Source: Methanoculleus methanifontis (GTDB lineage: Archaea; Halobacteriota; Methanomicrobia; Methanomicrobiales; Methanoculleaceae). From it: 64,000 nucleotides of DNA. Every line of letters starts with the position of its first letter. Within the stretch, counting starts at the first letter, position 1. The stretch lies in assembly GCF_030464365.1 (NCBI RefSeq), contig NZ_VCYI01000012.1:1-64000 (forward strand), in the 5' to 3' direction. The position numbers and the translations under genes are program-made. The notes below the pieces were generated by a model that was not told the origin of the DNA, searched no databases, and saw only the letters and a list, made by a program, of their open reading frames with translations. Below are positions 1 through 64,000 of the stretch, one piece after another.

Positions 1-81
1 TCGACCGATGTGCGGCTTTGTTGGGGGGAGGTATTTCTGAACAATCTCCCAGAGATCATCGTCAATTTCCCGGAATGCCAT
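1..81 (-). CDS. IS5-like transposase, N-terminal fragment (runs off window)
   Basis: The reverse strand reads ATG at 81 and stays open to the window edge, giving 27 residues that begin MAFREIDDDLWEIVQKYLPP. This D/E-W-I-x-x-L-P-P pattern is typical of the N-terminal domain of IS5-family (DDE) transposases in methanogens. Only the start is visible, so catalytic residues cannot be judged. On the reverse strand a TATA-like stretch (tataattataag, near 108-119) lies just upstream. The terminal inverted repeat could not be delimited. Confidence 0.7.
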   Translation of the reverse strand, partial: MAFREIDDDLWEIVQKYLPPTKPHIGR

Positions 82-858
82 GATCCCCAGTTTTATCCGA
101 GGGGACTTATAATTATAGGATCACCTCTATCCCTCCACGTTTTTCTGATCTCACCATGAAGAGAAGACCAACAATTAATAAGGCATTTTTTTGTTTCAAG
201 AACATACAATCACATCCGGGTGATCAGGCAGTTTCTTGCCAATGGCCGTTTGCTCAAAAAGGCCAGGATTTGACCCATTCCGCTATCTTACTTACCGCAC
301 AAAAGAGTTTTGTTTTCCCCTTTTCCGTTTCTGCCAGTTGATTTGCCATTCGATTGGAATAACAGCGCAGATCACGATTATACGTCATTCTTTCCGTCCC
401 TTGAGCGTTTCACATACTCAGATCTCAAAAAACGGAATTGTTAGCAATTTTTCGGGAGGCTTGACGTATCGGGTGCGGAAATACCTTCGTTTTCAAAGAT
501 GAGGGACGTCTCGTGAATCATGGATGAATATCCCGGAGAATTAACACTATTTCGGCAAAAAACGCTGTAAATATCTCGGAAAAAGAAAAAAAACGCTTCC
601 CTAACAGTTTGCGCCTTGACCGAGAGAGGTTGAAGTCGCCTGCAAGCACAGCGTGGAAAAAATCTCGATTCGCAAGGTCAGCTGGATAACCGGTCATCAT
701 CAAGACCTGGTTGCCCGGTATCCAAGGTCGTCCTAAAATGCCTCTGCCAGGACGAGACTTCTCCAATAAGGTGTTTTAACAGGGTCCGGGACATTCCCCG
801 GGAATCCATTACAATTACAATGAATTAAACCCCCGCCCGACAAACCGATCAGGCACCT
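82..858. other. Gene-poor, AT-richer stretch beside the insertion element
   Basis: No convincing gene is seen in these 777 bases. The short open frames have no clear ribosome site or recognisable motif. Base composition is clearly lower in GC than in the neighbouring genes, fitting insertion-element flank or decayed DNA. The last 60 bases must hold the promoter of the FKBP gene at 859, but no strong TATA box stands out. Confidence 0.5.
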
Positions 859-1296
859 ATGGCACCCATACGAGACGGCGATACCCTGCTCCTGCACTTC
901 ACCAGCACCCGTCCCGACGGCGAGGTCTTCGAGGACACCCGGTCGGGCGAGCCGGCCCGGGTCACCCTCGGGGCGAACCAGATCAATCCCCTCTTCGAGG
1001 AGGCGCTGATCGGGAAAGAGCCGGGCGAGACGGTGACCGTGGCGCTGCCCCCGGAGAAGGCCTACGGGAAGTACCGCAAGCGGCTCGTGGTCACGATAAA
1101 ACGCACGAGGCTGAAACTCGACCACGAACCGGTAGTCGGGGAGTTCATCAGGGTCAGGGTGCTGGGGAAATCCTGCCTGGTGACCGTCCTCGACGTGGAC
1201 GAGAAGAGGATCACCGTCGACGCGAACCACCCCCTTGCGGGAGAGACGATCACCTACGCGATCACCGTCAAGGAGATCCTCCCCCGGGACGGCTGA
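859..1296 (+). CDS. FKBP-type peptidyl-prolyl cis-trans isomerase (SlyD-like)
   Basis: The 145-residue product opens with the FKBP signature (GDTLLLHFTSTRPDGEVFEDT at residues 7-27, then EEALIGKEPGETVTVALPPEKAYG). An inserted domain follows, and the FKBP fold closes with a strand containing HPLAGETITYAITV. This is the short archaeal SlyD-like architecture, which speeds proline isomerisation and also acts as a folding chaperone in the cytoplasm. No signal peptide is present. It stands alone between the transposon edge and the nucleotidase gene. Product family is secure; the substrate is unknown. Confidence 0.88.
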   Translation: MAPIRDGDTLLLHFTSTRPDGEVFEDTRSGEPARVTLGANQINPLFEEALIGKEPGETVTVALPPEKAYGKYRKRLVVTIKRTRLKLDHEPVVGEFIRVRVLGKSCLVTVLDVDEKRITVDANHPLAGETITYAITVKEILPRDG

Positions 1297-1444
1297 GCGG
1301 CTCTCCCGAACCACAGACCGCGGGACAGCACCCGCCGCGCCGGGCCGGGTGTGATCCCATCCGGCGGCATAACAGCCCTGTTTCCTCGTCCCCGCCAGGA
1401 CCTGTTCCGGCTGGTATTTATGCCGTCCGGAAAGACCTTTTTTC

Positions 1445-3127
1445 GTGCTACCCGGTTCATCCACACGCAGCAGATCGCCTCGACGGCAGGCGATCATCGG
1501 GTTACTTGTATTCCTGATCGTCGTTCTCACCCCCATCGCACTCTCTGGATACTTCTCCCCGGACCCCGAACCGGTGCACGTCAAGATCCTCGCGGTCAAC
1601 GACTTCCACGGACAACTGCCCAATGGGCAGAACCTCAACGGCGAGCCGGCCGGAAGCGCGCCGGTGCTTGCGTCGTACCTCAAATGCGCGACGGATGATG
1701 CAGGTGAGGCGGCCACGTTCATCGCGCTCCCCGGGGACGTCGTCGGGGCGTCGCCGCCCGAGTCCGGGCTGCTGCTGGACGAACCCGCCGTGCTCTTCTT
1801 CAACAGCCTCGCGGGCGACTGCCCGGAGATGATCGCGACCTTCGGCAACCACGAGTTCGACCGGGGAATGGACGAGCTGTTGCGGATGGTTCGCGGCGGG
1901 AACGGCAAGACGGCCATCACCCACCTGGCGGATCCCTACCCGGGCGCGGCAGCGGAATATGTCTCCTCGAACGTGGTCTGGAAGTCGAACGGCACCCTTC
2001 TCGCCGCCCCCTACACCATCCGCGACGCCGGCGGCGCAAAGATCGCGTTCATCGGTGCCACGACCATCGAGACGCCCTCGATCCAGAAGGCGATCAACAT
2101 CGAGGAAGTCCTCTTCGAAGACGAGACCGAGTCGATCAACCGCTACGTCCCTGAGATCCAGCAGCAGGGCGTGCATGCGATCGTCGTCCTCCTCCACGAG
2201 GGCGGAGAGCAGGAGCCCTACGACGGCCCGACTCGGGAGGGGGAGAACGTCACCGGCAGGGTCGCCGGGATCGTCGCCGGCCTTGATGCAGACGTGGACG
2301 TCGTCCTCTCCGGCCACACCCATCTCTTCACCAACGCCTACCTGGAGAACGCCGGCGGAAATCCGGTGCTGGTGACACAGGCGTACAGTTACAGCAGGGC
2401 GTTTTCCGACGTCGAGATCGTCATCGATCCCATCACCGGCGATGTCACCCGTGCGTCGGCGCGGATCGTCCCGGCGTACAAAAACGGCATCAGACCCGAC
2501 CCGGAGACGCTGTCACTGCTTGAGGCCTGCGAAGTGGCGGTCGAACCGCTGACAGGCCGGGTTATAACGACTACGTCTGCAGAGATCACGCGGTCACAGA
2601 CCGACGCCGGCGAATCCGCGCTCGGCAACCTCGTTGCCGACGGCCAGCGGGCAGCGATGAACGCCGATATCGCGTTCATTACCACCGGCTCACTCCGGGC
2701 GGAGATCGCGAAAGGGAACGTCACCTGGGGCGACCTTTATGCGGTGCAGCCGTTCTCTTCGACCGTGTTCTCGATGGCCCTGACGGGAGAACAGGTCCGG
2801 GACGCGCTGGAACGGCAGTGGGAGGCCCCGCTGCCGCCTCACAACCTCGCCGTATCGGGGTTAACGTACTCTTTCGACGAGAGAAAGCCCGTGGGCCACA
2901 GGATCGTCGAGGTCAGAGTGAACGGCACCGCGCTCGACCCGAACGCGAGGTATACGGCAGCGATGGTCGATTTCCTCGCGACCGGCGGTGACCGGTATAC
3001 CGTCTTTGAGAACGGAACGGATATCGTCAACGGACCGTTCGACATCGACGCACTGGTCGCGTACATGGAGTCCCTTTCAGAGCCGGTGGAGATGGAGCCG
3101 GAGGGGAGGATCGCGAAGGTCGCGTGA
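1445..3127 (+). CDS. Membrane-anchored or secreted bifunctional metallophosphatase / 5'-nucleotidase
   Basis: The 560-residue product starts at GTG and has an N-terminal hydrophobic segment (residues 17-33), indicating export or a signal anchor. The N-terminal calcineurin-like metallophosphatase domain shows the metal-binding motifs NDFHGQ (about 51-56), GDVVGASPPESG, GNHEFDRG, LLHEGG and SGHTH. The C-terminal 5'-nucleotidase domain carries GESALGNLVADGQRAAM and TTGSLRAEI. UshA-type enzymes release phosphate from extracellular nucleotides and UDP-sugars. A TATA-like tatttatg near 1414-1421 may be the promoter. Further in-frame starts exist, so the exact N-terminus is uncertain. Confidence 0.85.
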   Translation: MLPGSSTRSRSPRRQAIIGLLVFLIVVLTPIALSGYFSPDPEPVHVKILAVNDFHGQLPNGQNLNGEPAGSAPVLASYLKCATDDAGEAATFIALPGDVVGASPPESGLLLDEPAVLFFNSLAGDCPEMIATFGNHEFDRGMDELLRMVRGGNGKTAITHLADPYPGAAAEYVSSNVVWKSNGTLLAAPYTIRDAGGAKIAFIGATTIETPSIQKAINIEEVLFEDETESINRYVPEIQQQGVHAIVVLLHEGGEQEPYDGPTREGENVTGRVAGIVAGLDADVDVVLSGHTHLFTNAYLENAGGNPVLVTQAYSYSRAFSDVEIVIDPITGDVTRASARIVPAYKNGIRPDPETLSLLEACEVAVEPLTGRVITTTSAEITRSQTDAGESALGNLVADGQRAAMNADIAFITTGSLRAEIAKGNVTWGDLYAVQPFSSTVFSMALTGEQVRDALERQWEAPLPPHNLAVSGLTYSFDERKPVGHRIVEVRVNGTALDPNARYTAAMVDFLATGGDRYTVFENGTDIVNGPFDIDALVAYMESLSEPVEMEPEGRIAKVA

Positions 3128-3149
3128 AAGGGTCGCCAGCCTGCCCAAT

Positions 3150-3159
3150 CTATAAATAA
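3150..3159 (+). promoter_or_regulatory. TATA box of the ferritin-like gene
   Basis: The sequence ctataaataa lies about 37-46 bases before the ATG at 3196, a good archaeal box A giving a short leader. A GGAGGT ribosome site at 3182-3187 sits eight bases before the ATG. Confidence 0.65.
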
Positions 3160-3195
3160 CGCCTCTTCCCATGAGCCCCCCGGAGGTCATCTGAC

Positions 3196-3510
3196 ATGCC
3201 CGAATTTGCCCAACCGTTCTCCGGGAACCGTATGGAACGCAAACTGGACAGGGGAGAACTCATCCGGACAATCCGGTTCTCGATCGCCGCCGAGTATGAG
3301 GCGATCCAGTTCTACAACCAGATCGCAGAATCGACCGACGATCCGCTGGTCCAGAAGGTGATGCGCGATATCGCGGACGAGGAGAAAGAGCATGCAGGAG
3401 AGTTCCTGCGACTTCTCCGGGAGATTGAGCCCGGCGAAGAGGAGTTCTACCAGCACGGCTACGAAGAAGTCGAGGAGATGATCGAGGAGTTGAAGAAAGG
3501 CGGGAAGTGA
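3196..3510 (+). CDS. Small ferritin-like / rubrerythrin-family protein
   Basis: The 104-residue protein is almost all helical. It carries two carboxylate-histidine motifs of ferritin-like diiron proteins: EYEAIQFYNQIAE (about 33-45) and DEEKEHAGEFLRLL (about 61-74). Only one pair of helices is present, as in encapsulin-associated ferritins and related half-ferritins, which dimerise to build one metal site. The C-terminus is highly acidic then Lys-rich. GGAGGT at 3182 fixes the start at 3196. No encapsulin gene is next to it here. Likely role is iron oxidation, storage or peroxide defence; the exact activity is inferred. Confidence 0.75.
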   Translation: MPEFAQPFSGNRMERKLDRGELIRTIRFSIAAEYEAIQFYNQIAESTDDPLVQKVMRDIADEEKEHAGEFLRLLREIEPGEEEFYQHGYEEVEEMIEELKKGGK

Positions 3511-3528
3511 TTCCGGCGGGAATTTGTG

Positions 3529-3565
3529 GGGGTTGCCGGCGATCGCATCCGGCGCCGGCAACCCC
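3529..3565 (+). terminator. Perfect 13-bp hairpin after the ferritin-like gene
   Basis: ggggttgccggcg (3529-3541) pairs perfectly with cgccggcaacccc (3553-3565) around an 11-base loop, 18 bases after the stop at 3510. No T-run follows, so it may be an RNA-stabilising or processing structure rather than a classical terminator. Confidence 0.5.
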
Positions 3566-3651
3566 GCCCGTCAGGGCCGGCCGTCACGGCGCTTCCCGCA
3601 AATGCATACACTCAGATACGACTTCGAGTGAAACTTCAGCGATGGAGCCTC

Positions 3652-3850
3652 ATGGGGCGCTACGACATCGTCATCTTCGACGAGATCCCCTGGTAGGGGC
3701 GCGGTCCTTGAGGCGCATACGGTGCTCCACGCCGACGATCCGGACGACCTGGACTTCTGGCTGTATCGCCAGCGTGCCGTCTGGCGCGACATGAAGCGCC
3801 GGCAGATGTCGGTCTCGCACGGCGATCTGCTCCACCGCATCCGGTTGTGA
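3652..3850 (+). pseudogene. Frameshifted remnant resembling an MNT nucleotidyltransferase (antitoxin-like) protein
   Basis: From ATG 3652 the frame reads MGRYDIVIFDEIPW and then a stop at 3694. The continuation lies in another frame and reads GAVLEAHTVLHADD, then DLDFWLYRQRAVWRDMKR to a stop at 3848-3850. The joined product resembles the C-terminal half of minimal nucleotidyltransferases of HEPN/MNT toxin-antitoxin pairs (D-I-V-I-F at the third catalytic Asp). The GS-x10-D-x-D half is missing upstream, and no HEPN partner is adjacent. The family call is tentative; the broken frame is seen directly. Confidence 0.4.
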
Positions 3851-3859
3851 CCGCCTCCG

Positions 3860-4552
3860 CTACTCCGGGGGCACCCCGGCCACGCCGTTTACCGGCAGAG
3901 AGAAGACGATGGCTCCGGCATCGGTATGCGGCCCTGCCCGGGTGGCGATCGCTTCCATGATGCCGCACTTTGACTCGCTCCCGGTGAGAATCAGGATCAG
4001 ATCCTTCTCGGGCAGGATGGGCGCCCCAAAGAACTCCTCCATGTTCTCGAAATCGATACCGCGTGCCGGGATGATGGTCCCTCCCGTAGCGTTCGCGCTC
4101 TTCGCCGCCTCCATCACAACGTCCGAGAAACCCTGGTTTGCAACCGCTATGACCAGATCGTGACGCATACTCAGTTCCATGGATCGTCTGCCCTCCCCTC
4201 CCCGCGACGAGCCCCGCAGGTAATCCACTGTTCTTGCACCGCAGACGCTCCCCATGGGCACTGTAAAGGCGATGCCGCGACCGGGCCTTTCCAGTCTCAG
4301 TTCGTCGCGTATCTTCGCAAGCAGACTGTTTGACGATTCCGGGGGCATCGTGCTGATGAGGATCGTCTTCTCGGTCTCGCCCAACCCCAGATAACTCATA
4401 ATTCTTGAATCCGCCGTGCCCCTTCCCCGGGTCAGGAGATTGAATGTCCCACTCTCACCCTTAAAGAGGTTCATTATCGTTTCATCCAGCTCACGGTCGA
4501 AGATGGTGATCATCACCACCAACGGCCCGCCCGCTGAGGTCTCATCCAGCAT
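3860..4552 (-). CDS. Tandem PII-like protein partnered with DUF1538 transporter
   Basis: The 230-residue soluble protein shows two similar halves of about 110 residues. Each has a beta-alpha-beta pattern like PII/CutA ferredoxin-like folds (VVMITIFDRELDETIMNLFK in the first, HDLVIAVANQGFSDVVMEAA in the second). It starts 15 bases after the stop of the DUF1538 membrane gene, so the two form an operon. PII proteins bind nucleotides or small metabolites and gate partner transporters, and pairing with DUF1538 suggests the same here. The canonical T-loop is not obvious. The ligand is unknown. Confidence 0.7.
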   Translation of the reverse strand: MLDETSAGGPLVVMITIFDRELDETIMNLFKGESGTFNLLTRGRGTADSRIMSYLGLGETEKTILISTMPPESSNSLLAKIRDELRLERPGRGIAFTVPMGSVCGARTVDYLRGSSRGGEGRRSMELSMRHDLVIAVANQGFSDVVMEAAKSANATGGTIIPARGIDFENMEEFFGAPILPEKDLILILTGSESKCGIMEAIATRAGPHTDAGAIVFSLPVNGVAGVPPE

Positions 4553-4567
4553 TCCCGTCCCCGTTTC

Positions 4568-6082
4568 TCACAGGTCGATGATTTCTACATCCTCTATATC
4601 AAAGGTTGCCCTCTTCGCCGTGGCTCTGGCCCGCCGCACCTTCATCCTGTAGAACAACCCCATCACCTGCACGGTGATCAGCGGCACCATGGCCACCACG
4701 GCAATGATCCCGAAGGCTTCGGTCAACACGTTGCCGCCCAGAGCTTCGGAAACCCCCATGGTAAACGGAAGCAGGAATGCGACCACCATGGTGCCTGCGG
4801 CAATGCCACCGGAATCAAACGCGATTGCAATGAAGATCTGGGGCGCAAATAATGTCAGTGCCAGGGCAACAGCATAGCCCGGCAACAGGAACAGCCAGAT
4901 CTCAATGCCAGTCAGGACGCGAACCATGACGAGCATCAGCGCGACTCCTACGCTTACAGAGAGGCCCAGCATCATGATCCGGCGTGAGATCGCGCCGTGA
5001 GTGATCTCATCGATCTGGTTGACGAGGATCTGCACAGGGGGTTCCGCAGCAACGATGAAAAAGCCGATGACGGCACCGAGCGGGACCAGGATCCAGTTGT
5101 ACGGCAGAGACGAGAGGGCATGGCCCAGGTATGTTCCGGCAGGTACGAAACCTATGTTCACTCCGGTCAGAAAGACCGTCAGCCCGAAGAGGATGTAGAC
5201 GATCCCCACGCCGATCCGGATCAACTGGGTTCTGGGGAGTTTCAGGCGCACCACCTGGTATATCCCAAAGATTACCACGATGGGTAGCAGAATCAGCGAG
5301 ACTTCCCCGAAGAACTGGAACAGCCCTCCGGCATACAGGCTCGCGAGTTCTGCCGTGCCGCTCACCGTGGCGGCGGATTCAGAGGCGTGGCCGGTACCGG
5401 CGGGGTCAAAGAACAAACCCATTATCAGGACCGCGAGAATCGGCCCAATTGAACAGATGGCGGTGAGCCCGAAGCTGTCTTCAGACCTCTTCTCCCCGCG
5501 GACCGCTGAGATGCCGGCCCCCATTGCAAGGATAAAGGGCACGGTGATGGCGCCTACAGTAACCCCGCTCGAATCAAAGGCTACGGCCAGATAGTCCAGC
5601 CCGGTGAGCGTGGCCAGGATAAGGACCAGGGAGTACAGGACGACGAACATATACGATAGCCGGACCTGGAAGAGGATCCGGAGCACGGCGAGGACCAGAA
5701 AGATACCCACACCGAAGGCCACCGTGGTCACAAAAATGGGATCGGGCACGGCGGCGATCTGCCGGCTCAGTACCTGCAGGTCAGGCTCTGCGACCGTTAA
5801 GACCGCCCCCAGCATGAAACAGGTGAGGATGATCAGCCGGACGTTGCGAGATTCGGTCAGTTTTGAACCTATCAACTCCCCCATCGGCATCACGGCCACA
5901 TCAGCACCAAGCGTGAAGGCACTCATGCCGACAATGAGCATAACGGCGCCTGTTGCAAAGAGCATCAGCGTCCCCGGGGGCATGGGAGCCAGGGTTAGAT
6001 GGAGCAGTAAGACGATGCCGAAGATCGGCAGAACCGATCGCAGCGACTCCTTGAGTTTTTCAAGCAGAACGTGTGACATCAT
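4568..6082 (-). CDS. DUF1538 integral membrane protein, predicted transporter
   Basis: The product of about 504 residues is very hydrophobic, with at least ten membrane segments. It has two homologous halves, each with the DUF1538 pattern (GADVAVMPMGELIGSKLTES in the first; IAFDSGGIAAGTMVVAFLLP in the second; the first half repeats DSSGVTVGAITVPFILAMGAG). An open frame extends to 6166, but the ATG at 6082 (or 6079) is preferred: GGAG lies just before it and the extra residues are hydrophilic and unlike the family. The downstream PII-like gene is probably its cytoplasmic regulator. Substrate unknown. Confidence 0.78.
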   Translation of the reverse strand: MMSHVLLEKLKESLRSVLPIFGIVLLLHLTLAPMPPGTLMLFATGAVMLIVGMSAFTLGADVAVMPMGELIGSKLTESRNVRLIILTCFMLGAVLTVAEPDLQVLSRQIAAVPDPIFVTTVAFGVGIFLVLAVLRILFQVRLSYMFVVLYSLVLILATLTGLDYLAVAFDSSGVTVGAITVPFILAMGAGISAVRGEKRSEDSFGLTAICSIGPILAVLIMGLFFDPAGTGHASESAATVSGTAELASLYAGGLFQFFGEVSLILLPIVVIFGIYQVVRLKLPRTQLIRIGVGIVYILFGLTVFLTGVNIGFVPAGTYLGHALSSLPYNWILVPLGAVIGFFIVAAEPPVQILVNQIDEITHGAISRRIMMLGLSVSVGVALMLVMVRVLTGIEIWLFLLPGYAVALALTLFAPQIFIAIAFDSGGIAAGTMVVAFLLPFTMGVSEALGGNVLTEAFGIIAVVAMVPLITVQVMGLFYRMKVRRARATAKRATFDIEDVEIIDL

Positions 6083-6359
6083 CTCCACTCCGTCGAATCG
6101 TTGCGGCTCGGTACACCGGGCCCGACCGAAACGCATCTCCTCTCCGGCAAATCTGGCATATAACATTGGGCAGCGTGGCCTGAGGTCGGGTGCCGACCTG
6201 TTCTGGCTTCTGCCCCGGCTCAGAGGCCTGACGGGACGCCCGGCCGTTCTCGCGGGATGTCGCGGGTGAGGAAATGGAGCACGGCATAGCGAGTTCTATC
6301 GGCACGGCTATGGGGGATAATGGAGGAATTGAAGGCCGGGAAGTGATCTCCCCTTCCCG

Positions 6360-6536
6360 TCACCTGATCCTGCAGGACTCGTCGTAGGATTTTTTACAGT
6401 CCGGGCAGAGTGTCCGGGCTTTCTCGAGGTCAGGGTAGTTCTCTTCGGTGATCTCGTCGCAGGCCGCCCCGCAGATCTCGCACCAGTACTCCTTTGTTTC
6501 CTCTTTCTCTTCGCCCTTTATGCTGCGCTTTGTCAT
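6360..6536 (-). CDS. 58-residue zinc-ribbon protein
   Basis: The reverse strand encodes a 58-residue protein starting MTKRSIKGEEKEETKEYWCE, with two CxxC knuckles (WCEICGAAC and LCPDCKKSYDESC) separated by about 23 residues. GGAGGG at about 6546-6551 on the complement, nine bases before the ATG, supports translation. The N-terminus is highly charged. Such mini zinc ribbons often bind nucleic acid or protein partners; no function can be assigned. It lies 34 bases downstream of the SDR gene on the same strand and may be co-transcribed. Confidence 0.7.
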   Translation of the reverse strand: MTKRSIKGEEKEETKEYWCEICGAACDEITEENYPDLEKARTLCPDCKKSYDESCRIR

Positions 6537-6570
6537 GTTACTCTCCCTCCAGGCGGGTGCCTGCTCTCCT

Positions 6571-7419
6571 TCATCGGGGATATGCTTTCGGGTCGGCCCA
6601 CTGCACCGCCCCGGTAAGGCTGCTTCCCGTCTCCCAGAACCGCTCCTGAACCGCTTGATCGAGGGCGAGAGACGACGGTTGGGTCCACCGGGTCTCCTCG
6701 AAGTATCCGCCGTTCATCGTCCCGGTGTCGGGGGAGGTTGCGAGGTACGTCTCCACCTCCGCCCCATGTTCCGGCGAACCGCCTTCGTTCCCGCCGCGGG
6801 TGTAGGCCCGGAGGAGTTTTGTGTTGATCACCCCCGGGTGGAGGGAGTTCGCCGTCACCCCTGTCCCCTCGAGCATCCGGGCGAGCTGAGCAGTGAAGGC
6901 GATGACGCCTACTTTCGATACAGCGTAGACATCGTAGGGATCGTAGTTCGGGAATCCCGGGAGGTTTCTCCAGTCGATCGACCCCACGCTCCGGTGAGCG
7001 ATCGACGCGACGTTGACGATCCGTGCCGGGGCGCTTCTCATGAGAAGCGGAAGGAGTTCGTGGGTGAGCAGGAACTGTGAAAGAAAGTTCACGGCGAACG
7101 TCGTCTCGATCCCACCGGGAGCGACCTCACGCTCCGGCATAAAGACCCCGGCGTTGTTGACGAGAACGTCGAGCCGGTCGTACGTCCCGGTAATCTCCTC
7201 CGCGAGATTTCTGACCCGTTCCTGCACCGAAAGGTCGGTGATGAAGAGATCGAGCAGGTCAGAGCCGGTGGCGGCCTCCAGTTCCGCGAGGACGCTCTGG
7301 CCTTTCTCAGGGTCTCTGCCGTGGAGCAGCACGCGGTGGCCCTGGCGGGAGAACGCGTGTGCGGCCGCCTTCCCGATACCGTCGGTCGAGCCCGTGACAA
7401 GGATGGTCTGCTCTGCCAT
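6571..7419 (-). CDS. Short-chain dehydrogenase/reductase (SDR)
   Basis: The 282-residue product has the classical SDR cofactor motif TGSTDGIG (residues 9-16), the NNAG motif (NNAGVFMPERE), an active-site Ser in IVNVASIAHRS and the catalytic YAVSK (Tyr, Lys). The closest architecture is the retinol-dehydrogenase/WW-oxidoreductase-like group acting on lipophilic alcohols or ketones with NAD(P)H. The start at 7419 (MAEQTILVTG) is chosen because the Rossmann fold begins there; the frame is open further upstream without a motif. It is divergent from the acyl-CoA synthetase gene and shares a 167-base intergenic region rich in repeats. The substrate is not known. Confidence 0.87.
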   Translation of the reverse strand: MAEQTILVTGSTDGIGKAAAHAFSRQGHRVLLHGRDPEKGQSVLAELEAATGSDLLDLFITDLSVQERVRNLAEEITGTYDRLDVLVNNAGVFMPEREVAPGGIETTFAVNFLSQFLLTHELLPLLMRSAPARIVNVASIAHRSVGSIDWRNLPGFPNYDPYDVYAVSKVGVIAFTAQLARMLEGTGVTANSLHPGVINTKLLRAYTRGGNEGGSPEHGAEVETYLATSPDTGTMNGGYFEETRWTQPSSLALDQAVQERFWETGSSLTGAVQWADPKAYPR

Positions 7420-7459
7420 ATGCAGCCCGGGTGTATCCCCCTCCCTATTTGAACATGGC

Positions 7460-7575
7460 GGTGCGCAGTATTGGTGCGCCCCACGGCAGGCCTTCCGCCC
7501 TGACGCACCACAATAGGGGCAGCTGATCAGTCTTCGGTGCGTCAAGAATCAAAAAGGTGATATGTTGCACCACAA
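7460..7575. promoter_or_regulatory. Cluster of GGTGCG/CGCACC motifs between SDR and RHH-acyl-CoA synthetase genes
   Basis: Copies of one motif fill the divergent intergenic region: ggtgcgc at 7460 and 7473 (direct, 13 bases apart); tgacgcacc at 7501-7509 and its exact inverse ggtgcgtca at 7536-7544; gcaccacaa at 7505-7513 repeated at 7567-7575. Ribbon-helix-helix proteins bind short inverted or direct repeats of this size. Since the downstream product carries an RHH domain, these are good candidates for its own operators, possibly controlling both genes. Binding is inferred. Confidence 0.5.
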
Positions 7576-7586
7576 ACCTATACTGC

Positions 7587-9425
7587 ATGGTGCGATACTC
7601 GATCACGATGGATGACGACCTCGTGAAAGCGATCGACAGGATACGTGAATACCAGGGCATGTCCCGGTCGGAATGGCTCAACGACCTCTGCACGAAGTAC
7701 CTCAACGGTGCGTCCGCGAAAGGCGTCCAGACCGCGGTTCCGGCGGGGGTACAGCCCGCAAACGTCCGGGAGCCGAACATGACCGACTACGAGGCCGCCT
7801 GTGCCAACTTCAGGATCGATGTCCCTGAATATTTTAACTTCGGCTACGACGTCATCGACCGGTGGGCCGAGACCGACCGGAACAAACTGGCGATGATCTG
7901 GGTTGACCAGGAAGGAAACGAGCGGAAGTACACTTTCCGTGATCTTCGGTATCTCTCCAACGGTGCCGCGAACATCCTCCTCAAGTACGGCATCAAGAAA
8001 GGCGACCGGGTCATGCTGATGCTCCCGCGGATCCCGGAATGGTGGATCTTTGTTGTTGCGCTCATCAAACTTGGTGCGGTCTTCTGCCCCTGCCCGACGA
8101 TGCTGACCCCGAAAGACATCAAATACCGCGTGCAGGCCGGCAAGTTCCGGATGATCATCACGAACGCCGAGAACGCCGAGAAGGTCGACGAGGTCGCCGA
8201 CGCCTGCCCGCTGCTCGACACCCTCTTCCTCGCGGACGGGGAGCGGGAGGGCTGGGCGAGCTACCCGCACGAGCTCGAGTACCCCGCACCGGTATCGCAC
8301 CACACGGTCAGCATGCCGGTCGCGAAGAAGACGAGATCGACCGACCCGATGCTGATCTACTTCACCTCGGGCACCACCGGCGAGGCCAAGATGGTGCTGC
8401 ACAACCAGAGTTACCCGCTCGGGCACATCATCACCGCCTCGCTCTGGCAGGACGTCACGGAGAACGACCTGCACCTGACGTTTTCGGACACCGGGTGGGC
8501 GAAGTGCGCCTGGGGCAAGATATTCGGCCAGTGGATCGCCGGATCCTGTATTTTCGTCTACGATATCCGGGGGAAGTTCGGCGCGACCGAACTCCTGCCG
8601 CTGCTGGAGAGGTATGAGGTGACCACGTTCTGCGCACCGCCAACAGTCTACCGGATGCTGATCCTCGCCGACCTTGACAAGTTCGACTTCCGTGACCTGC
8701 GGCACTGCTGCAGCGCCGGGGAACCGCTCAACCCCGAAGTGATCCGCGTCTGGGAGGACGGCACCGAGCAGACCATCTACGAGGGATACGGCCAGACGGA
8801 GACCGTTTGCTGCATCGCGACGTTCCCGTGCATGCAGCATAAACCCGGGTCCATGGGGAGACCCGCTCCGGGCTGGCAGATCGAGCTCCACGACGACGAC
8901 GGCAACCCGGTCGGCCGCGGTGAGGAAGGGCGGATCGCGGTCAAACTCGACCCCCGACCGGCCGGGCTCTTCGTGGAGTACCTGGACAACCCCGAGGCGA
9001 ACCAGGAGTCGTTCCAGAACGGGTATTACTACACCGGCGACAAGGCACGTATGGACGAGGACGGCTACTTCTGGTTCATCGGAAGGAGCGACGATGTCAT
9101 CAAGTCGTCCGGCTACCGGATCGGGCCGTTCGAGGTCGAGAGTGCCCTCATGGAGCACCCGGCCGTGCAGGAATCGGCGGTCGTCGGGTCGCCTGACCTC
9201 ATCCGCGGGATGGTCGTCAAGGCGTTCATCGTCTTAAAGCCCGGATATCAGCCCTCCGAATCGCTGGTCAAGGAACTCCAGGCCCATGTCCGGAACACCA
9301 CCGCCCCGTACAAGTACCCGAGAGCGATCGAGTTCGTGGAGTCGCTCCCGAAGACGATATCCGGCAAGATCCAGAGGAATGTGCTGCGGGAGCAGGAACT
9401 GCAGAAGAGCAATAATGGGAGCTGA
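7587..9425 (+). CDS. Ribbon-helix-helix domain fused to acyl-CoA synthetase (AMP-forming)
   Basis: The product has about 612 residues. Residues 1-45 (VRYSITMDDDLVKAIDRIRE then GMSRSEWLNDLC) match a CopG/NikR-type ribbon-helix-helix DNA-binding domain. A linker of about 20 residues leads to a full adenylate-forming enzyme of the medium-chain acyl-CoA ligase type: YFTSGTTGEAKMV (about 257-269), YEGYGQTETV, YTGDKARMDEDGYFWFIGRS and the C-terminal catalytic-Lys region PKTISGKIQRNVLR. It would activate fatty or aromatic acids with ATP and CoA. The frame is uninterrupted, so the fusion is real in this sequence. An internal ATG at 7779, with gggag at 7768-7772, could yield an enzyme-only form. Confidence 0.87.
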   Translation: MVRYSITMDDDLVKAIDRIREYQGMSRSEWLNDLCTKYLNGASAKGVQTAVPAGVQPANVREPNMTDYEAACANFRIDVPEYFNFGYDVIDRWAETDRNKLAMIWVDQEGNERKYTFRDLRYLSNGAANILLKYGIKKGDRVMLMLPRIPEWWIFVVALIKLGAVFCPCPTMLTPKDIKYRVQAGKFRMIITNAENAEKVDEVADACPLLDTLFLADGEREGWASYPHELEYPAPVSHHTVSMPVAKKTRSTDPMLIYFTSGTTGEAKMVLHNQSYPLGHIITASLWQDVTENDLHLTFSDTGWAKCAWGKIFGQWIAGSCIFVYDIRGKFGATELLPLLERYEVTTFCAPPTVYRMLILADLDKFDFRDLRHCCSAGEPLNPEVIRVWEDGTEQTIYEGYGQTETVCCIATFPCMQHKPGSMGRPAPGWQIELHDDDGNPVGRGEEGRIAVKLDPRPAGLFVEYLDNPEANQESFQNGYYYTGDKARMDEDGYFWFIGRSDDVIKSSGYRIGPFEVESALMEHPAVQESAVVGSPDLIRGMVVKAFIVLKPGYQPSESLVKELQAHVRNTTAPYKYPRAIEFVESLPKTISGKIQRNVLREQELQKSNNGS

Positions 9426-9891
9426 GCGGGGTTCCCTCTGTTTTTTTTATGGGTTTGATGGTGTGCAGGCTCGCATCGTATAGACTGACTCAAGGGAGTT
9501 CGGACACCGCGAGGTGTGGCAAGCAGAGCGGCTGAATTGAGGAACATATCACAGCGCAGTGGACGGTGGGGACATCGCACGCACTGCCCCTGCCCCTCTG
9601 GGGCGACTGAGGAGGCCGGAGGCCGGGTGGGGTGGGGTTTGTACGCTTACAGGTAGAGACAGGGGAGGGGGGATGCTCCCCCCTCCCCGTCAGCCCCACC
9701 CCCAATGGCGATATCCCCTCGGAATCCGTGTCCGGGGCGCACCCAAAGCGCACACATGAGTGCCCCCGATGTGAGTGCCGGTGATCTGTCCGAACCGAAA
9801 CTCAATTACCGTCACGTACGACGCCAACCCCCGCTGCACCGCTCACCAAACAACCGCACCACCCCATCAGGGTTAAAAAAGCGGAAACCCC
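9426..9891. repeat. Intergenic stretch holding dispersed G-rich palindromic repeat, copy A
   Basis: No gene is seen. The core is a perfect 12-bp palindrome: ggggagggggga at 9662-9673 pairs with tcccccctcccc at 9677-9688 around tgc. It is followed by gtcagcccc, a tggcgatatcccc block, and an aatccgtg...acacatgagtgc tail ending near 9763. The same ordered blocks recur at 31.8 kb and in part at 35.1 and 35.5 kb. There is no open frame or transposase; this looks like a non-autonomous intergenic repeat. Confidence 0.6.
9441..9448 (+). terminator. T-run terminator after the acyl-CoA synthetase gene
   Basis: Eight consecutive T bases lie 16 bases after the stop codon, the usual archaeal termination signal. 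No hairpin is needed. Confidence 0.5.
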
Positions 9892-10500
9892 CTAGCAAAC
9901 CCGCTCGATAAAATTCTCAAGAATCTTCAGCCCCACCGCACTGCTCTTTTCCGGGTGGAACTGGACGCCGTAGGTGAACCCGGCGTTGACCGCCGAGGCG
10001 AAGGGATGGATGTAGGTGGTGCTCGCGATGGTGTTCGTCGGTGCGGCAGCCGCGTAGTAGGAGTGGACGAAGTAGACGTACTCCTCCTCGTGAAGCCCGT
10101 CAAAGAGCGGGTTTTCGGGATCGATATTGATGGTGTTCCAGCCCATGTGGGGAACCTTCTCCCCGCCGGCCGGGACGAACCGCTTCACATCGCCCGGCAC
10201 GAGGCCGAGCCCCCGGTGGATGCCGTGCTCTTCGCTTGAGTCCATGAGCATCTGCATCCCGAGGCAGATCCCGAGGAGCGGCGTCTCGTTCGCGGCGGAA
10301 AGAACGGTCCCTGCGAGGCCGCCGAGCATCTCCATCCCGTCCCGGAACGCCCCTACGCCGGGGAGGACGATGCCGTCGGCGGACGCTATTTCCTCCGGGT
10401 CAGCCGTGACCGCCGGTGCCGCTCCCGCCCGCTCGAGACCCCGGAGAACGCTTCGCAGGTTGCCGAGGCCGTAATCAATTATAACTATCCTCTTCTTCAT
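9892..10500 (-). CDS. hisH: Imidazole glycerol phosphate synthase, glutaminase subunit HisH
   Basis: The 202-residue class I glutamine amidotransferase has the oxyanion-strand motif VLPGVGAF, the nucleophile loop LLGICLGMQML (catalytic Cys near residue 80) and the His-Glu pair in GVQFHPEKSS near the C-terminus. It supplies ammonia to HisF for histidine and AICAR formation. The start MKKRIVIIDYGLGN is typical of HisH. It overlaps the 3' end of the upstream PAPS-reductase-like gene by 26 bases, so the two are translationally coupled. No other his gene is visible in the window. Confidence 0.93.
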   Translation of the reverse strand: MKKRIVIIDYGLGNLRSVLRGLERAGAAPAVTADPEEIASADGIVLPGVGAFRDGMEMLGGLAGTVLSAANETPLLGICLGMQMLMDSSEEHGIHRGLGLVPGDVKRFVPAGGEKVPHMGWNTINIDPENPLFDGLHEEEYVYFVHSYYAAAAPTNTIASTTYIHPFASAVNAGFTYGVQFHPEKSSAVGLKILENFIERVC

Positions 10501-11890
10501 CTGCGTCTCCCCGTTTCCGCCAGAGCCCGCGCTCGATCCAGTCGCCGGGAAGCCCCCGCTCCTCCTGCCACCGGGCGAGGTTCCCGTTCCACATCTCCAG
10601 GAGTTCGGGGTGCGACTCCCCGATGATTGCAAACGTCGCAAGGTCGCTCGAAGGGCACATGAAACACCCGATGCGGTCGAGCCCCCGCTCGTAGAGGGGG
10701 TTGTAGGGCGCCTTCTCGCGTAAGATGTAGAGCCAGACGTGCATCGCCGTCCACTGCTGGATGGGGGCCGCCGAGAGTTGCTGCGGGACATGGGAGTTCT
10801 TCCAGACCCGCCGGCTCTGCATCCGCCTTACCGACTCGTACTTCCGCTGCCCGATGAACGAGAGGCATTCTCCCCAGTTCTCGTCGATCAGGCGGCCGAC
10901 CGGGTGGAGTTTGCAGACCGTGCAGCACCAGCGGTTGTCGACGGCCGGCGGGCCGTTCTCCTCGAATGTCTTCCAGAACGCCTCTTCGTCGCAGATCCTG
11001 AAGACTTCGAGCCCGTAACGTTCGGCCACCGCGTCCACGTTCTCGCAGGTCTCCGGGAACTCGAACCCCGTGTCCGCAAAGAGGAGCGGCACCGGCCCGA
11101 GCGCTTTTAAGACGACGAGCAGGGTCGCGAGGCTGTCCTTGCCGCCGGAGTAGGAGACCGTGGGCCTCTGCGGGTTCTGCTCCGCGACCTCGCGGATGAA
11201 CCGGATGCTTCTCGCCTCATAATCCGCGAGAACCGGCTCGTTTGCCCTGACGGCATCTTCCCACGTCGCTTCTCCAGGAACACAGACCGACTGAACGTTT
11301 TTTCGCGTCCTGACGATGACTCCCCGCTTCATCGTCCCGGCGGTCGCGGCGTCGACCTTTGCCCTGCCGACACCGACGCACTCGCCGGCCTTCGTCAGGA
11401 TGAAGACCTCGTCGCCTTCGGCGACGGCAGGATCGATCGAGACGAGGCCCGGTGCGAGGACGCTTGCCCCGGACTCACGGATGGACGGGATCGCGCCGTC
11501 GTCGACGACGACATACCGCTTCGTCGGCTTCAGGTAACTCGCGGCGGCCGGGCGCGGGAGGGGCTCCCAGCGGCGCTCGTCCGGGAAGTAGCGGATCGCG
11601 CCCACGACCGCCCCGCCGAGGACGATCTCGTCCATGCGGTCGTCGGCAGGAACCTTGTTTAAGAGCGCGATGTGCCCCTCCGGTATCAGCGGCGCCCCGA
11701 AATGTTCATGGAATATGCGGTTGATCCGCTCGATGTCGTCGGGGAACGCGGGCCGGGCGTCTCCCGGCGGCGTGACGGCGACCGGACGGGTGGGGGCACC
11801 GCAGGCGCAGACCCCGGAGAGCACGGGGGCATGGCATGCGTCGCACCAGCGAAGCAGGATCTTGCCGAGGTAAATGCGGGCCATTCTCAT
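10475..11890 (-). CDS. PAPS reductase-family protein with N-terminal zinc ribbon and PUA-like domain
   Basis: The 471-residue protein has three parts. Residues 1-35 form a zinc ribbon (WCDACHAP, GVCACG). Residues about 120-200 look like a PUA RNA-binding domain (KRYVVVDDGAIPSI, APGLVSIDP, VGVGRAKV). From about 240 there is a PP-loop ATPase/PAPS-reductase domain with SYSGGKDSLATLL. Cysteine pairs NRWCCTVCKLHPV and GCFMCPSSD are like the [4Fe-4S] ligands of assimilatory APS reductases. The PUA-plus-PP-loop layout also fits RNA thiolation, so sulfur assimilation is not certain. On the complement a TATA-like gatatttatc lies about 25 bases upstream. Confidence 0.8.
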   Translation of the reverse strand: MRMARIYLGKILLRWCDACHAPVLSGVCACGAPTRPVAVTPPGDARPAFPDDIERINRIFHEHFGAPLIPEGHIALLNKVPADDRMDEIVLGGAVVGAIRYFPDERRWEPLPRPAAASYLKPTKRYVVVDDGAIPSIRESGASVLAPGLVSIDPAVAEGDEVFILTKAGECVGVGRAKVDAATAGTMKRGVIVRTRKNVQSVCVPGEATWEDAVRANEPVLADYEARSIRFIREVAEQNPQRPTVSYSGGKDSLATLLVVLKALGPVPLLFADTGFEFPETCENVDAVAERYGLEVFRICDEEAFWKTFEENGPPAVDNRWCCTVCKLHPVGRLIDENWGECLSFIGQRKYESVRRMQSRRVWKNSHVPQQLSAAPIQQWTAMHVWLYILREKAPYNPLYERGLDRIGCFMCPSSDLATFAIIGESHPELLEMWNGNLARWQEERGLPGDWIERGLWRKRGDADEEEDSYN

Positions 11891-12096
11891 ATTCGTTGGA
11901 GGGAAACGGATAAATATCTTGGTGTACTTTACATCCTTCCCGTAGCACCCTCTCCTGCGGCAAATTTGCCCCGCGAGAGGGCCACTCCTCCCCGCCGGCG
12001 ATTCACCCCGCAGTACCAGGTGCCGAAACCCCGGGTAGATGTTCCGATTCGCGGGAATCCAGCGCTCCGGATGCGTTGGACGGGGCGGAGCAAACT

Positions 12097-12108
12097 ATTA
12101 AATATATA
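12097..12108 (+). promoter_or_regulatory. TATA box ahead of the structured RNA / small ORF
   Basis: attaaatatata is a strong archaeal box A, predicting transcription start near 12130, right at the small ORF and the hairpins that follow. Confidence 0.6.
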
Positions 12109-12124
12109 GACTGTCCCACAATAT

Positions 12125-12305
12125 TATCATGTTCAATCATGTAGAATTGTGCCCGGCGACCAGGTGCCGGCGCTTCAACAATTCTACGCCGGCAAACGGA
12201 GAGACCCCGGATCTACCGGGGTCTCCCGTTACGGCAATCAAGAGTATGCCCAGGTCCGGAACCGTAACCGCCGGACGGGGGATACGGGGTGAAGAAGATG
12301 CATGA
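12125..12305 (+). ncRNA. Structured transcript candidate; also encodes a possible 58-residue ORF
   Basis: Downstream of a strong TATA box are two hairpins. gtagaattgt (12141-12150) pairs with acaattctac (12178-12187) around a gc-rich inner stem. gagaccccgg (12201-12210) pairs perfectly with ccggggtctc (12216-12225) and is extended by aacgg/cgtt. The same stretch holds an open frame from ATG 12129 to TGA 12303-12305 (58 residues, beginning MFNHVELCPATRCRRF). Its end overlaps the GTG start of the next gene by 17 bases. There is no ribosome site before 12129, so it would be near-leaderless. Whether RNA, peptide or both is made cannot be decided here. Confidence 0.4.
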
Positions 12306-12618
12306 GAGCAGAGGTGCAAAGATGGTATCGATGCGCGTTGCAGGAAGAACGCTACGAAAAACCGAGGTACTCGGGCTGTTCATCTTCATACTCATGGCGG
12401 TCGCCATGCTTGCGGTCGGGGCAATGCTCTTCTGCGACTGGCTCGCCGAACCCGGCTCGGCACCTGCAGGGACACCGGCCGATATCGGTCCGATACCCGG
12501 AGGCTTCGCGATTGCCGGCGCGATCCCGGTCGTGCCCCTCGTGATCGGCGTCCAGGTGGTGGGGGCGCTCACTCTCGTCGCACTCTACATACTCTCCGCT
12601 GCCGGGCGCGGAGCATAG
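12289..12618 (+). CDS. Small membrane protein of unknown function, two membrane segments
   Basis: The 109-residue frame starts at GTG 12289 (other in-frame starts: ATG 12298, 12322 and 12331). It encodes a short basic N-terminus, a membrane segment (LGLFIFILMAVAMLAVGAML), an outward Pro/Gly-rich loop and a second segment (VVPLVIGVQVVGALTLVALY). No family was recognised. It overlaps the preceding candidate ORF, suggesting shared transcription from the TATA box at 12097. Confidence 0.55.
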   Translation: MKKMHESRGAKMVSMRVAGRTLRKTEVLGLFIFILMAVAMLAVGAMLFCDWLAEPGSAPAGTPADIGPIPGGFAIAGAIPVVPLVIGVQVVGALTLVALYILSAAGRGA

Positions 12619-12775
12619 GGCACTCCGGTGCGACCCCCTCTCCCGCTGCAGCCCGGATTTCGGGGGAAAACCCCAAATTTTGTCCAGATCCTTTCTAAAA
12701 GGACATTCAGGCTATAAAATCCATATCTCTCCCGGATAACATCAGATCTATCTCACCTCAGGAGGGAGGTGTGTC

Positions 12776-12856
12776 ATGGCAAAGGGCAAGAAGGTCCAGG
12801 ATAAGAAGCTGGAGAAGAAGGCGGAGAAGGTTCAGGACAAGGCTAAGAAGAACTGA
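12776..12856 (+). CDS. 26-residue lysine-rich peptide
   Basis: ATG 12776 to TGA 12854-12856 encodes MAKGKKVQDKKLEKKAEKVQ followed by DKAKKN: almost half Lys, helical, with a KVQDK motif occurring twice. Expression signals are complete: a TATA box (gctataaaat, about 12712-12721), a strong ribosome site (ggaggga, 12761-12767) and a T-run after the stop near 12876. This arrangement on so short a frame argues for a real gene. Function unknown; a nucleic-acid-binding or ribosome-associated role is only a guess from the charge. Confidence 0.65.
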   Translation: MAKGKKVQDKKLEKKAEKVQDKAKKN

Positions 12857-12896
12857 ACCGCCGGCATACCCTATTCTTTTTTTTGGTTACACTGCT

Positions 12897-13004
12897 CGAT
12901 CTCCTCCCCCCGCTATTGCGAACGCCTGAGAGGGGCAACTCATCGCCAATTATTCTCTTGTCTCAGCGATCTCCTCCCCCCGCTATTGCGAACGCCTGAG
13001 AGGG
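12897..13004. repeat. CRISPR-like pair: two identical 38-bp repeats around a 32-bp spacer
   Basis: The same 38 bases, starting cgatctcctccccccgctat and ending gaacgcctgagaggg, occur at 12897-12934 and 12967-13004. They are separated by a unique 32-base spacer (12935-12966). Repeat and spacer lengths are in the CRISPR range, and the repeat has partial end complementarity (cctc/gagg). No cas gene and no further repeats are in the window, so this could be an orphan mini-array, a decayed array end or another dispersed repeat. Confidence 0.45.
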
Positions 13005-13027
13005 CAGACTGCATGAAACCTCGCAAT

Positions 13028-14536
13028 CTACAGCCTCCGCGCCGCCCCGAAGACCAGGGCGAGGACCGGCACGATCTCGAGCCTCCCCGCCCACATGACG
13101 ATGATGAAGAGCCATTTTGCCGCAGGTGAGATCCCGGGGTTCACGAACCCGGTGCTGAGCCCGACGCTTGAGACCGCGGAGACGACCTCGAAGATGATGT
13201 CGGCGGAGTCGAATCCGTCCTGCGGGGCGAGGTGGAGCAGGAGGAGGGTGGCGATTGCGACCGTCAGGACGAAGAGCACGACGACAAGCATGCTCTTTGA
13301 GACCTCGTACTCCGGGAGGTGTTCGAGGATCGGCCGCCCGTCGTGCCGGAGCGGGGTGATCGTCCGCCAGCCGGTATGCAGCCTCTTAAACCACCACCGG
13401 AGCATCTCGAGGCCGAGGATGACCCGGCCGAGTTTGATACCGCCGGCGGTGCTCCCGGCCGACCCGCCGACGAGCATCAGCGCGGTGAGAATCATCACCG
13501 TCGAGCCGTACCAACTCCGCGGGTCGGCGTTCTGGAACCCGGTGCAGGTGATGCCGCTCACGGTCATGAAGATCCCCTCCCGGAGCGCTTCGACGGGGGG
13601 GAGGGCCGAGATGAACGCGAGGTCGAGGGTGACGGCGGCGCACCCGGCAAAGATGAGCGCGAAGAGAAGGATCGCCTGCCGGTCGGAGAAGAACTGGAAC
13701 CTCTTTTTGTAGTAGAGCAGGAAGTAGAGTTTGAACGGCAGCGCCCCGGCGATCATGACCGGGACGACGAGCATCTCGAGCAGCGGGCTGTCGTAGTAGA
13801 GGATGCCGGCCGAATGCACCGCGAATCCGCCGGTCGATATCGCCGTCATGACGATGTTCACGGCGTCCCAGAGGGGTATGCCCGAGAGGAGGACGAGCCC
13901 GATGCCGAGGGCGGTGAGCACCAGGTATATCCGCCACATCTCGACGGCCGTGGTCACGACGCCCGGCATGAACGTCTCGGACCGCCCTTCCGAGCGGTAG
14001 AGCCGGAACCGGGTCAGGCCCGATCTGCCCGCGAGAGCGATGGTGAACGCGACGATCCCGAGTCCGCCCATCCACTGGGTCAGCGACCGCCAGAAGAGGA
14101 TCGTCTTCGGCGTAGCGTCGACCGACGGGAGGAGGGAGAACCCCGTTCCCGTCCAGCCCGACATCGCTTCGAAGACGCTGTCGGTATAGGGGAGGTTGAG
14201 GCCGAATGTATACGGCAGCGCCCCGATCAGGGCGGCGGCTAGCCAGATCAGCGCGACCGCCGAGAGGGCGACGGAGAGGCGTGCCTCTCCCTCCGCCTTC
14301 GGGATGCCGGCAAGCCAGACTCCGACGATGCCGAACCCCGCCGGCGCCGAGGCCATGGGGAAAAGGATGCTCTCTTCGCCGTACCAGAGGGCGACCAGGA
14401 ACGGGGAGCACGACACCAGCGCGATGAAGAGGAAGATGAGCCCGATATCGGGCGCTATGATCGCGAACTGGCTGTGTGCCGCCGGCAGCATCTTTCTTCC
14501 AGGTTCCGGGAAGAAGCGGTTTTTGTGACGGTGCAT
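13028..14536 (-). CDS. trkH: TrkH-family potassium uptake channel subunit
   Basis: The product of about 500 residues is polytopic, with the four M-P-M pore repeats of the TrkH/KtrB superfamily. Selectivity-filter-like turns are visible: MSGWTGTGFS, TAISTGGFAVHS, SGITCTGFQN and VSSVGLSTGFVNPG, as are SLTQWMGGLGIVAF and GGSAGSTAGGIKLGR. It moves K+ across the membrane, usually under control of a TrkA NAD-binding ring; no trkA lies nearby. The frame allows starts at 14536 or at ATG 14491 (MLPAAHSQFA); neither has a clear ribosome site. A 9-bp inverted repeat precedes it. Confidence 0.87.
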   Translation of the reverse strand: MHRHKNRFFPEPGRKMLPAAHSQFAIIAPDIGLIFLFIALVSCSPFLVALWYGEESILFPMASAPAGFGIVGVWLAGIPKAEGEARLSVALSAVALIWLAAALIGALPYTFGLNLPYTDSVFEAMSGWTGTGFSLLPSVDATPKTILFWRSLTQWMGGLGIVAFTIALAGRSGLTRFRLYRSEGRSETFMPGVVTTAVEMWRIYLVLTALGIGLVLLSGIPLWDAVNIVMTAISTGGFAVHSAGILYYDSPLLEMLVVPVMIAGALPFKLYFLLYYKKRFQFFSDRQAILLFALIFAGCAAVTLDLAFISALPPVEALREGIFMTVSGITCTGFQNADPRSWYGSTVMILTALMLVGGSAGSTAGGIKLGRVILGLEMLRWWFKRLHTGWRTITPLRHDGRPILEHLPEYEVSKSMLVVVLFVLTVAIATLLLLHLAPQDGFDSADIIFEVVSAVSSVGLSTGFVNPGISPAAKWLFIIVMWAGRLEIVPVLALVFGAARRL

Positions 14537-14546
14537 TCTCGCACCC

Positions 14547-14577
14547 GGTGCGGCTCGACGAGATCGCTAGCCGCACC
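14547..14577. promoter_or_regulatory. Perfect 9-bp inverted repeat upstream of trkH
   Basis: ggtgcggct (14547-14555) and agccgcacc (14569-14577) are exact inverses with a 13-base spacer, 11-41 bases upstream of the trkH start on the complement. It may be an operator or a 5' leader hairpin. A TATA-like aaaattatacta at about 14690-14700 on the plus strand probably drives the PAS gene at 14865, leaving a leader of about 140 bases. Nothing else is seen in 14537-14864. Confidence 0.45.
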
Positions 14578-14864
14578 ACGGAGGTACGCGTATCGGCTAT
14601 CTATATTGTGGTCATCTGCCGCGGTTGTGCCCACCCCCTCTCAACCCCAGGTGAAGGATTGTGGTACCAACCCATTTTATCAGATTAAAATTATACTAAT
14701 GTCTGTATCATTCGTCCCGGCGGGTGGCGGTTCGTATCCGCACCGTGCCCATCAAACCCCCCGGGAAGCGTCGTCTGCCCGGCGAAGCCCAAGAGGCCTG
14801 CAACCGATCGGGATCCGCCGGGCGGGCACGCATCCGGGTGCCGGAACAGTTTCTGGAGTGAGAT

Positions 14865-17123
14865 ATGGAGAAGCTGCAAGAACAATCCCCGGCGGATCTT
14901 CTGGAACTACTGCAGGACGCTGCTCCCGTCCTCGACTGCCGGTCGCGGGAGAGGCTGACGGCGGGGATCGAGGCCCTGCTCAGCAAAAACCACGAACTCG
15001 CCGTCCGTGCCGCCCGTGCAGAGTTGGAACGCGATGCACTTCTTGCCGCCGTCGGCAGGCAGGGGATCGTCTACGACGCCGACGGCAGGGTGGTCGCGGC
15101 GGACCCGGGCGAGGAGAACCGGATAGCCCGGGCGCTCCTCGGAGGGCGCGACGTCTCGCTCAGCCACCCCGGCGGCGAACCGGTTCCGCCCGGCGATCTC
15201 CCCGGGCACCGGGCGCTCAGGGGAGAGAGGCTCACCTCCTGCCGGTACACCGTCCACAGTCCCGGCGGTGAGGATCTTCACGTCGTCGTATCCGCCTCGC
15301 CGATCATCATGGACGGGGCCGTTTCCGGTGCTACCGTCTCCTGGCAGGACGTCACCGGAGAGGAGCAGACCCGCCGCCGCCTCGCGGAGGCGAACACCCT
15401 GCTCGAGGGGCTCTTTGAGAACCTCGGCGATATCGTCGGCGTCCAGCTGCCGGACAGGACGATCCTGCGCTACAACCGCGCCGGCTACGAGATGCTCGGG
15501 ATGACGCCGGAGGAGGTGGCGGGGCAGAAGTGCTACAACCTCATCGGGAGGACGGCGCCCTGCCCGGTCTGCGCGACGGAGCTTGCGGTCGCGAGCAGGA
15601 AGCGGGAGGTCGTGGAGAAGTTCGTGCCCGAACTCGGGCGGTACCTGGAGTGCCGCTCGAGCCCGATCTTCAATGAGAAGGGCGAATTGGCGTTCATCGT
15701 CGAGCAACTCTACGACATCACCGACCGGAAGCGCACCGAATGCGCTCTCCGCGAGAGCGAGGCGACGGCGCGTGCCCTCCTCGACGCTCCCGACGAGGTT
15801 ATCGTTCTCGTCGATATGGATGGCCGGATCATCGACGCCAATGAAATGGCGACCCGGCTGTTTGCGCGGAGTCGGGAGGAACTCGTCGGCATAAATGTGC
15901 AGGAGTTCTTCTCGCCGAACCTGCCGGAGATCTGCGCGGCCCGCTTCCGCGAGGTTGCCGGGACGGGCAGGCCCGCACGGTTCGAGGACTGCCGGGATGG
16001 GCGGCTGTATGACGCCGTCCTCTACCCCGTGAGGGATGCACGCGGCGGCGTCAGCCGGATCGCGGTGATCGCGAGGGATATCACCGAGCGCAAGCAGACG
16101 GAAGATGCCCTGCGAAGCCTGACGCACGACCTGAACAACCGGGTGAACGAGCTCTCGGCGCTGTATGCGGTATCCCGCATCATCGAGCAGCCGGAGATCA
16201 CGCTTGACGCGATCTTTCACGAGGTCGTTCAGTTGCTCCCTTCCGGGTGGCAGTACCCGGAGGACGCGGTCGCGAGGATCAGGGCGTTCGGGTGCGATTA
16301 TAGGACGGAGGGGTTCCGGGAGACGCCCTGGCGGCAGGTATCCCCGATTGTTGTCCACGGCGAGAGGGTCGGCGTGGTGGATGTCTGCTATCTTCGCGAG
16401 AGGGGCGAGGAGGACGAAGGCCCGTTCCTCGCCGAAGAGCGGGCGCTGATCGATACCGTCGCCGGGCGGCTCGGAAGAACGATGGAGCGGTTCCAGGCGC
16501 GGGAGTTCCTCGAAAGGAGCGAGTCGCAGTTCCGGGAGATCATGCAGCAGAGTTTCGATATGATCTACACCTCCTACAACGAGGGCGGGATCGCCTACAT
16601 CTCCCCGGCGGTGAACCGAATCCTCGGCTACACGCCCGAAGAACTCATCGGCAATAAGTGCCGGAACTTCGTCGCCCCCTCGTCGCTCCCCGCCTGGGAG
16701 GAGGGGCGAACGAAGATTGACCGGGGCGAGCCGGTCGAGGGGCTCGAGGTCGAGTTCCGCCGCAAAGACGGGTCGGTGGCCTACCTCGAACTGAACGAGT
16801 CCCCGATCGTCCGCGACCGGTCGGTGATCGGGGTGCACGTGGTCGGCAGGGACATCACCGAGCGGAAACAGAACGAACAACTCCGGCAGCATGCGTTTGA
16901 GCAGATCGAACGGAACATCGAGCAGTTCGCAATCCTCGGCGACCATATCCGCCAGCCGCTCCAGGTGATCCTCGGGATGAGCGAGCTGCTCGACGAAGGG
17001 GCGACTACGGGGAGGATCCGGGAGCAGGTCGACCGGATCAACAGTTATATCGTGAAACTCGACCAGGGCTGGATCGAGTCGCGGCAAGTCAGGGAGTTCC
17101 TCCGGAAGCACGAACTGGCGTGA
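14865..17123 (+). CDS. Multi-PAS sensor protein with HisKA-like end but no ATPase domain
   Basis: The 752-residue soluble protein has an N-terminal helical region. PAS domains lie at about 55-175, 178-290 (with CPVC and CYNLIGRTAPCPVC cysteines), 295-415 and 547-665, joined by DITERKQ-type linkers. A GAF-like region lies at about 420-545. The C-terminus (about 675-752) resembles a histidine-kinase dimerisation helix with His in GDHIRQPLQVILGMSELL, but the protein ends before any HATPase domain (no N/G boxes). It may signal through a partner kinase or protein contacts. No membrane segment. The start follows gtgagatATG. Confidence 0.82.
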   Translation: MEKLQEQSPADLLELLQDAAPVLDCRSRERLTAGIEALLSKNHELAVRAARAELERDALLAAVGRQGIVYDADGRVVAADPGEENRIARALLGGRDVSLSHPGGEPVPPGDLPGHRALRGERLTSCRYTVHSPGGEDLHVVVSASPIIMDGAVSGATVSWQDVTGEEQTRRRLAEANTLLEGLFENLGDIVGVQLPDRTILRYNRAGYEMLGMTPEEVAGQKCYNLIGRTAPCPVCATELAVASRKREVVEKFVPELGRYLECRSSPIFNEKGELAFIVEQLYDITDRKRTECALRESEATARALLDAPDEVIVLVDMDGRIIDANEMATRLFARSREELVGINVQEFFSPNLPEICAARFREVAGTGRPARFEDCRDGRLYDAVLYPVRDARGGVSRIAVIARDITERKQTEDALRSLTHDLNNRVNELSALYAVSRIIEQPEITLDAIFHEVVQLLPSGWQYPEDAVARIRAFGCDYRTEGFRETPWRQVSPIVVHGERVGVVDVCYLRERGEEDEGPFLAEERALIDTVAGRLGRTMERFQAREFLERSESQFREIMQQSFDMIYTSYNEGGIAYISPAVNRILGYTPEELIGNKCRNFVAPSSLPAWEEGRTKIDRGEPVEGLEVEFRRKDGSVAYLELNESPIVRDRSVIGVHVVGRDITERKQNEQLRQHAFEQIERNIEQFAILGDHIRQPLQVILGMSELLDEGATTGRIREQVDRINSYIVKLDQGWIESRQVREFLRKHELA

Positions 17124-17366
17124 GGGGGTTTCGCAGACTCGTGGTTCAGCTGGAAACCGATCCCGGTTTTCTCCGTCTCCGGACACCGATCTTCGTCGGG
17201 CAGTGCCGTGACTCCGCTGGTGCTTTCCCGGACAGATCGAACACATTATATGGTGATGTGCCGTACTCCGCCACTATATGCATTTGAACCGCCTGAACAA
17301 ACCGGCCGCGCATTGGCGGGCTAATTCGGCTCAGCTTTTTCTTAAGGCACTCCTGAGGGATGTATC

Positions 17367-18146
17367 ATGTGCGTTGCACAAACCAGACAGGATGAACTGC
17401 TGACCCTGCTGCAGAACCCTGCTACCGGAAATCCGCTTGCCTTTGAAGGCGATGCGATGATAGATACGGTAACAAGCGAGCGCTTCGCGGTCAGGAACGG
17501 GATACCGGTGATCCTCCGCAAAGACGATGTCTTCGGGTGGAACAGGACGCAGCAGAGAAATTACGACCTTTTTAGTCTTGTTTATGACCTTATTTACACA
17601 TTCAATGTCTGGAATGTCCAGCAGTGGCTGGATGAGATTGCCGGGATCATGGAGGTTGAGTCCGGCGATCGTGTCCTGGAGACCTCTGTTGGAACCGGTC
17701 AGCAAATCCGAAACCTGTATGAACATGGGGTGGAGGGCCGTTTTTTCGGAAACGACATCACATACGGGCAGTTGAATAAGTGCAGAAAAAACATCGGGAA
17801 GTGGGGAATCGATGTGGGGCTGGTCCAGGGAAACGCAGAAGCGCTCCCGTTTAACGACGAACTCTTTGACGTGGTATTTCACATCGGCAGCATCAATGTA
17901 TTTAATGACAAGAGAACGGCTATCCATGAGATGATTCGTGTCGCAAAACCCGGTGCGAACCTGTATGTCGCTGATGAATCGGTGAAATTCAAAGAGCAAT
18001 CGACCTTCTTTGGCCCGCTTATGCCGGAACCAGAACCGGGGGTCTATGATCCTCCCATCGGGCTCATCCCAGACGGTATGTTCGATGTTACGACCAGGGA
18101 CCTCTGGGATGGGAAGTTCTGGATGGTTTCGTTCCGAAAGCCGTGA
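17367..18146 (+). CDS. SAM-dependent class I methyltransferase
   Basis: The 259-residue product begins with a Trm112-like segment (PATGNPLAFEGD, RNGIPVILRKDD). A Rossmann methyltransferase follows: motif I VLETSVGTGQQIRNL (about 98-112), an acidic motif at FFGNDITYGQ, and motif IV FDVVFHIGSINVF. This is the UbiE/Methyltransf_11 type, acting on a small molecule or quinone-like substrate in the cytoplasm. A gaggga ribosome site lies just before ATG 17367. No operon partner. Substrate not deducible. Confidence 0.78.
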   Translation: MCVAQTRQDELLTLLQNPATGNPLAFEGDAMIDTVTSERFAVRNGIPVILRKDDVFGWNRTQQRNYDLFSLVYDLIYTFNVWNVQQWLDEIAGIMEVESGDRVLETSVGTGQQIRNLYEHGVEGRFFGNDITYGQLNKCRKNIGKWGIDVGLVQGNAEALPFNDELFDVVFHIGSINVFNDKRTAIHEMIRVAKPGANLYVADESVKFKEQSTFFGPLMPEPEPGVYDPPIGLIPDGMFDVTTRDLWDGKFWMVSFRKP

Positions 18147-18458
18147 GGTGCTCGTTGTACCGTGTTCCCTGCACCGGGGTGGTCCTGTGCCCCCTCTTAG
18201 ACGGCCTGCACCACTCCGTGTGAGCCGGTGGACAGTTCGGTTCCCCTGCTGGTAGCCGGCGATCAGCCCCGACGCTCCCCGTGACGTCCCGACTGCCGGC
18301 GTGCTTCCATCTCCTTCAGCTCTTTTTGAAACCAGAATCTTTATCTCGCGGGGTTGAAGGGGCGGAGCGGGAAGACCCCGGTCTTTAGGCCGGGGATGAA
18401 AGCGGAGCCCCTTCGCCATACGATTATAGGAACACATTTATCACTGTAAGTGTGATCA

Positions 18459-19580
18459 ATGTTTGTAATGTTGCAAGCCTACAAGTATCGGATGTATCCA
18501 ACTCAAGCGCAGATCCAACTGCTCATGAGACATATCCACGCTTGTCGGTTTGTGTACAACCACTCATTGGAACAAAAGATCCGAGCGTATGAGCAGAACG
18601 GACAACGGTTATCATGTTTCGATCTGAACAGCCAACTTCCCACACTCAAGACGGAGTATCCGTGGTTAGCCGACGTCAACTCACAGTCGCTCCAGTACGC
18701 GAACCGGAATCTTGATAATGCCTTCACTCGGTTCTTCCGTGAGAAGAAGGGATTTCCGAAGTTCAAGTCGAAGAAAAATCCGGTACAGTCGTTTCAGGTA
18801 CCACAACACTACCGTGTAGAGTTTGAGTCTAACCGGGTCAAACTGCCGAAGATCGGTGACGTTAAGACGAAGTTGCATCGTGTGTTCGCCGGGAAGATGA
18901 AATATGCAACGGTTTCGGTGACATCGACCGGAAAGTGGTTCATCAGCATTTTAGTTGATGACGAATGGGTTGAACCGACTCCGGTACCATTCACATCTGA
19001 AACGACGATCGGGATCGATGTTGGCTTGCCAGACTTTGCAACCTTCTCGACTGGCGAGAAGATTGAGAATCCCCGGTACCTGAAAGACTCTCTCCAGCGT
19101 CTGAAGGTATTGCAGCGGCGGGTGTCCCGGAAGATAAAAGGATCGAAGAACCGGCAGAAGGCGATCCTGAACCTTGCAAGATGCCATGAGAAGGTAGCAA
19201 ATCAGCGCAACGATTTCCTACACAAACTTTCCTATCAAGTTGTGAGCGAGAACCAAGCCATCGCAGTAGAATCGTTAAACGTTGCTGGAATGCAGAAGAA
19301 CCATAAACTGGCACGGAGCATCAACGATGTATCGTGGAGCACCTTCTTCACAATGCTGGACTACAAATGCCGGAAATATGGGAAGACTCTCCTGAAGATC
19401 GGGCAATTCGATCCATCTTCAAAAATTTGCAACTGCTGCGGATACATAAACCGGGATCTGAAACTCTCGGATCGGGAATGGACGTGCCCCGATTGCGGTA
19501 CCGTCCACGATCGAGATATTAACGCAGCGATCAATATCAAGAAGTTTGCCGTGCAAGAGCAGAATCTTGTCGGTGTATGA
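18459..19580 (+). CDS. tnpB: TnpB RNA-guided nuclease (OrfB), element 1
   Basis: The 373-residue product is full length, with an N-terminal helix-turn-helix region (AYKYRMYPTQAQIQLL), a wedge domain and a split RuvC nuclease. The catalytic Asp is in TIGIDVGLPDFATF, the Glu in AIAVESLNVAGM and the last Asp in VHDRDINAAINI. The zinc finger CNCCG...CPDCG sits between the latter two. All catalytic residues are intact. TnpB proteins cut DNA using an RNA made from the element's right end. Starts at 18459 or 18468 are both possible. A near-palindrome (atcac...gtgat) lies directly upstream. Confidence 0.92.
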   Translation: MFVMLQAYKYRMYPTQAQIQLLMRHIHACRFVYNHSLEQKIRAYEQNGQRLSCFDLNSQLPTLKTEYPWLADVNSQSLQYANRNLDNAFTRFFREKKGFPKFKSKKNPVQSFQVPQHYRVEFESNRVKLPKIGDVKTKLHRVFAGKMKYATVSVTSTGKWFISILVDDEWVEPTPVPFTSETTIGIDVGLPDFATFSTGEKIENPRYLKDSLQRLKVLQRRVSRKIKGSKNRQKAILNLARCHEKVANQRNDFLHKLSYQVVSENQAIAVESLNVAGMQKNHKLARSINDVSWSTFFTMLDYKCRKYGKTLLKIGQFDPSSKICNCCGYINRDLKLSDREWTCPDCGTVHDRDINAAINIKKFAVQEQNLVGV

Positions 19581-19674
19581 CAGGTGCGGAACGCGCCGAA
19601 GGGCCTGTGGACTCACTTCCGTTGGGAGGGGGGATGAAGCAGGAAGCCCCGCCCTTTAGGGCGGGGTAGTTCAC
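19581..19674 (+). ncRNA. Predicted omega RNA 3' region / right end of TnpB element 1
   Basis: By analogy with IS200/IS605 elements, the guide-RNA scaffold ends at the right end of the element and the guide is the flanking DNA. The conserved block 19634-19674 (atgaagcaggaagcccc, hairpin, tagttcac) is shared with element 2. Sequence diverges right after ttcac, so the guide here would start gcgataacgttgtcc. Scaffold 5' limit unknown; it may reach into tnpB. Confidence 0.6.
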
Positions 19675-19799
19675 GCGATAACGTTGTCCATCGCGTTTTC
19701 CTTGCAGCCGCACCGCCACCACCCCGCCGGCCCCGTAGACCGTCATCCGGGTCGCGTAGTACAGTAATCCCCGATCTCGGGGATGCAGAATTGTGAGTA

Positions 19800-19884
19800 T
19801 GCGGGGGAAGGGATTCGAACCCTTGAACTCCTTCGAGACTGGACCCTAAATCCAGCGCCTTTGACCAGGCTCGGCAACCCCCGC
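19800..19884 (-). tRNA. tRNA-Leu (anticodon UAG)
   Basis: The reverse strand folds as a long-variable-arm tRNA. The acceptor stem gcggggg (19884-19878) pairs with cccccgc, with discriminator A at 19800. The D arm contains gccgagcctggtcaaaggc. The anticodon stem ctgga/tccag encloses loop tttaggg, giving anticodon UAG. The T arm is aaggg-ttcgaat-ccctt. CCA is not encoded, and there is no intron. Confidence 0.95.
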
Positions 19885-20229
19885 CTGCATATAGTATCGG
19901 TGCCCGGAACATTATAATTGCTCCCCGCCGCCCGGTGCGCGGGCCCGCCGCCCCGGGTGCGGGAACTGCGGTACCGCCCGCACCAACCCTCGATCCCAAA
20001 AAAACCCCTGCATCTTCTATGATCCGCAATCTGAGACGCAAAAAGAGCCCACACATATTCGCAGAAAAATATATGCTGCGCAATATACATTACATAACAT
20101 ACAAAACTAACCGGAGGCTGTCATGCCGGAGGCGCGCCTGAGGCGCATTTCGGTAAAATAACGCCTGAAATGTTAACAACAAAACCTTTATTGAATAGAT
20201 TGACCGTATTTTCCTTTAGTTGAAATAAA

Positions 20230-20715
20230 ATGCTGGGCCAACTCCTCCATATTCTGGCGGCAGCGATCGTCAGCTGGATACTCTTCGTAACCGTCGATGT
20301 GTTCTTCCGGTTGCCGGAAGCGGGGGGTGTCAGCGGAGCTTCTGCCATCGCACGGGATATCGAGGCCGGCGGCGGCGCTCTTAGTGGCGGCACCATGATG
20401 GGGAACATCGTCTGCTCCCCCGACGCCTCGGCAGGGACGCTCCTTGCCGCCTGCGGCGTCTACGTCGCCGGAATCCCCGGCGGGCTCGTCGCAGCCGCGC
20501 TTGTCTTCATCGGCAACCGCATCTGCCACGACCCCGGCTACGCCGGAACCACCGGCGCGGTTCTCGCCACGTTCGTCGTCTACGGCTTCACCCAGGTCGG
20601 GTTCGCCGCAACGGACTTCATCGCGGGGATGGTGATCGCCATCCTCACCATCCAGGGGCTCTCCCACGCCCACGCGAGCCGGCTTCTTGCACGACTCTGG
20701 AGGGTTCGGCAGTGA
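20230..20715 (+). CDS. ehaB: Energy-converting hydrogenase A subunit EhaB
   Basis: The 161-residue membrane protein has about four membrane segments and a soluble loop (AIARDIEAGGGALSGGTMMGN). Size, order and neighbours match EhaB (about 163 residues in Methanothermobacter) at the head of an eha operon. No EhaA equivalent precedes it. Two TATA-like boxes (aaaaatatat near 20067; cctttattga near 20185) lie upstream, the nearer giving a leader of about 15 bases. The complex couples ferredoxin reduction with H2 to ion flow. Confidence 0.75.
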   Translation: MLGQLLHILAAAIVSWILFVTVDVFFRLPEAGGVSGASAIARDIEAGGGALSGGTMMGNIVCSPDASAGTLLAACGVYVAGIPGGLVAAALVFIGNRICHDPGYAGTTGAVLATFVVYGFTQVGFAATDFIAGMVIAILTIQGLSHAHASRLLARLWRVRQ

Positions 20716-20954
20716 TCGCGCTCTATCTCGTGGCCGCGATTGCGGTCTTTGCCGCGATCAGGGCCACCGTCGAGAAGAACACGGGGAGAAAGCTCCCCTA
20801 CGTGAACGTCATGAACTTCGCCGTCGCGGGAGCAATCGTCCTGCTGCTCGACCACCCGCTCGCCCTCGTCGCGGCCGCGGCCTACTTCGTCGGCTCGACG
20901 CTTGAGGCGAACGCCATAGCGAGCACGTATGCGGGGGGTGAGCGGCGTGGATGA
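20712..20954 (+). CDS. ehaC: Energy-converting hydrogenase A subunit EhaC
   Basis: The 80-residue protein starts at GTG 20712, overlapping the ehaB stop by four bases. It has two to three hydrophobic segments (IALYLVAAIAVFAAI; MNFAVAGAIVLLLDHPLALV) and KNTGRKLPYVNVMN between them. Length and position fit EhaC. It is assigned by order in the operon more than by a hallmark motif. Confidence 0.68.
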   Translation: MIALYLVAAIAVFAAIRATVEKNTGRKLPYVNVMNFAVAGAIVLLLDHPLALVAAAAYFVGSTLEANAIASTYAGGERRG

Positions 20955-21183
20955 CATTCTCGTGATCCTCTTCGCGGCCGTGGCGCTCATCGGGGCGGTG
21001 AGTGCCCACCTCCAGCGGGACCGTTTCGGCAAGCTGATCGCCGTCGGGATCATCTTCGGCGGCATCGCGCCGTTTATCGCCGCCCGCGGCTACCTGGACG
21101 TCCTCATCGCCGTCAGCCTGATTGTCCCCGTCACCACGATCATCATACTGCTGATCTGCAGGAGGGATGCCCATGACGCCTGA
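20947..21183 (+). CDS. ehaD: Energy-converting hydrogenase A subunit EhaD
   Basis: The product has 78 residues from GTG 20947 (VDDILVILFAAVALIGAV). GTG 20947 is preferred over the earlier in-frame ATG 20929 because the gggggg stretch at 20933-20938 is a suitably spaced ribosome site and the hydrophobic subunit begins there. Three membrane segments fill the protein. The start overlaps the ehaC stop by eight bases. Position and size match EhaD. Confidence 0.65.
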   Translation: MDDILVILFAAVALIGAVSAHLQRDRFGKLIAVGIIFGGIAPFIAARGYLDVLIAVSLIVPVTTIIILLICRRDAHDA

Positions 21184-21412
21184 GTTCGTCCTCGGTTGCA
21201 TCATCCTCATCGTCGGGGTGATCGCCGCCGGGTTCCCGCGCCCGATGACCTACCTCGGGAGGCTGATCAGCCTCGAGATCCCCGCGTTCGGCCTCCTCCT
21301 GATCATGCTCGCTTACGACGAGATGCTCGCCCTGCTGACGTTCATCGGGGTTACGGCGATCTCGACCTTTGTCCTCGTCCGGGCCATCGAACGCAAGGAG
21401 GCCGCACCATGA
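21173..21412 (+). CDS. ehaE: Energy-converting hydrogenase A subunit EhaE
   Basis: This is a 79-residue, three-segment membrane protein (TPEFVLGCIILIVGVIAAGF; LEIPAFGLLLIMLAYDEMLA). ATG 21173 lies eight bases after ggagg (21160-21164), making it better than ATG 21167. It overlaps the ehaD stop by eleven bases. Size and order match EhaE. Such small subunits resemble antiporter (MnhC/NuoK-like) pieces. Confidence 0.65.
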   Translation: MTPEFVLGCIILIVGVIAAGFPRPMTYLGRLISLEIPAFGLLLIMLAYDEMLALLTFIGVTAISTFVLVRAIERKEAAP

Positions 21413-21873
21413 CGCCGAACCAGTCGATCATCACCCGGATATCAGCGATAATCTCACGGGTCGAGAACCTCACCGCGCTGTATGCGCTCCTTGCAATCGT
21501 CGTCGTCGTGCTCGGCCTCGTCACCCTGCCGTTCATCGCCTACCAGGACGACCAGCTCTACGAAAAGACCCTCGACCCCGCGAGCACCCTCGACCCCTAC
21601 GACCGGGGCGGCGTGCCCTTCGGGACGACCCCCGTGAAGGCGCAGTACCCGGAAAACTCACCCTACGCCGGTTACGTGACCGCTTACCTGACACCGTTCA
21701 GCCAGTGGCTCGCCGACACCACCCACCATATGGGGACAACGATCGTCGCTCACCCGGGCGGCATCCTCGACGAGATCCTCTACAATACCCGGGGGCTGGA
21801 TACCGTCGTCGAGACGAGCATCCTCTTCGTGGCGTTCGGGATCGCGAGTTACCTCTTCAGGAGGGATGACTGA
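21409..21873 (+). CDS. ehaF: Energy-converting hydrogenase A subunit EhaF
   Basis: The 154-residue protein has an N-terminal membrane segment (LYALLAIVVVVLGLVTLPFI), a hydrophilic outer region containing DRGGVPFGTTPVKAQYP, and a second membrane segment near the end. The layout and length (about 166 in the reference operon) match EhaF. The ATG overlaps the ehaE stop (ATGA), so translation is coupled. Confidence 0.72.
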   Translation: MTPNQSIITRISAIISRVENLTALYALLAIVVVVLGLVTLPFIAYQDDQLYEKTLDPASTLDPYDRGGVPFGTTPVKAQYPENSPYAGYVTAYLTPFSQWLADTTHHMGTTIVAHPGGILDEILYNTRGLDTVVETSILFVAFGIASYLFRRDD

Positions 21874-22475
21874 TGGAGATTGCCTACCCGGTCGGCCTGG
21901 TCGTCTTCGCGGCCGCGATCATCATCGGGTTTACCGCCCTCGTCCGGGAGAAGGACGACCTGCACCGGATCCTCCTCACCGACCTCGCGGAGATCCTCGC
22001 CCTCGTCCTGATCGCGCTCGTCGCCACCGACCTCGCCGAGGCGCTCATCCTCCCGGGGCTCGTTGTCGGGATATCCGAACTGATGGCCGTCTCGGAGGTT
22101 TACATCGCGAAAGAAGGGCTCCGGGCACCACAGGAACCGCCGTTCCGGATCGAGGTGATGGACAGTGCTCCGGGCATCCTCGCGCTGATTCTGGTCGCCT
22201 ACGGCATCGTCCTCTCGGGATTCACCGGCGGCGTGATCGCCGCGGTCGGCGCGGTTTTCTACTTCATGTGCCGGGGGCACATCGAGCAGTTTGAACTGAT
22301 CGAGACCGTGAGCGGCTACGCGTGGGCGTTCTGGATAGGAGCGTTCTTCATCTTCATGTTCCTTCCTGGATACTGGTTCTTCGCGGTGATGATCGCCGGA
22401 GGCGCGATCCTCATCAAGGTGATGGCAAAGATGTCCCTCGTCGGGACGATGCGCGGAGGTGGTCCGGATGTTTGA
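21873..22475 (+). CDS. ehaG: Energy-converting hydrogenase A subunit EhaG
   Basis: This 200-residue polytopic protein has about six membrane segments and a conserved charged stretch REKDDLHRILLTDLAEILAL. It occupies the EhaG place, and its start overlaps the ehaF stop by one base. Somewhat shorter than the reference subunit (about 227). It probably forms part of the ion-translocating membrane arm. Confidence 0.7.
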   Translation: MEIAYPVGLVVFAAAIIIGFTALVREKDDLHRILLTDLAEILALVLIALVATDLAEALILPGLVVGISELMAVSEVYIAKEGLRAPQEPPFRIEVMDSAPGILALILVAYGIVLSGFTGGVIAAVGAVFYFMCRGHIEQFELIETVSGYAWAFWIGAFFIFMFLPGYWFFAVMIAGGAILIKVMAKMSLVGTMRGGGPDV

Positions 22476-23136
22476 TCTCCCCACGACGAACATCGGCGGG
22501 CCGGAACTCTTCGTGCTGGAGTTCGGCGACATCGTCGCCTACTTCAGCCCCTACACCGCGGCGCTTTTCGTCTTCGCCCTCATCTTCACGGTGCTCGCCA
22601 TCGTAAGCCGCCCGGAGCGGCAGGTGGACTTCGCGTTCGGCGGCGACGCCTACTACACGAAAGAGGTCGAGGCGAACCTCCTGCGGTTCCAGCGGTTCAT
22701 GGCGATCGCCTGCGGGCTCGCCACGCTCGGGGCGATGGTGACCGGAGACGTCTTCAACTTCACCCTCTTCGCTTCGCTGGTGGGGATCACGAACATCGGC
22801 ATCGTTGCGGCCTACCGGAACCGGCACGTCCTGAACGCTGCGTTCCAGTATGGCATTGTCGTGATGCTCGCCACGGTCCCGCTTTTTGGGGGTGCAGCGA
22901 TCGTCCTCGCCAGCACCGGCACGCTGAGCATGTGGGAACTCTTCACCGGCGCGGTGGCGGTCCCCCTCTTCGCGAAGGCGTTCCTGGTGCTCGGCGTCAT
23001 GGGAGAGGGCATGGCGCCGTTTTACATTGCAAAGGCGGAGATCACGAGGGCGCAGGGAGCGCCGTTCGTCCTGATGGTCCACGTCAGTTCGCTCCTCCTC
23101 TTCCTGCGCGTAATAGAGATCGTCCTATCGATGTGA
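22468..23136 (+). CDS. ehaH: Energy-converting hydrogenase A subunit EhaH
   Basis: The 222-residue membrane protein has about six segments. GLATLGAMVTGDVFNFTLFA and PLFAKAFLVLGVMGEGMAPFY resemble the Lys/Glu-containing broken helices of antiporter-like (NuoL/M/N, MrpD) subunits, in a much shortened form. ATG 22468 with GGAGGT at 22455-22460 is chosen over GTG 22459. It is likely part of the ion channel. Confidence 0.75.
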   Translation: MFDLPTTNIGGPELFVLEFGDIVAYFSPYTAALFVFALIFTVLAIVSRPERQVDFAFGGDAYYTKEVEANLLRFQRFMAIACGLATLGAMVTGDVFNFTLFASLVGITNIGIVAAYRNRHVLNAAFQYGIVVMLATVPLFGGAAIVLASTGTLSMWELFTGAVAVPLFAKAFLVLGVMGEGMAPFYIAKAEITRAQGAPFVLMVHVSSLLLFLRVIEIVLSM

Positions 23137-23142
23137 TGAACT

Positions 23143-23346
23143 ATGAAGAAACAGACTGCACTGATTGTCGGGCTTGCCGCGGCGGGCATCTCAGCAGCGA
23201 CCGGGCTGCTTGCCGCTCTCGGATACCTCCCGGTATGGGCTGCCGAACTCGTCGCGGTCGTCATGTTCCCTGCCTTCGTCATCTTCATCGCACTGTGGTG
23301 GAACGCAAAACCCGGAGAAGAAGATATCCCGTTCATAGGATACTGA
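23143..23346 (+). CDS. ehaI: Energy-converting hydrogenase A subunit EhaI
   Basis: The 67-residue protein has two membrane segments (LIVGLAAAGISAATGLLAAL; ELVAVVMFPAFVIFIALWW) and a short acidic tail. It starts seven bases after the ehaH stop and matches EhaI by size and order. No independent motif is recognisable. Confidence 0.62.
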   Translation: MKKQTALIVGLAAAGISAATGLLAALGYLPVWAAELVAVVMFPAFVIFIALWWNAKPGEEDIPFIGY

Positions 23347-23347
23347 C

Positions 23348-24193
23348 ATGATCGAATACCTGCTCTTTGCCACCTTCATCGGCCTGCTCTTCCACGGCAT
23401 ACACCGGAAAGTCATCGCGAGAATCCAGGGGCGGCCGGGGCCGCCGATCTGGCAGGAGATCCTGCACACCCTGAAGTTCTCCTTCAAGGAGACCTGGATA
23501 CCGAAGACAGCCAGCCATGCGCTCTTCATCGGGATCGTCGTCGTGGCGATCGGCATCTGGAGCGCAGCCCTCTTCCTCCTCCTCTCGGGAGGGAGCATCC
23601 TCCTCCTCTTTGCGGTCTACCTTCTTCATAAGATCGTGGAGCACGGGATGGGGCTCTCGACGGGCTCGCCGTACACGAAGTTCGGGGCTATACGGTCGGT
23701 TATCTCGGCAGCGTCGGAGCTGCCGCTCCTCGTCACCGTCGTCGCGATCTACTTCTTCACCCACTCGCTCTCGATCGCGGATATCGCGGCCTACCAGGAG
23801 GTTCACGGCCCGCTCCTCATCATCGCGTTCCCGGCGGCCGTGGCGATGTATCTCGTGATCCTCTCCAAGATGCACTACGGCCCCTTCTCGATCATCGAGG
23901 CGAAGGAGATCGTGAGCGGGAACATGACCGAGCACTTCGGGGTCTGGCGCGCCGCGCTCGAGGTGGCGTACGCCCTCAAGACCTACGTGCTCCTCTACGC
24001 GTTTGTCCTCATCTTCATCGGCTCGCTGCCGCTTGCCCTGACGCTGCTCGCGATGCTCATCGTCCTGGTATCGCTCTCGTTCGTCTGCGCCGTCACGCCC
24101 ATGCTCTCGCCCTACGACACCGTGACGGTGCAGAGCCTGGTGACGGGCGCGCTCGTCATCTACATCATCATTCTCGGGGTGATCATGGGATGA
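23348..24193 (+). CDS. ehaJ: Energy-converting hydrogenase A subunit EhaJ (NuoH-like)
   Basis: The 281-residue polytopic protein belongs to the HyfC/NuoH family that links the hydrogenase module to the membrane arm. The N-terminal cytosolic loop RKVIARIQGRPGPPIWQEIL and the charged segment HYGPFSIIEAKEIVSGNMTEH are the typical conserved regions at the module interface. About eight membrane segments. Length equals the reference EhaJ (283). Confidence 0.88.
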   Translation: MIEYLLFATFIGLLFHGIHRKVIARIQGRPGPPIWQEILHTLKFSFKETWIPKTASHALFIGIVVVAIGIWSAALFLLLSGGSILLLFAVYLLHKIVEHGMGLSTGSPYTKFGAIRSVISAASELPLLVTVVAIYFFTHSLSIADIAAYQEVHGPLLIIAFPAAVAMYLVILSKMHYGPFSIIEAKEIVSGNMTEHFGVWRAALEVAYALKTYVLLYAFVLIFIGSLPLALTLLAMLIVLVSLSFVCAVTPMLSPYDTVTVQSLVTGALVIYIIILGVIMG

Positions 24194-24441
24194 ACGCGTT
24201 ACGGCTACTGATCACGGCAGGAGCGGCCTTTTACATAGCGATATTCCTCGTCCAGGTTGTGCAGGACGGGAGCCTGGCCGGCCAGGCACTGGCGGGAGTC
24301 GTCCTGCTTGCCGTCGTCGCGGCCCTCACCTGGATGCACGACGAACTCGCCCTGAAACGCTACGAGACGGCGCTGCTCTGGGTGATGGTGCTCGGATTCC
24401 TCACCTACGCGGCGGCGAACGCAGCGGGGGTGCTTGCATGA
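24190..24441 (+). CDS. Small membrane subunit of Eha (EhaK/EhaL position)
   Basis: This is an 83-residue protein of three membrane segments (ITAGAAFYIAIFLVQVV; GVVLLAVVAALTWM; LLWVMVLGFLTYAAANA). It overlaps the ehaJ stop by four bases. In reference operons two small membrane genes, ehaK and ehaL, stand here; only one is present, and which one it is cannot be settled by eye. Confidence 0.62.
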   Translation: MNALRLLITAGAAFYIAIFLVQVVQDGSLAGQALAGVVLLAVVAALTWMHDELALKRYETALLWVMVLGFLTYAAANAAGVLA

Positions 24442-24821
24442 AGTTCCTTTATGAAAAAGACCTCCGGCAGATGAAGTACAATATCCTGACAAGCACACGG
24501 CACGACGAGACCGTCCGGGCGATTGCACAGCATCTCGGGGTGAGCAATGCAAAGCTGCGCATGGTGCTGATCCGCCGGCTCGATATGTCCCTGCTCGAGA
24601 ACCTCGGGTCGCGGTGGGAGATGGGACTGCAGCACGCGGACGACGGCGATCCTCTGGCGGAAGAACTCGGGTACGAACTCTTCACCCGGTTCATACCCCT
24701 CGTTGATACAGAAACAATGCAGACAATCTATGCGGATACAACAGCGATGACACAGGATATGCCCTTCAATGACGCGATCGCGAGAGGAAAAGAACGGATC
24801 CGGGAGGCGGTCCTCTCATGA
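24438..24821 (+). CDS. ehaM: Energy-converting hydrogenase A subunit EhaM (DUF1959)
   Basis: The 127-residue soluble helical protein (MKFLYEKDLRQMKYNILTST; RAIAQHLGVSNAKLRMVLIR) has the DUF1959 character known for EhaM. It is hydrophilic, unlike its neighbours. It overlaps both flanking genes by four bases (ATGA), fitting tight translational coupling. Role in the complex is unknown. Confidence 0.75.
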   Translation: MKFLYEKDLRQMKYNILTSTRHDETVRAIAQHLGVSNAKLRMVLIRRLDMSLLENLGSRWEMGLQHADDGDPLAEELGYELFTRFIPLVDTETMQTIYADTTAMTQDMPFNDAIARGKERIREAVLS

Positions 24822-25273
24822 GCATCCTCCAGGATATCAAGAACGCCGTCCGGTCGAGGTCGATCCACGTCGCTTATGTCGACGTCGGGTCGTGCAACGG
24901 CTGCGACATCGAGGTGCTCGCCTGCCTCGCGCCGCGCTACGACATCGAGCAGTACGGGATCTACGTCCACAACAACCCCCGGGAGGCCGACGTCCTCCTG
25001 GTGATCGGCTCGGTCACCCCACAGTGGGTAGACAAGCTCCGCGACATCTGGGACAAGATCCCGGAGCCGAAAGTGGCCGTTGCCATCGGGAACTGCCCGA
25101 TATCGGGGTGCGTCTATGCCCGTAGGGGTACCTTGACGAGCCCGCCCGTCGAGAAGTACATACCCATAGCCGCACAGGTGCCGGGCTGCCCGCCCCGCCC
25201 GACGGAGATCTTAAACGCCATACTCTCGGTCGCGCCGCTGATATACAAGGATTACGAGGAAAAACAGTTATGA
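24818..25273 (+). CDS. ehaN: Energy-converting hydrogenase small subunit EhaN
   Basis: The 151-residue protein is the NuoB/small [NiFe]-hydrogenase subunit. Cysteines of the proximal [4Fe-4S] cluster are in GSCNGCDIEVLAC (Cys26, Cys29), GNCPISGCVY and VPGCPPRP. It passes electrons between the NiFe site in EhaO and the ferredoxin-like chain. The start ATGA overlaps ehaM, and the stop overlaps ehaO. Confidence 0.92.
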   Translation: MSILQDIKNAVRSRSIHVAYVDVGSCNGCDIEVLACLAPRYDIEQYGIYVHNNPREADVLLVIGSVTPQWVDKLRDIWDKIPEPKVAVAIGNCPISGCVYARRGTLTSPPVEKYIPIAAQVPGCPPRPTEILNAILSVAPLIYKDYEEKQL

Positions 25274-26358
25274 AGAAGAGCGTCGACGTATCCATCCCGC
25301 TTGGCCCGATGCACCCCTGCTGGAAGGAGCCCGTCCGCCTCAAGTGTGAGACGGCGGGCGAGCGGGTGCTCAAGACCGAGATGGAACTCGGTTACATGAA
25401 GAAGGGGATTGAGCGGATCATGCGCGGCCGGCCCTGGCAAGAGGTGATGTTCCTCGCCGAACGGGTCTGCGGCATCTGCTCGGTCATCCACAACATGGTC
25501 TTCATCGAGACGATGGAAGAGATCAGTGATATCGCGGTTCCGCCGCGGGCGGCCTACCTCCGGGTCGTCGTCAACGAACTCGACAGGATGGCAAGTCATC
25601 TCATCGCGAACTTCTCCTACTGCTACACGATCGAGCACGAGACGCTCGCGATGTATCTCCTGAATACCCGGGAGATAGTGCTCGACAACCTGGAGCGGAT
25701 CACGGGTTCGAGGATTAACACCGCTTACATGATCCCGGGAGGGGTTCGGTTCGACCTCCTGCCGGAAGACGCCGCAGCGATGCTCGCCGACCTCGTGAAG
25801 GTAGAGGAGGAGATGAAGCGGTACGTCCGGATCTTCGAGACCGGCCCGCTGATTGCGCTTCGGAGCAAGGGGATCGGGTTCATGAGCCATGAGGAGGCGA
25901 TCCGCGCCCACACCGTCGGGCCCACCGCCCGAGCGAGCGGTGTCGAGGACTCCGACCTCCGTCTCCGCCACCCGACCTACCGGGCGCTCGGATTTACCCA
26001 GATTACCCGGACAGAGGGCGACAACTTCGCCCGGAACATGGTCAGGTTCCAGGAGGTTTTCCAGAGCATCGACCTGATCCGCAAGTGTATAGAAACCCTT
26101 CCCGAAGGCCCCATCCGGGGTGGCGGCCTCTGCAAAGCGGGGGAGACCTCGTATGCCGGCGAAGCTCCCCGGGGCGAGCTGACCTACACCATAAAGACCG
26201 ACGAATACGGCAGGGTGGTTGATATAGCAATCAGGACGCCGTCAATCATGAACATCGAGGCCTGCGCCCACACGATGATCAAGGGTGCCACGTCGATCGC
26301 CGACGTGACGTCGACGTTCATCAGCAGCGACCCCTGCGTCGCATGCAACGAGAGGTGA
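25270..26358 (+). CDS. ehaO: Energy-converting [NiFe]-hydrogenase large subunit EhaO
   Basis: The 362-residue protein is the catalytic subunit. Both Ni-binding motifs are kept: RVCGICSVIHN near residue 68 and DPCVACNER at the C-terminus. Thus the four Ni-ligating cysteines are present, and it should be a true hydrogenase rather than a NuoD-like relic. The C-terminus ends only three residues past the last Cys, so no long cleavable tail as in other [NiFe]-hydrogenases is visible. It works at the cytoplasmic face with EhaN and EhaJ. Confidence 0.93.
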   Translation: MKKSVDVSIPLGPMHPCWKEPVRLKCETAGERVLKTEMELGYMKKGIERIMRGRPWQEVMFLAERVCGICSVIHNMVFIETMEEISDIAVPPRAAYLRVVVNELDRMASHLIANFSYCYTIEHETLAMYLLNTREIVLDNLERITGSRINTAYMIPGGVRFDLLPEDAAAMLADLVKVEEEMKRYVRIFETGPLIALRSKGIGFMSHEEAIRAHTVGPTARASGVEDSDLRLRHPTYRALGFTQITRTEGDNFARNMVRFQEVFQSIDLIRKCIETLPEGPIRGGGLCKAGETSYAGEAPRGELTYTIKTDEYGRVVDIAIRTPSIMNIEACAHTMIKGATSIADVTSTFISSDPCVACNER

Positions 26359-26362
26359 AGGG

Positions 26363-26971
26363 GTGCGATCGTTCATCTACTACGTGCGGGAGTTCCTCCG
26401 GCCGGAATGGATCCGGAAGTTCTTCTCGGTAAAGACCGCGCCGCTCGAGACCCCCACCTACTTCAAGGATTATCCAGCCCTGACCGGCAAGGAGTGCACG
26501 GGGTGCTTCTCCTGCATGATGATCTGCCCCGCACCCGGAGCGATCGCGGTCCTCCGCAAGAAGGACGAATGGGAGCCGGAGGTCTACCCCGGCCACTGCA
26601 TCCGGTGCGGTCTCTGTGTGGAGGCGTGCCCCGAGGGCGTCCTTTCAAGCGGCCGGATCCTCGACCTCACCGGTCACGACAGGACGACGTTCGCCTCGTG
26701 GTACCACCTGGAGGTCGACGACAACCTCTGCATGCGGTGCGGGAACTGTTGCGTCTCCTGCCCGGTCAACCGGCAGATCGATCCCCAGCTCGCGGGGACC
26801 GGGACGTCCGCGAGCGACGAGGTGATCATGCGGATCGAGGGCGGCCGGGTGCGAATCCTCCACGAGGAGAAGTGCACGGGGTGCAAGACCTGCGAGGAGA
26901 ACTGCCCGAACCGCGCGATCCGGGTTGCCCGCATGGTGGAAGGGGTGCACCTTGAGGAGGCGGAGGCATGA
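26363..26971 (+). CDS. Polyferredoxin with four [4Fe-4S] motifs linking Eha and Fwd
   Basis: The 202-residue protein starts at GTG 26363 after gaggtgaagg. It has four CxxCxxCxxxC sets: CTGCFSCMMICP, CIRCGLCVEACP, CMRCGNCCVSCP (an extra Cys) and CTGCKTCEENCP, holding up to four cubane clusters. The N-terminus (FIYYVREFLRPEWIRKFF) is amphipathic and could touch the membrane module. Sitting exactly between ehaO and fwdD, it is the natural wire from the hydrogenase to formylmethanofuran dehydrogenase. Equivalent to an EhaP/EhaQ- or FwdF/G-type subunit; which one is unclear. Confidence 0.85.
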   Translation: MRSFIYYVREFLRPEWIRKFFSVKTAPLETPTYFKDYPALTGKECTGCFSCMMICPAPGAIAVLRKKDEWEPEVYPGHCIRCGLCVEACPEGVLSSGRILDLTGHDRTTFASWYHLEVDDNLCMRCGNCCVSCPVNRQIDPQLAGTGTSASDEVIMRIEGGRVRILHEEKCTGCKTCEENCPNRAIRVARMVEGVHLEEAEA

Positions 26972-27357
26972 CGTTTCTCATGCTCACCGGGCGGACGGTG
27001 AACCAGGGCGTGACCGTCGAGAACAAGACCTCCGCCGAATACGCGGCCGAGACCTCGACCTGCTTCATGCACGAGTTCGATATGATGGAACTCGGGCTTG
27101 ATGACAGGGATACCGTCAGGGTGACCGGGGCGTGCGGAGAGGTCGTCATGCGGGCGGCGGCGTCGCCGGAAGTGGAGATGGGCACCGTCTTCGTCCCCTA
27201 CGGGCCCTACGCAAACCACATCGTTGCCGCCGGCACCCGCTCCACCGGGATGCCGGACTTCAAGTCCCACAAGGTGGAGATCGAACCGACCGACGAAGAG
27301 CCGAAACTGGTCCACGAGCTGATGGAAGACCTGGGAGGCCTTGCTTATGATCGTTAA
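26968..27357 (+). CDS. fwdD: Formylmethanofuran dehydrogenase subunit D
   Basis: The 129-residue protein is the molybdopterin-dinucleotide-binding beta-barrel domain (LMLTGRTVNQGVTVENKTSA; GTVFVPYGPYANHIVAAGTR). In this enzyme it is a separate chain that completes the pterin site of FwdB. It overlaps the polyferredoxin stop by four bases and the fwdB start by eleven. Confidence 0.9.
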   Translation: MTFLMLTGRTVNQGVTVENKTSAEYAAETSTCFMHEFDMMELGLDDRDTVRVTGACGEVVMRAAASPEVEMGTVFVPYGPYANHIVAAGTRSTGMPDFKSHKVEIEPTDEEPKLVHELMEDLGGLAYDR

Positions 27358-28636
27358 GGACGCGGTCTGTCCGTTCTGTGGATGCCTCTGCGACGATATC
27401 GAGGTGGAAGTCGAGGAGGGCAGAGTGGTCGCCGTGACGAATGCCTGCGAGCTCGGGACGACGAAGTTCATGGGCGAGAAGAGGATGAAGAACCCGATCC
27501 TGCGCGACGGGGATCGGTGGAAGGATATCACCTACGACGAGGCCGTCCGCTACGCCGCCGATGTGCTTCTCGAGGCCGAACGGCCGCTCCTCTACGGGTG
27601 GAGCGGCACCCACGGGGAGGCGCAGTGCGTGGGGGTGCATATGGCCGAACTCATCCGGGGTGTCATCGACAACACCTCCTCGGTCTGCCACGGCCCCTCG
27701 ATCCTCGCCATCCAGGAGGTCGGGCACCCGGGATGCACGCTCGGGGTGGTGAAGAACCGGGCGGATCTCGTCATCTACTGGGGATCGAACCCAATCGACG
27801 CCCATCCCCGCCACCTCTCGCGATACACGCGGTATGCGGAAGGGTTCTTCCTCGAGAACGCCTTCCGCGACCGGAAGGTGATCGTCATCGACGTCAGGAA
27901 GACCGAGACCGCGAACATCGCCGACGAGTTCGTCCAGATCAGGCCCGGCGGGGACTATGCGGTTCTCTCGGCGCTCCGGGCGATCGTTCAGGGGAAGGCG
28001 GATACGATCCCGCGGACGGTTGCGGGCGTCACCCGCGAGCAGCTCGTCCGGGTGGCGAACCTCTGCATGAACGCGAAGTTTGGGGCGGTCTACTTCGGGC
28101 TCGGGCTCACGATGACGCAGGGGAAGTACAAGAACATCAGGAACGCCATCGAACTCGTCTCGGAGCTGAGCCGGCACACGAAGTTCACCATCTCAGCGAT
28201 GCGGGGCCACTACAACGTCTACGGTTCGAACGAAGTGAACACCTGGATGACCGGCTACCCGTTCGGGATCGACTTCTCGCGGGGGATCGCGTTCTATAAT
28301 CCGGGGGAGACGACGGCGGTGGATATCCTGGCCCGGAAAGAGTGCGACGCGGCGCTGATCGTCGGGAGTGACCCGGCCGCCCACTTCCCGCGGAAGTGTC
28401 TCGAACACCTGGCCGATATCCCGGTCGTCCAGCTCGACCCCTACCCGAACGCCACCACCGCGTTCTGCAACGTCCAGATCCCGGTCGCGGTGACCGGGAT
28501 CGACGCGGAAGGAACGGCATACCGGATGGACGGGGTGCCCATCCGGACGAGGAAGGTTCTCTCTACCGATTACCTCTCCGACGAGGAGGTCCTCGCCCGG
28601 ATGTACGCCCGGATGCAGGAGGTGCTGGAACAATGA
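27347..28636 (+). CDS. fwdB: Formylmethanofuran dehydrogenase subunit B (W/Mo catalytic subunit)
   Basis: The 429-residue protein reduces CO2 to formate at a bis-pterin metal site. CPFCGCLCDD (about 8-17), together with a later Cys (NACELG), binds a [4Fe-4S] cluster. The metal-ligating residue in SSVCHGPS (near 110) is cysteine, not selenocysteine. ATG 27347 is chosen because ggagg lies nine bases before it. It follows fwdD and overlaps fwdA by four bases. W versus Mo use cannot be told from sequence alone. Confidence 0.93.
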   Translation: MIVKDAVCPFCGCLCDDIEVEVEEGRVVAVTNACELGTTKFMGEKRMKNPILRDGDRWKDITYDEAVRYAADVLLEAERPLLYGWSGTHGEAQCVGVHMAELIRGVIDNTSSVCHGPSILAIQEVGHPGCTLGVVKNRADLVIYWGSNPIDAHPRHLSRYTRYAEGFFLENAFRDRKVIVIDVRKTETANIADEFVQIRPGGDYAVLSALRAIVQGKADTIPRTVAGVTREQLVRVANLCMNAKFGAVYFGLGLTMTQGKYKNIRNAIELVSELSRHTKFTISAMRGHYNVYGSNEVNTWMTGYPFGIDFSRGIAFYNPGETTAVDILARKECDAALIVGSDPAAHFPRKCLEHLADIPVVQLDPYPNATTAFCNVQIPVAVTGIDAEGTAYRMDGVPIRTRKVLSTDYLSDEEVLARMYARMQEVLEQ

Positions 28637-30333
28637 CCGAACTCCTGGTGAAGAACGCCTGCGTGATCGACCCTCTCCGGGGGATCAACGCCGAAGTGAT
28701 GGATATCGCCATCCGCGACGGGAAGATCGTCGAGGAGGTGAGCGATGCGGCGGAGGTGATCGACGCCCGCGGCATGCTCACGATGCCGGGAGGGGTCGAT
28801 TCGCACACCCATATCTGCGGAACGAAGGTGAACTTCGGGCGGTATATGAGCCCCGAGGATATGCGGGCGGGGAGGACGCCCCGCCGCGGACCGCTGCACG
28901 CCACGTCCGGCTACAGCGTCCCGACCACCTACGGCAACAGCTACCGCTACAGCGTGATGGGCTACACCACCCTTCTCGAGGGCGCGATGGCGCCGCTCGA
29001 GGCCCGCCACACCCACGAAGAGTTCACCTACACGCCGCTGCAGGACACGATGGCGAACACCCTCTTCGACGGGAACTGGGGGATCATGGAGGCGATCCAC
29101 GACGGTGACATAAAACGGGTCGCCGCCATCATCGCCTGGACACTTTCGGCCGTGAAGGGGTTCGGCATCAAACTCACGAATCCCGGCGGCACCGAGGCCT
29201 GGCAGTGGGGCAAGAACGTCTCCTGCATCCGCGATCCGGTGCCCTACTTTGAGGTGACGCCCGCGGAGATCATCCGGTCGGTCGTCGAGGCGAACGAACT
29301 CCTCCACCTCCCGCACTCCGTCCACCTCCACTGCAACAATCTCGGGACGCCCGGGAACTACTCCTGCACGCTCGGCACTTTCGGCCTCATCCCGGACCTG
29401 AACGAGAAACGGCAGACGCTGTATGCAACCCACGTCCAGTTCCACGCCTACGGCGGTTCGGGGTGGAAGGATTTTTGCTCGAAGAGCGAGCCGATTGCGC
29501 GGTACGTCGACATGCGCCCGCAGATCGTCATGGACATGGGGCAGGTGATGTTCGGGCGGACGACGACGATGACCGCCGACGGGCCGATGGAGTTCAACCT
29601 CTACCGCCTCCACCACGAGAAGTGGAGCAACCACGATGTGGAGCTCGAGACGGGTTCGGGGATCATCCCGGTCATCTACCGGCGCAAGAACCTGGTCAAC
29701 TCGATCATGTGGGCGATCGGGCTTGAGCTCGCGCTCCTCACGAAGAGCCCCTGGCAGTGCCTGCTCACGACGGACAACCCGAACGGTGCGCCGTTCGTTA
29801 AATACCCCGAGATCATCGGCCTTCTGATGAGCAAGAAGTACCGCGACGCCGAGTTCGCCACGATCCATCCCGATACCGAAGCACGGGTGCCTCTCCCGGC
29901 GATCGAGCGCGAACTGGACTGGTACGAGATCGCGGTGATGACCCGGGCCGGCCAGGCGAGGGCGCTCGGGATCCAGGATCTCGGGAAAGGGCATCTCGCT
30001 CCAGGCGCCGATGCGGACGTCGCCATCTATCCTCTTAAGATCGATGAGGTCGATCCGTCGGCCGAGTACCAGAAGGTGATCGACGGGTTCAGCCGGACGG
30101 AGTACACGATCAAGCGGGGCAGGGTCGTTGCCCGGCGGGGCGACTGCCTGGTTCACGGAACCAACGCCACGTTCTGGGTCAAACCAAAGGTTCCGGAGAA
30201 CTACGATATGGGGAAAGATCCGGACTTCATCGAGAAGTTCGACCGCTACTACACCGTCCGGATGAGCAACTACCCGGTCCAGGAGGAGTACCTGGCCCGG
30301 AACCGGTGTATCGAGACGGAGGCGGATCTATGA
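28633..30333 (+). CDS. fwdA: Formylmethanofuran dehydrogenase subunit A (amidohydrolase)
   Basis: This 566-residue amidohydrolase-superfamily subunit condenses formate with methanofuran at a dinuclear metal centre. Metal ligands are visible in GVDSHTHICG (HxH), in GFGIKLTNPGG (the Lys that is carboxylated), in LHCNNLG and THVQFHAYG (His) and in LTTDNPNGAPF (Asp). Length equals the family's. It overlaps fwdB and fwdC by four bases at either end. Confidence 0.94.
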   Translation: MTELLVKNACVIDPLRGINAEVMDIAIRDGKIVEEVSDAAEVIDARGMLTMPGGVDSHTHICGTKVNFGRYMSPEDMRAGRTPRRGPLHATSGYSVPTTYGNSYRYSVMGYTTLLEGAMAPLEARHTHEEFTYTPLQDTMANTLFDGNWGIMEAIHDGDIKRVAAIIAWTLSAVKGFGIKLTNPGGTEAWQWGKNVSCIRDPVPYFEVTPAEIIRSVVEANELLHLPHSVHLHCNNLGTPGNYSCTLGTFGLIPDLNEKRQTLYATHVQFHAYGGSGWKDFCSKSEPIARYVDMRPQIVMDMGQVMFGRTTTMTADGPMEFNLYRLHHEKWSNHDVELETGSGIIPVIYRRKNLVNSIMWAIGLELALLTKSPWQCLLTTDNPNGAPFVKYPEIIGLLMSKKYRDAEFATIHPDTEARVPLPAIERELDWYEIAVMTRAGQARALGIQDLGKGHLAPGADADVAIYPLKIDEVDPSAEYQKVIDGFSRTEYTIKRGRVVARRGDCLVHGTNATFWVKPKVPENYDMGKDPDFIEKFDRYYTVRMSNYPVQEEYLARNRCIETEADL

Positions 30334-31097
30334 AGGTCACGCTCGCGATGAAGCCCGCGGCGAAGGGATTTATCCCGATCGAGGCGGAGTCGATCGTCCC
30401 GAAGAACTTCCTTGCCGGCACCGATCTCCTGGTCTGGCGGGGGAACCGGGAGCTCCGGCTCGACGAGGTCTTCTCGGTCTCGGTGGAGGGCGAGGCCGAT
30501 CGGGCGGAGGGCGTCGAGGTCGTCCTCTCGGGAGAGACGTTCCGGTTGAAGAGAGTCGGCGAGTACATGGACGGAGGAAAGATCACCGTCCTCGGCGGCA
30601 TCGGGATGCACTGCGGCAACTTCATGAGCGGCGGGACGATCGAGATCCACGGGAACGCTGACGGCTGGCTCGGCCGGGAGATGGCAGGAGGAACCATCAT
30701 CTGTCGGGGCGATGCCGCCGATTACTGCGCTTCAGGATACCGTGGCGGCCGGAAGGGCATGAAAGGGGGCACCGTGGAGGTCTTCGGCCACACCGGAGAT
30801 TTCCTCGCGGAGAGCCTCGCGGGCGGCACGGTGGTCGTGCACGGCGATGCCGGGGATATGCCCGGGGCGGAGATGCGCGGCGGCACGCTCGTCGTCGACG
30901 GGGACTGCAGCCGTCCGGCCGCGAACATGAAGGGCGGCTCCTGCTACGTCTACGGCACCGCGCGGGGGATGCTCCCCACCTTCAAAAAGATCGGGACGGT
31001 ACAGCACGAAGGACGCACGCTTATCCAGTTTGCCGGCGATCTTGCGAACCGCGGGAAAGGAAACCTTTTTGTGAAGGGCTACGAATATCTGGACTGA
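30330..31097 (+). CDS. fwdC: Formylmethanofuran dehydrogenase subunit C
   Basis: The 255-residue protein has a right-handed beta-helix made of GG-T/x-I/V repeats like the GXGXG domain of glutamate synthase (KITVLGGIGMHCGNFMSGGT, AGGTIICRGDAADYCASGYRGG, MRGGTLVVDGDCSRPAANMK). It is structural in the Fwd complex. The stop TGA overlaps the ATG of the following small gene (TGATG). fwdE, F, G and H are not in this cluster. Confidence 0.92.
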   Translation: MKVTLAMKPAAKGFIPIEAESIVPKNFLAGTDLLVWRGNRELRLDEVFSVSVEGEADRAEGVEVVLSGETFRLKRVGEYMDGGKITVLGGIGMHCGNFMSGGTIEIHGNADGWLGREMAGGTIICRGDAADYCASGYRGGRKGMKGGTVEVFGHTGDFLAESLAGGTVVVHGDAGDMPGAEMRGGTLVVDGDCSRPAANMKGGSCYVYGTARGMLPTFKKIGTVQHEGRTLIQFAGDLANRGKGNLFVKGYEYLD

Positions 31098-31246
31098 TGG
31101 TCAGGCACGAGTGTGGGTTCGAGGCCCCGATCCACTGCAAACGGTGCGGGAGGCCGCTGGAGAACAACGAGCGTACGGGTCTTTACTGCCCGCACTGCGG
31201 AAGAAGAGTGAGCATGCTCTGCCCGGGCTGCGGGCGTCTTTGGTGA
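31097..31246 (+). CDS. 49-residue double zinc-ribbon protein at the end of the eha-fwd run
   Basis: ATG 31097 (in TGATG with the fwdC stop) to TGA 31244-31246 encodes 49 residues with three CxxC-type knuckles: HCKRCGRPL, YCPHCGRRV and LCPGCGRLW, plus an early Cys. Coupling to fwdC suggests the peptide is made together with the dehydrogenase. Its role is unknown; a metal-handling or assembly function is only a possibility. Confidence 0.72.
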   Translation: MVRHECGFEAPIHCKRCGRPLENNERTGLYCPHCGRRVSMLCPGCGRLW

Positions 31247-31250
31247 CCGG

Positions 31251-31517
31251 TCAGGCCCGGTTCTTCACCCACCGGGCATACTGCGCCCTGAGCTGGCGGA
31301 TGTCCTGTTCCGTAAGATCTTTTTTCCCCGTCTGGTGTAGGTACGACTCGAGCTGCTCCACGACCTGTTCTGCATCTAAAAAGTCGTCGACGTCCAGGTA
31401 GACCGGCGCCCGCTGGACGTTGATCGCCTCGCCGCACATCGGGCAGAGCCTCCAGCGCTGATAACGGTCGACGTAGCTGAAGGTTTTGCAGCCCGGACAG
31501 CGGATGACGAGGTACAT
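31251..31517 (-). CDS. DUF1922 zinc-ribbon protein
   Basis: The 88-residue protein starts MYLVIRCPGCKTFSYVDRYQ, the DUF1922 signature. CPGC and LCPMCGEAI form one zinc ribbon, followed by a helical tail (LDAEQVVEQLESYLHQTG). This small archaeal family is of unknown function. It converges on the 49-residue zinc-ribbon gene with only four bases between the stop codons. Confidence 0.8.
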   Translation of the reverse strand: MYLVIRCPGCKTFSYVDRYQRWRLCPMCGEAINVQRAPVYLDVDDFLDAEQVVEQLESYLHQTGKKDLTEQDIRQLRAQYARWVKNRA

Positions 31518-32042
31518 GATTAATGGGAGTTGTACGGGCGGGCGGATATATAATTATCCATCCGGTCTTCTTTTGGTGCTTAGATCTGGTGTCGATAGTC
31601 ATCGAAATTCTGCAAGTCTCACACATTCCTTCCCGTCATAGTTTTCGCATCTTTCGAGTCTTCACGTGAGTTTATCCCAATCATACACCGCTGCTTCATA
31701 CGAAGGTACATGAAATGGCTCGCCGTTGCACGTCTTATAGTGGCCGAAACGGGGAAAAAGCCCGGTACAGTGGACCGTGGGAGTATCCCCATGGGGGGTG
31801 GGGACAGGGGAGGGGGGTGAGCCCCCCTCCCCACCTGACGGTGGTCGAGCTCCGGGCGTTCCGCCCATCGCACTCCCCGTCAGCCCCTCCCCTAGGGGGA
31901 TATTCCCACGAAATCCGTGCCAAGCAAACCCGAAGGTCACATATGAGTGCCACCGGCGCGGGTGAGGTCTCTCCTCTCACCCTCTCTAGAAGATCATGTT
32001 CTGGACAACTCGTCCGTCACATCTCAGTTCCCTCTAATCCTC
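31518..32042. repeat. Intergenic stretch with dispersed palindromic repeat, copy B
   Basis: No gene is seen. The core at 31807-31832 is ggggagggggg / ccccccctcccc-type pairing around tgag. Two mini-hairpins follow with fixed linkers: ccacc-tgac-ggtgg (31831-31844), tcgagctcc, gggcg-ttc-cgccc (31854-31866), atcgcactcc, ccgtcagcccc. The tail (gggatattccc, aaatccgtg, cacatatgagtgcc) ends near 31955 and matches the tail of copy A. Confidence 0.6.
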
Positions 32043-40146: not shown

Positions 40147-42039
40147 ATGGTTATCGAAGAGAAACTCCAGGAGCTTAAGGAGCAGATCAATAAGATTGTT
40201 CCCAGCGGGATAACGATCTCAAACGTCGAGTTTGAAGGTCCCGAGCTCGTCATCTACACCGATGATCCGAAACAGTTTGCCGACCAGGCGGACTTGATAA
40301 AAATACTGGCACGCGACTTGCGGAAGCGCATCGTCGTGCGCCCGAATATCCTCGAAGATCCCGAACGGGCAGCCCAGGAGATCCGGGCAGTCGTCCCGGA
40401 GAATGCAGGGATCACCGACTTCTTCTTCGACCCGGAGACCGGCGAAGTCCTGATCGAGGCGGAGAAGCCCGGCGTGGTCATCGGCAAGAACGGGGTAACC
40501 CTCCGGGAGATCACGAAGCAGATCGGCTGGACGCCGAAAGTTGTCCGGACGCCGCCCATCGAGAGCTCGACGGTGAAGCAGATCCGCACCTACCTCCGCT
40601 CGGTGAGGGACGAGCGCAAAGCGTTTCTGCGTACGATCGGCCGTCGTATCCACCGCGAGGTCACGAGCAAAGACCAGTGGCTGCGGGTCACGACGCTCGG
40701 GTGCTGCCGCGAGGTCGGCCGCGCTGCGTTCCTGATCTCGACGCCAGAGAGTAAGATCCTGGTCGACTGCGGCGAAAAGCCGGGCAGCACCACGAACGGG
40801 ACGCCATACCTCTATGTGCCCGAGATCTACCCGCTCAACACGCTTGATGCAGTGGTGCTCACCCACGCGCACCTCGACCACTGCGCCCTCGTCCCTCTCC
40901 TCTACAAGTATGGCTATGAGGGGCCGGTCTACTCGACGGCTCCGACGAGAGATCTCTCGACGATGCTCCAGCTCGACTACCTGGACGTCGTCAGAAAGGA
41001 GACGGACAGGATCCCCTACACCTCGAACGAGGTGCGGACCTACATGCAACACTCCATCACCCTCAACTACGGCAGCGTGACCGATATCGCCCCCGACGTC
41101 AAACTCACCTTCCACAACGCGGGGCATATCCTCGGGTCGGCCATCGCGCACTTCCATATCGGCGAGGGGCTCTACAACATCGCGTTCACCGGCGACTTCA
41201 ATTACCAGAAGTCACGGCTGTTCTCCCCGGCGGTCTCGTCCTTCCCCCGACTTGAAGCGCTCTTCATGGAGAGCACCTACGGCGGGTCGAACGATATCCA
41301 GCCCCAGAGGAAAGAGGCGGAGGACAAACTCTACGAGACGGTCTCGACGACGATCAAGCGGGGGGGCAAGGTGATCATTCCCGCGTTCGCCGTCGGGCGG
41401 TCGCAGGAGGTCATGCTCGCCCTCGAGGAGGGTATCCGGCGGCAGAAGATCCCGCCGGTCAAGATCTACCTCGACGGTATGATCAAGGAAGCGACGGCGA
41501 TCCACACAACCTACCCGGAGTACCTCAACAACGATCTCAGAAACCAGATCTTCCGCGAAGGGCTGAACCCCTTCCTCTCGGAGGCGTTCGTCCAGGTGGA
41601 CTCGCCGGCTATCCGCGAGAAGGTGATAACGGGCGACCCCTGTGTCATCATCACGACGAGCGGTATGTTAAACGGCGGGCCGGTGATGGAGTACCTCAAG
41701 GCTCTCGGCCCCGACGAGCGCAACTCGCTCATCTTCGTCGGCTACCAGGCGGACGGGACGCTCGGACGGCGCATCCAGAAGGGGTGGCGCGAGATCCCGC
41801 TCGGCTGGCGCGAGACGATCGTGATCAACCTCGAGATCGCGACGAGCGACGGGTTCTCCGGCCACTCCGACCGCAAACAGTTGATGAACTACGTCGCTCA
41901 CCTTCAGCCGCGCCCGGAGAAGATCTTCACCATCCACGGCGACGAGAACAAGACCATCGACCTTGCGAGTTCTATCTACAAGCGGCACCGTATCGAGACG
42001 CATTCCCCCATGAACCTCGAGACATACCGCATGATCTAG
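40147..42039 (+). CDS. fttA: aCPSF1 / FttA: KH-domain beta-CASP ribonuclease and transcription termination factor
   Basis: The 630-residue protein has two N-terminal KH-like domains (the second with [20 protein letters not shown] near 115). A metallo-beta-lactamase domain follows with THAHLDHCA (near 238-246), AGHILGSA and FTGDF, and a beta-CASP domain with MESTYG and [17 protein letters not shown]. The C-terminal [11 protein letters not shown] and FTIHGDENK are typical. It cleaves nascent RNA at U-rich 3' ends and dissociates RNA polymerase in archaea. Essential and conserved; assignment is secure. Confidence 0.95.
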
Positions 42040-42041
42040 GG

Positions 42042-43109
42042 ATGCTGCAAAAACTCCCCATCCTCCTCGGGGTATTCGTGGTGATGGCGCTCTCGAACGC
42101 CGTCGTCCCGGTGCTTCCCGATTTTGCCGAGGGGGCGGCACTGCAGGGCGTGGTCTACTCCGCATACTTTTTGGGCGCGTTTGTCGCGGTGCTGCCGGCG
42201 GGGCTTGCAAGCGACCGGATAGGGAGCGTCCCCCTCATCCGCACCGGGCTTCTCCTGACTCTTGCAAGCGGCATTCTCATTCTGCTCTTTCCTTCAGACC
42301 TGCCGCTCCTCATCTTCCGGGTGGTCGAGGGGATCGGGGCCGGGCTCTTTCTCTCGGCGGCTCTCGCGTGGGCGAACTCCCAGCCCCCGGCCGGGCAACT
42401 CAGCGGCTACGTCATGGCGGCCTTGAACCTCGGGCTGGTCGTGGGGCTCCTCGCGACGGGCTGGCTCGATGCCCTCTTCGGCAGCCACCTTGCGGGGATC
42501 GCTCTCTTTACGGCGCTTACGGTCCCCGCGGCTGCAATGAGTTTTATCGTCCGGGAGAGCGAGCGTGTGGGTTTTGCGAAAGCGGATTTTGTTGGGATCG
42601 TGCGGAACTACTTCTGGCTCTTTGCCGCAGCGGTCGTCCTCGTGGGGATGACCGGGGCGGTGGCGGCCGTCTACCCCGAGTACACCGGGAACGACTCATC
42701 GGTGCTCGCCCTGCAGCTGGCGACGATCAACATCGCGACGATTATTGCCCTGCTTGTCACCCCCCGTCTCGCCCTCCGTCCTGCCCCGACCATCCGGGCC
42801 GCCTCGCTCCTGATGGCGGTGGCGGTTCTGGCGGGCTACTTCACGCCCTATGCTTTTCCCGCCATCGGGGCCCTGTCGGGCGTGTTCATCGTCGCGGCTC
42901 TCGCGTTCCTCGCGGAGACAAGGATCGAGCAGGGCGTGATGACCGGGCTCTTCAACACCGCAACCTACGCCGGGTTCACGTTCCTCTCCGCCCTTGCCGG
43001 GCTGGTTGCCGGAGGGACCGGGTTCCTGGCCGCATTCCTCCTGCTGGCCGGGATGGCGGTGGTGGTGGCCGTCCCCATCGGCAGGTGCCGGTGCGAGTAT
43101 CGCGGGTGA
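42042..43109 (+). CDS. Major facilitator superfamily transporter
   Basis: The 355-residue protein has about 12 hydrophobic segments and the MFS loop motif between helices 2 and 3 (GLASDRIGSVPLIRTGLL). It is short for an MFS member (usually about 400). ATG 42042 follows the aCPSF1 stop by two bases and is preferred over the long hydrophilic upstream extension. Substrate unknown; drug or metabolite efflux is typical of this size class. Confidence 0.82.
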   Translation: MLQKLPILLGVFVVMALSNAVVPVLPDFAEGAALQGVVYSAYFLGAFVAVLPAGLASDRIGSVPLIRTGLLLTLASGILILLFPSDLPLLIFRVVEGIGAGLFLSAALAWANSQPPAGQLSGYVMAALNLGLVVGLLATGWLDALFGSHLAGIALFTALTVPAAAMSFIVRESERVGFAKADFVGIVRNYFWLFAAAVVLVGMTGAVAAVYPEYTGNDSSVLALQLATINIATIIALLVTPRLALRPAPTIRAASLLMAVAVLAGYFTPYAFPAIGALSGVFIVAALAFLAETRIEQGVMTGLFNTATYAGFTFLSALAGLVAGGTGFLAAFLLLAGMAVVVAVPIGRCRCEYRG

Positions 43110-43147
43110 CGGAGCGCATATTACTACCCCCTTCCATAGGATCACTC

Positions 43148-44578
43148 ATGAAGATGCTGATCGACGGCGAGCGGCGCGATTCGGTCTCCGGCAGGATGTT
43201 TTCGGTGCACAACCCCGCAACGGGCGACGTGGTCGATGAAGCGCCGCTCGGCGGCGAGGATGATGTCCTGTCCGCCATCGAGGCCGCCGGGGAGGCGTTT
43301 CCCGACTGGGCCGCGAAAAACCCGAGAGATCGCGCGAAGATCCTCTTCTTCGCCGCGGAGGAGGTCCGGCGGAGAAACACCGATCTTGCGGCGCTCCTGA
43401 CCGCCGAACAGGGCAAACCCATCCGCGAGGCGGTCGACGAGATCAACGGGTTCGCAAACATCCTCGAGTACTACCACGGCATCTCGGCGGCGCTTCGGGG
43501 CGAGTTCGCGAACCTCAGGGGCTATGGCCGGGTTACGGTCATGAGACGCCCGCTCGGCATCTGCGGCGCGATCATCCCCTGGAACATGCCGGCGATCATC
43601 ATGGGCTGGAAGATAGGAGCGGCTCTCGCGGCAGGGAACACGATGGTCTTGAAGCCCGCCCGGACCGCGCCGCTGACGTGCATGAGACTCGCGGAGATCC
43701 TCGGGGAGGCGGGCCTTCCGCCGGGTGTCCTGAACGTCGTCACCGGGCCGGGGGAGACGGTCGGCCGGGAGATCGCGAGGAACCCGGCAATCCGGAAGGT
43801 CTCGTTCACCGGGGAGGCCGGAACCGGGCGCCAGGTCGCCCTTGACGCCGCCTCCACGATGAAGCGGCTGACGCTGGAACTCGGGGGGAGCGATCCGATG
43901 ATCGTCGCGGACGACGCCGATATCGGAGCGGCGGTCGAGGGGGTCATCCGGGGACGTTACTACAACTGCGGCCAGGTCTGCACGGCGGTGAAGAGGCTCT
44001 ACGTCTTCGACGCGATCGCGCACGAGTTTGTCCGGCAACTGACGGCGAGGGTCGAGAGGATCGTGGTCGGGAACGGCATGAACCGCGGTGTCGGGATGGG
44101 GCCGCTGAACAACCGGGATGGCCTGAAAAGGGTTGTTGATGTCGTTGATGCCGCCCGGGAGCGGGACGAAGGGGAGATCGTCGCGGGGGGGCGGGTGCTC
44201 GAAGGGGAACGGTACGAACGCGGCCTCTTCTTCCTGCCGACGCTCGTTGCCGGTGTTCCGCACGACTCCGTCCTCTTCTCCGAGGAGGTCTTCGGCCCGG
44301 TGCTGCCGATCGCCGCCGTCTCCGATCTCGACGAGGCGCTCGAACTCGCGAACAACTCCCGTTACGGGCTCGGGGCGTCGGTGTGGACCCGGAACGCGGA
44401 CGCGATCGCCCGGGCGACGGAAGAACTTGAGGCGGGGATCGTCTGGGTCAACCAGCACCTGAAGATTCCGCCGGAGGTGCCGTTTGGGGGGACGAAGGCG
44501 AGCGGCATCGGCAGGGAGAACGGCAGCCGGGCGCTCGACGAGTACACAGAGGAGAAGGCTGTTCTGGTGCGGCTGTAG
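43148..44578 (+). CDS. NAD(P)-dependent aldehyde dehydrogenase
   Basis: The 476-residue ALDH-superfamily enzyme carries the cofactor region GAIIPWNMPAIIMGWKIGAA, general-base Glu in LTLELGGSDP (near 250), catalytic Cys in YYNCGQVCTAVKR (near 283) and SEEVFGPVLPI. It oxidises an aldehyde to the acid; lactaldehyde/succinate-semialdehyde-type relatives are common in methanogens. ATG 43148 fits the family N-terminus. It lies 38 bases after the MFS gene. Confidence 0.9.
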   Translation: MKMLIDGERRDSVSGRMFSVHNPATGDVVDEAPLGGEDDVLSAIEAAGEAFPDWAAKNPRDRAKILFFAAEEVRRRNTDLAALLTAEQGKPIREAVDEINGFANILEYYHGISAALRGEFANLRGYGRVTVMRRPLGICGAIIPWNMPAIIMGWKIGAALAAGNTMVLKPARTAPLTCMRLAEILGEAGLPPGVLNVVTGPGETVGREIARNPAIRKVSFTGEAGTGRQVALDAASTMKRLTLELGGSDPMIVADDADIGAAVEGVIRGRYYNCGQVCTAVKRLYVFDAIAHEFVRQLTARVERIVVGNGMNRGVGMGPLNNRDGLKRVVDVVDAARERDEGEIVAGGRVLEGERYERGLFFLPTLVAGVPHDSVLFSEEVFGPVLPIAAVSDLDEALELANNSRYGLGASVWTRNADAIARATEELEAGIVWVNQHLKIPPEVPFGGTKASGIGRENGSRALDEYTEEKAVLVRL

Positions 44579-44726
44579 GGCCTGATATAGCCGGGAAGGC
44601 CCTCCGTCTCCCGTATCACCATAAGCGGGCCTTCCCGGGCGGTCGGGATCGGGTACCCGGCGTGTCGGAAAAATATCTCAAAGGTGCCTTTTTGACCATC
44701 GGGATTATTACTACTAATATAGCAAG

Positions 44727-44770
44727 ATTTATATAATTCAGTGCATATCTCCCCCCTCTCCCAAGGGGGG
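44727..44770 (+). promoter_or_regulatory. TATA box and leader hairpin before the fasciclin gene
   Basis: The box A atttatataa (44727-44736) is followed by cccccc-tctcccaa-gggggg, a perfect 6-bp hairpin in which the ggggg arm is also the ribosome site before ATG 44779. Folding could hide the site. The fasciclin gene at 45887 has the same caaggggggat element but without the C-rich arm. Confidence 0.5.
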
Positions 44771-44778
44771 ATGGTAGT

Positions 44779-45537
44779 ATGAGACGATGGATAACTCTAT
44801 GCGCATGCATTCTTGCTCTTCTTGCGATGCCGTTTGCCGTAACAGCGGCGGTAATCGGGGACGAGAATGCAACGGCGACGCCTATGGGCGAGACCGAACA
44901 GATGGATAACCAGACGGAGGATATGACGATCGCCGCCTACATTGAGCAGGACGAGAACCTGACAAGGCTGGCCGAAGCGGTCAACGTGGCGGGGCTTTAT
45001 GATACCCTGAACGGCGAGGGGCCGTATACGGTCTTTGCCCCGAGCAACGAGGCGTTTGACGCCCTCGGGAACGATACCGTGAACCAGCTCATGAACGAGA
45101 CCGACAACCTGACGATGGTTCTCGAGTACCATGTCGTCGATGGAGAGTACACTGCGGAGAACATCACCAGCATGGCCGGCAACCAGACCGGAGAGCAGAA
45201 CCAGACTGCCGGAAATGAGTCCGAAGGCGGGGTGCTTGACATCTTCAGCGGGCTTCTTGGCGGTGAGAACGAGACCGCGGGCGAGAACATGAGCACGCTC
45301 ACGACGCTTGCCGGTGAGGACCTGAACGTCTCCACGACCGACGGCGAAGTCATGGTCGAGAACGCCACCGTCACCATGGCGGACATCAACACAACAAACG
45401 GTGTGATTCACATCATCGATCAGGTGCTGGTGCCTCCGGGTGTGAACCTGACAGCGGCCGAGGAGACGGCGGGCGAGGAGACTCCGACCGAGGAGATGGC
45501 CGAGAACCAGAGCGGCATGGTAGGCGTCGTACAGTGA
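44779..45537 (+). CDS. Secreted fasciclin (FAS1)-domain protein with inserted loop
   Basis: The 252-residue protein has a signal peptide (MRRWITLCACILALLAMPFA, cleavage near VTA-A). One FAS1 domain follows: IAAYIEQDENLTRLAEAVNV, YTVFAPSNEAFDAL, VLEYHVVDGEYT and, after the insertion, GVIHIIDQVLVPP. A polar insertion of about 40 residues (GNQTGEQNQTAGNESEGG and on) interrupts the fold before the last strands. Many N-x-S/T sites suggest N-glycosylation of an extracellular adhesion protein. The C-terminal tail is acidic. Confidence 0.87.
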   Translation: MRRWITLCACILALLAMPFAVTAAVIGDENATATPMGETEQMDNQTEDMTIAAYIEQDENLTRLAEAVNVAGLYDTLNGEGPYTVFAPSNEAFDALGNDTVNQLMNETDNLTMVLEYHVVDGEYTAENITSMAGNQTGEQNQTAGNESEGGVLDIFSGLLGGENETAGENMSTLTTLAGEDLNVSTTDGEVMVENATVTMADINTTNGVIHIIDQVLVPPGVNLTAAEETAGEETPTEEMAENQSGMVGVVQ

Positions 45538-45886
45538 TGTAAGGCACGGTAGAGGGCGGCAAGTGCCGCCGGCCTGCCCCTGTCCGGGCTGCAACACCTC
45601 TTCATCTTTTTTGTCCGCAGAACATCCTGCGGAGACTGCCGGGTTATACCTCCCGTCAGTCAGGACGGCATGCCGGGCCCTGGAGCGTTCTAAACATGCA
45701 TTGGAGACGTTCTAGAGGTTTTTCTCTTTCTCCTCGCTGCGATTGGATGATGCTGGCATGTGGTGGAAGTGTGAAAAGAATCGCCCCGATGTAGAGCGCG
45801 ATTTTTTCATAAGGAGATTTGAACGTTATTATCGCAATATTTTTATATTACTCTGCTCATTCCTCTGCTCGCAAGGGGGGATATGT
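45538..45886 (+). terminator. Terminator hairpin and next promoter between the two fasciclin genes
   Basis: ggcggca (45555-45561) pairs with tgccgcc (45564-45570), and a T6 run lies at 45607-45612, ending the first transcript. The next promoter, atttttatatta (45839-45850), and a ggggggat ribosome site (45875-45882) precede ATG 45887. The part between is without recognisable features. Confidence 0.55.
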
Positions 45887-48379
45887 ATGAGACGACCTGT
45901 ATTGTTCGGTTTGTGCATCGTCCTTCTCCTATCAATCTCTGCTGCAAGTGTAGCAGTCTCGATTGGAGGAGGGCCTGTCGAACTGAACCCTGATGAGACT
46001 GTGAACGTTACACCGCTGAACAGTACCGAGACGTACGAGGTGCCGCAGACCAGCGTGCTTGGAGCACTTGACGTCGCCTCGATTCTTGGAGCATTCGATT
46101 ACCTGGTTATAGAAGACCTGCCTCCTGAAGAGGGGAACCTCAGCATTGTATCGATCATGGATATTGAGAACGAGTTGGTGAACGAGACGCCGTACAACTG
46201 GACATACTGGGTGAACGGCGAGGAGGGCACGACAGGGGCCGCGGTGACGAACCTCTCCGATGGGGACAACCTGACCTACTCCTATGGCCCGCCGTCGCAC
46301 ACCCTGGAGAACGCCACGTATACCCTGACGGTGGACGTGACCGTTCTTGAGGCGGTTGTGACTCCTGAGCCGACGCCGCCGGTGAACGTGACACCTGAGC
46401 CGACGCCGGCCGCCGAAGCGAATGTCAGCATCGTTGAGCCCATGGAGGGCGCCAACGTTACTGCCGGAAACGTCACGGTGAGCGTTGACGTTATGAACTT
46501 CACGCTGGTGGAACCGACCGGGCAGGCGAACGCGCCGGGCGAAGGCCACCTGCACTACTACCTGGACGCCCCGGTGTCGATGAACGAGAGCGAACCCGCC
46601 ATCCCGGAGACCGGCGAGTATGTCGTCTCCGTGAACACTTCCTATACCTGGGAGAATGTGACGGCGGGCGAGCACAACCTCTCGGTCCAGCTGGTCAACA
46701 ACGACCACACGCCGATCATTCCGCTGGCCGCCGATACGGTCAACGTGACGGCCACTGAAGAAGAAGTGAACGTGACACCCGAGCCGACACCGCCGGTGAA
46801 CGTGACACCTGAGCCGACACCGCCGGTGAACGTGACGCCTGAGCCGACACCGCCGGTCAACGTGACACCCGAGCCGACACCGCCGGTGAACGTGACACCC
46901 GAGCCGACACCGCCGGTGAACGTGACACCCGAGCCGACACCGCCGGTGAACGTGACGCCCGAGCCGACGCCGCCGGTGAATGTGACGCCTGAGCCGACGC
47001 CGCCGGTGAACGTGACGCCTGAGCCGACGCCGCCGGTGAACGTGACGCCTGAGCCGACGCCGCCGGTGAACGTGACACCTGAGCCGACACCGCCGGTCAA
47101 CGTGACGCCTGAGCCGACGCCGCCGCCCGAAGCGAACATCACCGAACTGATTATCACGGAACTTGCGGACGAGGAGAACCTGACGACGTTCGTTGAAGCG
47201 GTGAACAACTCCACTATCGGTGAGGAACTCGAAGAGAACGGGAGTTACGTGATATGCGCTCCGACCAACGAGGCGTTCGCCGGGCTGGGCAACCAGACGC
47301 TCTCGGTGATCATGGGCGACACGATGCTCTTAAACGACATCCTCGGCTACCACGTTATCCAGGGTGATTACACGATCGAGGAGCTCGTGCAGCTCTGCGA
47401 GAACGCGACCGACGGGCAGATCTCCCTGCCGACCGTCGAAGGATCGGAGGTTAACGTTTCGCTCACCGACGACGGCCAGCTGACCATCAACAACTTCGTT
47501 GTTGTGACCCAGATCCAGATCACGACCAACATCGTGGTCTACGTGATCGATGGTGTCCTGATCCCGCCGGACACCCCGATCCCGACACCGACCCCGCCGG
47601 TGACACCCGAGCCGACACCGCCGGTCAACGTGACACCCGAGCCGACGCCGCCGGTCAACGTGACACCCGAGCCGACGCCGCCGGTCAACGTGACACCCGA
47701 GCCGACACCACCGGTGAACGTGACACCCGAGCCGACACCGCCGGTCAACGTGACGCCTGAGCCGACGCCGCCGGTCAACGTGACGCCTGAGCCGACGCCG
47801 CCGGTCAACGTGACGCCTGAGCCGACCCCACCGGTGAATGTGACTCCTGAGCCGACACCGCCGACGCCGGAGGAGACCATGGATATCCAGCTCTATGAAG
47901 GCTGGAACTTCGTCTCTATCCCGAGGCCGCTCTCTGCGGGCAACGATACCGCAGCGTCGGTCTTTGCGGACGTCGACACCGACGGGCGGTCGTTCTACAC
48001 CCACACCCCGGCGGGCGGCTTCGAGCCCCTGGGCGAGAACGAGACCCTGGTGGTCCTTGAAGGATACTGGGTCTACTCGACCGAGGAGACGACCGTGGAG
48101 CTGATGCTCAGCACTGACCCGGTGAGGGCACCCGCACTGAAGACGCTCAGTCCTGGCTGGAACGCCATCGGCTACTCCGACCTGACGGAGAGCAGTGCGG
48201 ACGAAGCGCTCAGGTCGGTGGAAGACATCTGGGTCTACGTCGTCGGTTACGATGCGGAGAGCCAGAGTTACCGGCAGGCGATCGTCAACAACCAGACGGA
48301 TGATCAGGAACTCTTCCCGACCGAGGGTTACTGGCTGTTCGTGGGCGAAGATGGCAGACTGGCTGCCATCAGCGCCTAA
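45887..48379 (+). CDS. Large secreted surface protein: DUF4430-like, Pro-rich repeats, FAS1, C-terminal WNFVSIP domain
   Basis: The product has about 830 residues with a signal peptide (MRRPVLFGLCIVLLLSISAA). In order: a DUF4430-like domain (NWTYWVNGEEGTTGAAV), a short VTPEPTPPVN segment, a beta domain (ANVSIVEPMEGANVTAGNVT), twelve copies of VNVTPEPTPP, a FAS1 domain (LIITELADEENLTTFVEAVN; YVICAPTNEAFAGL; YVIDGVLIPP), eight more repeat copies and a C-terminal domain with EGWNFVSIPRPL and PGWNAIGYSD. The repeats put an N-V-T glycosylation site every ten residues and would form a stiff, sugar-coated stalk. ATG 45887 follows ggggggat. A T-run follows the stop. Confidence 0.87.
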   Translation: MRRPVLFGLCIVLLLSISAASVAVSIGGGPVELNPDETVNVTPLNSTETYEVPQTSVLGALDVASILGAFDYLVIEDLPPEEGNLSIVSIMDIENELVNETPYNWTYWVNGEEGTTGAAVTNLSDGDNLTYSYGPPSHTLENATYTLTVDVTVLEAVVTPEPTPPVNVTPEPTPAAEANVSIVEPMEGANVTAGNVTVSVDVMNFTLVEPTGQANAPGEGHLHYYLDAPVSMNESEPAIPETGEYVVSVNTSYTWENVTAGEHNLSVQLVNNDHTPIIPLAADTVNVTATEEEVNVTPEPTPPVNVTPEPTPPVNVTPEPTPPVNVTPEPTPPVNVTPEPTPPVNVTPEPTPPVNVTPEPTPPVNVTPEPTPPVNVTPEPTPPVNVTPEPTPPVNVTPEPTPPVNVTPEPTPPPEANITELIITELADEENLTTFVEAVNNSTIGEELEENGSYVICAPTNEAFAGLGNQTLSVIMGDTMLLNDILGYHVIQGDYTIEELVQLCENATDGQISLPTVEGSEVNVSLTDDGQLTINNFVVVTQIQITTNIVVYVIDGVLIPPDTPIPTPTPPVTPEPTPPVNVTPEPTPPVNVTPEPTPPVNVTPEPTPPVNVTPEPTPPVNVTPEPTPPVNVTPEPTPPVNVTPEPTPPVNVTPEPTPPTPEETMDIQLYEGWNFVSIPRPLSAGNDTAASVFADVDTDGRSFYTHTPAGGFEPLGENETLVVLEGYWVYSTEETTVELMLSTDPVRAPALKTLSPGWNAIGYSDLTESSADEALRSVEDIWVYVVGYDAESQSYRQAIVNNQTDDQELFPTEGYWLFVGEDGRLAAISA
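46766..47125 (+). repeat. Twelve tandem 30-bp units encoding VNVTPEPTPP (block 1)
   Basis: Exact 30-bp periodicity holds over 360 bases without any length change. Units differ only at synonymous sites (acacccgag, acacctgag, acgcctgag; acaccg or acgccg), and runs of like variants are adjacent, as expected from recent unit duplication or conversion. Confidence 0.9.
47624..47863 (+). repeat. Eight tandem 30-bp units encoding VNVTPEPTPP (block 2)
   Basis: This is the same 30-bp unit as block 1, 500 bases downstream, after the FAS1 domain. Block 2 mostly uses gtcaac where block 1 mostly uses gtgaac, so the two blocks have been homogenised separately. Confidence 0.9.
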
Positions 48380-48381
48380 CC

Positions 48382-48391
48382 TTTTTTTTTT
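48382..48391 (+). terminator. T-run after the repeat-containing surface protein gene
   Basis: A run of nine or more T bases starts a few bases after the stop codon at 48379, the standard archaeal terminator. Confidence 0.55.
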
Positions 48392-48478
48392 GCGGTTGTG
48401 CGTTCGGACAGGATCGGTATCCGGGAAAAAACCCGGTGAGAAGAGAAATGTTTTGGCCGAGGGAGTGGCGGCGGCCGC

Positions 48479-48754
48479 TCACGCCTGCGTTCCCGTATAC
48501 TCCCGCATCAGGGCGTCGCCGTAGGCTTCCCTCTTCTTTGTCGGGATGAAGTTGAACTCCCCCGCTCTCTTGAGGAGTTCGGCGCGAATCGCGGCGTCGT
48601 CCGCGAGGTGCAGGTCCCGCACCCCGTCGATGATGAAGTCGAGCTGGTTGACACCGGTCTCCTTCCCGTCCACGAGGATCGTCCGGATCTTGATCGCGTC
48701 CGGCCGGACCCCGCCGCAGACGGTGCAGTAATCGCCTTCCTTCTCGTTCGTCAC
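48479..48754 (-). CDS. Small conserved methanogen protein with CxxC knuckle
   Basis: The 91-residue protein contains YCTVCGGVRPDAIKIRTILV, a segment DGKETGVNQLDFIIDGVRDL and a basic end with FIPTKKREAYGDALMREY. Similar small proteins of methanogens are sometimes labelled NAC-family transcription factor, without proof. Only one CxxC pair is present. It is the last gene of the five-gene operon, starting four bases after the cupin stop. Confidence 0.65.
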   Translation of the reverse strand: MTNEKEGDYCTVCGGVRPDAIKIRTILVDGKETGVNQLDFIIDGVRDLHLADDAAIRAELLKRAGEFNFIPTKKREAYGDALMREYTGTQA

Positions 48755-48758
48755 GCTC

Positions 48759-49094
48759 TCACTCCCGTATCATCGTAAGCGACATCTTGAACCGGGTTAT
48801 GGCCGAGAGAGCGTGGGGGACGTTCGCCGGGAAGACGATCGTCTCTCCTTCCTTCATCTGGTGCGTCTCCCCCGCAACCCAGACCTCGCACTCCCCGTCC
48901 AGGATCGTCACCACCGCATCGTAGGGTGCGGTGTGCTCCGAGAGCCCCTCATCCTCGTCGAACGAAAACAGGGTGATGCTCCCTACCGGCTTGTTGATGA
49001 TCATCCTGCTTGCCACGGTTCCGTCCTGGTAGGCGACGAGATCCGCCAGCCGGAGAACCTTCCCCCGCAACTCTGTACGATTCTCTTTAGCCAT
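48759..49094 (-). CDS. Cupin-domain protein
   Basis: This 111-residue single cupin barrel has SEHTAPYDAVVTILDGECEV (first motif, one His and acidic residues) and IVFPANVPHALSAITRFKMS (second motif with His). The product is a small metal-binding beta barrel, enzyme or sensor, cytoplasmic. It stands between the NapH-like ferredoxin gene and the CxxC protein gene on the same strand. Confidence 0.82.
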   Translation of the reverse strand: MAKENRTELRGKVLRLADLVAYQDGTVASRMIINKPVGSITLFSFDEDEGLSEHTAPYDAVVTILDGECEVWVAGETHQMKEGETIVFPANVPHALSAITRFKMSLTMIRE

Positions 49095-49144
49095 GGTATA
49101 CCAACCTCTTCTTTACTCTGACATCCTTCGCTTATCTACTCTTC

Positions 49145-49918
49145 TCATCTCCCCCGGCCGTATACGAGCGCCCCGTCCACCAGGCAGGCCTCCGTGCACC
49201 GGCCGCAGAGGTAGCACTCCCCGGCTCCGGCGCCCGGTGTCGCCGCCCCGGTCGGGCACGCCCGCTCGCACTTCCGGCAGTCGATGCAGGCGTCCGTCCG
49301 CCGGAGCCGGTAGGCGGCCCTTGACGCCGCGGGGGCGAGCAGTGCGCCGTAGGGGCAGACGTAGCGGCAGAACGGCCGGTAGACGACGGCGGAGAGGAGG
49401 ACGATCCCGAGGAAGACGAAGAACGAGACACTCGCGACCGTGAGATTGAAGAAGGCCGGGAGGCCCAGGAGCGCAAGAAGGTTCACCGAGAGCCCGAACC
49501 CCGCCGCGAGGAAGACGACGAAGACGCCCACCCGGACCGCCGTCGGGACACGGCTTTCGGCGCGGCCGTGCTTCTTCACCGGCACGAGATACATGAGTTC
49601 CTGGACGGCCCCCGCGGGGCAGACCTGCCCGCAGATGATCCGGCCGAATACGAGGGTGAGGGCGATAAAGGCGAGAAGCGCCACGATTGCCATCGGGAGC
49701 GGCGAGCCGAGCGCCGCCGCGTCCCGGAGGACGAGGAGCTGGAACTGGTAGGGGAAGACCGGCGCAAAGACCAGGAACCCGAAGAACACCGAGGCTGCGA
49801 GGAACGGCAGCGCACGGCGCCGGGTGAACCGGCCCGAGTACCAGAGCCATGCGAGGGCGGCAAACGCGATGATGCCGTAGATGAACCCTGCGGCCTTCGG
49901 GATCGACTCAACGACCAT
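49145..49918 (-). CDS. NapH/MauN-like membrane [4Fe-4S] ferredoxin protein
   Basis: The 257-residue protein has five or six membrane segments with two CxxxCP motifs facing the cytoplasm (RIICGQVCPAGAVQ and FCRYVCPYGALL). A C-terminal ferredoxin-like part has CIDCRKCERACP and CYLCGRCTEAC. This is the NapH/polyferredoxin type that passes electrons at the membrane. In this operon it lies between two cupin genes; its start is six bases after the upstream cupin stop. Electron partners are unknown; the nearby CooS is a candidate. Confidence 0.85.
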   Translation of the reverse strand: MVVESIPKAAGFIYGIIAFAALAWLWYSGRFTRRRALPFLAASVFFGFLVFAPVFPYQFQLLVLRDAAALGSPLPMAIVALLAFIALTLVFGRIICGQVCPAGAVQELMYLVPVKKHGRAESRVPTAVRVGVFVVFLAAGFGLSVNLLALLGLPAFFNLTVASVSFFVFLGIVLLSAVVYRPFCRYVCPYGALLAPAASRAAYRLRRTDACIDCRKCERACPTGAATPGAGAGECYLCGRCTEACLVDGALVYGRGR

Positions 49919-49924
49919 GTATCT

Positions 49925-50263
49925 TCACAGCAGCCGCGTCCCGGTCGTCGGGCGCGGGACCTTCACCACCAGCACCCGGAAAGTGCCGTCGCTCTCGTTC
50001 ATCAAGCGGTGCGGTATCTTTGCCGGGCTGTCGACCAGGTGGTCCTTGCCGACCTCCGCACGCTCGTCGCCGATCTCGACGATTCCCGTCCCCTCGAGGA
50101 CGTAGAAGAAGACGTCCACCGGGGTTATGTGCTTCTTTAACGACTCTCCCGGCGCAAGCGTGATCACGACCGCGTTCGCGTGCTCGGTGTCGTAGACCTT
50201 CCGGGCGTCGACGTTATGCGGATTCTTGCCGATCGGTTCCTGTGCTACATCAACAATCTTCAT
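49925..50263 (-). CDS. Cupin-domain protein
   Basis: The product has about 112 residues, starting MKIVDVAQEPIGKNPHNVDA. Cupin motif 1 is GESLKKHITPVDVFFYVLEG and motif 2 DSPAKIPHRLMNESDG. ATG 50263 is chosen because GGAG lies nine bases before it; ATG 50272 and 50293 are also in frame. It follows the DUF2115 gene by 30 bases on the same strand. Confidence 0.8.
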   Translation of the reverse strand: MKIVDVAQEPIGKNPHNVDARKVYDTEHANAVVITLAPGESLKKHITPVDVFFYVLEGTGIVEIGDERAEVGKDHLVDSPAKIPHRLMNESDGTFRVLVVKVPRPTTGTRLL

Positions 50264-50293
50264 ATCATCCATCTCCAGTCTGTTGTATCGCAT

Positions 50294-51064
50294 TCATCCC
50301 TTATAATTCGTCCAGTAGTTCGCGAGGCTCTCCCGCCGCCGCCGCTCATGGCGACGGGCCCGCATCTCCGGGAAGGTCGGCTCATCGCTCTGGACCGCCG
50401 GACAGTAGGGGCAGAGAGCATACGATACGTCGTCGGCCTTGTCCCTGACCGGGCAGAGATAGGCCCCCTCCCACTCGTCGACGATCTGCCCTCCGGGAAA
50501 CGGGGTGCCGACGGGATGTGCGGGTTCTTCCACAACAAACATGGTGAACGCGGAGAGGAGGTACTTCAGGTAGAGGAACTTCGGGTCCTTCTCCCGCGCC
50601 TTCTCGGTGCAGGCCTCCGCCACCATGGCGCAGTAGGCGCCGAGTGCCGGGTCCGGTGGGTCGTCGGATCCGCCGCCGTTCCGGGAGAGGAGGACCAGCT
50701 GGTGGTGTGCCCCGAAGATCTCCTCTCTGACGCTCTCGAGGAGCCGGTCGCGATAGTCCTCCGGGAGGCCGGCAACCTTCCGCTCGAACCGGGCGTGCAT
50801 CATCTCAAGGTCGTGCAGGTCGAACGCCTTCATCTCGTCGGCGATGACGCAGAGGAGGTCCCTCTTCGTCGCTGCCTCCTGCATTCGCCGGCACGCTCTC
50901 CTGATCGCCGCCACCGATACCGACTGCCCGTCCCCGGCCTCGCCTTCATCATCAAAGGGGTCGATGATGAAGGAGCAGGCGTCGCGGGGGCCGGCCCCGG
51001 GCGTCTCGCGGCCTTCCCGGCCGATGAGCCGCAGAATACGGTTCAGTATCGTCTCCAGCCGCAT
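50294..51064 (-). CDS. DUF2115 family protein
   Basis: The 256-residue soluble protein has the DUF2115 hallmark LSAFTMFVVEEPAHPVGTPF followed by PGGQIV, and a cysteine cluster LCPVRDKADDVSYALCPYC that could bind a metal. The family is found mainly in methanogens and has no known function. It is first in a five-gene operon and divergent from the TrmB-type regulator, with a 75-base shared intergenic region. Confidence 0.8.
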   Translation of the reverse strand: MRLETILNRILRLIGREGRETPGAGPRDACSFIIDPFDDEGEAGDGQSVSVAAIRRACRRMQEAATKRDLLCVIADEMKAFDLHDLEMMHARFERKVAGLPEDYRDRLLESVREEIFGAHHQLVLLSRNGGGSDDPPDPALGAYCAMVAEACTEKAREKDPKFLYLKYLLSAFTMFVVEEPAHPVGTPFPGGQIVDEWEGAYLCPVRDKADDVSYALCPYCPAVQSDEPTFPEMRARRHERRRRESLANYWTNYKG

Positions 51065-51139
51065 GGTCTCACCAGAGTTTACATAAGAAGATGCGATGCG
51101 GAGAGGTTTAATCTTGATGTAACTTTCATAGTAACAACA
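51065..51139. promoter_or_regulatory. Divergent control region between DUF2115 operon and TrmB regulator
   Basis: The region contains gtaac-tttcata-gtaac (51119-51135), a direct repeat 12 bases apart, abutting the regulator's ATG, plus gtttac near 51078. AT-rich boxes (gtttaatc on plus; the same read on minus as gattaaac) may be promoters. Such repeats are likely binding sites for the TrmB protein itself. Confidence 0.45.
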
Positions 51140-51973
51140 ATGAACGGTCTTGTCAGGAACCTGACGGCCCTCGGATTGACGGAGTACGAAGCCCGGGTTT
51201 ACGCGGCCCTCGTCGGGATCGGCGAGGGGAGCGCCCGCCAGGTCCACGAGGCGAGCGGAGTCCCCCGGCCGAGGGTCTACGACATCGCCGAAGGGCTTGC
51301 CGCACGGGGTTTCATCACCGTCCGGCGGGGGAACCCCTATCTCTACATCCCGGCCGAGCCCGCGGTCGTCATCCACCACCTGAAGAGCGCCGTGGACGCC
51401 GCGGCGACGGCGGCGGTGCAGGGTCTCGACGCCCTCTCGCTCGACGCCCGGGCGAAGAACTCGCCGATCTGGTATGTGCAGGGGGAGTGGAGCATCCGGC
51501 GCCACGCGGAGTCGCTTGCCGGCGGCGTCGCCCGCGACCTCGCCGTCGTCTGCCTGGACTACCGGGAGATCGGCGAGTTCGCCCGCCTGATTGCCGATAC
51601 ATCGAGGGAGCGTCCCGTGAGCGTCCTCCTCCCGAACGGGAAGCGCGGGATCAAGAAGCCGCTCGGGGACGCGTCCCTCTACGTCCCGAAGCCTTTCTGC
51701 ACCTTCTTCCAGGAGAACATCTTCGAGAAGATCTACTGCGGCCCCATCCCGGTGGACGGGTCGGCGTTCCTGCTCGATTACATCTTCATCGCCGACGACC
51801 GCGTCTGCATGATCGTCTACCGCCAGGATGGGGTCCGGAACGCCGTCGTGATCACCCTGCCGTTCATCGCCTGCGTCCAGAGACAGTTCGTCAACCGGAT
51901 GATCGCGAACGCCGACTGCATCGGCGGCCCCCTTCCGCGGCCCCCTGATCAGGCGGAGTCGAGCGGTATGTAG
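51140..51973 (+). CDS. TrmB-family transcriptional regulator
   Basis: The 277-residue protein has an N-terminal winged helix typical of TrmB (LTALGLTEYEARVYAALVGI, then ASGVPRPRVYDIAEGLAARG). The C-terminal effector domain is about 190 residues and contains FFQENIFEKIYCGPIPVDGS; TrmB proteins there sense sugars or other metabolites. It is divergent from the DUF2115 operon and its 3' end overlaps the sulfite-reductase-like gene by 25 bases. It probably controls the divergent operon; ligand unknown. Confidence 0.85.
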   Translation: MNGLVRNLTALGLTEYEARVYAALVGIGEGSARQVHEASGVPRPRVYDIAEGLAARGFITVRRGNPYLYIPAEPAVVIHHLKSAVDAAATAAVQGLDALSLDARAKNSPIWYVQGEWSIRRHAESLAGGVARDLAVVCLDYREIGEFARLIADTSRERPVSVLLPNGKRGIKKPLGDASLYVPKPFCTFFQENIFEKIYCGPIPVDGSAFLLDYIFIADDRVCMIVYRQDGVRNAVVITLPFIACVQRQFVNRMIANADCIGGPLPRPPDQAESSGM

Positions 51974-52635
51974 GGGGCGAAGGTCAGGACGTCATTTTTG
52001 ACGGCGTCAAACCCGACCCGCTCGAGGAACCGTGCGGTCCGCTCTCCCGGTTTGGCGTTGGCCCGGTAGTACTCAAGCAGACGGCGGACCAGGTCGAGGG
52101 CCTGATCTTTCGTGAGGTCTTTTGCGGCGACGTCGCCGATCCGGGGGCGGCCGCCGGAGTTACCGCCGAAGATGACCGTCCAGCCTTTCGCGTTCCCCAT
52201 GAGCCCGATGTCGCGGAGGTAACTCTCGCCGCAGCACCGGGGGCATCCCGAGACGCCCATCTTGAGTTTTGCTGGCAGATCCATCTCCTGGTAGAGATCC
52301 TCGACCTCGAGCCCGAGGCCCAGGGAGTCCTGTTTGCCGTATTTGCAGGTCACCGTCCCGGGACATGCCTGGACGTAGTGGACGCAGGGCGCGGTCGCCT
52401 GCCCGACGGTCATCCCGAGTTCGTTCCAGATGCTCTCGACGTCCTCTTCTTTGATCCCGACGAGCACCATCCGCTGTCCCGACGTCATCTTGATGACGGG
52501 GATCTCGTAGCGCCTGACGACCTTGACGATGCTCTCCAGGTGCTCCGGGCTGACGATCCCCGCGGGGGTTCTCGGCACGATCGCGTAGGACGTTTTATCT
52601 CTCTGGAGGATTGCTCCTCTGGGTCCGTTTTCCAT
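51949..52635 (-). CDS. Small siroheme sulfite/nitrite reductase-like protein
   Basis: The 228-residue protein is of the low-molecular-mass sulfite reductase type. The N-terminal ferredoxin-like half (YAIVPRTPAGIVSPEHLESI) is followed by cluster/siroheme motifs CVHYVQACPGTVTCKYG and GVSGCPRCCGESYLRD (C-x5-C and C-x3-C). The C-terminal ferredoxin-like iron-sulfur insertion of larger enzymes is absent. ATG 52635 with gagaggtg upstream is chosen over the long non-conserved extension. It lies 184 bases downstream of cooS on the same strand. Sulfite or nitrite could be the substrate. Confidence 0.82.
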   Translation of the reverse strand: MENGPRGAILQRDKTSYAIVPRTPAGIVSPEHLESIVKVVRRYEIPVIKMTSGQRMVLVGIKEEDVESIWNELGMTVGQATAPCVHYVQACPGTVTCKYGKQDSLGLGLEVEDLYQEMDLPAKLKMGVSGCPRCCGESYLRDIGLMGNAKGWTVIFGGNSGGRPRIGDVAAKDLTKDQALDLVRRLLEYYRANAKPGERTARFLERVGFDAVKNDVLTFAPYIPLDSA

Positions 52636-52819
52636 GCTCGTTTTCACCTCTCCGGCAGTTTCGGATGCGCCGGATACAATCCAGCCATCGCCGTCGGGAG
52701 GGAAAAGCGTGGTGTCACTCCGCGGGGTACACCCGTTCAGGCACTCCCATACGGCCGATTGGGGGACCGCATCTCCCACCTGACCGGCCCGGCCCACGGT
52801 GCTGAGGGGTATGACCCCC

Positions 52820-54730
52820 TCATAACCCCAGTTTCGCCCGCTTCCCCTCGATGTGCTCCAGGATCCCATCCGTTGCCGCTTTTGCGTCCGTCTCGACGTG
52901 GAGCACCCCGCCGGTGATGCCGGGCAGGTCCTCGGTCAGGAGTTTGACGAGGTCCGGCCCCCCGGTCACGGTCGGGATCGGGTTGACGTAGGTGTAGAGG
53001 CCGAGCGCGAGCGCGAAGAGGGCATCGATCGTCGCTTTCTGCTCCATGTACTCCGGGGCGGCGACGGCGACCGGGAGGTCGGGGAGGGGAACGCCGCCGA
53101 GGGCCTCGGAGACCGCGAGAAGGAGGTCGGCGCACCTGCCGGTGTCGGTGCAGGTCCCGAACCCGAGCACCGGCGGTACGCCGAGCGCCGTGCAGAGCCC
53201 TTTCAGCCCCGGCCCGGCCTTCTCCTTCGCCTCCGGTGAGCAGAGCCCGGCGACCTGGAGGGCCGCGACCCCGCACCCCATCCCGAGCACCAAGACGTCG
53301 CGGGCGATCAGGTTCTCCGCGACCGCGACGGTGTGGACGTCCTGCCCGGTGTCGCGCAGCGTGGTGCAGGAGACGAGCCCCACGACGCCCCGGATGGTGC
53401 CGTCCTTGATGGCACCGAGCAGCGGGTCGAGGCTCCCGCCGAGCGCGTCGACGATGCTCTCCGTGGCGAACCCGACCACCGCCTCCCGCACGGGAAGACC
53501 CCGGATCGGTTCAATCGTGTCGTGCCGCTCCTTGAAGTTCTCGATCCCCATCTGCAGGAGGGTCGCCGCCTGCTCTTTTGCCTCCTCCGGGACGTAATCG
53601 AGCCGCTCCGTCCCGCCCTCGAAGACCACGACCTCGCTCACGGGGATCAGTTTGAAGTGGTACTTCTCGGCGTAGAGGGGGTCGAGCGGGAGCGAACAGT
53701 TCATATCGGCGGCAAAGACGTCCACCGCCCCGGTGGCAAGGACCGCCTCCTGCATGATCCAGTTGCCGGTGTAGCCGTAGAAGACGTCGTCCATCTCCCG
53801 GCGCTGGATCAGTTCCTGTCCGGTCTCGATGTTCGCGATGATCCGAAGGCCCTTCGCCCCCGCATCCTTCGCCTTCTGCTGCCACTCGCCGGTGCGGGCG
53901 AGGTCGATGAGGGCAAACCCGAGGAAGGGTTCGTGACCGTTCGGGAGGATGTTGACGTAGTCGGGGTCGAGCACCCCGAGGTCGACCCGCATCGGGTGCG
54001 GGCGGGGGATGCCGTAGAGGATGTCCTGGATGTACTCGAGGACGATCTGGCTCTGGTAGGCCATCGCGACACCGAGGCGCATCGCCCGCATGGCGTGGCT
54101 CGCGAACCAGCCGTCGACGTTCGTGAGCGTCGAGGCGGTATCGACGATCGCCTCCCCGTAGATCCCGCCCGGGAAGAGGTTGAGCCGCTTCCAGGTCTCT
54201 TTGCGCTCCTCCGGAGCGAGCCGCTCCACGATCCGGCTCGGCTCGTGGGTGAACCGGTGGAAGTCCTCCTCTACGAAGTCGCAGAGCCGGAGCGCGACCT
54301 CGGCGTCGCTCCCGCCGGTATCGATCCCGAGCCGCCCGGCAAACGTCCTGAGTTTCTCCGGCTCCGCGATCGAGAACGGGGTCTTTCCCTCCGCGGTCGC
54401 CCGGAGGGTGCGGACGGCCTGCGCCGCGTGGAAGTGGTAGTTCGACGCACCCATGACGTTCCGGAGAAGCATCATCCGCATCGCCATGCCGTCGGCATTG
54501 ATCCCGCAGACGCCCCGCCAGTTCCGGGAGGCGTCCGCCCGGCAGGGGCCGTTCGAACAGAAGTCGCACCGTGCTCCCGCCTGGCAGTAGGCGCACCGCT
54601 TGTCGGGATCTCTTCCGAGACCCTGCGCCTCGTAGCGGTCCCAGACGTTCGACATGCCGTCCGCTTTGAGCCGCTCGTAGACGGTTCTCACCGAGTCGTG
54701 GTAGGATATCCTGTCGCTCTCCATGGTCAT
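52820..54730 (-). CDS. cooS: Anaerobic carbon monoxide dehydrogenase catalytic subunit CooS
   Basis: The 636-residue monofunctional Ni-Fe CODH has D/B-cluster cysteines in RCAYCQAGARCDFCSNGPCR and GVCGINADGM. Its C-cluster ligands are in NILPNGHEPFLG (His), FAADMNCSLPLD (Cys), VGLVSCTTLRD, LGMGCGVAALQ, GFGTCTDTGR and APEYMEQKA. It interconverts CO and CO2. No cooF or CODH/ACS genes are adjacent. A TATA-like ttctttatgc on the complement (about 54751-54760) gives a nearly leaderless start. Several C-cluster neighbours differ from the usual CNN and TGCCA forms. Confidence 0.92.
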   Translation of the reverse strand: MTMESDRISYHDSVRTVYERLKADGMSNVWDRYEAQGLGRDPDKRCAYCQAGARCDFCSNGPCRADASRNWRGVCGINADGMAMRMMLLRNVMGASNYHFHAAQAVRTLRATAEGKTPFSIAEPEKLRTFAGRLGIDTGGSDAEVALRLCDFVEEDFHRFTHEPSRIVERLAPEERKETWKRLNLFPGGIYGEAIVDTASTLTNVDGWFASHAMRAMRLGVAMAYQSQIVLEYIQDILYGIPRPHPMRVDLGVLDPDYVNILPNGHEPFLGFALIDLARTGEWQQKAKDAGAKGLRIIANIETGQELIQRREMDDVFYGYTGNWIMQEAVLATGAVDVFAADMNCSLPLDPLYAEKYHFKLIPVSEVVVFEGGTERLDYVPEEAKEQAATLLQMGIENFKERHDTIEPIRGLPVREAVVGFATESIVDALGGSLDPLLGAIKDGTIRGVVGLVSCTTLRDTGQDVHTVAVAENLIARDVLVLGMGCGVAALQVAGLCSPEAKEKAGPGLKGLCTALGVPPVLGFGTCTDTGRCADLLLAVSEALGGVPLPDLPVAVAAPEYMEQKATIDALFALALGLYTYVNPIPTVTGGPDLVKLLTEDLPGITGGVLHVETDAKAATDGILEHIEGKRAKLGL

Positions 54731-54775
54731 GGGGAGAGGAACTGGATCGAGGCATAAAGAAGGTATCGGTGCGGG

Positions 54776-55120
54776 TTATTCCTCCTCGATATACCGTTTC
54801 AGGGCCGCGGCGTTGTTGTGGGTCTCGTCTCTCGCGGCGTAGAGGAGCGTGACGGTCTCCTCCACCGCCTCCTGCCTGAGCCGGGCGAGTTCTTCCTCTT
54901 TTCCCGCGAGTTCTGCCCGGTAGCGCCGGAGAAACTCCTCCCACTTCGCCGGGTCGTGCCCGAACCATCGCCGCAGTTCGCCCGACGGTGCGAGTTCCTT
55001 CTCCCACCGGTCGAGCGACGCCTTCTCTTTCGAGATGCCCCTCGGCCATATCCGGTCGACGAGAACCCGGGTGCCGTCGTCTTCTGAGGGTATCGCATAG
55101 ATCCTCTTTATACGTATCAT
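54776..55120 (-). CDS. DUF488 family protein
   Basis: The 114-residue protein begins with the DUF488 pattern IKRIYAIPSEDDGTRVLVDR followed by IWPRGISKEKA, then WFGHDPAKWEEFLRRYRAEL and a C-terminal LLYAARDETHNNAA. The family is small, soluble and uncharacterised. It is upstream of cooS on the same strand with a 45-base gap containing the cooS promoter. Confidence 0.85.
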   Translation of the reverse strand: MIRIKRIYAIPSEDDGTRVLVDRIWPRGISKEKASLDRWEKELAPSGELRRWFGHDPAKWEEFLRRYRAELAGKEEELARLRQEAVEETVTLLYAARDETHNNAAALKRYIEEE

Positions 55121-55281
55121 GGCCGGAGATACGGCGCCCTCTCATTTAACCTGTGGGGGTGAAGGGGCGGAGCGGGAAGTCCCCACCGTTCAGGGTGGGG
55201 ATGAAAGCGGAGCCGCCCTTCTTCACGTTCACCCCGCACGGATCAAGTATATCTTATTTCAGATTAACTCTCTTGTTGTCC

Positions 55282-56520
55282 ATGCTCATTTCCTACAAGT
55301 ATCGAGCATATCCAGATGCAATTACCAGGACGCGGCTGAATACTGCACTCGATACCTGTCGGTGGCTCTACAACACCCTCCTCGAAGAGTGTACTACCGC
55401 ACGAGAGGCCGGGGTCGCTCCGACGATGCGAGGAATGCAGGCGCGGATCGTCACGCTAAAAGAGGAGAACCCGTTTCTGAAGGACGTGTACTCCAAAGTA
55501 CTTCAGATGGTGAACTACACCCTCTGGAGTAACCTGCGTGCCCTGTCGCAGACAAAGAAGAAAGGGCGGAAGATCGGCAAACTCCGGTTCAAGAGCGCAT
55601 CCCGGTACCGAACGCTCAACTATAACCAGTCGGGGTTCAAGATCAACCGTGAATACAGCACGATCACTTTCTCAAAGATCGGAGCAATTCCGTTCAGAAT
55701 GCACCGACCTTACTCAGGAGACGTGAAGGGTGTCTTGATCACCCGTTCCGGTGATAGATGGTATGTGATCGTTCAGGCAGAGCAGACAGTGTCTGCATCA
55801 AAGCGGGAAGGGCGTTCGGTTGGCATTGATGTTGGTTTGAACTCGTTTGTAGTTGATAGCGACGGTACAGTGATTGAGAATCCTCGGTTCTATGAGCGCT
55901 CGCTTGACCGAATCAAGAAGTTACAGCAAAGCATTGCCCGGAAGAAGCGACTTTCGCAGAACTGGAAAAAGGCAAAATACAGGCTGGAGAAGGTTTATGA
56001 GCACATCACGAACCAGAAGAACGATTTCCTGCACAAACTCTCCCGCCAGTACGTTGACACCTATGCAACGATCTGCGTTGAAGACCTGAATATCAAGTAT
56101 CTCAAAGAGAAGGATAAATCTCGCGGGCTTCGCAGGAGTATTCACGATGCTTCATGGGGACGATTCTATTCTTACCTCGCGTACAAGGCTGAAAGTGCTG
56201 GTACGACCGTCATCCAGATCGATCCCCGCGACACGACACAGATGTGCTCGAACTGCGGAAGCATCGTGAAGAAAAGTCTCTCCGAGAGAGTCCACGAATG
56301 CCCATACTGTGGGTTTGTTGCCGATAGAGATTACAATGCTGCGGTGAATATCCACCGCGTAGGGATGGAACAGCCCTTTGAGCCTGTGGAAATGCAGAGC
56401 ATTTCCCAGCCAGGGAAATCTTCGATTTCCCGTGCTGTGGAGATGATACCTCTACATCACATCTCTGTGATGCAAGTATTGTCCATGAAGCAGGAAGCCC
56501 CGCCCTTCAGGGCGGGGTAG
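55282..56520 (+). CDS. tnpB: TnpB RNA-guided nuclease (OrfB), element 2
   Basis: The 412-residue product starts MLISYKYRAYPDAITRTRLN. RuvC Asp is in VGIDVGLNSFVVD, Glu in TICVEDLNIKYL and the last Asp in VADRDYNAAVNI. The zinc finger is CSNCG...CPYCG. All key residues are present. It is clearly different in sequence from TnpB of element 1. The last 40 residues or so (VEMQSISQPGKSSISRAVEM and on) are encoded by the predicted guide-RNA region, and the stop codon lies inside the right-end block. ATG 55282 is chosen because the family N-terminus begins there. Confidence 0.9.
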   Translation: MLISYKYRAYPDAITRTRLNTALDTCRWLYNTLLEECTTAREAGVAPTMRGMQARIVTLKEENPFLKDVYSKVLQMVNYTLWSNLRALSQTKKKGRKIGKLRFKSASRYRTLNYNQSGFKINREYSTITFSKIGAIPFRMHRPYSGDVKGVLITRSGDRWYVIVQAEQTVSASKREGRSVGIDVGLNSFVVDSDGTVIENPRFYERSLDRIKKLQQSIARKKRLSQNWKKAKYRLEKVYEHITNQKNDFLHKLSRQYVDTYATICVEDLNIKYLKEKDKSRGLRRSIHDASWGRFYSYLAYKAESAGTTVIQIDPRDTTQMCSNCGSIVKKSLSERVHECPYCGFVADRDYNAAVNIHRVGMEQPFEPVEMQSISQPGKSSISRAVEMIPLHHISVMQVLSMKQEAPPFRAG

Positions 56521-56525
56521 TTCAC
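56390..56525 (+). ncRNA. Predicted omega RNA 3' region / right end of TnpB element 2
   Basis: Several hairpins stack before the element end: gggaaatc-ttc-gatttccc near 56414-56432, catcac-atctct-gtgatg near 56456-56473, and the terminal ccccgccc-ttca-gggcgggg. The guide would begin right after ttcac at 56525 with tcctgttctcggg. The region overlaps the tnpB coding end. Limits are estimated. Confidence 0.6.
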
Positions 56526-56587
56526 TCCTGTTCTCGGGGTGCACGGGGCAGGGAAGGTATAACTATGATGGAGATGAGTTCCCCGCC

Positions 56588-57031
56588 ATGAAGCCCAATG
56601 CAGTCCTTCTTGTGGCGCTCCTCGTCGTGAGCGCCGGTTCGCTTGCAGCGGGATGCACCCAGCCCGGCGGAGACGTCACCCCGACCGCCACGGAGACGGA
56701 AAACGATACAACGACGCCGACGTCCGCAACGGACGGCCCGGGTGTGACCTTCACCGTTGCCGCCGATAACCTGGCCTTTGATACGAGCACCATCACGGCG
56801 CCTGCGGGGGCGAACGTGACGATAACCTTCGAGAACAGGGATGACGGGATCCCGCACAACATCGCGGTCTACACGAATGCCTCGGCGGTCGAGGAGATCT
56901 TCGTGGGCGAGACCATCACCGGCCCGGCCCAGGCGACCTACACCTTCACGGCGCCGGATGAGCCCGGTACCTACTTCTTCCGGTGCGACGTCCATCCACA
57001 GCAGATGACCGGCGACTTCATCGTGGAGTGA
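56588..57031 (+). CDS. Cupredoxin (plastocyanin-like) lipoprotein
   Basis: The 147-residue protein has a signal peptide with lipobox (SLAAGC, Cys near 22), a Thr-rich linker and a type-1 copper domain. Copper ligands are visible: His in DGIPHNIAVY, and Cys, His and Met in YFFRCDVHPQQMTGDF. It is anchored outside the membrane and may carry electrons or bind copper. A TATA-like ggtataacta lies at about 56557-56566. It lies immediately beyond TnpB element 2. Confidence 0.88.
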   Translation: MKPNAVLLVALLVVSAGSLAAGCTQPGGDVTPTATETENDTTTPTSATDGPGVTFTVAADNLAFDTSTITAPAGANVTITFENRDDGIPHNIAVYTNASAVEEIFVGETITGPAQATYTFTAPDEPGTYFFRCDVHPQQMTGDFIVE

Positions 57032-57160
57032 TGGTTTTACAGGGCGTTCTCCCTCTTACCGCGTTCCGGGTGGGGTCTCTGCCCGGACCGGGGCTTCTGA
57101 CGGCAGCGGCCCAAACGGGTGGGCAAGTTATAAGTAACATGTGCGTGATGCCCCCCTTCC

Positions 57161-57427
57161 ATGAGGTATATCACAGTCCTTCTGGCAGTGCTCCTCATCC
57201 TGGGCGCAGGCATACTGGCCGCGGGATGCACAATGCCGGAGGGAGACGGCACCCAGCAGACCCCGATGGGAGAAGAGACTCCAATGGAGACCGAGACCCC
57301 GATGGAGATCGAGACTCCGATGGAAGAAGAGACGCCTCCAGGCATGGAAGAAGAGACGCCTCCAGGCATGGAAGAAGAGACCCTGATTGGAGGAGAAGCC
57401 CCCATGGGTGGTCAGGCAGAGTATTGA
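57161..57427 (+). CDS. Small acidic lipoprotein with ETP repeats
   Basis: The 88-residue protein has a signal peptide and lipobox (ILAAGC). The mature part is made of degenerate repeats (EETPMETETPMEIETPMEEE, then TPPGMEEETPPGM). It has no fold that can be recognised; probably an extended cell-surface peptide. A TATA box (gttataagtaa, 57127-57137) lies 24 bases upstream of the ATG. Confidence 0.72.
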   Translation: MRYITVLLAVLLILGAGILAAGCTMPEGDGTQQTPMGEETPMETETPMEIETPMEEETPPGMEEETPPGMEEETLIGGEAPMGGQAEY

Positions 57428-57447
57428 CGCGGTAAGACCATTGAACC

Positions 57448-57555
57448 GGCTGCATCGCGATGCAGCCCCCCCCACTTCTTTTTCTTACAGATTTCGTGGA
57501 AGAAGCGCGAAGGCACGTATCGGACACCGCCCCCGGCGCCGCATAAAAAAAAAAG
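57448..57555. terminator. Bidirectional termination region between convergent genes
   Basis: A perfect 20-base palindrome (ggctgcatcgcgatgcagcc, 57448-57467) followed by a pyrimidine tract (ttctttttctt) ends the small lipoprotein gene. A run of A at 57546-57555 (T on the complement) ends the large surface protein gene on the other strand. Confidence 0.6.
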
Positions 57556-57563
57556 GTTAGGGT

Positions 57564-60500
57564 TCAGCGCCTCTTCCTCGCCCAGAGGAAGAAGGCTAGC
57601 GGTGCAAGGAGGGGCGCGTAGACGAGCGGTGCCGCAGGTGTCGTCGTCGGCGCGGCAGTGGTCGGCTCCGTCGTTACGTCTTCGGTCGCGGTTACCGTGG
57701 CCGTGACGTTCGTCTCATCGGGTGTGGCGGTCGGCGTCACGGTCACGTTCTCCGGCGCCGCGGCGATGGCAAAGGTGGAGAATCCGGGGGTGGTTGCCCG
57801 GAAGCGGTACTTCCCGTTCTCTTCATCGACGACCTCGGTCTCCAGGATCTGCCAGCCACCGTTGACGTAGCGCATGAGCCTGACGTCCTCCGGGAGCATG
57901 TCGTGCTCCTCGAGCCACTTCGCCGGGACGGTGAAGGTCAACGCCGCGCCGCTGATGTCGTTTTGGTTCACCCACGAGAGGGCGATCTCGATGTATTCGT
58001 AGGTGTTGCCGCCGGGAGGCTCCGCCTGGTTGGACAGCGCCGTCTCCTTCACGACCACCAGCATCTTCGGGATGTTGTTTGCAGCCGTGATAGCGACGCT
58101 GCCGATCGACGTGACGTCGATACCCGAGAAGGTGTGCGTCTCGCCGCTCTTCAGGTTCTCGCAGATCCCTGCGAAGAAGGTGGGGTCAGCGCTGCCGCCG
58201 CTGCTCGAGGCGCGTTTGGTCGACCCGGGTTTAGTCGGGGTCTGTGTGGGATCCGGTGTAGGGTCGGGCGTGGGGTCGGTCGCGGGCTCTGTCGTGATGG
58301 TGACCGCCGCCGTTCCCTCCATGCCACCGGCACAGGCCTTCACGTCCGCAGACCCTTCCATGAACGCCGCGAAGAGGCCGGCCCGGTCGATCGTGCCGAC
58401 ATCATCGTCGGAACACGACCACCAGACCCTGACCCAGTCCATTACGTCGTCGCACTGGTCGAATACGGTGGCCGTGAACTCCCGGGTTTCTCCGGGCGCG
58501 AGTGTGGCCGTGGCCGGTTCGACCTCGACACAGGCCGGGACCGGGAGCGAGGGCAGAACGGTCACGCAGGCGGAGCCACAGACTCCGTCAGCCGATGCGA
58601 TGAGCCGCACCTCGCCGTCACAGAGCGCGGTGAAGATGCCGCACTCGTCGATGGTGCCGACGTTCTCATCGGTGCTCTCCCAGGTCACTTCGCCGTCCAT
58701 CGGGTATCCGTGCCGGTCGAACGCGGTGAGCGTCAGGTTGTGGCCTGCGGGGATGTAGAAGTCGGACGGGCTGACCACGATCCGCGCAACCTCCGGCGAC
58801 GCCGCAGACTGGACGGTCACCGTCGCAGGTTCGACCTCGTCGACCCCGTCGATCGTTGCGGTGACGGATGTGCTGCCTTCGCCTTGTGCGGTGAAGAGGC
58901 CGTTACCGGTGATCTCGCCGACACCCGGGTCGGCGCACGACCAGTCTATGATAGAGCCTGCATTATCCTGTTGACCATACACGGTGAACTGCCACTCGTC
59001 CTCGCAGTTCAGGATGATCACCGACGGGGATATCGCGGCCCCCGAGCGATCGATGACCTCTACGTCCGCCGTCGTGGTGACGCCGCCTACCGATGCAGTG
59101 ACGGTCGCCGTGCCGCAGCCAAGGGCGGAGAAGGCGCCGCTGCAGAGATCAATGGTGCCGACGTCCTCGTCGCTGCACTCCCAGTCGATCTCGACGTCCG
59201 ACATCTCGCAGCCGTCCTGATCGAGGGCGGTCGCGGTGAACGTTGCGGTGTCGCCGGTGGCGAGCGTGATTGCCGCCGGGGTGACGACGATGCTGGAGAG
59301 AACCGGGCCGCCGCAGTTCACGGTGACGGTTGCGGTTCCTTCGGCACCGTCTCCGCATGCGGTGATGGTCGCCGTGCCGCAATCAAGGGCGGTGAAGACG
59401 CCGCACTCATCGATGGTGCCGACGCTCTCATCGTTGCACTCCCAGGTGATCACGGCGTCCTCGACGATGTTGCCGAAGCGGTCGAACGCGACGGCTTCGA
59501 ACTCCAGGTCGTTGCCGCTCTCAAGGCTGACCTCGGACGGCACGACCGCGATCTTCGCGAGCGCCGGCCATTCGTTGACGGTGATGGTTGCTTCCGCAGA
59601 GCAGTTTCCTGCCGTTGCGGTTACGGTCGCCGTGCCCGCGGCAAGGGCGGTGAAGCATCCGTCCTCATCGACAGTTCCGACGGCTTCGTTGCTGCATGCC
59701 CAGTCGATCTCACCGGCGGGCATGACGTTGTCGTCCTGGTCGTAGCCCGTTACCATGAACCTCTGGACATCCTCGACGTCCAGGGTGGCTCCGGGCGGTG
59801 TGAGCGTGATCCTTGTCAGGACCGGCTCTTCCGGTTCATCTGCGTTAACGGTGACGGTCGCGGTTCCGGAGACATCTCCCGCCGACGCGGTGACGGTCGC
59901 GGTGCCTGAGGCAAGGGCGGAGAAGAGGCCGGTATCATCGACGGTTCCGATGGTCTCGTTGTCACATGACCAGGCGAACTCGACGCCGGTCATCTCAAGG
60001 CCGTTCTCGTCAAAGGCAATTGCCGCGAACTGTTCTGTGTCGCCGACATCCAGGGTGGCCGTGTCCGGTTCGACCTCGATGCGTTCGAGCACCGGTTCTT
60101 CGGGCTCATCAGCGGTGACGGTGATGGTCGCGGTTTCGGAGAGGTCGCCCGCTGTTGCGGTGACGGTCGCGGTGCCCGCTGCATGGGCAGTGAAGAAGCC
60201 GCTGGACTCATTGATGGCTCCGACGGTCTCGTTGTCGCACGACCAGGTGACCGAAACGCCGGGCACTTCGCCACCGAACTGGTCACGGACGGTCGCTTCG
60301 AACGTCACCGTCTCGTTGACATCAAGCGTGGCCTCGGGCGGTTCGATCGTGATTTCAGTTGCGGCCGGTTCTTCATCCGTGACCGTGACGGTCGCGGTTC
60401 CGGTGATGTCTTCGGCGGTTGCAGTGATGGTCGCGGTGCCCGCGGCAAGAGCGGTGAAGATGCCGTCCGTGTCGATCTCGCCGACGGTCTCGTTGTCGCA

Positions 60501-61964
60501 CGACCAGTTGAACGCAATGCCGGTCATCTCTTCTTCGAACTGGTCAAGGGCAGTTGCCGCGAACTGCTGTGTGCCGTCGATCTCCAGGGTGACCGTTTCC
60601 GGTTCGACCTCGATGCTATCAAGCACCGGTTCTTCGGGCTCATCAGCAGTGACGGTGACGGTCGCGGTTCCGGCGATGTCTTCGGCAGTTGCGGTGACGT
60701 CCGTCGTGCCCGCCGCATGGGCAGTGAAGAAGCCGGTGTCATCGATGGTTCCGACGGTCGTGTTGCTGCATGCCCAGGCGAACTCGGCGCCGGCCATCTC
60801 TTCTCCGAACTGGTCGAAGGCGGTCGCGGTGAACTGTTCGGTGCCGTCGATCTCCAGCGTGGCCGTGTCCGGTGTGACCGTGACACGATCGAGGATCGGT
60901 TCGACCGGTGCTCCCGGTTCGTAGACGAATATGTAGAGGTTCGAGTCCGATTCACGGCCTCTCTGCCAGACGATCGTGTTTCCGCTGACGGCGGGGTAGA
61001 GATGTTCGTCATCTTTGTCTTCGGACAGAACAACAGACATTTCTTTCTCGGCGGAGAGGTCGTACATGAAGATGCTCCGCGCCGGAACCCGCTTGTCCTC
61101 CCAGACGATGATGCTCCCGCTGATTGCCGGCGCAACCTGGTCGGCGCTGTCGGAGGTGATCCTCTGCTCCCCGCCGGACGGGTCGTCGAGATCGGTCATG
61201 TAGATGTCGGGGTTCCCGTGCCGGTTATCCTCCCAGGCTACGACGCTCCCGTAGAGCGAGGGCCAGGACTGAATCGCCGTGCCCGTGGATACTGCCCCTT
61301 TTATCTCGCCGTCATTGATGGAGTAATACCGGATCCTCTCACCCGCCTCTTCGACCCAGGCGACGTACTTCTCCGAGAGTGCGGGCTTGAACTCGGTGTC
61401 GATGTCCCCTCCGGGGATCGTCATCTTCGCGTCGCACTCGATGACGTCTTTCACGCTGCCGGCGGCGATGTCGTAGAGGACGATGTTGGTATCGCCGCTG
61501 CTGTCGTCGTACCAGGCAACGTAGTTCCCGCGGACGATCGGCAGCCACTGCTTGCCCGTGTCGGTTGTGAGCTGTGTCTCAATGCCTGTAGAACGGTCAT
61601 AGAGGTAGATGTCCCAGTTCCCGTGCCGATAGTCCTGCCAGACGATGTAGTTTCCCGAGATGGACGGCCTCTCCTGCGAGGCGGGGTCGTCGGTTATCCT
61701 CTCGCCGGTATAGGAAGAATACTGCATACCCCGATATGGATCTGCCCTGAATTTGTCTACCGTCCCAAAGTAGATATCCTTGTTATCGTGCCTGTCGTCT
61801 TCCCAGACGATCAGGTTGCCGTCGATATCAGGCCATTCCTGCGCTTCGTTGAAGGGAGAATAGAGATCCTCCCCCGGCGCAGGCTCTACCGCCGCAGCCG
61901 GCGGGATCAACAGTCCGATGGTGACGACTGCGCACAATAGCACCAAATATGCATGTTTTTTCAT
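57564..61964 (-). CDS. Large surface protein: seven propeller-like repeats, ten Ig-like (Big_2) domains, PGF-pre-PGF domain, C-terminal anchor
   Basis: The product has about 1,466 residues and a signal peptide (MKKHAYLVLLCAVVTIGLLI). Seven repeats like GNLIVWEDDRHDNKDIYFG form a TolB-like seven-bladed propeller (about 35-350). Ten bacterial Ig-like domains of 80-90 residues follow (pattern V-x-P-x-x-A-T-L-x-x-G-D-x-x-x-F-x-A-T-A-x-D). Then come a PGF-pre-PGF-type domain (FTVPAKWLEEHDMLPEDVRL ending TTPGFSTFAI), a Thr-rich stretch and a final membrane segment with WARKRR. ATG 61964 follows aggggga, preferred over 61982. An S-layer-associated adhesin or stalk is likely. Confidence 0.88.
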   Translation of the reverse strand: MKKHAYLVLLCAVVTIGLLIPPAAAVEPAPGEDLYSPFNEAQEWPDIDGNLIVWEDDRHDNKDIYFGTVDKFRADPYRGMQYSSYTGERITDDPASQERPSISGNYIVWQDYRHGNWDIYLYDRSTGIETQLTTDTGKQWLPIVRGNYVAWYDDSSGDTNIVLYDIAAGSVKDVIECDAKMTIPGGDIDTEFKPALSEKYVAWVEEAGERIRYYSINDGEIKGAVSTGTAIQSWPSLYGSVVAWEDNRHGNPDIYMTDLDDPSGGEQRITSDSADQVAPAISGSIIVWEDKRVPARSIFMYDLSAEKEMSVVLSEDKDDEHLYPAVSGNTIVWQRGRESDSNLYIFVYEPGAPVEPILDRVTVTPDTATLEIDGTEQFTATAFDQFGEEMAGAEFAWACSNTTVGTIDDTGFFTAHAAGTTDVTATAEDIAGTATVTVTADEPEEPVLDSIEVEPETVTLEIDGTQQFAATALDQFEEEMTGIAFNWSCDNETVGEIDTDGIFTALAAGTATITATAEDITGTATVTVTDEEPAATEITIEPPEATLDVNETVTFEATVRDQFGGEVPGVSVTWSCDNETVGAINESSGFFTAHAAGTATVTATAGDLSETATITVTADEPEEPVLERIEVEPDTATLDVGDTEQFAAIAFDENGLEMTGVEFAWSCDNETIGTVDDTGLFSALASGTATVTASAGDVSGTATVTVNADEPEEPVLTRITLTPPGATLDVEDVQRFMVTGYDQDDNVMPAGEIDWACSNEAVGTVDEDGCFTALAAGTATVTATAGNCSAEATITVNEWPALAKIAVVPSEVSLESGNDLEFEAVAFDRFGNIVEDAVITWECNDESVGTIDECGVFTALDCGTATITACGDGAEGTATVTVNCGGPVLSSIVVTPAAITLATGDTATFTATALDQDGCEMSDVEIDWECSDEDVGTIDLCSGAFSALGCGTATVTASVGGVTTTADVEVIDRSGAAISPSVIILNCEDEWQFTVYGQQDNAGSIIDWSCADPGVGEITGNGLFTAQGEGSTSVTATIDGVDEVEPATVTVQSAASPEVARIVVSPSDFYIPAGHNLTLTAFDRHGYPMDGEVTWESTDENVGTIDECGIFTALCDGEVRLIASADGVCGSACVTVLPSLPVPACVEVEPATATLAPGETREFTATVFDQCDDVMDWVRVWWSCSDDDVGTIDRAGLFAAFMEGSADVKACAGGMEGTAAVTITTEPATDPTPDPTPDPTQTPTKPGSTKRASSSGGSADPTFFAGICENLKSGETHTFSGIDVTSIGSVAITAANNIPKMLVVVKETALSNQAEPPGGNTYEYIEIALSWVNQNDISGAALTFTVPAKWLEEHDMLPEDVRLMRYVNGGWQILETEVVDEENGKYRFRATTPGFSTFAIAAAPENVTVTPTATPDETNVTATVTATEDVTTEPTTAAPTTTPAAPLVYAPLLAPLAFFLWARKRR

Positions 61965-62133
61965 TTCTTTCCCCCTTGACAATCGCTCCCTGTCCGCGAG
62001 ACGGCGGCGCAGACCTGCCGGTAGCGCAAACAGGCTGGCTAACGCAGGTGCTCGCCGGGGCGTCCGGCAGACGGAGAGCGAATTCCGATTTAAGACCCGG
62101 TCATATGGTAGCCGGTGAATGGGTGGATAGCGG

Positions 62134-62146
62134 TATAAATATATAT
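62134..62146 (-). promoter_or_regulatory. TATA box for the large surface protein
   Basis: On the complement the stretch reads atatatatttata, a strong box A. With transcription starting near 62110, the leader would be about 145 bases. Confidence 0.55.
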
Positions 62147-62159
62147 CTTTTACGGTGAT

Positions 62160-63261
62160 TTATTCTTAAATTTTTATAATAAAAACAGGGATCTCTTATG
62201 TGTCTATAGGGCCGCAGGGATGTTCTGGGAGGCCTGCCATGGGCCACCTTCTGCCGGAAGGTGGAGGGGCTGGTGGCCACATAGATTCTCCCCTGGACTG
62301 TTATGACCCCGAGTTTTTTATTATAACTATCGCAGAAGGACCAGGTGCCCTGCCGGTCAGCGCATCGCGGCAAGGTCCCGCCGGTTCCCCAGCCGGGCGA
62401 CCCACACCACGGCGTCGTCGCGGATTTGTCGGGGCGTTCATGTAAGCAGCGGGCGGATGCATCGCGCCTGCCCGGCTCCTTTTCCCGGTCAAGGCGCGAG
62501 TGAGAGACGAAGTCGTTTTCATCCCGACAATATTTCCGGCAACGTCTGCAGAAATGCTGCTGATTTTCTGCGGAACTTTTCCCATACGGGTAAAATGGTT
62601 AGCATTCGACCGGAGCACACCCTACCGGGGGGGAGATGAAGGTCGATCATAGCTTCTGTCGCAGGCCGTTCTGTTTACCAATCAAACCCTCAAGAAGTTG
62701 CATGTATTCATGCATCTACACTAATGGTTGAATATCGCGAGCAAAGTATTATATGATATGAGTTCCATGCTGGAACTCAATACCTGGGGGGGAGTGATAT
62801 TCGGCGCTATGCTCACCTGATGGAGTTTTGCTCGATCGATACGGTGTGTAAGCCTCCCTGGCATTCAGGCACAGGGTGCCGGTGGTTGAACAGTGTCTAC
62901 CCTACAGAGGATGTCGGATGACGTCGATACGGCTGCAGGACATTGGGGATATCCCTCTCTGGACAAACAACGCGAAAAATCCGTCTGAGAGGGTGCGTGA
63001 AGAACCTCACCGGAGCGATCGGCTTTCCGGGGACCAGGAGGTGGTCTTCTCCGACGCCGTCAGCCGGAGCCGGAAACACCGGCTTACTACAAATGGTGAG
63101 GAGGCACTCACCGGCACCCTTGCAGCCTGCCCGTACCGCATCGGAGAGCATGGGTTCACATCCCTCGCCGAATGCGGGGTCCGGCATCTCACCCCATTCC
63201 GCCGGAACAGGTGCGCGGGAATAATCAGACAACGGCTCAAGCAGCAGGTTCGTGATCGTGT
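62160..63261. other. Gene-poor stretch with isolated hairpins before the glycosyltransferase
   Basis: No convincing gene is seen in 1.1 kb. There are two perfect hairpins: ccaccttc-tgccg-gaaggtgg (62244-62264) and gagttcca-tgc-tggaactc (62760-62778), the second just after a TATA-like tattatatgatat. Overlapping open frames exist on both strands (62876-63265 plus; 62897-63283 minus) but neither has a recognised motif or a good ribosome site. The area may contain decayed genes. Confidence 0.5.
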
Positions 63262-64000
63262 ATGAAGATTCTACAGGTGACACCGTTCTTCAAGCCGAGC
63301 TGGGAGTCCGGGGGTGTGGCACGTGCGGCATATGAGATCTCAAAGCGTCTCCAGAGAGCAGGCCACGACGTCACGGTATATACGACGAATCGGAGCACCT
63401 ATCCGACCGGGCTTCCCACGAACAGACCCCTCAATGTCGATGGGATGAAGGTTTACTATTTTGAAAATTTACGGAAGTATTTTCCGGGCGCAGCGCTGCC
63501 CATAGTCCCGTACTACTTACCGTTCGTTGCACACCGGGATCTACAGAATTACGATATAATTCACATCCACGAGCACAGAACACTCCTTGCGGCCATGGTA
63601 AGTCACTATGCCAGGGAATACGGTGTTCCATACGTTCTGCAACCGCATGGGTCGCTCCCGAAAAATAGAACTCTGGGTAAGGCAAGGGTGAAAAATATCT
63701 TTGATTTTATCTTTGGATCCGCCATTTTAGATTCCGCATCAAGACTGATTGTCATGAACAGCATGGAAAAGGAACAGAATATACTGATGGGCATTCATGA
63801 GGATAAGATCGCCGTCATTCCCAACGGCATCAGTTTCGAGAGGTGCGTTACCGCCAGGAGCAAAGGGGAATTCCGGAAGTTTTGCGGGATAGAGAACGGA
63901 AGCAGCCTCGTTCTATACCTGGGCAGAATCGATAGAATCAAGGGAATTGATTTTCTGATAGAAGCGTTTCACCGGCTGGTACAGGAGCAAACAGATGCCA
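63262..64000 (+). CDS. GT4 family glycosyltransferase, N-terminal part (runs off window)
   Basis: ATG 63262 opens a frame that continues past the window end (246 codons seen). It starts MKILQVTPFFKPSWESGGVA, the glycine-rich N-terminal loop of GT-B glycosyltransferases. HIHEHRTLLAAMVSHYA and YVLQPHGSLP follow, and LVLYLGRIDRIKGIDFLIEA marks the start of the second Rossmann domain. It probably adds a sugar in surface glycan or N-glycan synthesis. GC content is lower than in the rest of the window, as often seen in glycan clusters. Confidence 0.88.
   Translation, partial: MKILQVTPFFKPSWESGGVARAAYEISKRLQRAGHDVTVYTTNRSTYPTGLPTNRPLNVDGMKVYYFENLRKYFPGAALPIVPYYLPFVAHRDLQNYDIIHIHEHRTLLAAMVSHYAREYGVPYVLQPHGSLPKNRTLGKARVKNIFDFIFGSAILDSASRLIVMNSMEKEQNILMGIHEDKIAVIPNGISFERCVTARSKGEFRKFCGIENGSSLVLYLGRIDRIKGIDFLIEAFHRLVQEQTDA

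Follow-up and report, generated by a model that had tools for sequence, protein, structure and literature searches.

Is the protein encoded at 7587–9425 of the window (the whole 64,000-nucleotide stretch that was analysed) an acyl-CoA synthetase that also controls the transcription of its own gene? Its frame joins an N-terminal ribbon-helix-helix (RHH) DNA-binding domain to an AMP-forming acyl-CoA synthetase, and short repeats lie in the 167 bp (7420–7586) that separate it from a divergent short-chain dehydrogenase (SDR) gene. Because a DNA-binding domain is built into the enzyme and a conserved row of matching sites surrounds the start of its gene, the enzyme probably represses that gene, and we put at about 0.8 the probability that this protein is an active acyl-CoA synthetase of the AMP-forming kind, its acyl substrates probably short branched or of medium length, and at the same time its own transcriptional repressor.

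Frame, start and domains of the fused gene

The frame 7557–9425 is open without interruption in the ORF listing, and with the Pfam domains given below it bears out the initial annotation, which had described one frame carrying an RHH domain and a complete AMP-forming ligase (Table 1). The gene almost certainly starts at ATG 7587 and not at GTG 7557, since Met-Val-Arg at this ATG opens all 62 RHH-fused genes that are distinct by sequence (33 Methanoculleus-type and 29 others, the set behind all counts of 62 here), the GTG lies inside the promoter core, and 1-base indels in relatives break the frame between the GTG and the ATG. Behind an SD-like GGTGAT there is also a short ORF at 7562; it was dismissed as a leader because the alignment of relatives does not conserve its ATG. 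Mean pairwise identity among the 33 Methanoculleus-type copies is 75% in the RHH domain and 90% in the synthetase versus 47% in the linker, which indicates two conserved domains on a free linker. In one draft genome the fused gene (L153/L135, G015:C122) is broken over two frames, probably by an assembly or sequencing error.

Several lines of evidence identify the N-terminal domain. Pfam RHH_1 scores 20.9 bits with the whole window protein (gathering score 20.5) and 24.7 bits with the N-terminus alone; among four other RHH fusions, L052 passes at 23.1, L035 and L046 fall below at 17.7 and 16.6, and L050 gives no match at E 0.01. The NCBIfam NikR model matches the N-terminus at 25.4 bits, far under its cut-off of 175.45, and a profile search of solved structures finds NikR 1q5v as the closest RHH protein (E 0.002). 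The AF2 model of the domain has helices at residues 10–23 and 27–40 (mean pLDDT 67) and draws no strand; absence of the RHH strand is expected when the chain is modelled alone. Foldseek with this model matched CopG, NikR, Arc and PutA, every one at E > 0.1. By analogy with NikR we take R3, S5 and T7 to be putative DNA-facing strand residues, and in 17 aligned fusions R3 and S5 are invariant and T7 is present in at least 90%. The CopG/NikR-like assignment proposed earlier is thus upheld by Pfam, NCBIfam, the structure profile and conservation, the N-terminus being both conserved among relatives and RHH-like by profile. In the same 17 fusions residue 35 in the second RHH helix (window 7689–7691) is always cysteine. 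The RHH profile has one other match in the window's genome, weak and partial, at E 0.02.

The synthetase is complete, with Pfam AMP-binding at residues 91–453 and AMP-binding_C at 516–594. Alignment shows that the Gly standing in for the acetate-selecting Trp is kept in the window protein as G402, placed by the Acs motif. Over residues 63–604 the closest solved enzyme in the structure profile search is MacsMa of Methanosarcina acetivorans (3etc), and Y510, R540, Y575 and Y577 of the window protein align with its CoA-pocket residues Tyr460, Arg490, Tyr525 and Tyr527. For MacsMa, 2-methylbutyrate is reported as the preferred substrate, and changes of Tyr460, Tyr525, Tyr527 and Arg490 are reported as very deleterious (PMC10455477). 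Because these residues and G402 are kept, the window protein is likely an active acyl-CoA synthetase that takes short branched or medium-chain acyl groups. It does not reach the equivalog cut-off of MbcS (NF047394; 504.9 versus 850 bits).

Table 1. Features of the locus (window coordinates; s1 to s6 are the GGTGC/GCACC half-sites)
Feature	Position	Strand	Remarks
Short-chain dehydrogenase (SDR) gene, 282 aa	6571..7419	-	divergent; Pfam adh_short 135 bits; possible second target
s1 GGTGC, putative half-site	7460..7464	+	near SDR promoter; in a subset of copies (uncounted)
s2 GGTGC, putative half-site	7473..7477	+	32 bp before s3
s3 (GCACC on + strand), candidate half-site	7505..7509	-	left arm of inverted repeat
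s4 GGTGC, candidate half-site	7536..7540	+	upstream of BRE/TATA; right arm of inverted repeat
Putative core promoter BRE/TATA AATCAAAAAGGTGATAT	7547..7563	+	conserved in relatives' alignment; ends 23 bp before ATG
s5 (GCACC on + strand), candidate half-site	7567..7571	-	between TATA box and start; -17 to -21
s6 GGTGC, candidate half-site	7589..7593	+	overlaps start codon and codons 2-3; codon bias
RHH-acyl-CoA synthetase fusion gene, 612 aa	7587..9425	+	start ATG 7587, chosen by conservation
RHH DNA-binding domain, residues 1-41	7587..7709	+	Pfam, NCBIfam, conservation, AF2 helices, Foldseek
Variable linker, residues 42-63	7710..7775	+	pairwise identity
AMP-forming acyl-CoA synthetase, MacsMa type	7776..9422	+	Pfam, NCBIfam, 3etc match, CoA-pocket residues

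Half-sites around the promoter and the start codon

The initial annotation had pointed to an exact 9-bp inverted repeat and further copies of its motif, and both are present: TGACGCACC at 7501–7509 faces GGTGCGTCA at 7536–7544, and more GGTGC or GCACC copies begin at 7460, 7473, 7567 and 7589. Taken alone the repeat is within chance (a 12-mer round its left arm, with up to 2 mismatches, has 6 matches in the window versus 4.65 expected); the motif stands above chance because its 5-bp core, orientation and spacing are conserved across relatives, and these are the only properties that persist there. In the window the half-sites that start at 7473, 7505, 7536, 7567 and 7589 are spaced by 32, 31, 31 and 22 bp, close to whole turns of B-DNA, and their orientations alternate. 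They share the consensus TGGTGC(A/G), whose first T is weaker in s3 and s4. The s2 site recurs in many of 32 aligned Methanoculleus-type copies with a varying gap to s3 (uncounted).

Archaeal transcription begins downstream of the TATA box at roughly the distance that separates the TATA-like element from the ATG here, so a start at or near the ATG, and hence a leaderless mRNA, is expected. With s5 between TATA and start, s6 on the start and s4 just upstream of the BRE, a bound protein should block initiation. The idea that the repeats are self-operators is strongly supported by the comparison with relatives described below, and the array is larger than was first proposed, its best-conserved pair (7567/7589) having gone unnamed there.

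The last half-site is written into the beginning of the gene, where ATGGTGC reads Met-Val-Arg, and its sequence is partly fixed by the codons of these three residues. The R3 codon is CGA in 51 of the 62 genes, although over the remainder of the same genes only ~2% of Arg codons are CGA. Among Methanoculleus-type copies it is CGA in 33 of 33, versus 2.1% of Arg codons elsewhere in the gene; over 17 other conserved Arg positions taken together CGA amounts to 1.8%, and it exceeds 6.5% at none of them. In the other families it is CGA in 18 of 29, versus 2.3% elsewhere, one other Arg position there having 13.8% CGA. This rare codon at R3 recurs across clades. Three other Arg positions in Methanoculleus also use one codon (CGG) in at least 95% of copies. 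Less weight falls on the V2 codon, which is GTG in 59 of the 62 genes: another conserved Val position has GTG in all 33 Methanoculleus-type copies as well. No p-value is attached to the codon bias because related genes are not independent.

Operator and fusion among relatives

Alignment of 32 Methanoculleus-type upstream regions displays GCACC, GGTGC, aAtCAAAAaggTGATAt, GCACCAca and ATGGTGCGATA as conserved elements, and most of these are found at the same places in the other families. In 61 of the 62 genes the s5 GCACC begins 17–21 bp ahead of the ATG (the exception, L082, reads GCATCACC), and exact s4 is missing in 12 of 61. Within 120 bp upstream, the s4–s5 pair (GGTGC-N24..29-GCACC) is present in 49 of the 62 RHH-fused genes but in none of 87 paralogues that are unfused or HTH_17-fused, a set that omits paralogues of less than 60% identity or with short matches; GCACC alone occurs near the start in 11 of 77 unfused paralogues. 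In the tree set, 59 of 63 RHH-fused genes have the s5–s6 pair (GCACC-N12..20-GGTGC), as against none of 96 unfused and none of 10 HTH_17-fused genes, the four misses being L082 (changed GCACC), L175, L166 and L164 (GTT at codon 2), and dinucleotide-shuffled regions gave this pattern in a mean of 0.275 and a maximum of 3 of 63. When GGTTC was also allowed, every one of the 32 fused genes in a 76-row tree set had the pair and none of the 44 others did. Spacings in relatives are mostly 21–22 bp for s5–s6 (range 19–23), mostly 31–32 bp for s4–s5 (range 30–34) and 30–32 bp for s3–s4; s3 is present at that distance before s4 in 23 of the 28 Methanoculleus-type copies that have s4, and within 120 bp upstream in 0 of the 21 other-family copies that have it.

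The N-terminal 93 residues, searched against 150 genomes of the order, matched from residue 1 in at least 69 of them, with one fusion copy each among the matches listed; the fusion occurs there in families f1, f2 and f5 and in one f4 genome, and f3 and f6 have no fusion among the matches listed. That f4 copy (L155, G059:C5) is of the Methanoculleus type and has the divergent SDR gene beside it, at 82% and 74% identity, and it is a probable horizontal transfer, since the other f4 members have no RHH-synthetase among the matches listed. A scan of 392 genomes of the phylum gave at least 38 matches from residue 1, all within the order, and outside the order no match among those listed reached residue 1.

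In a tree of the synthetase domain only (FastTree, 172 rows), unfused relatives separate the RHH-fused genes into three clades, one of which also includes the unfused row L169, and the same three appear in an IQ-TREE quick search of 76 of the 172 rows. Joining the 32 RHH rows of these 76 by a constraint was rejected (log-likelihood 249 lower, p-AU 7e-27) in an AU test that was devised with the first tree already known and that includes some long outgroup branches. RHH domain and operator co-occur on all three clades, and in each of the three independent pairs they change together (sign test p 0.25), the small number of independent contrasts being the strongest single weakness of this study. 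Many loci are tandem pairs in which an unfused or HTH_17-fused gene is followed by an RHH-fused one; in Methanoculleus it is the other type of paralogue that carries the RHH domain, and the second copy, which in the window's genome is C6, lacks it. Support in the RHH tree is weak and RHH divergence saturates, so the data do not separate a fusion in the ancestor, followed by losses, from spread of the domain by transfer. Unfused Methanofollis-type genes gave matches that start at residue 45 and contain one TGA, but their upstream regions show no trace of an RHH domain, and these supposed remnants were discarded as chance extension.

In ten sister synthetases an HTH_17-like domain lies upstream in the same frame; nine of these genes belong to the order, and L051 comes from a bin named Methanosarcinaceae. 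The HTH_17-fused loci are L050, L052, L051, L142–L144, L160, L167, L170 and L059, plus L235–L240. Pfam HTH_17 is above its cut-off in 3 of 3 that were scanned (40–44 bits versus 27), and by eye an HTH_17-like copy is present in all six loci, chosen for long frames, of family f8, which is outside the order and probably Methanosarcinaceae. These fusions share with the RHH fusions the enzyme family, an N-terminal DNA-binding domain of similar size and the same order (together with f8), but their helix-turn-helix fold is unrelated and the GGTGC operator is absent in 10 of 10 examined. The RHH and HTH_17 fusions thus place two unrelated DNA-binding folds on the same end of one enzyme family, which suggests that these methanogens benefit from linking acyl activation directly to transcription. 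Upstream of HTH_17-fused genes, ACATAC/ATGTAT and ACATTAAAATACATT-like strings recur as possible operators (by eye, without control).

Searches for further targets in the window's genome gave GCACCA-N12..18-TGGTGC at 4 forward places (control 2), of which two are this promoter and the coding part of this gene, a third lies within a frame and the fourth spans the 3' end of a frame, and GGTGC-N25..27-GCACCA at 7 forward and 4 reverse places (control 5 and 5), three of them at this promoter. The pattern GCACCN{11,17}ATGGTKCG matches 120 of the 150 genomes, mostly as background; of three recurrent non-synthetase matches that were opened, L247 and L249 are inside frames and L248 (G003:C1:1112854-1112883) is in no clear gene. 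This last is a place of the string GCACCG..AGGTGCGA..GCGATGGTTCG, which recurs in several Methanoculleus genomes and has the look of a dispersed repeat.

Proposed regulation, alternatives and known systems

From the arrangement of domain and sites we infer binding and repression along the following lines. RHH segments of two molecules would pair and bind TGGTGC half-sites that flank the BRE/TATA and cover the transcription start of the predicted leaderless mRNA; the bound enzyme would exclude TBP/TFB or polymerase, and a rising enzyme level would close its own gene. Movement of the synthetase domain driven by substrate may loosen or tighten the grip on DNA, and through it the substrate or acyl-CoA level might be reported to the promoter, as the initial annotation supposed; release might be governed by acyl-AMP, by CoA or by the enzyme level alone. 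Coupling between the domains is not visible in the full-length AF2 model, which is poor (mean pLDDT 62). A further and tentative proposal, which we think possible but somewhat doubtful, is that promoter, RHH codons and the operator half-written in them form a portable self-repressing cassette, in which acyl-AMP or CoA binding, acting through the large rotation of the synthetase domain, would report acyl-CoA demand to the promoter; any synthetase joined to such a cassette would become self-regulating.

The sites might be bound for other ends. If the protein activated transcription or mainly controlled the divergent SDR gene, the position of s1 and s2 near the SDR promoter would be explained, and the SDR gene clearly adjoins 27 of the 33 Methanoculleus-type copies, with a 28th (L020) at 47% over a short piece. 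Yet the most conserved sites lie between the synthetase's TATA box and start codon, a position suited to repression, and none of the 29 other copies has this kind of SDR gene within 1300 bp upstream, so that we think this reading unlikely. Those 29 copies keep the operator without the SDR gene, which is outside the core system and in Methanoculleus may be a second target. Beyond it on the minus strand, at 3860–6166, a 532-aa membrane-protein-like ORF adjoins a 230-aa ORF, and by eye the two resemble a transporter and its regulator.

A slightly smaller chance is given to the RHH segment merely dimerising or scaffolding the enzyme, with the GGTGC sites serving another transcription factor: RHH domains do dimerise, and one half-site overlaps coding sequence, but the operator tracks the RHH domain on three clades and is absent from the unfused paralogues examined, two of the four forward genomic places named above belong to this gene, and R3 and S5 never vary. 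Very improbable is the view that domain and operator are functionless relics kept by descent from an ancestral fusion. In favour of this view, the fusion is of old date and is missing from several families of the order among the matches listed; against mere descent stand the higher identity of the RHH domain than of the linker, and the spacing and rare codon held across families.

Autogenous repression by the enzyme remains the favoured reading, and its nearest precedent is PutA, a metabolic enzyme whose N-terminal RHH domain is described as making it an autogenous repressor (PMC5293562). The trifunctional PutA of enteric bacteria resembles the window protein as an RHH–enzyme fusion, here with operator-like sites at its own promoter as far as the anatomy goes; it differs in being bacterial and in carrying PRODH and P5CDH, whereas the archaeal protein has AMP-binding domains and the RHH domain only (Pfam), and PutA's proline-driven move to the membrane has no known counterpart in the archaeal fusion. 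To our knowledge, few enzymes repress their own genes by means of a fused DNA-binding domain, PutA among them as the classic case, and searches of one open-access library listed no report of an RHH or other DNA-binding domain joined to an acyl-CoA synthetase or AMP-binding domain. NikR supplies the closest RHH (1q5v and NCBIfam) and a similar first strand, but the window protein lacks its nickel-binding C-terminal domain and has a synthetase there instead; MacsMa (3etc) is the closest solved enzyme and shares the CoA-pocket residues, but it matches from residue 63 only and has no RHH domain. If the favoured reading is true, this is an archaeal self-repressing enzyme at a central acyl-CoA step, with a predicted operator mapped by comparison. 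The best reading of the sequence evidence is a PutA-like autogenous repressor-enzyme, built with a different enzyme, in archaea.
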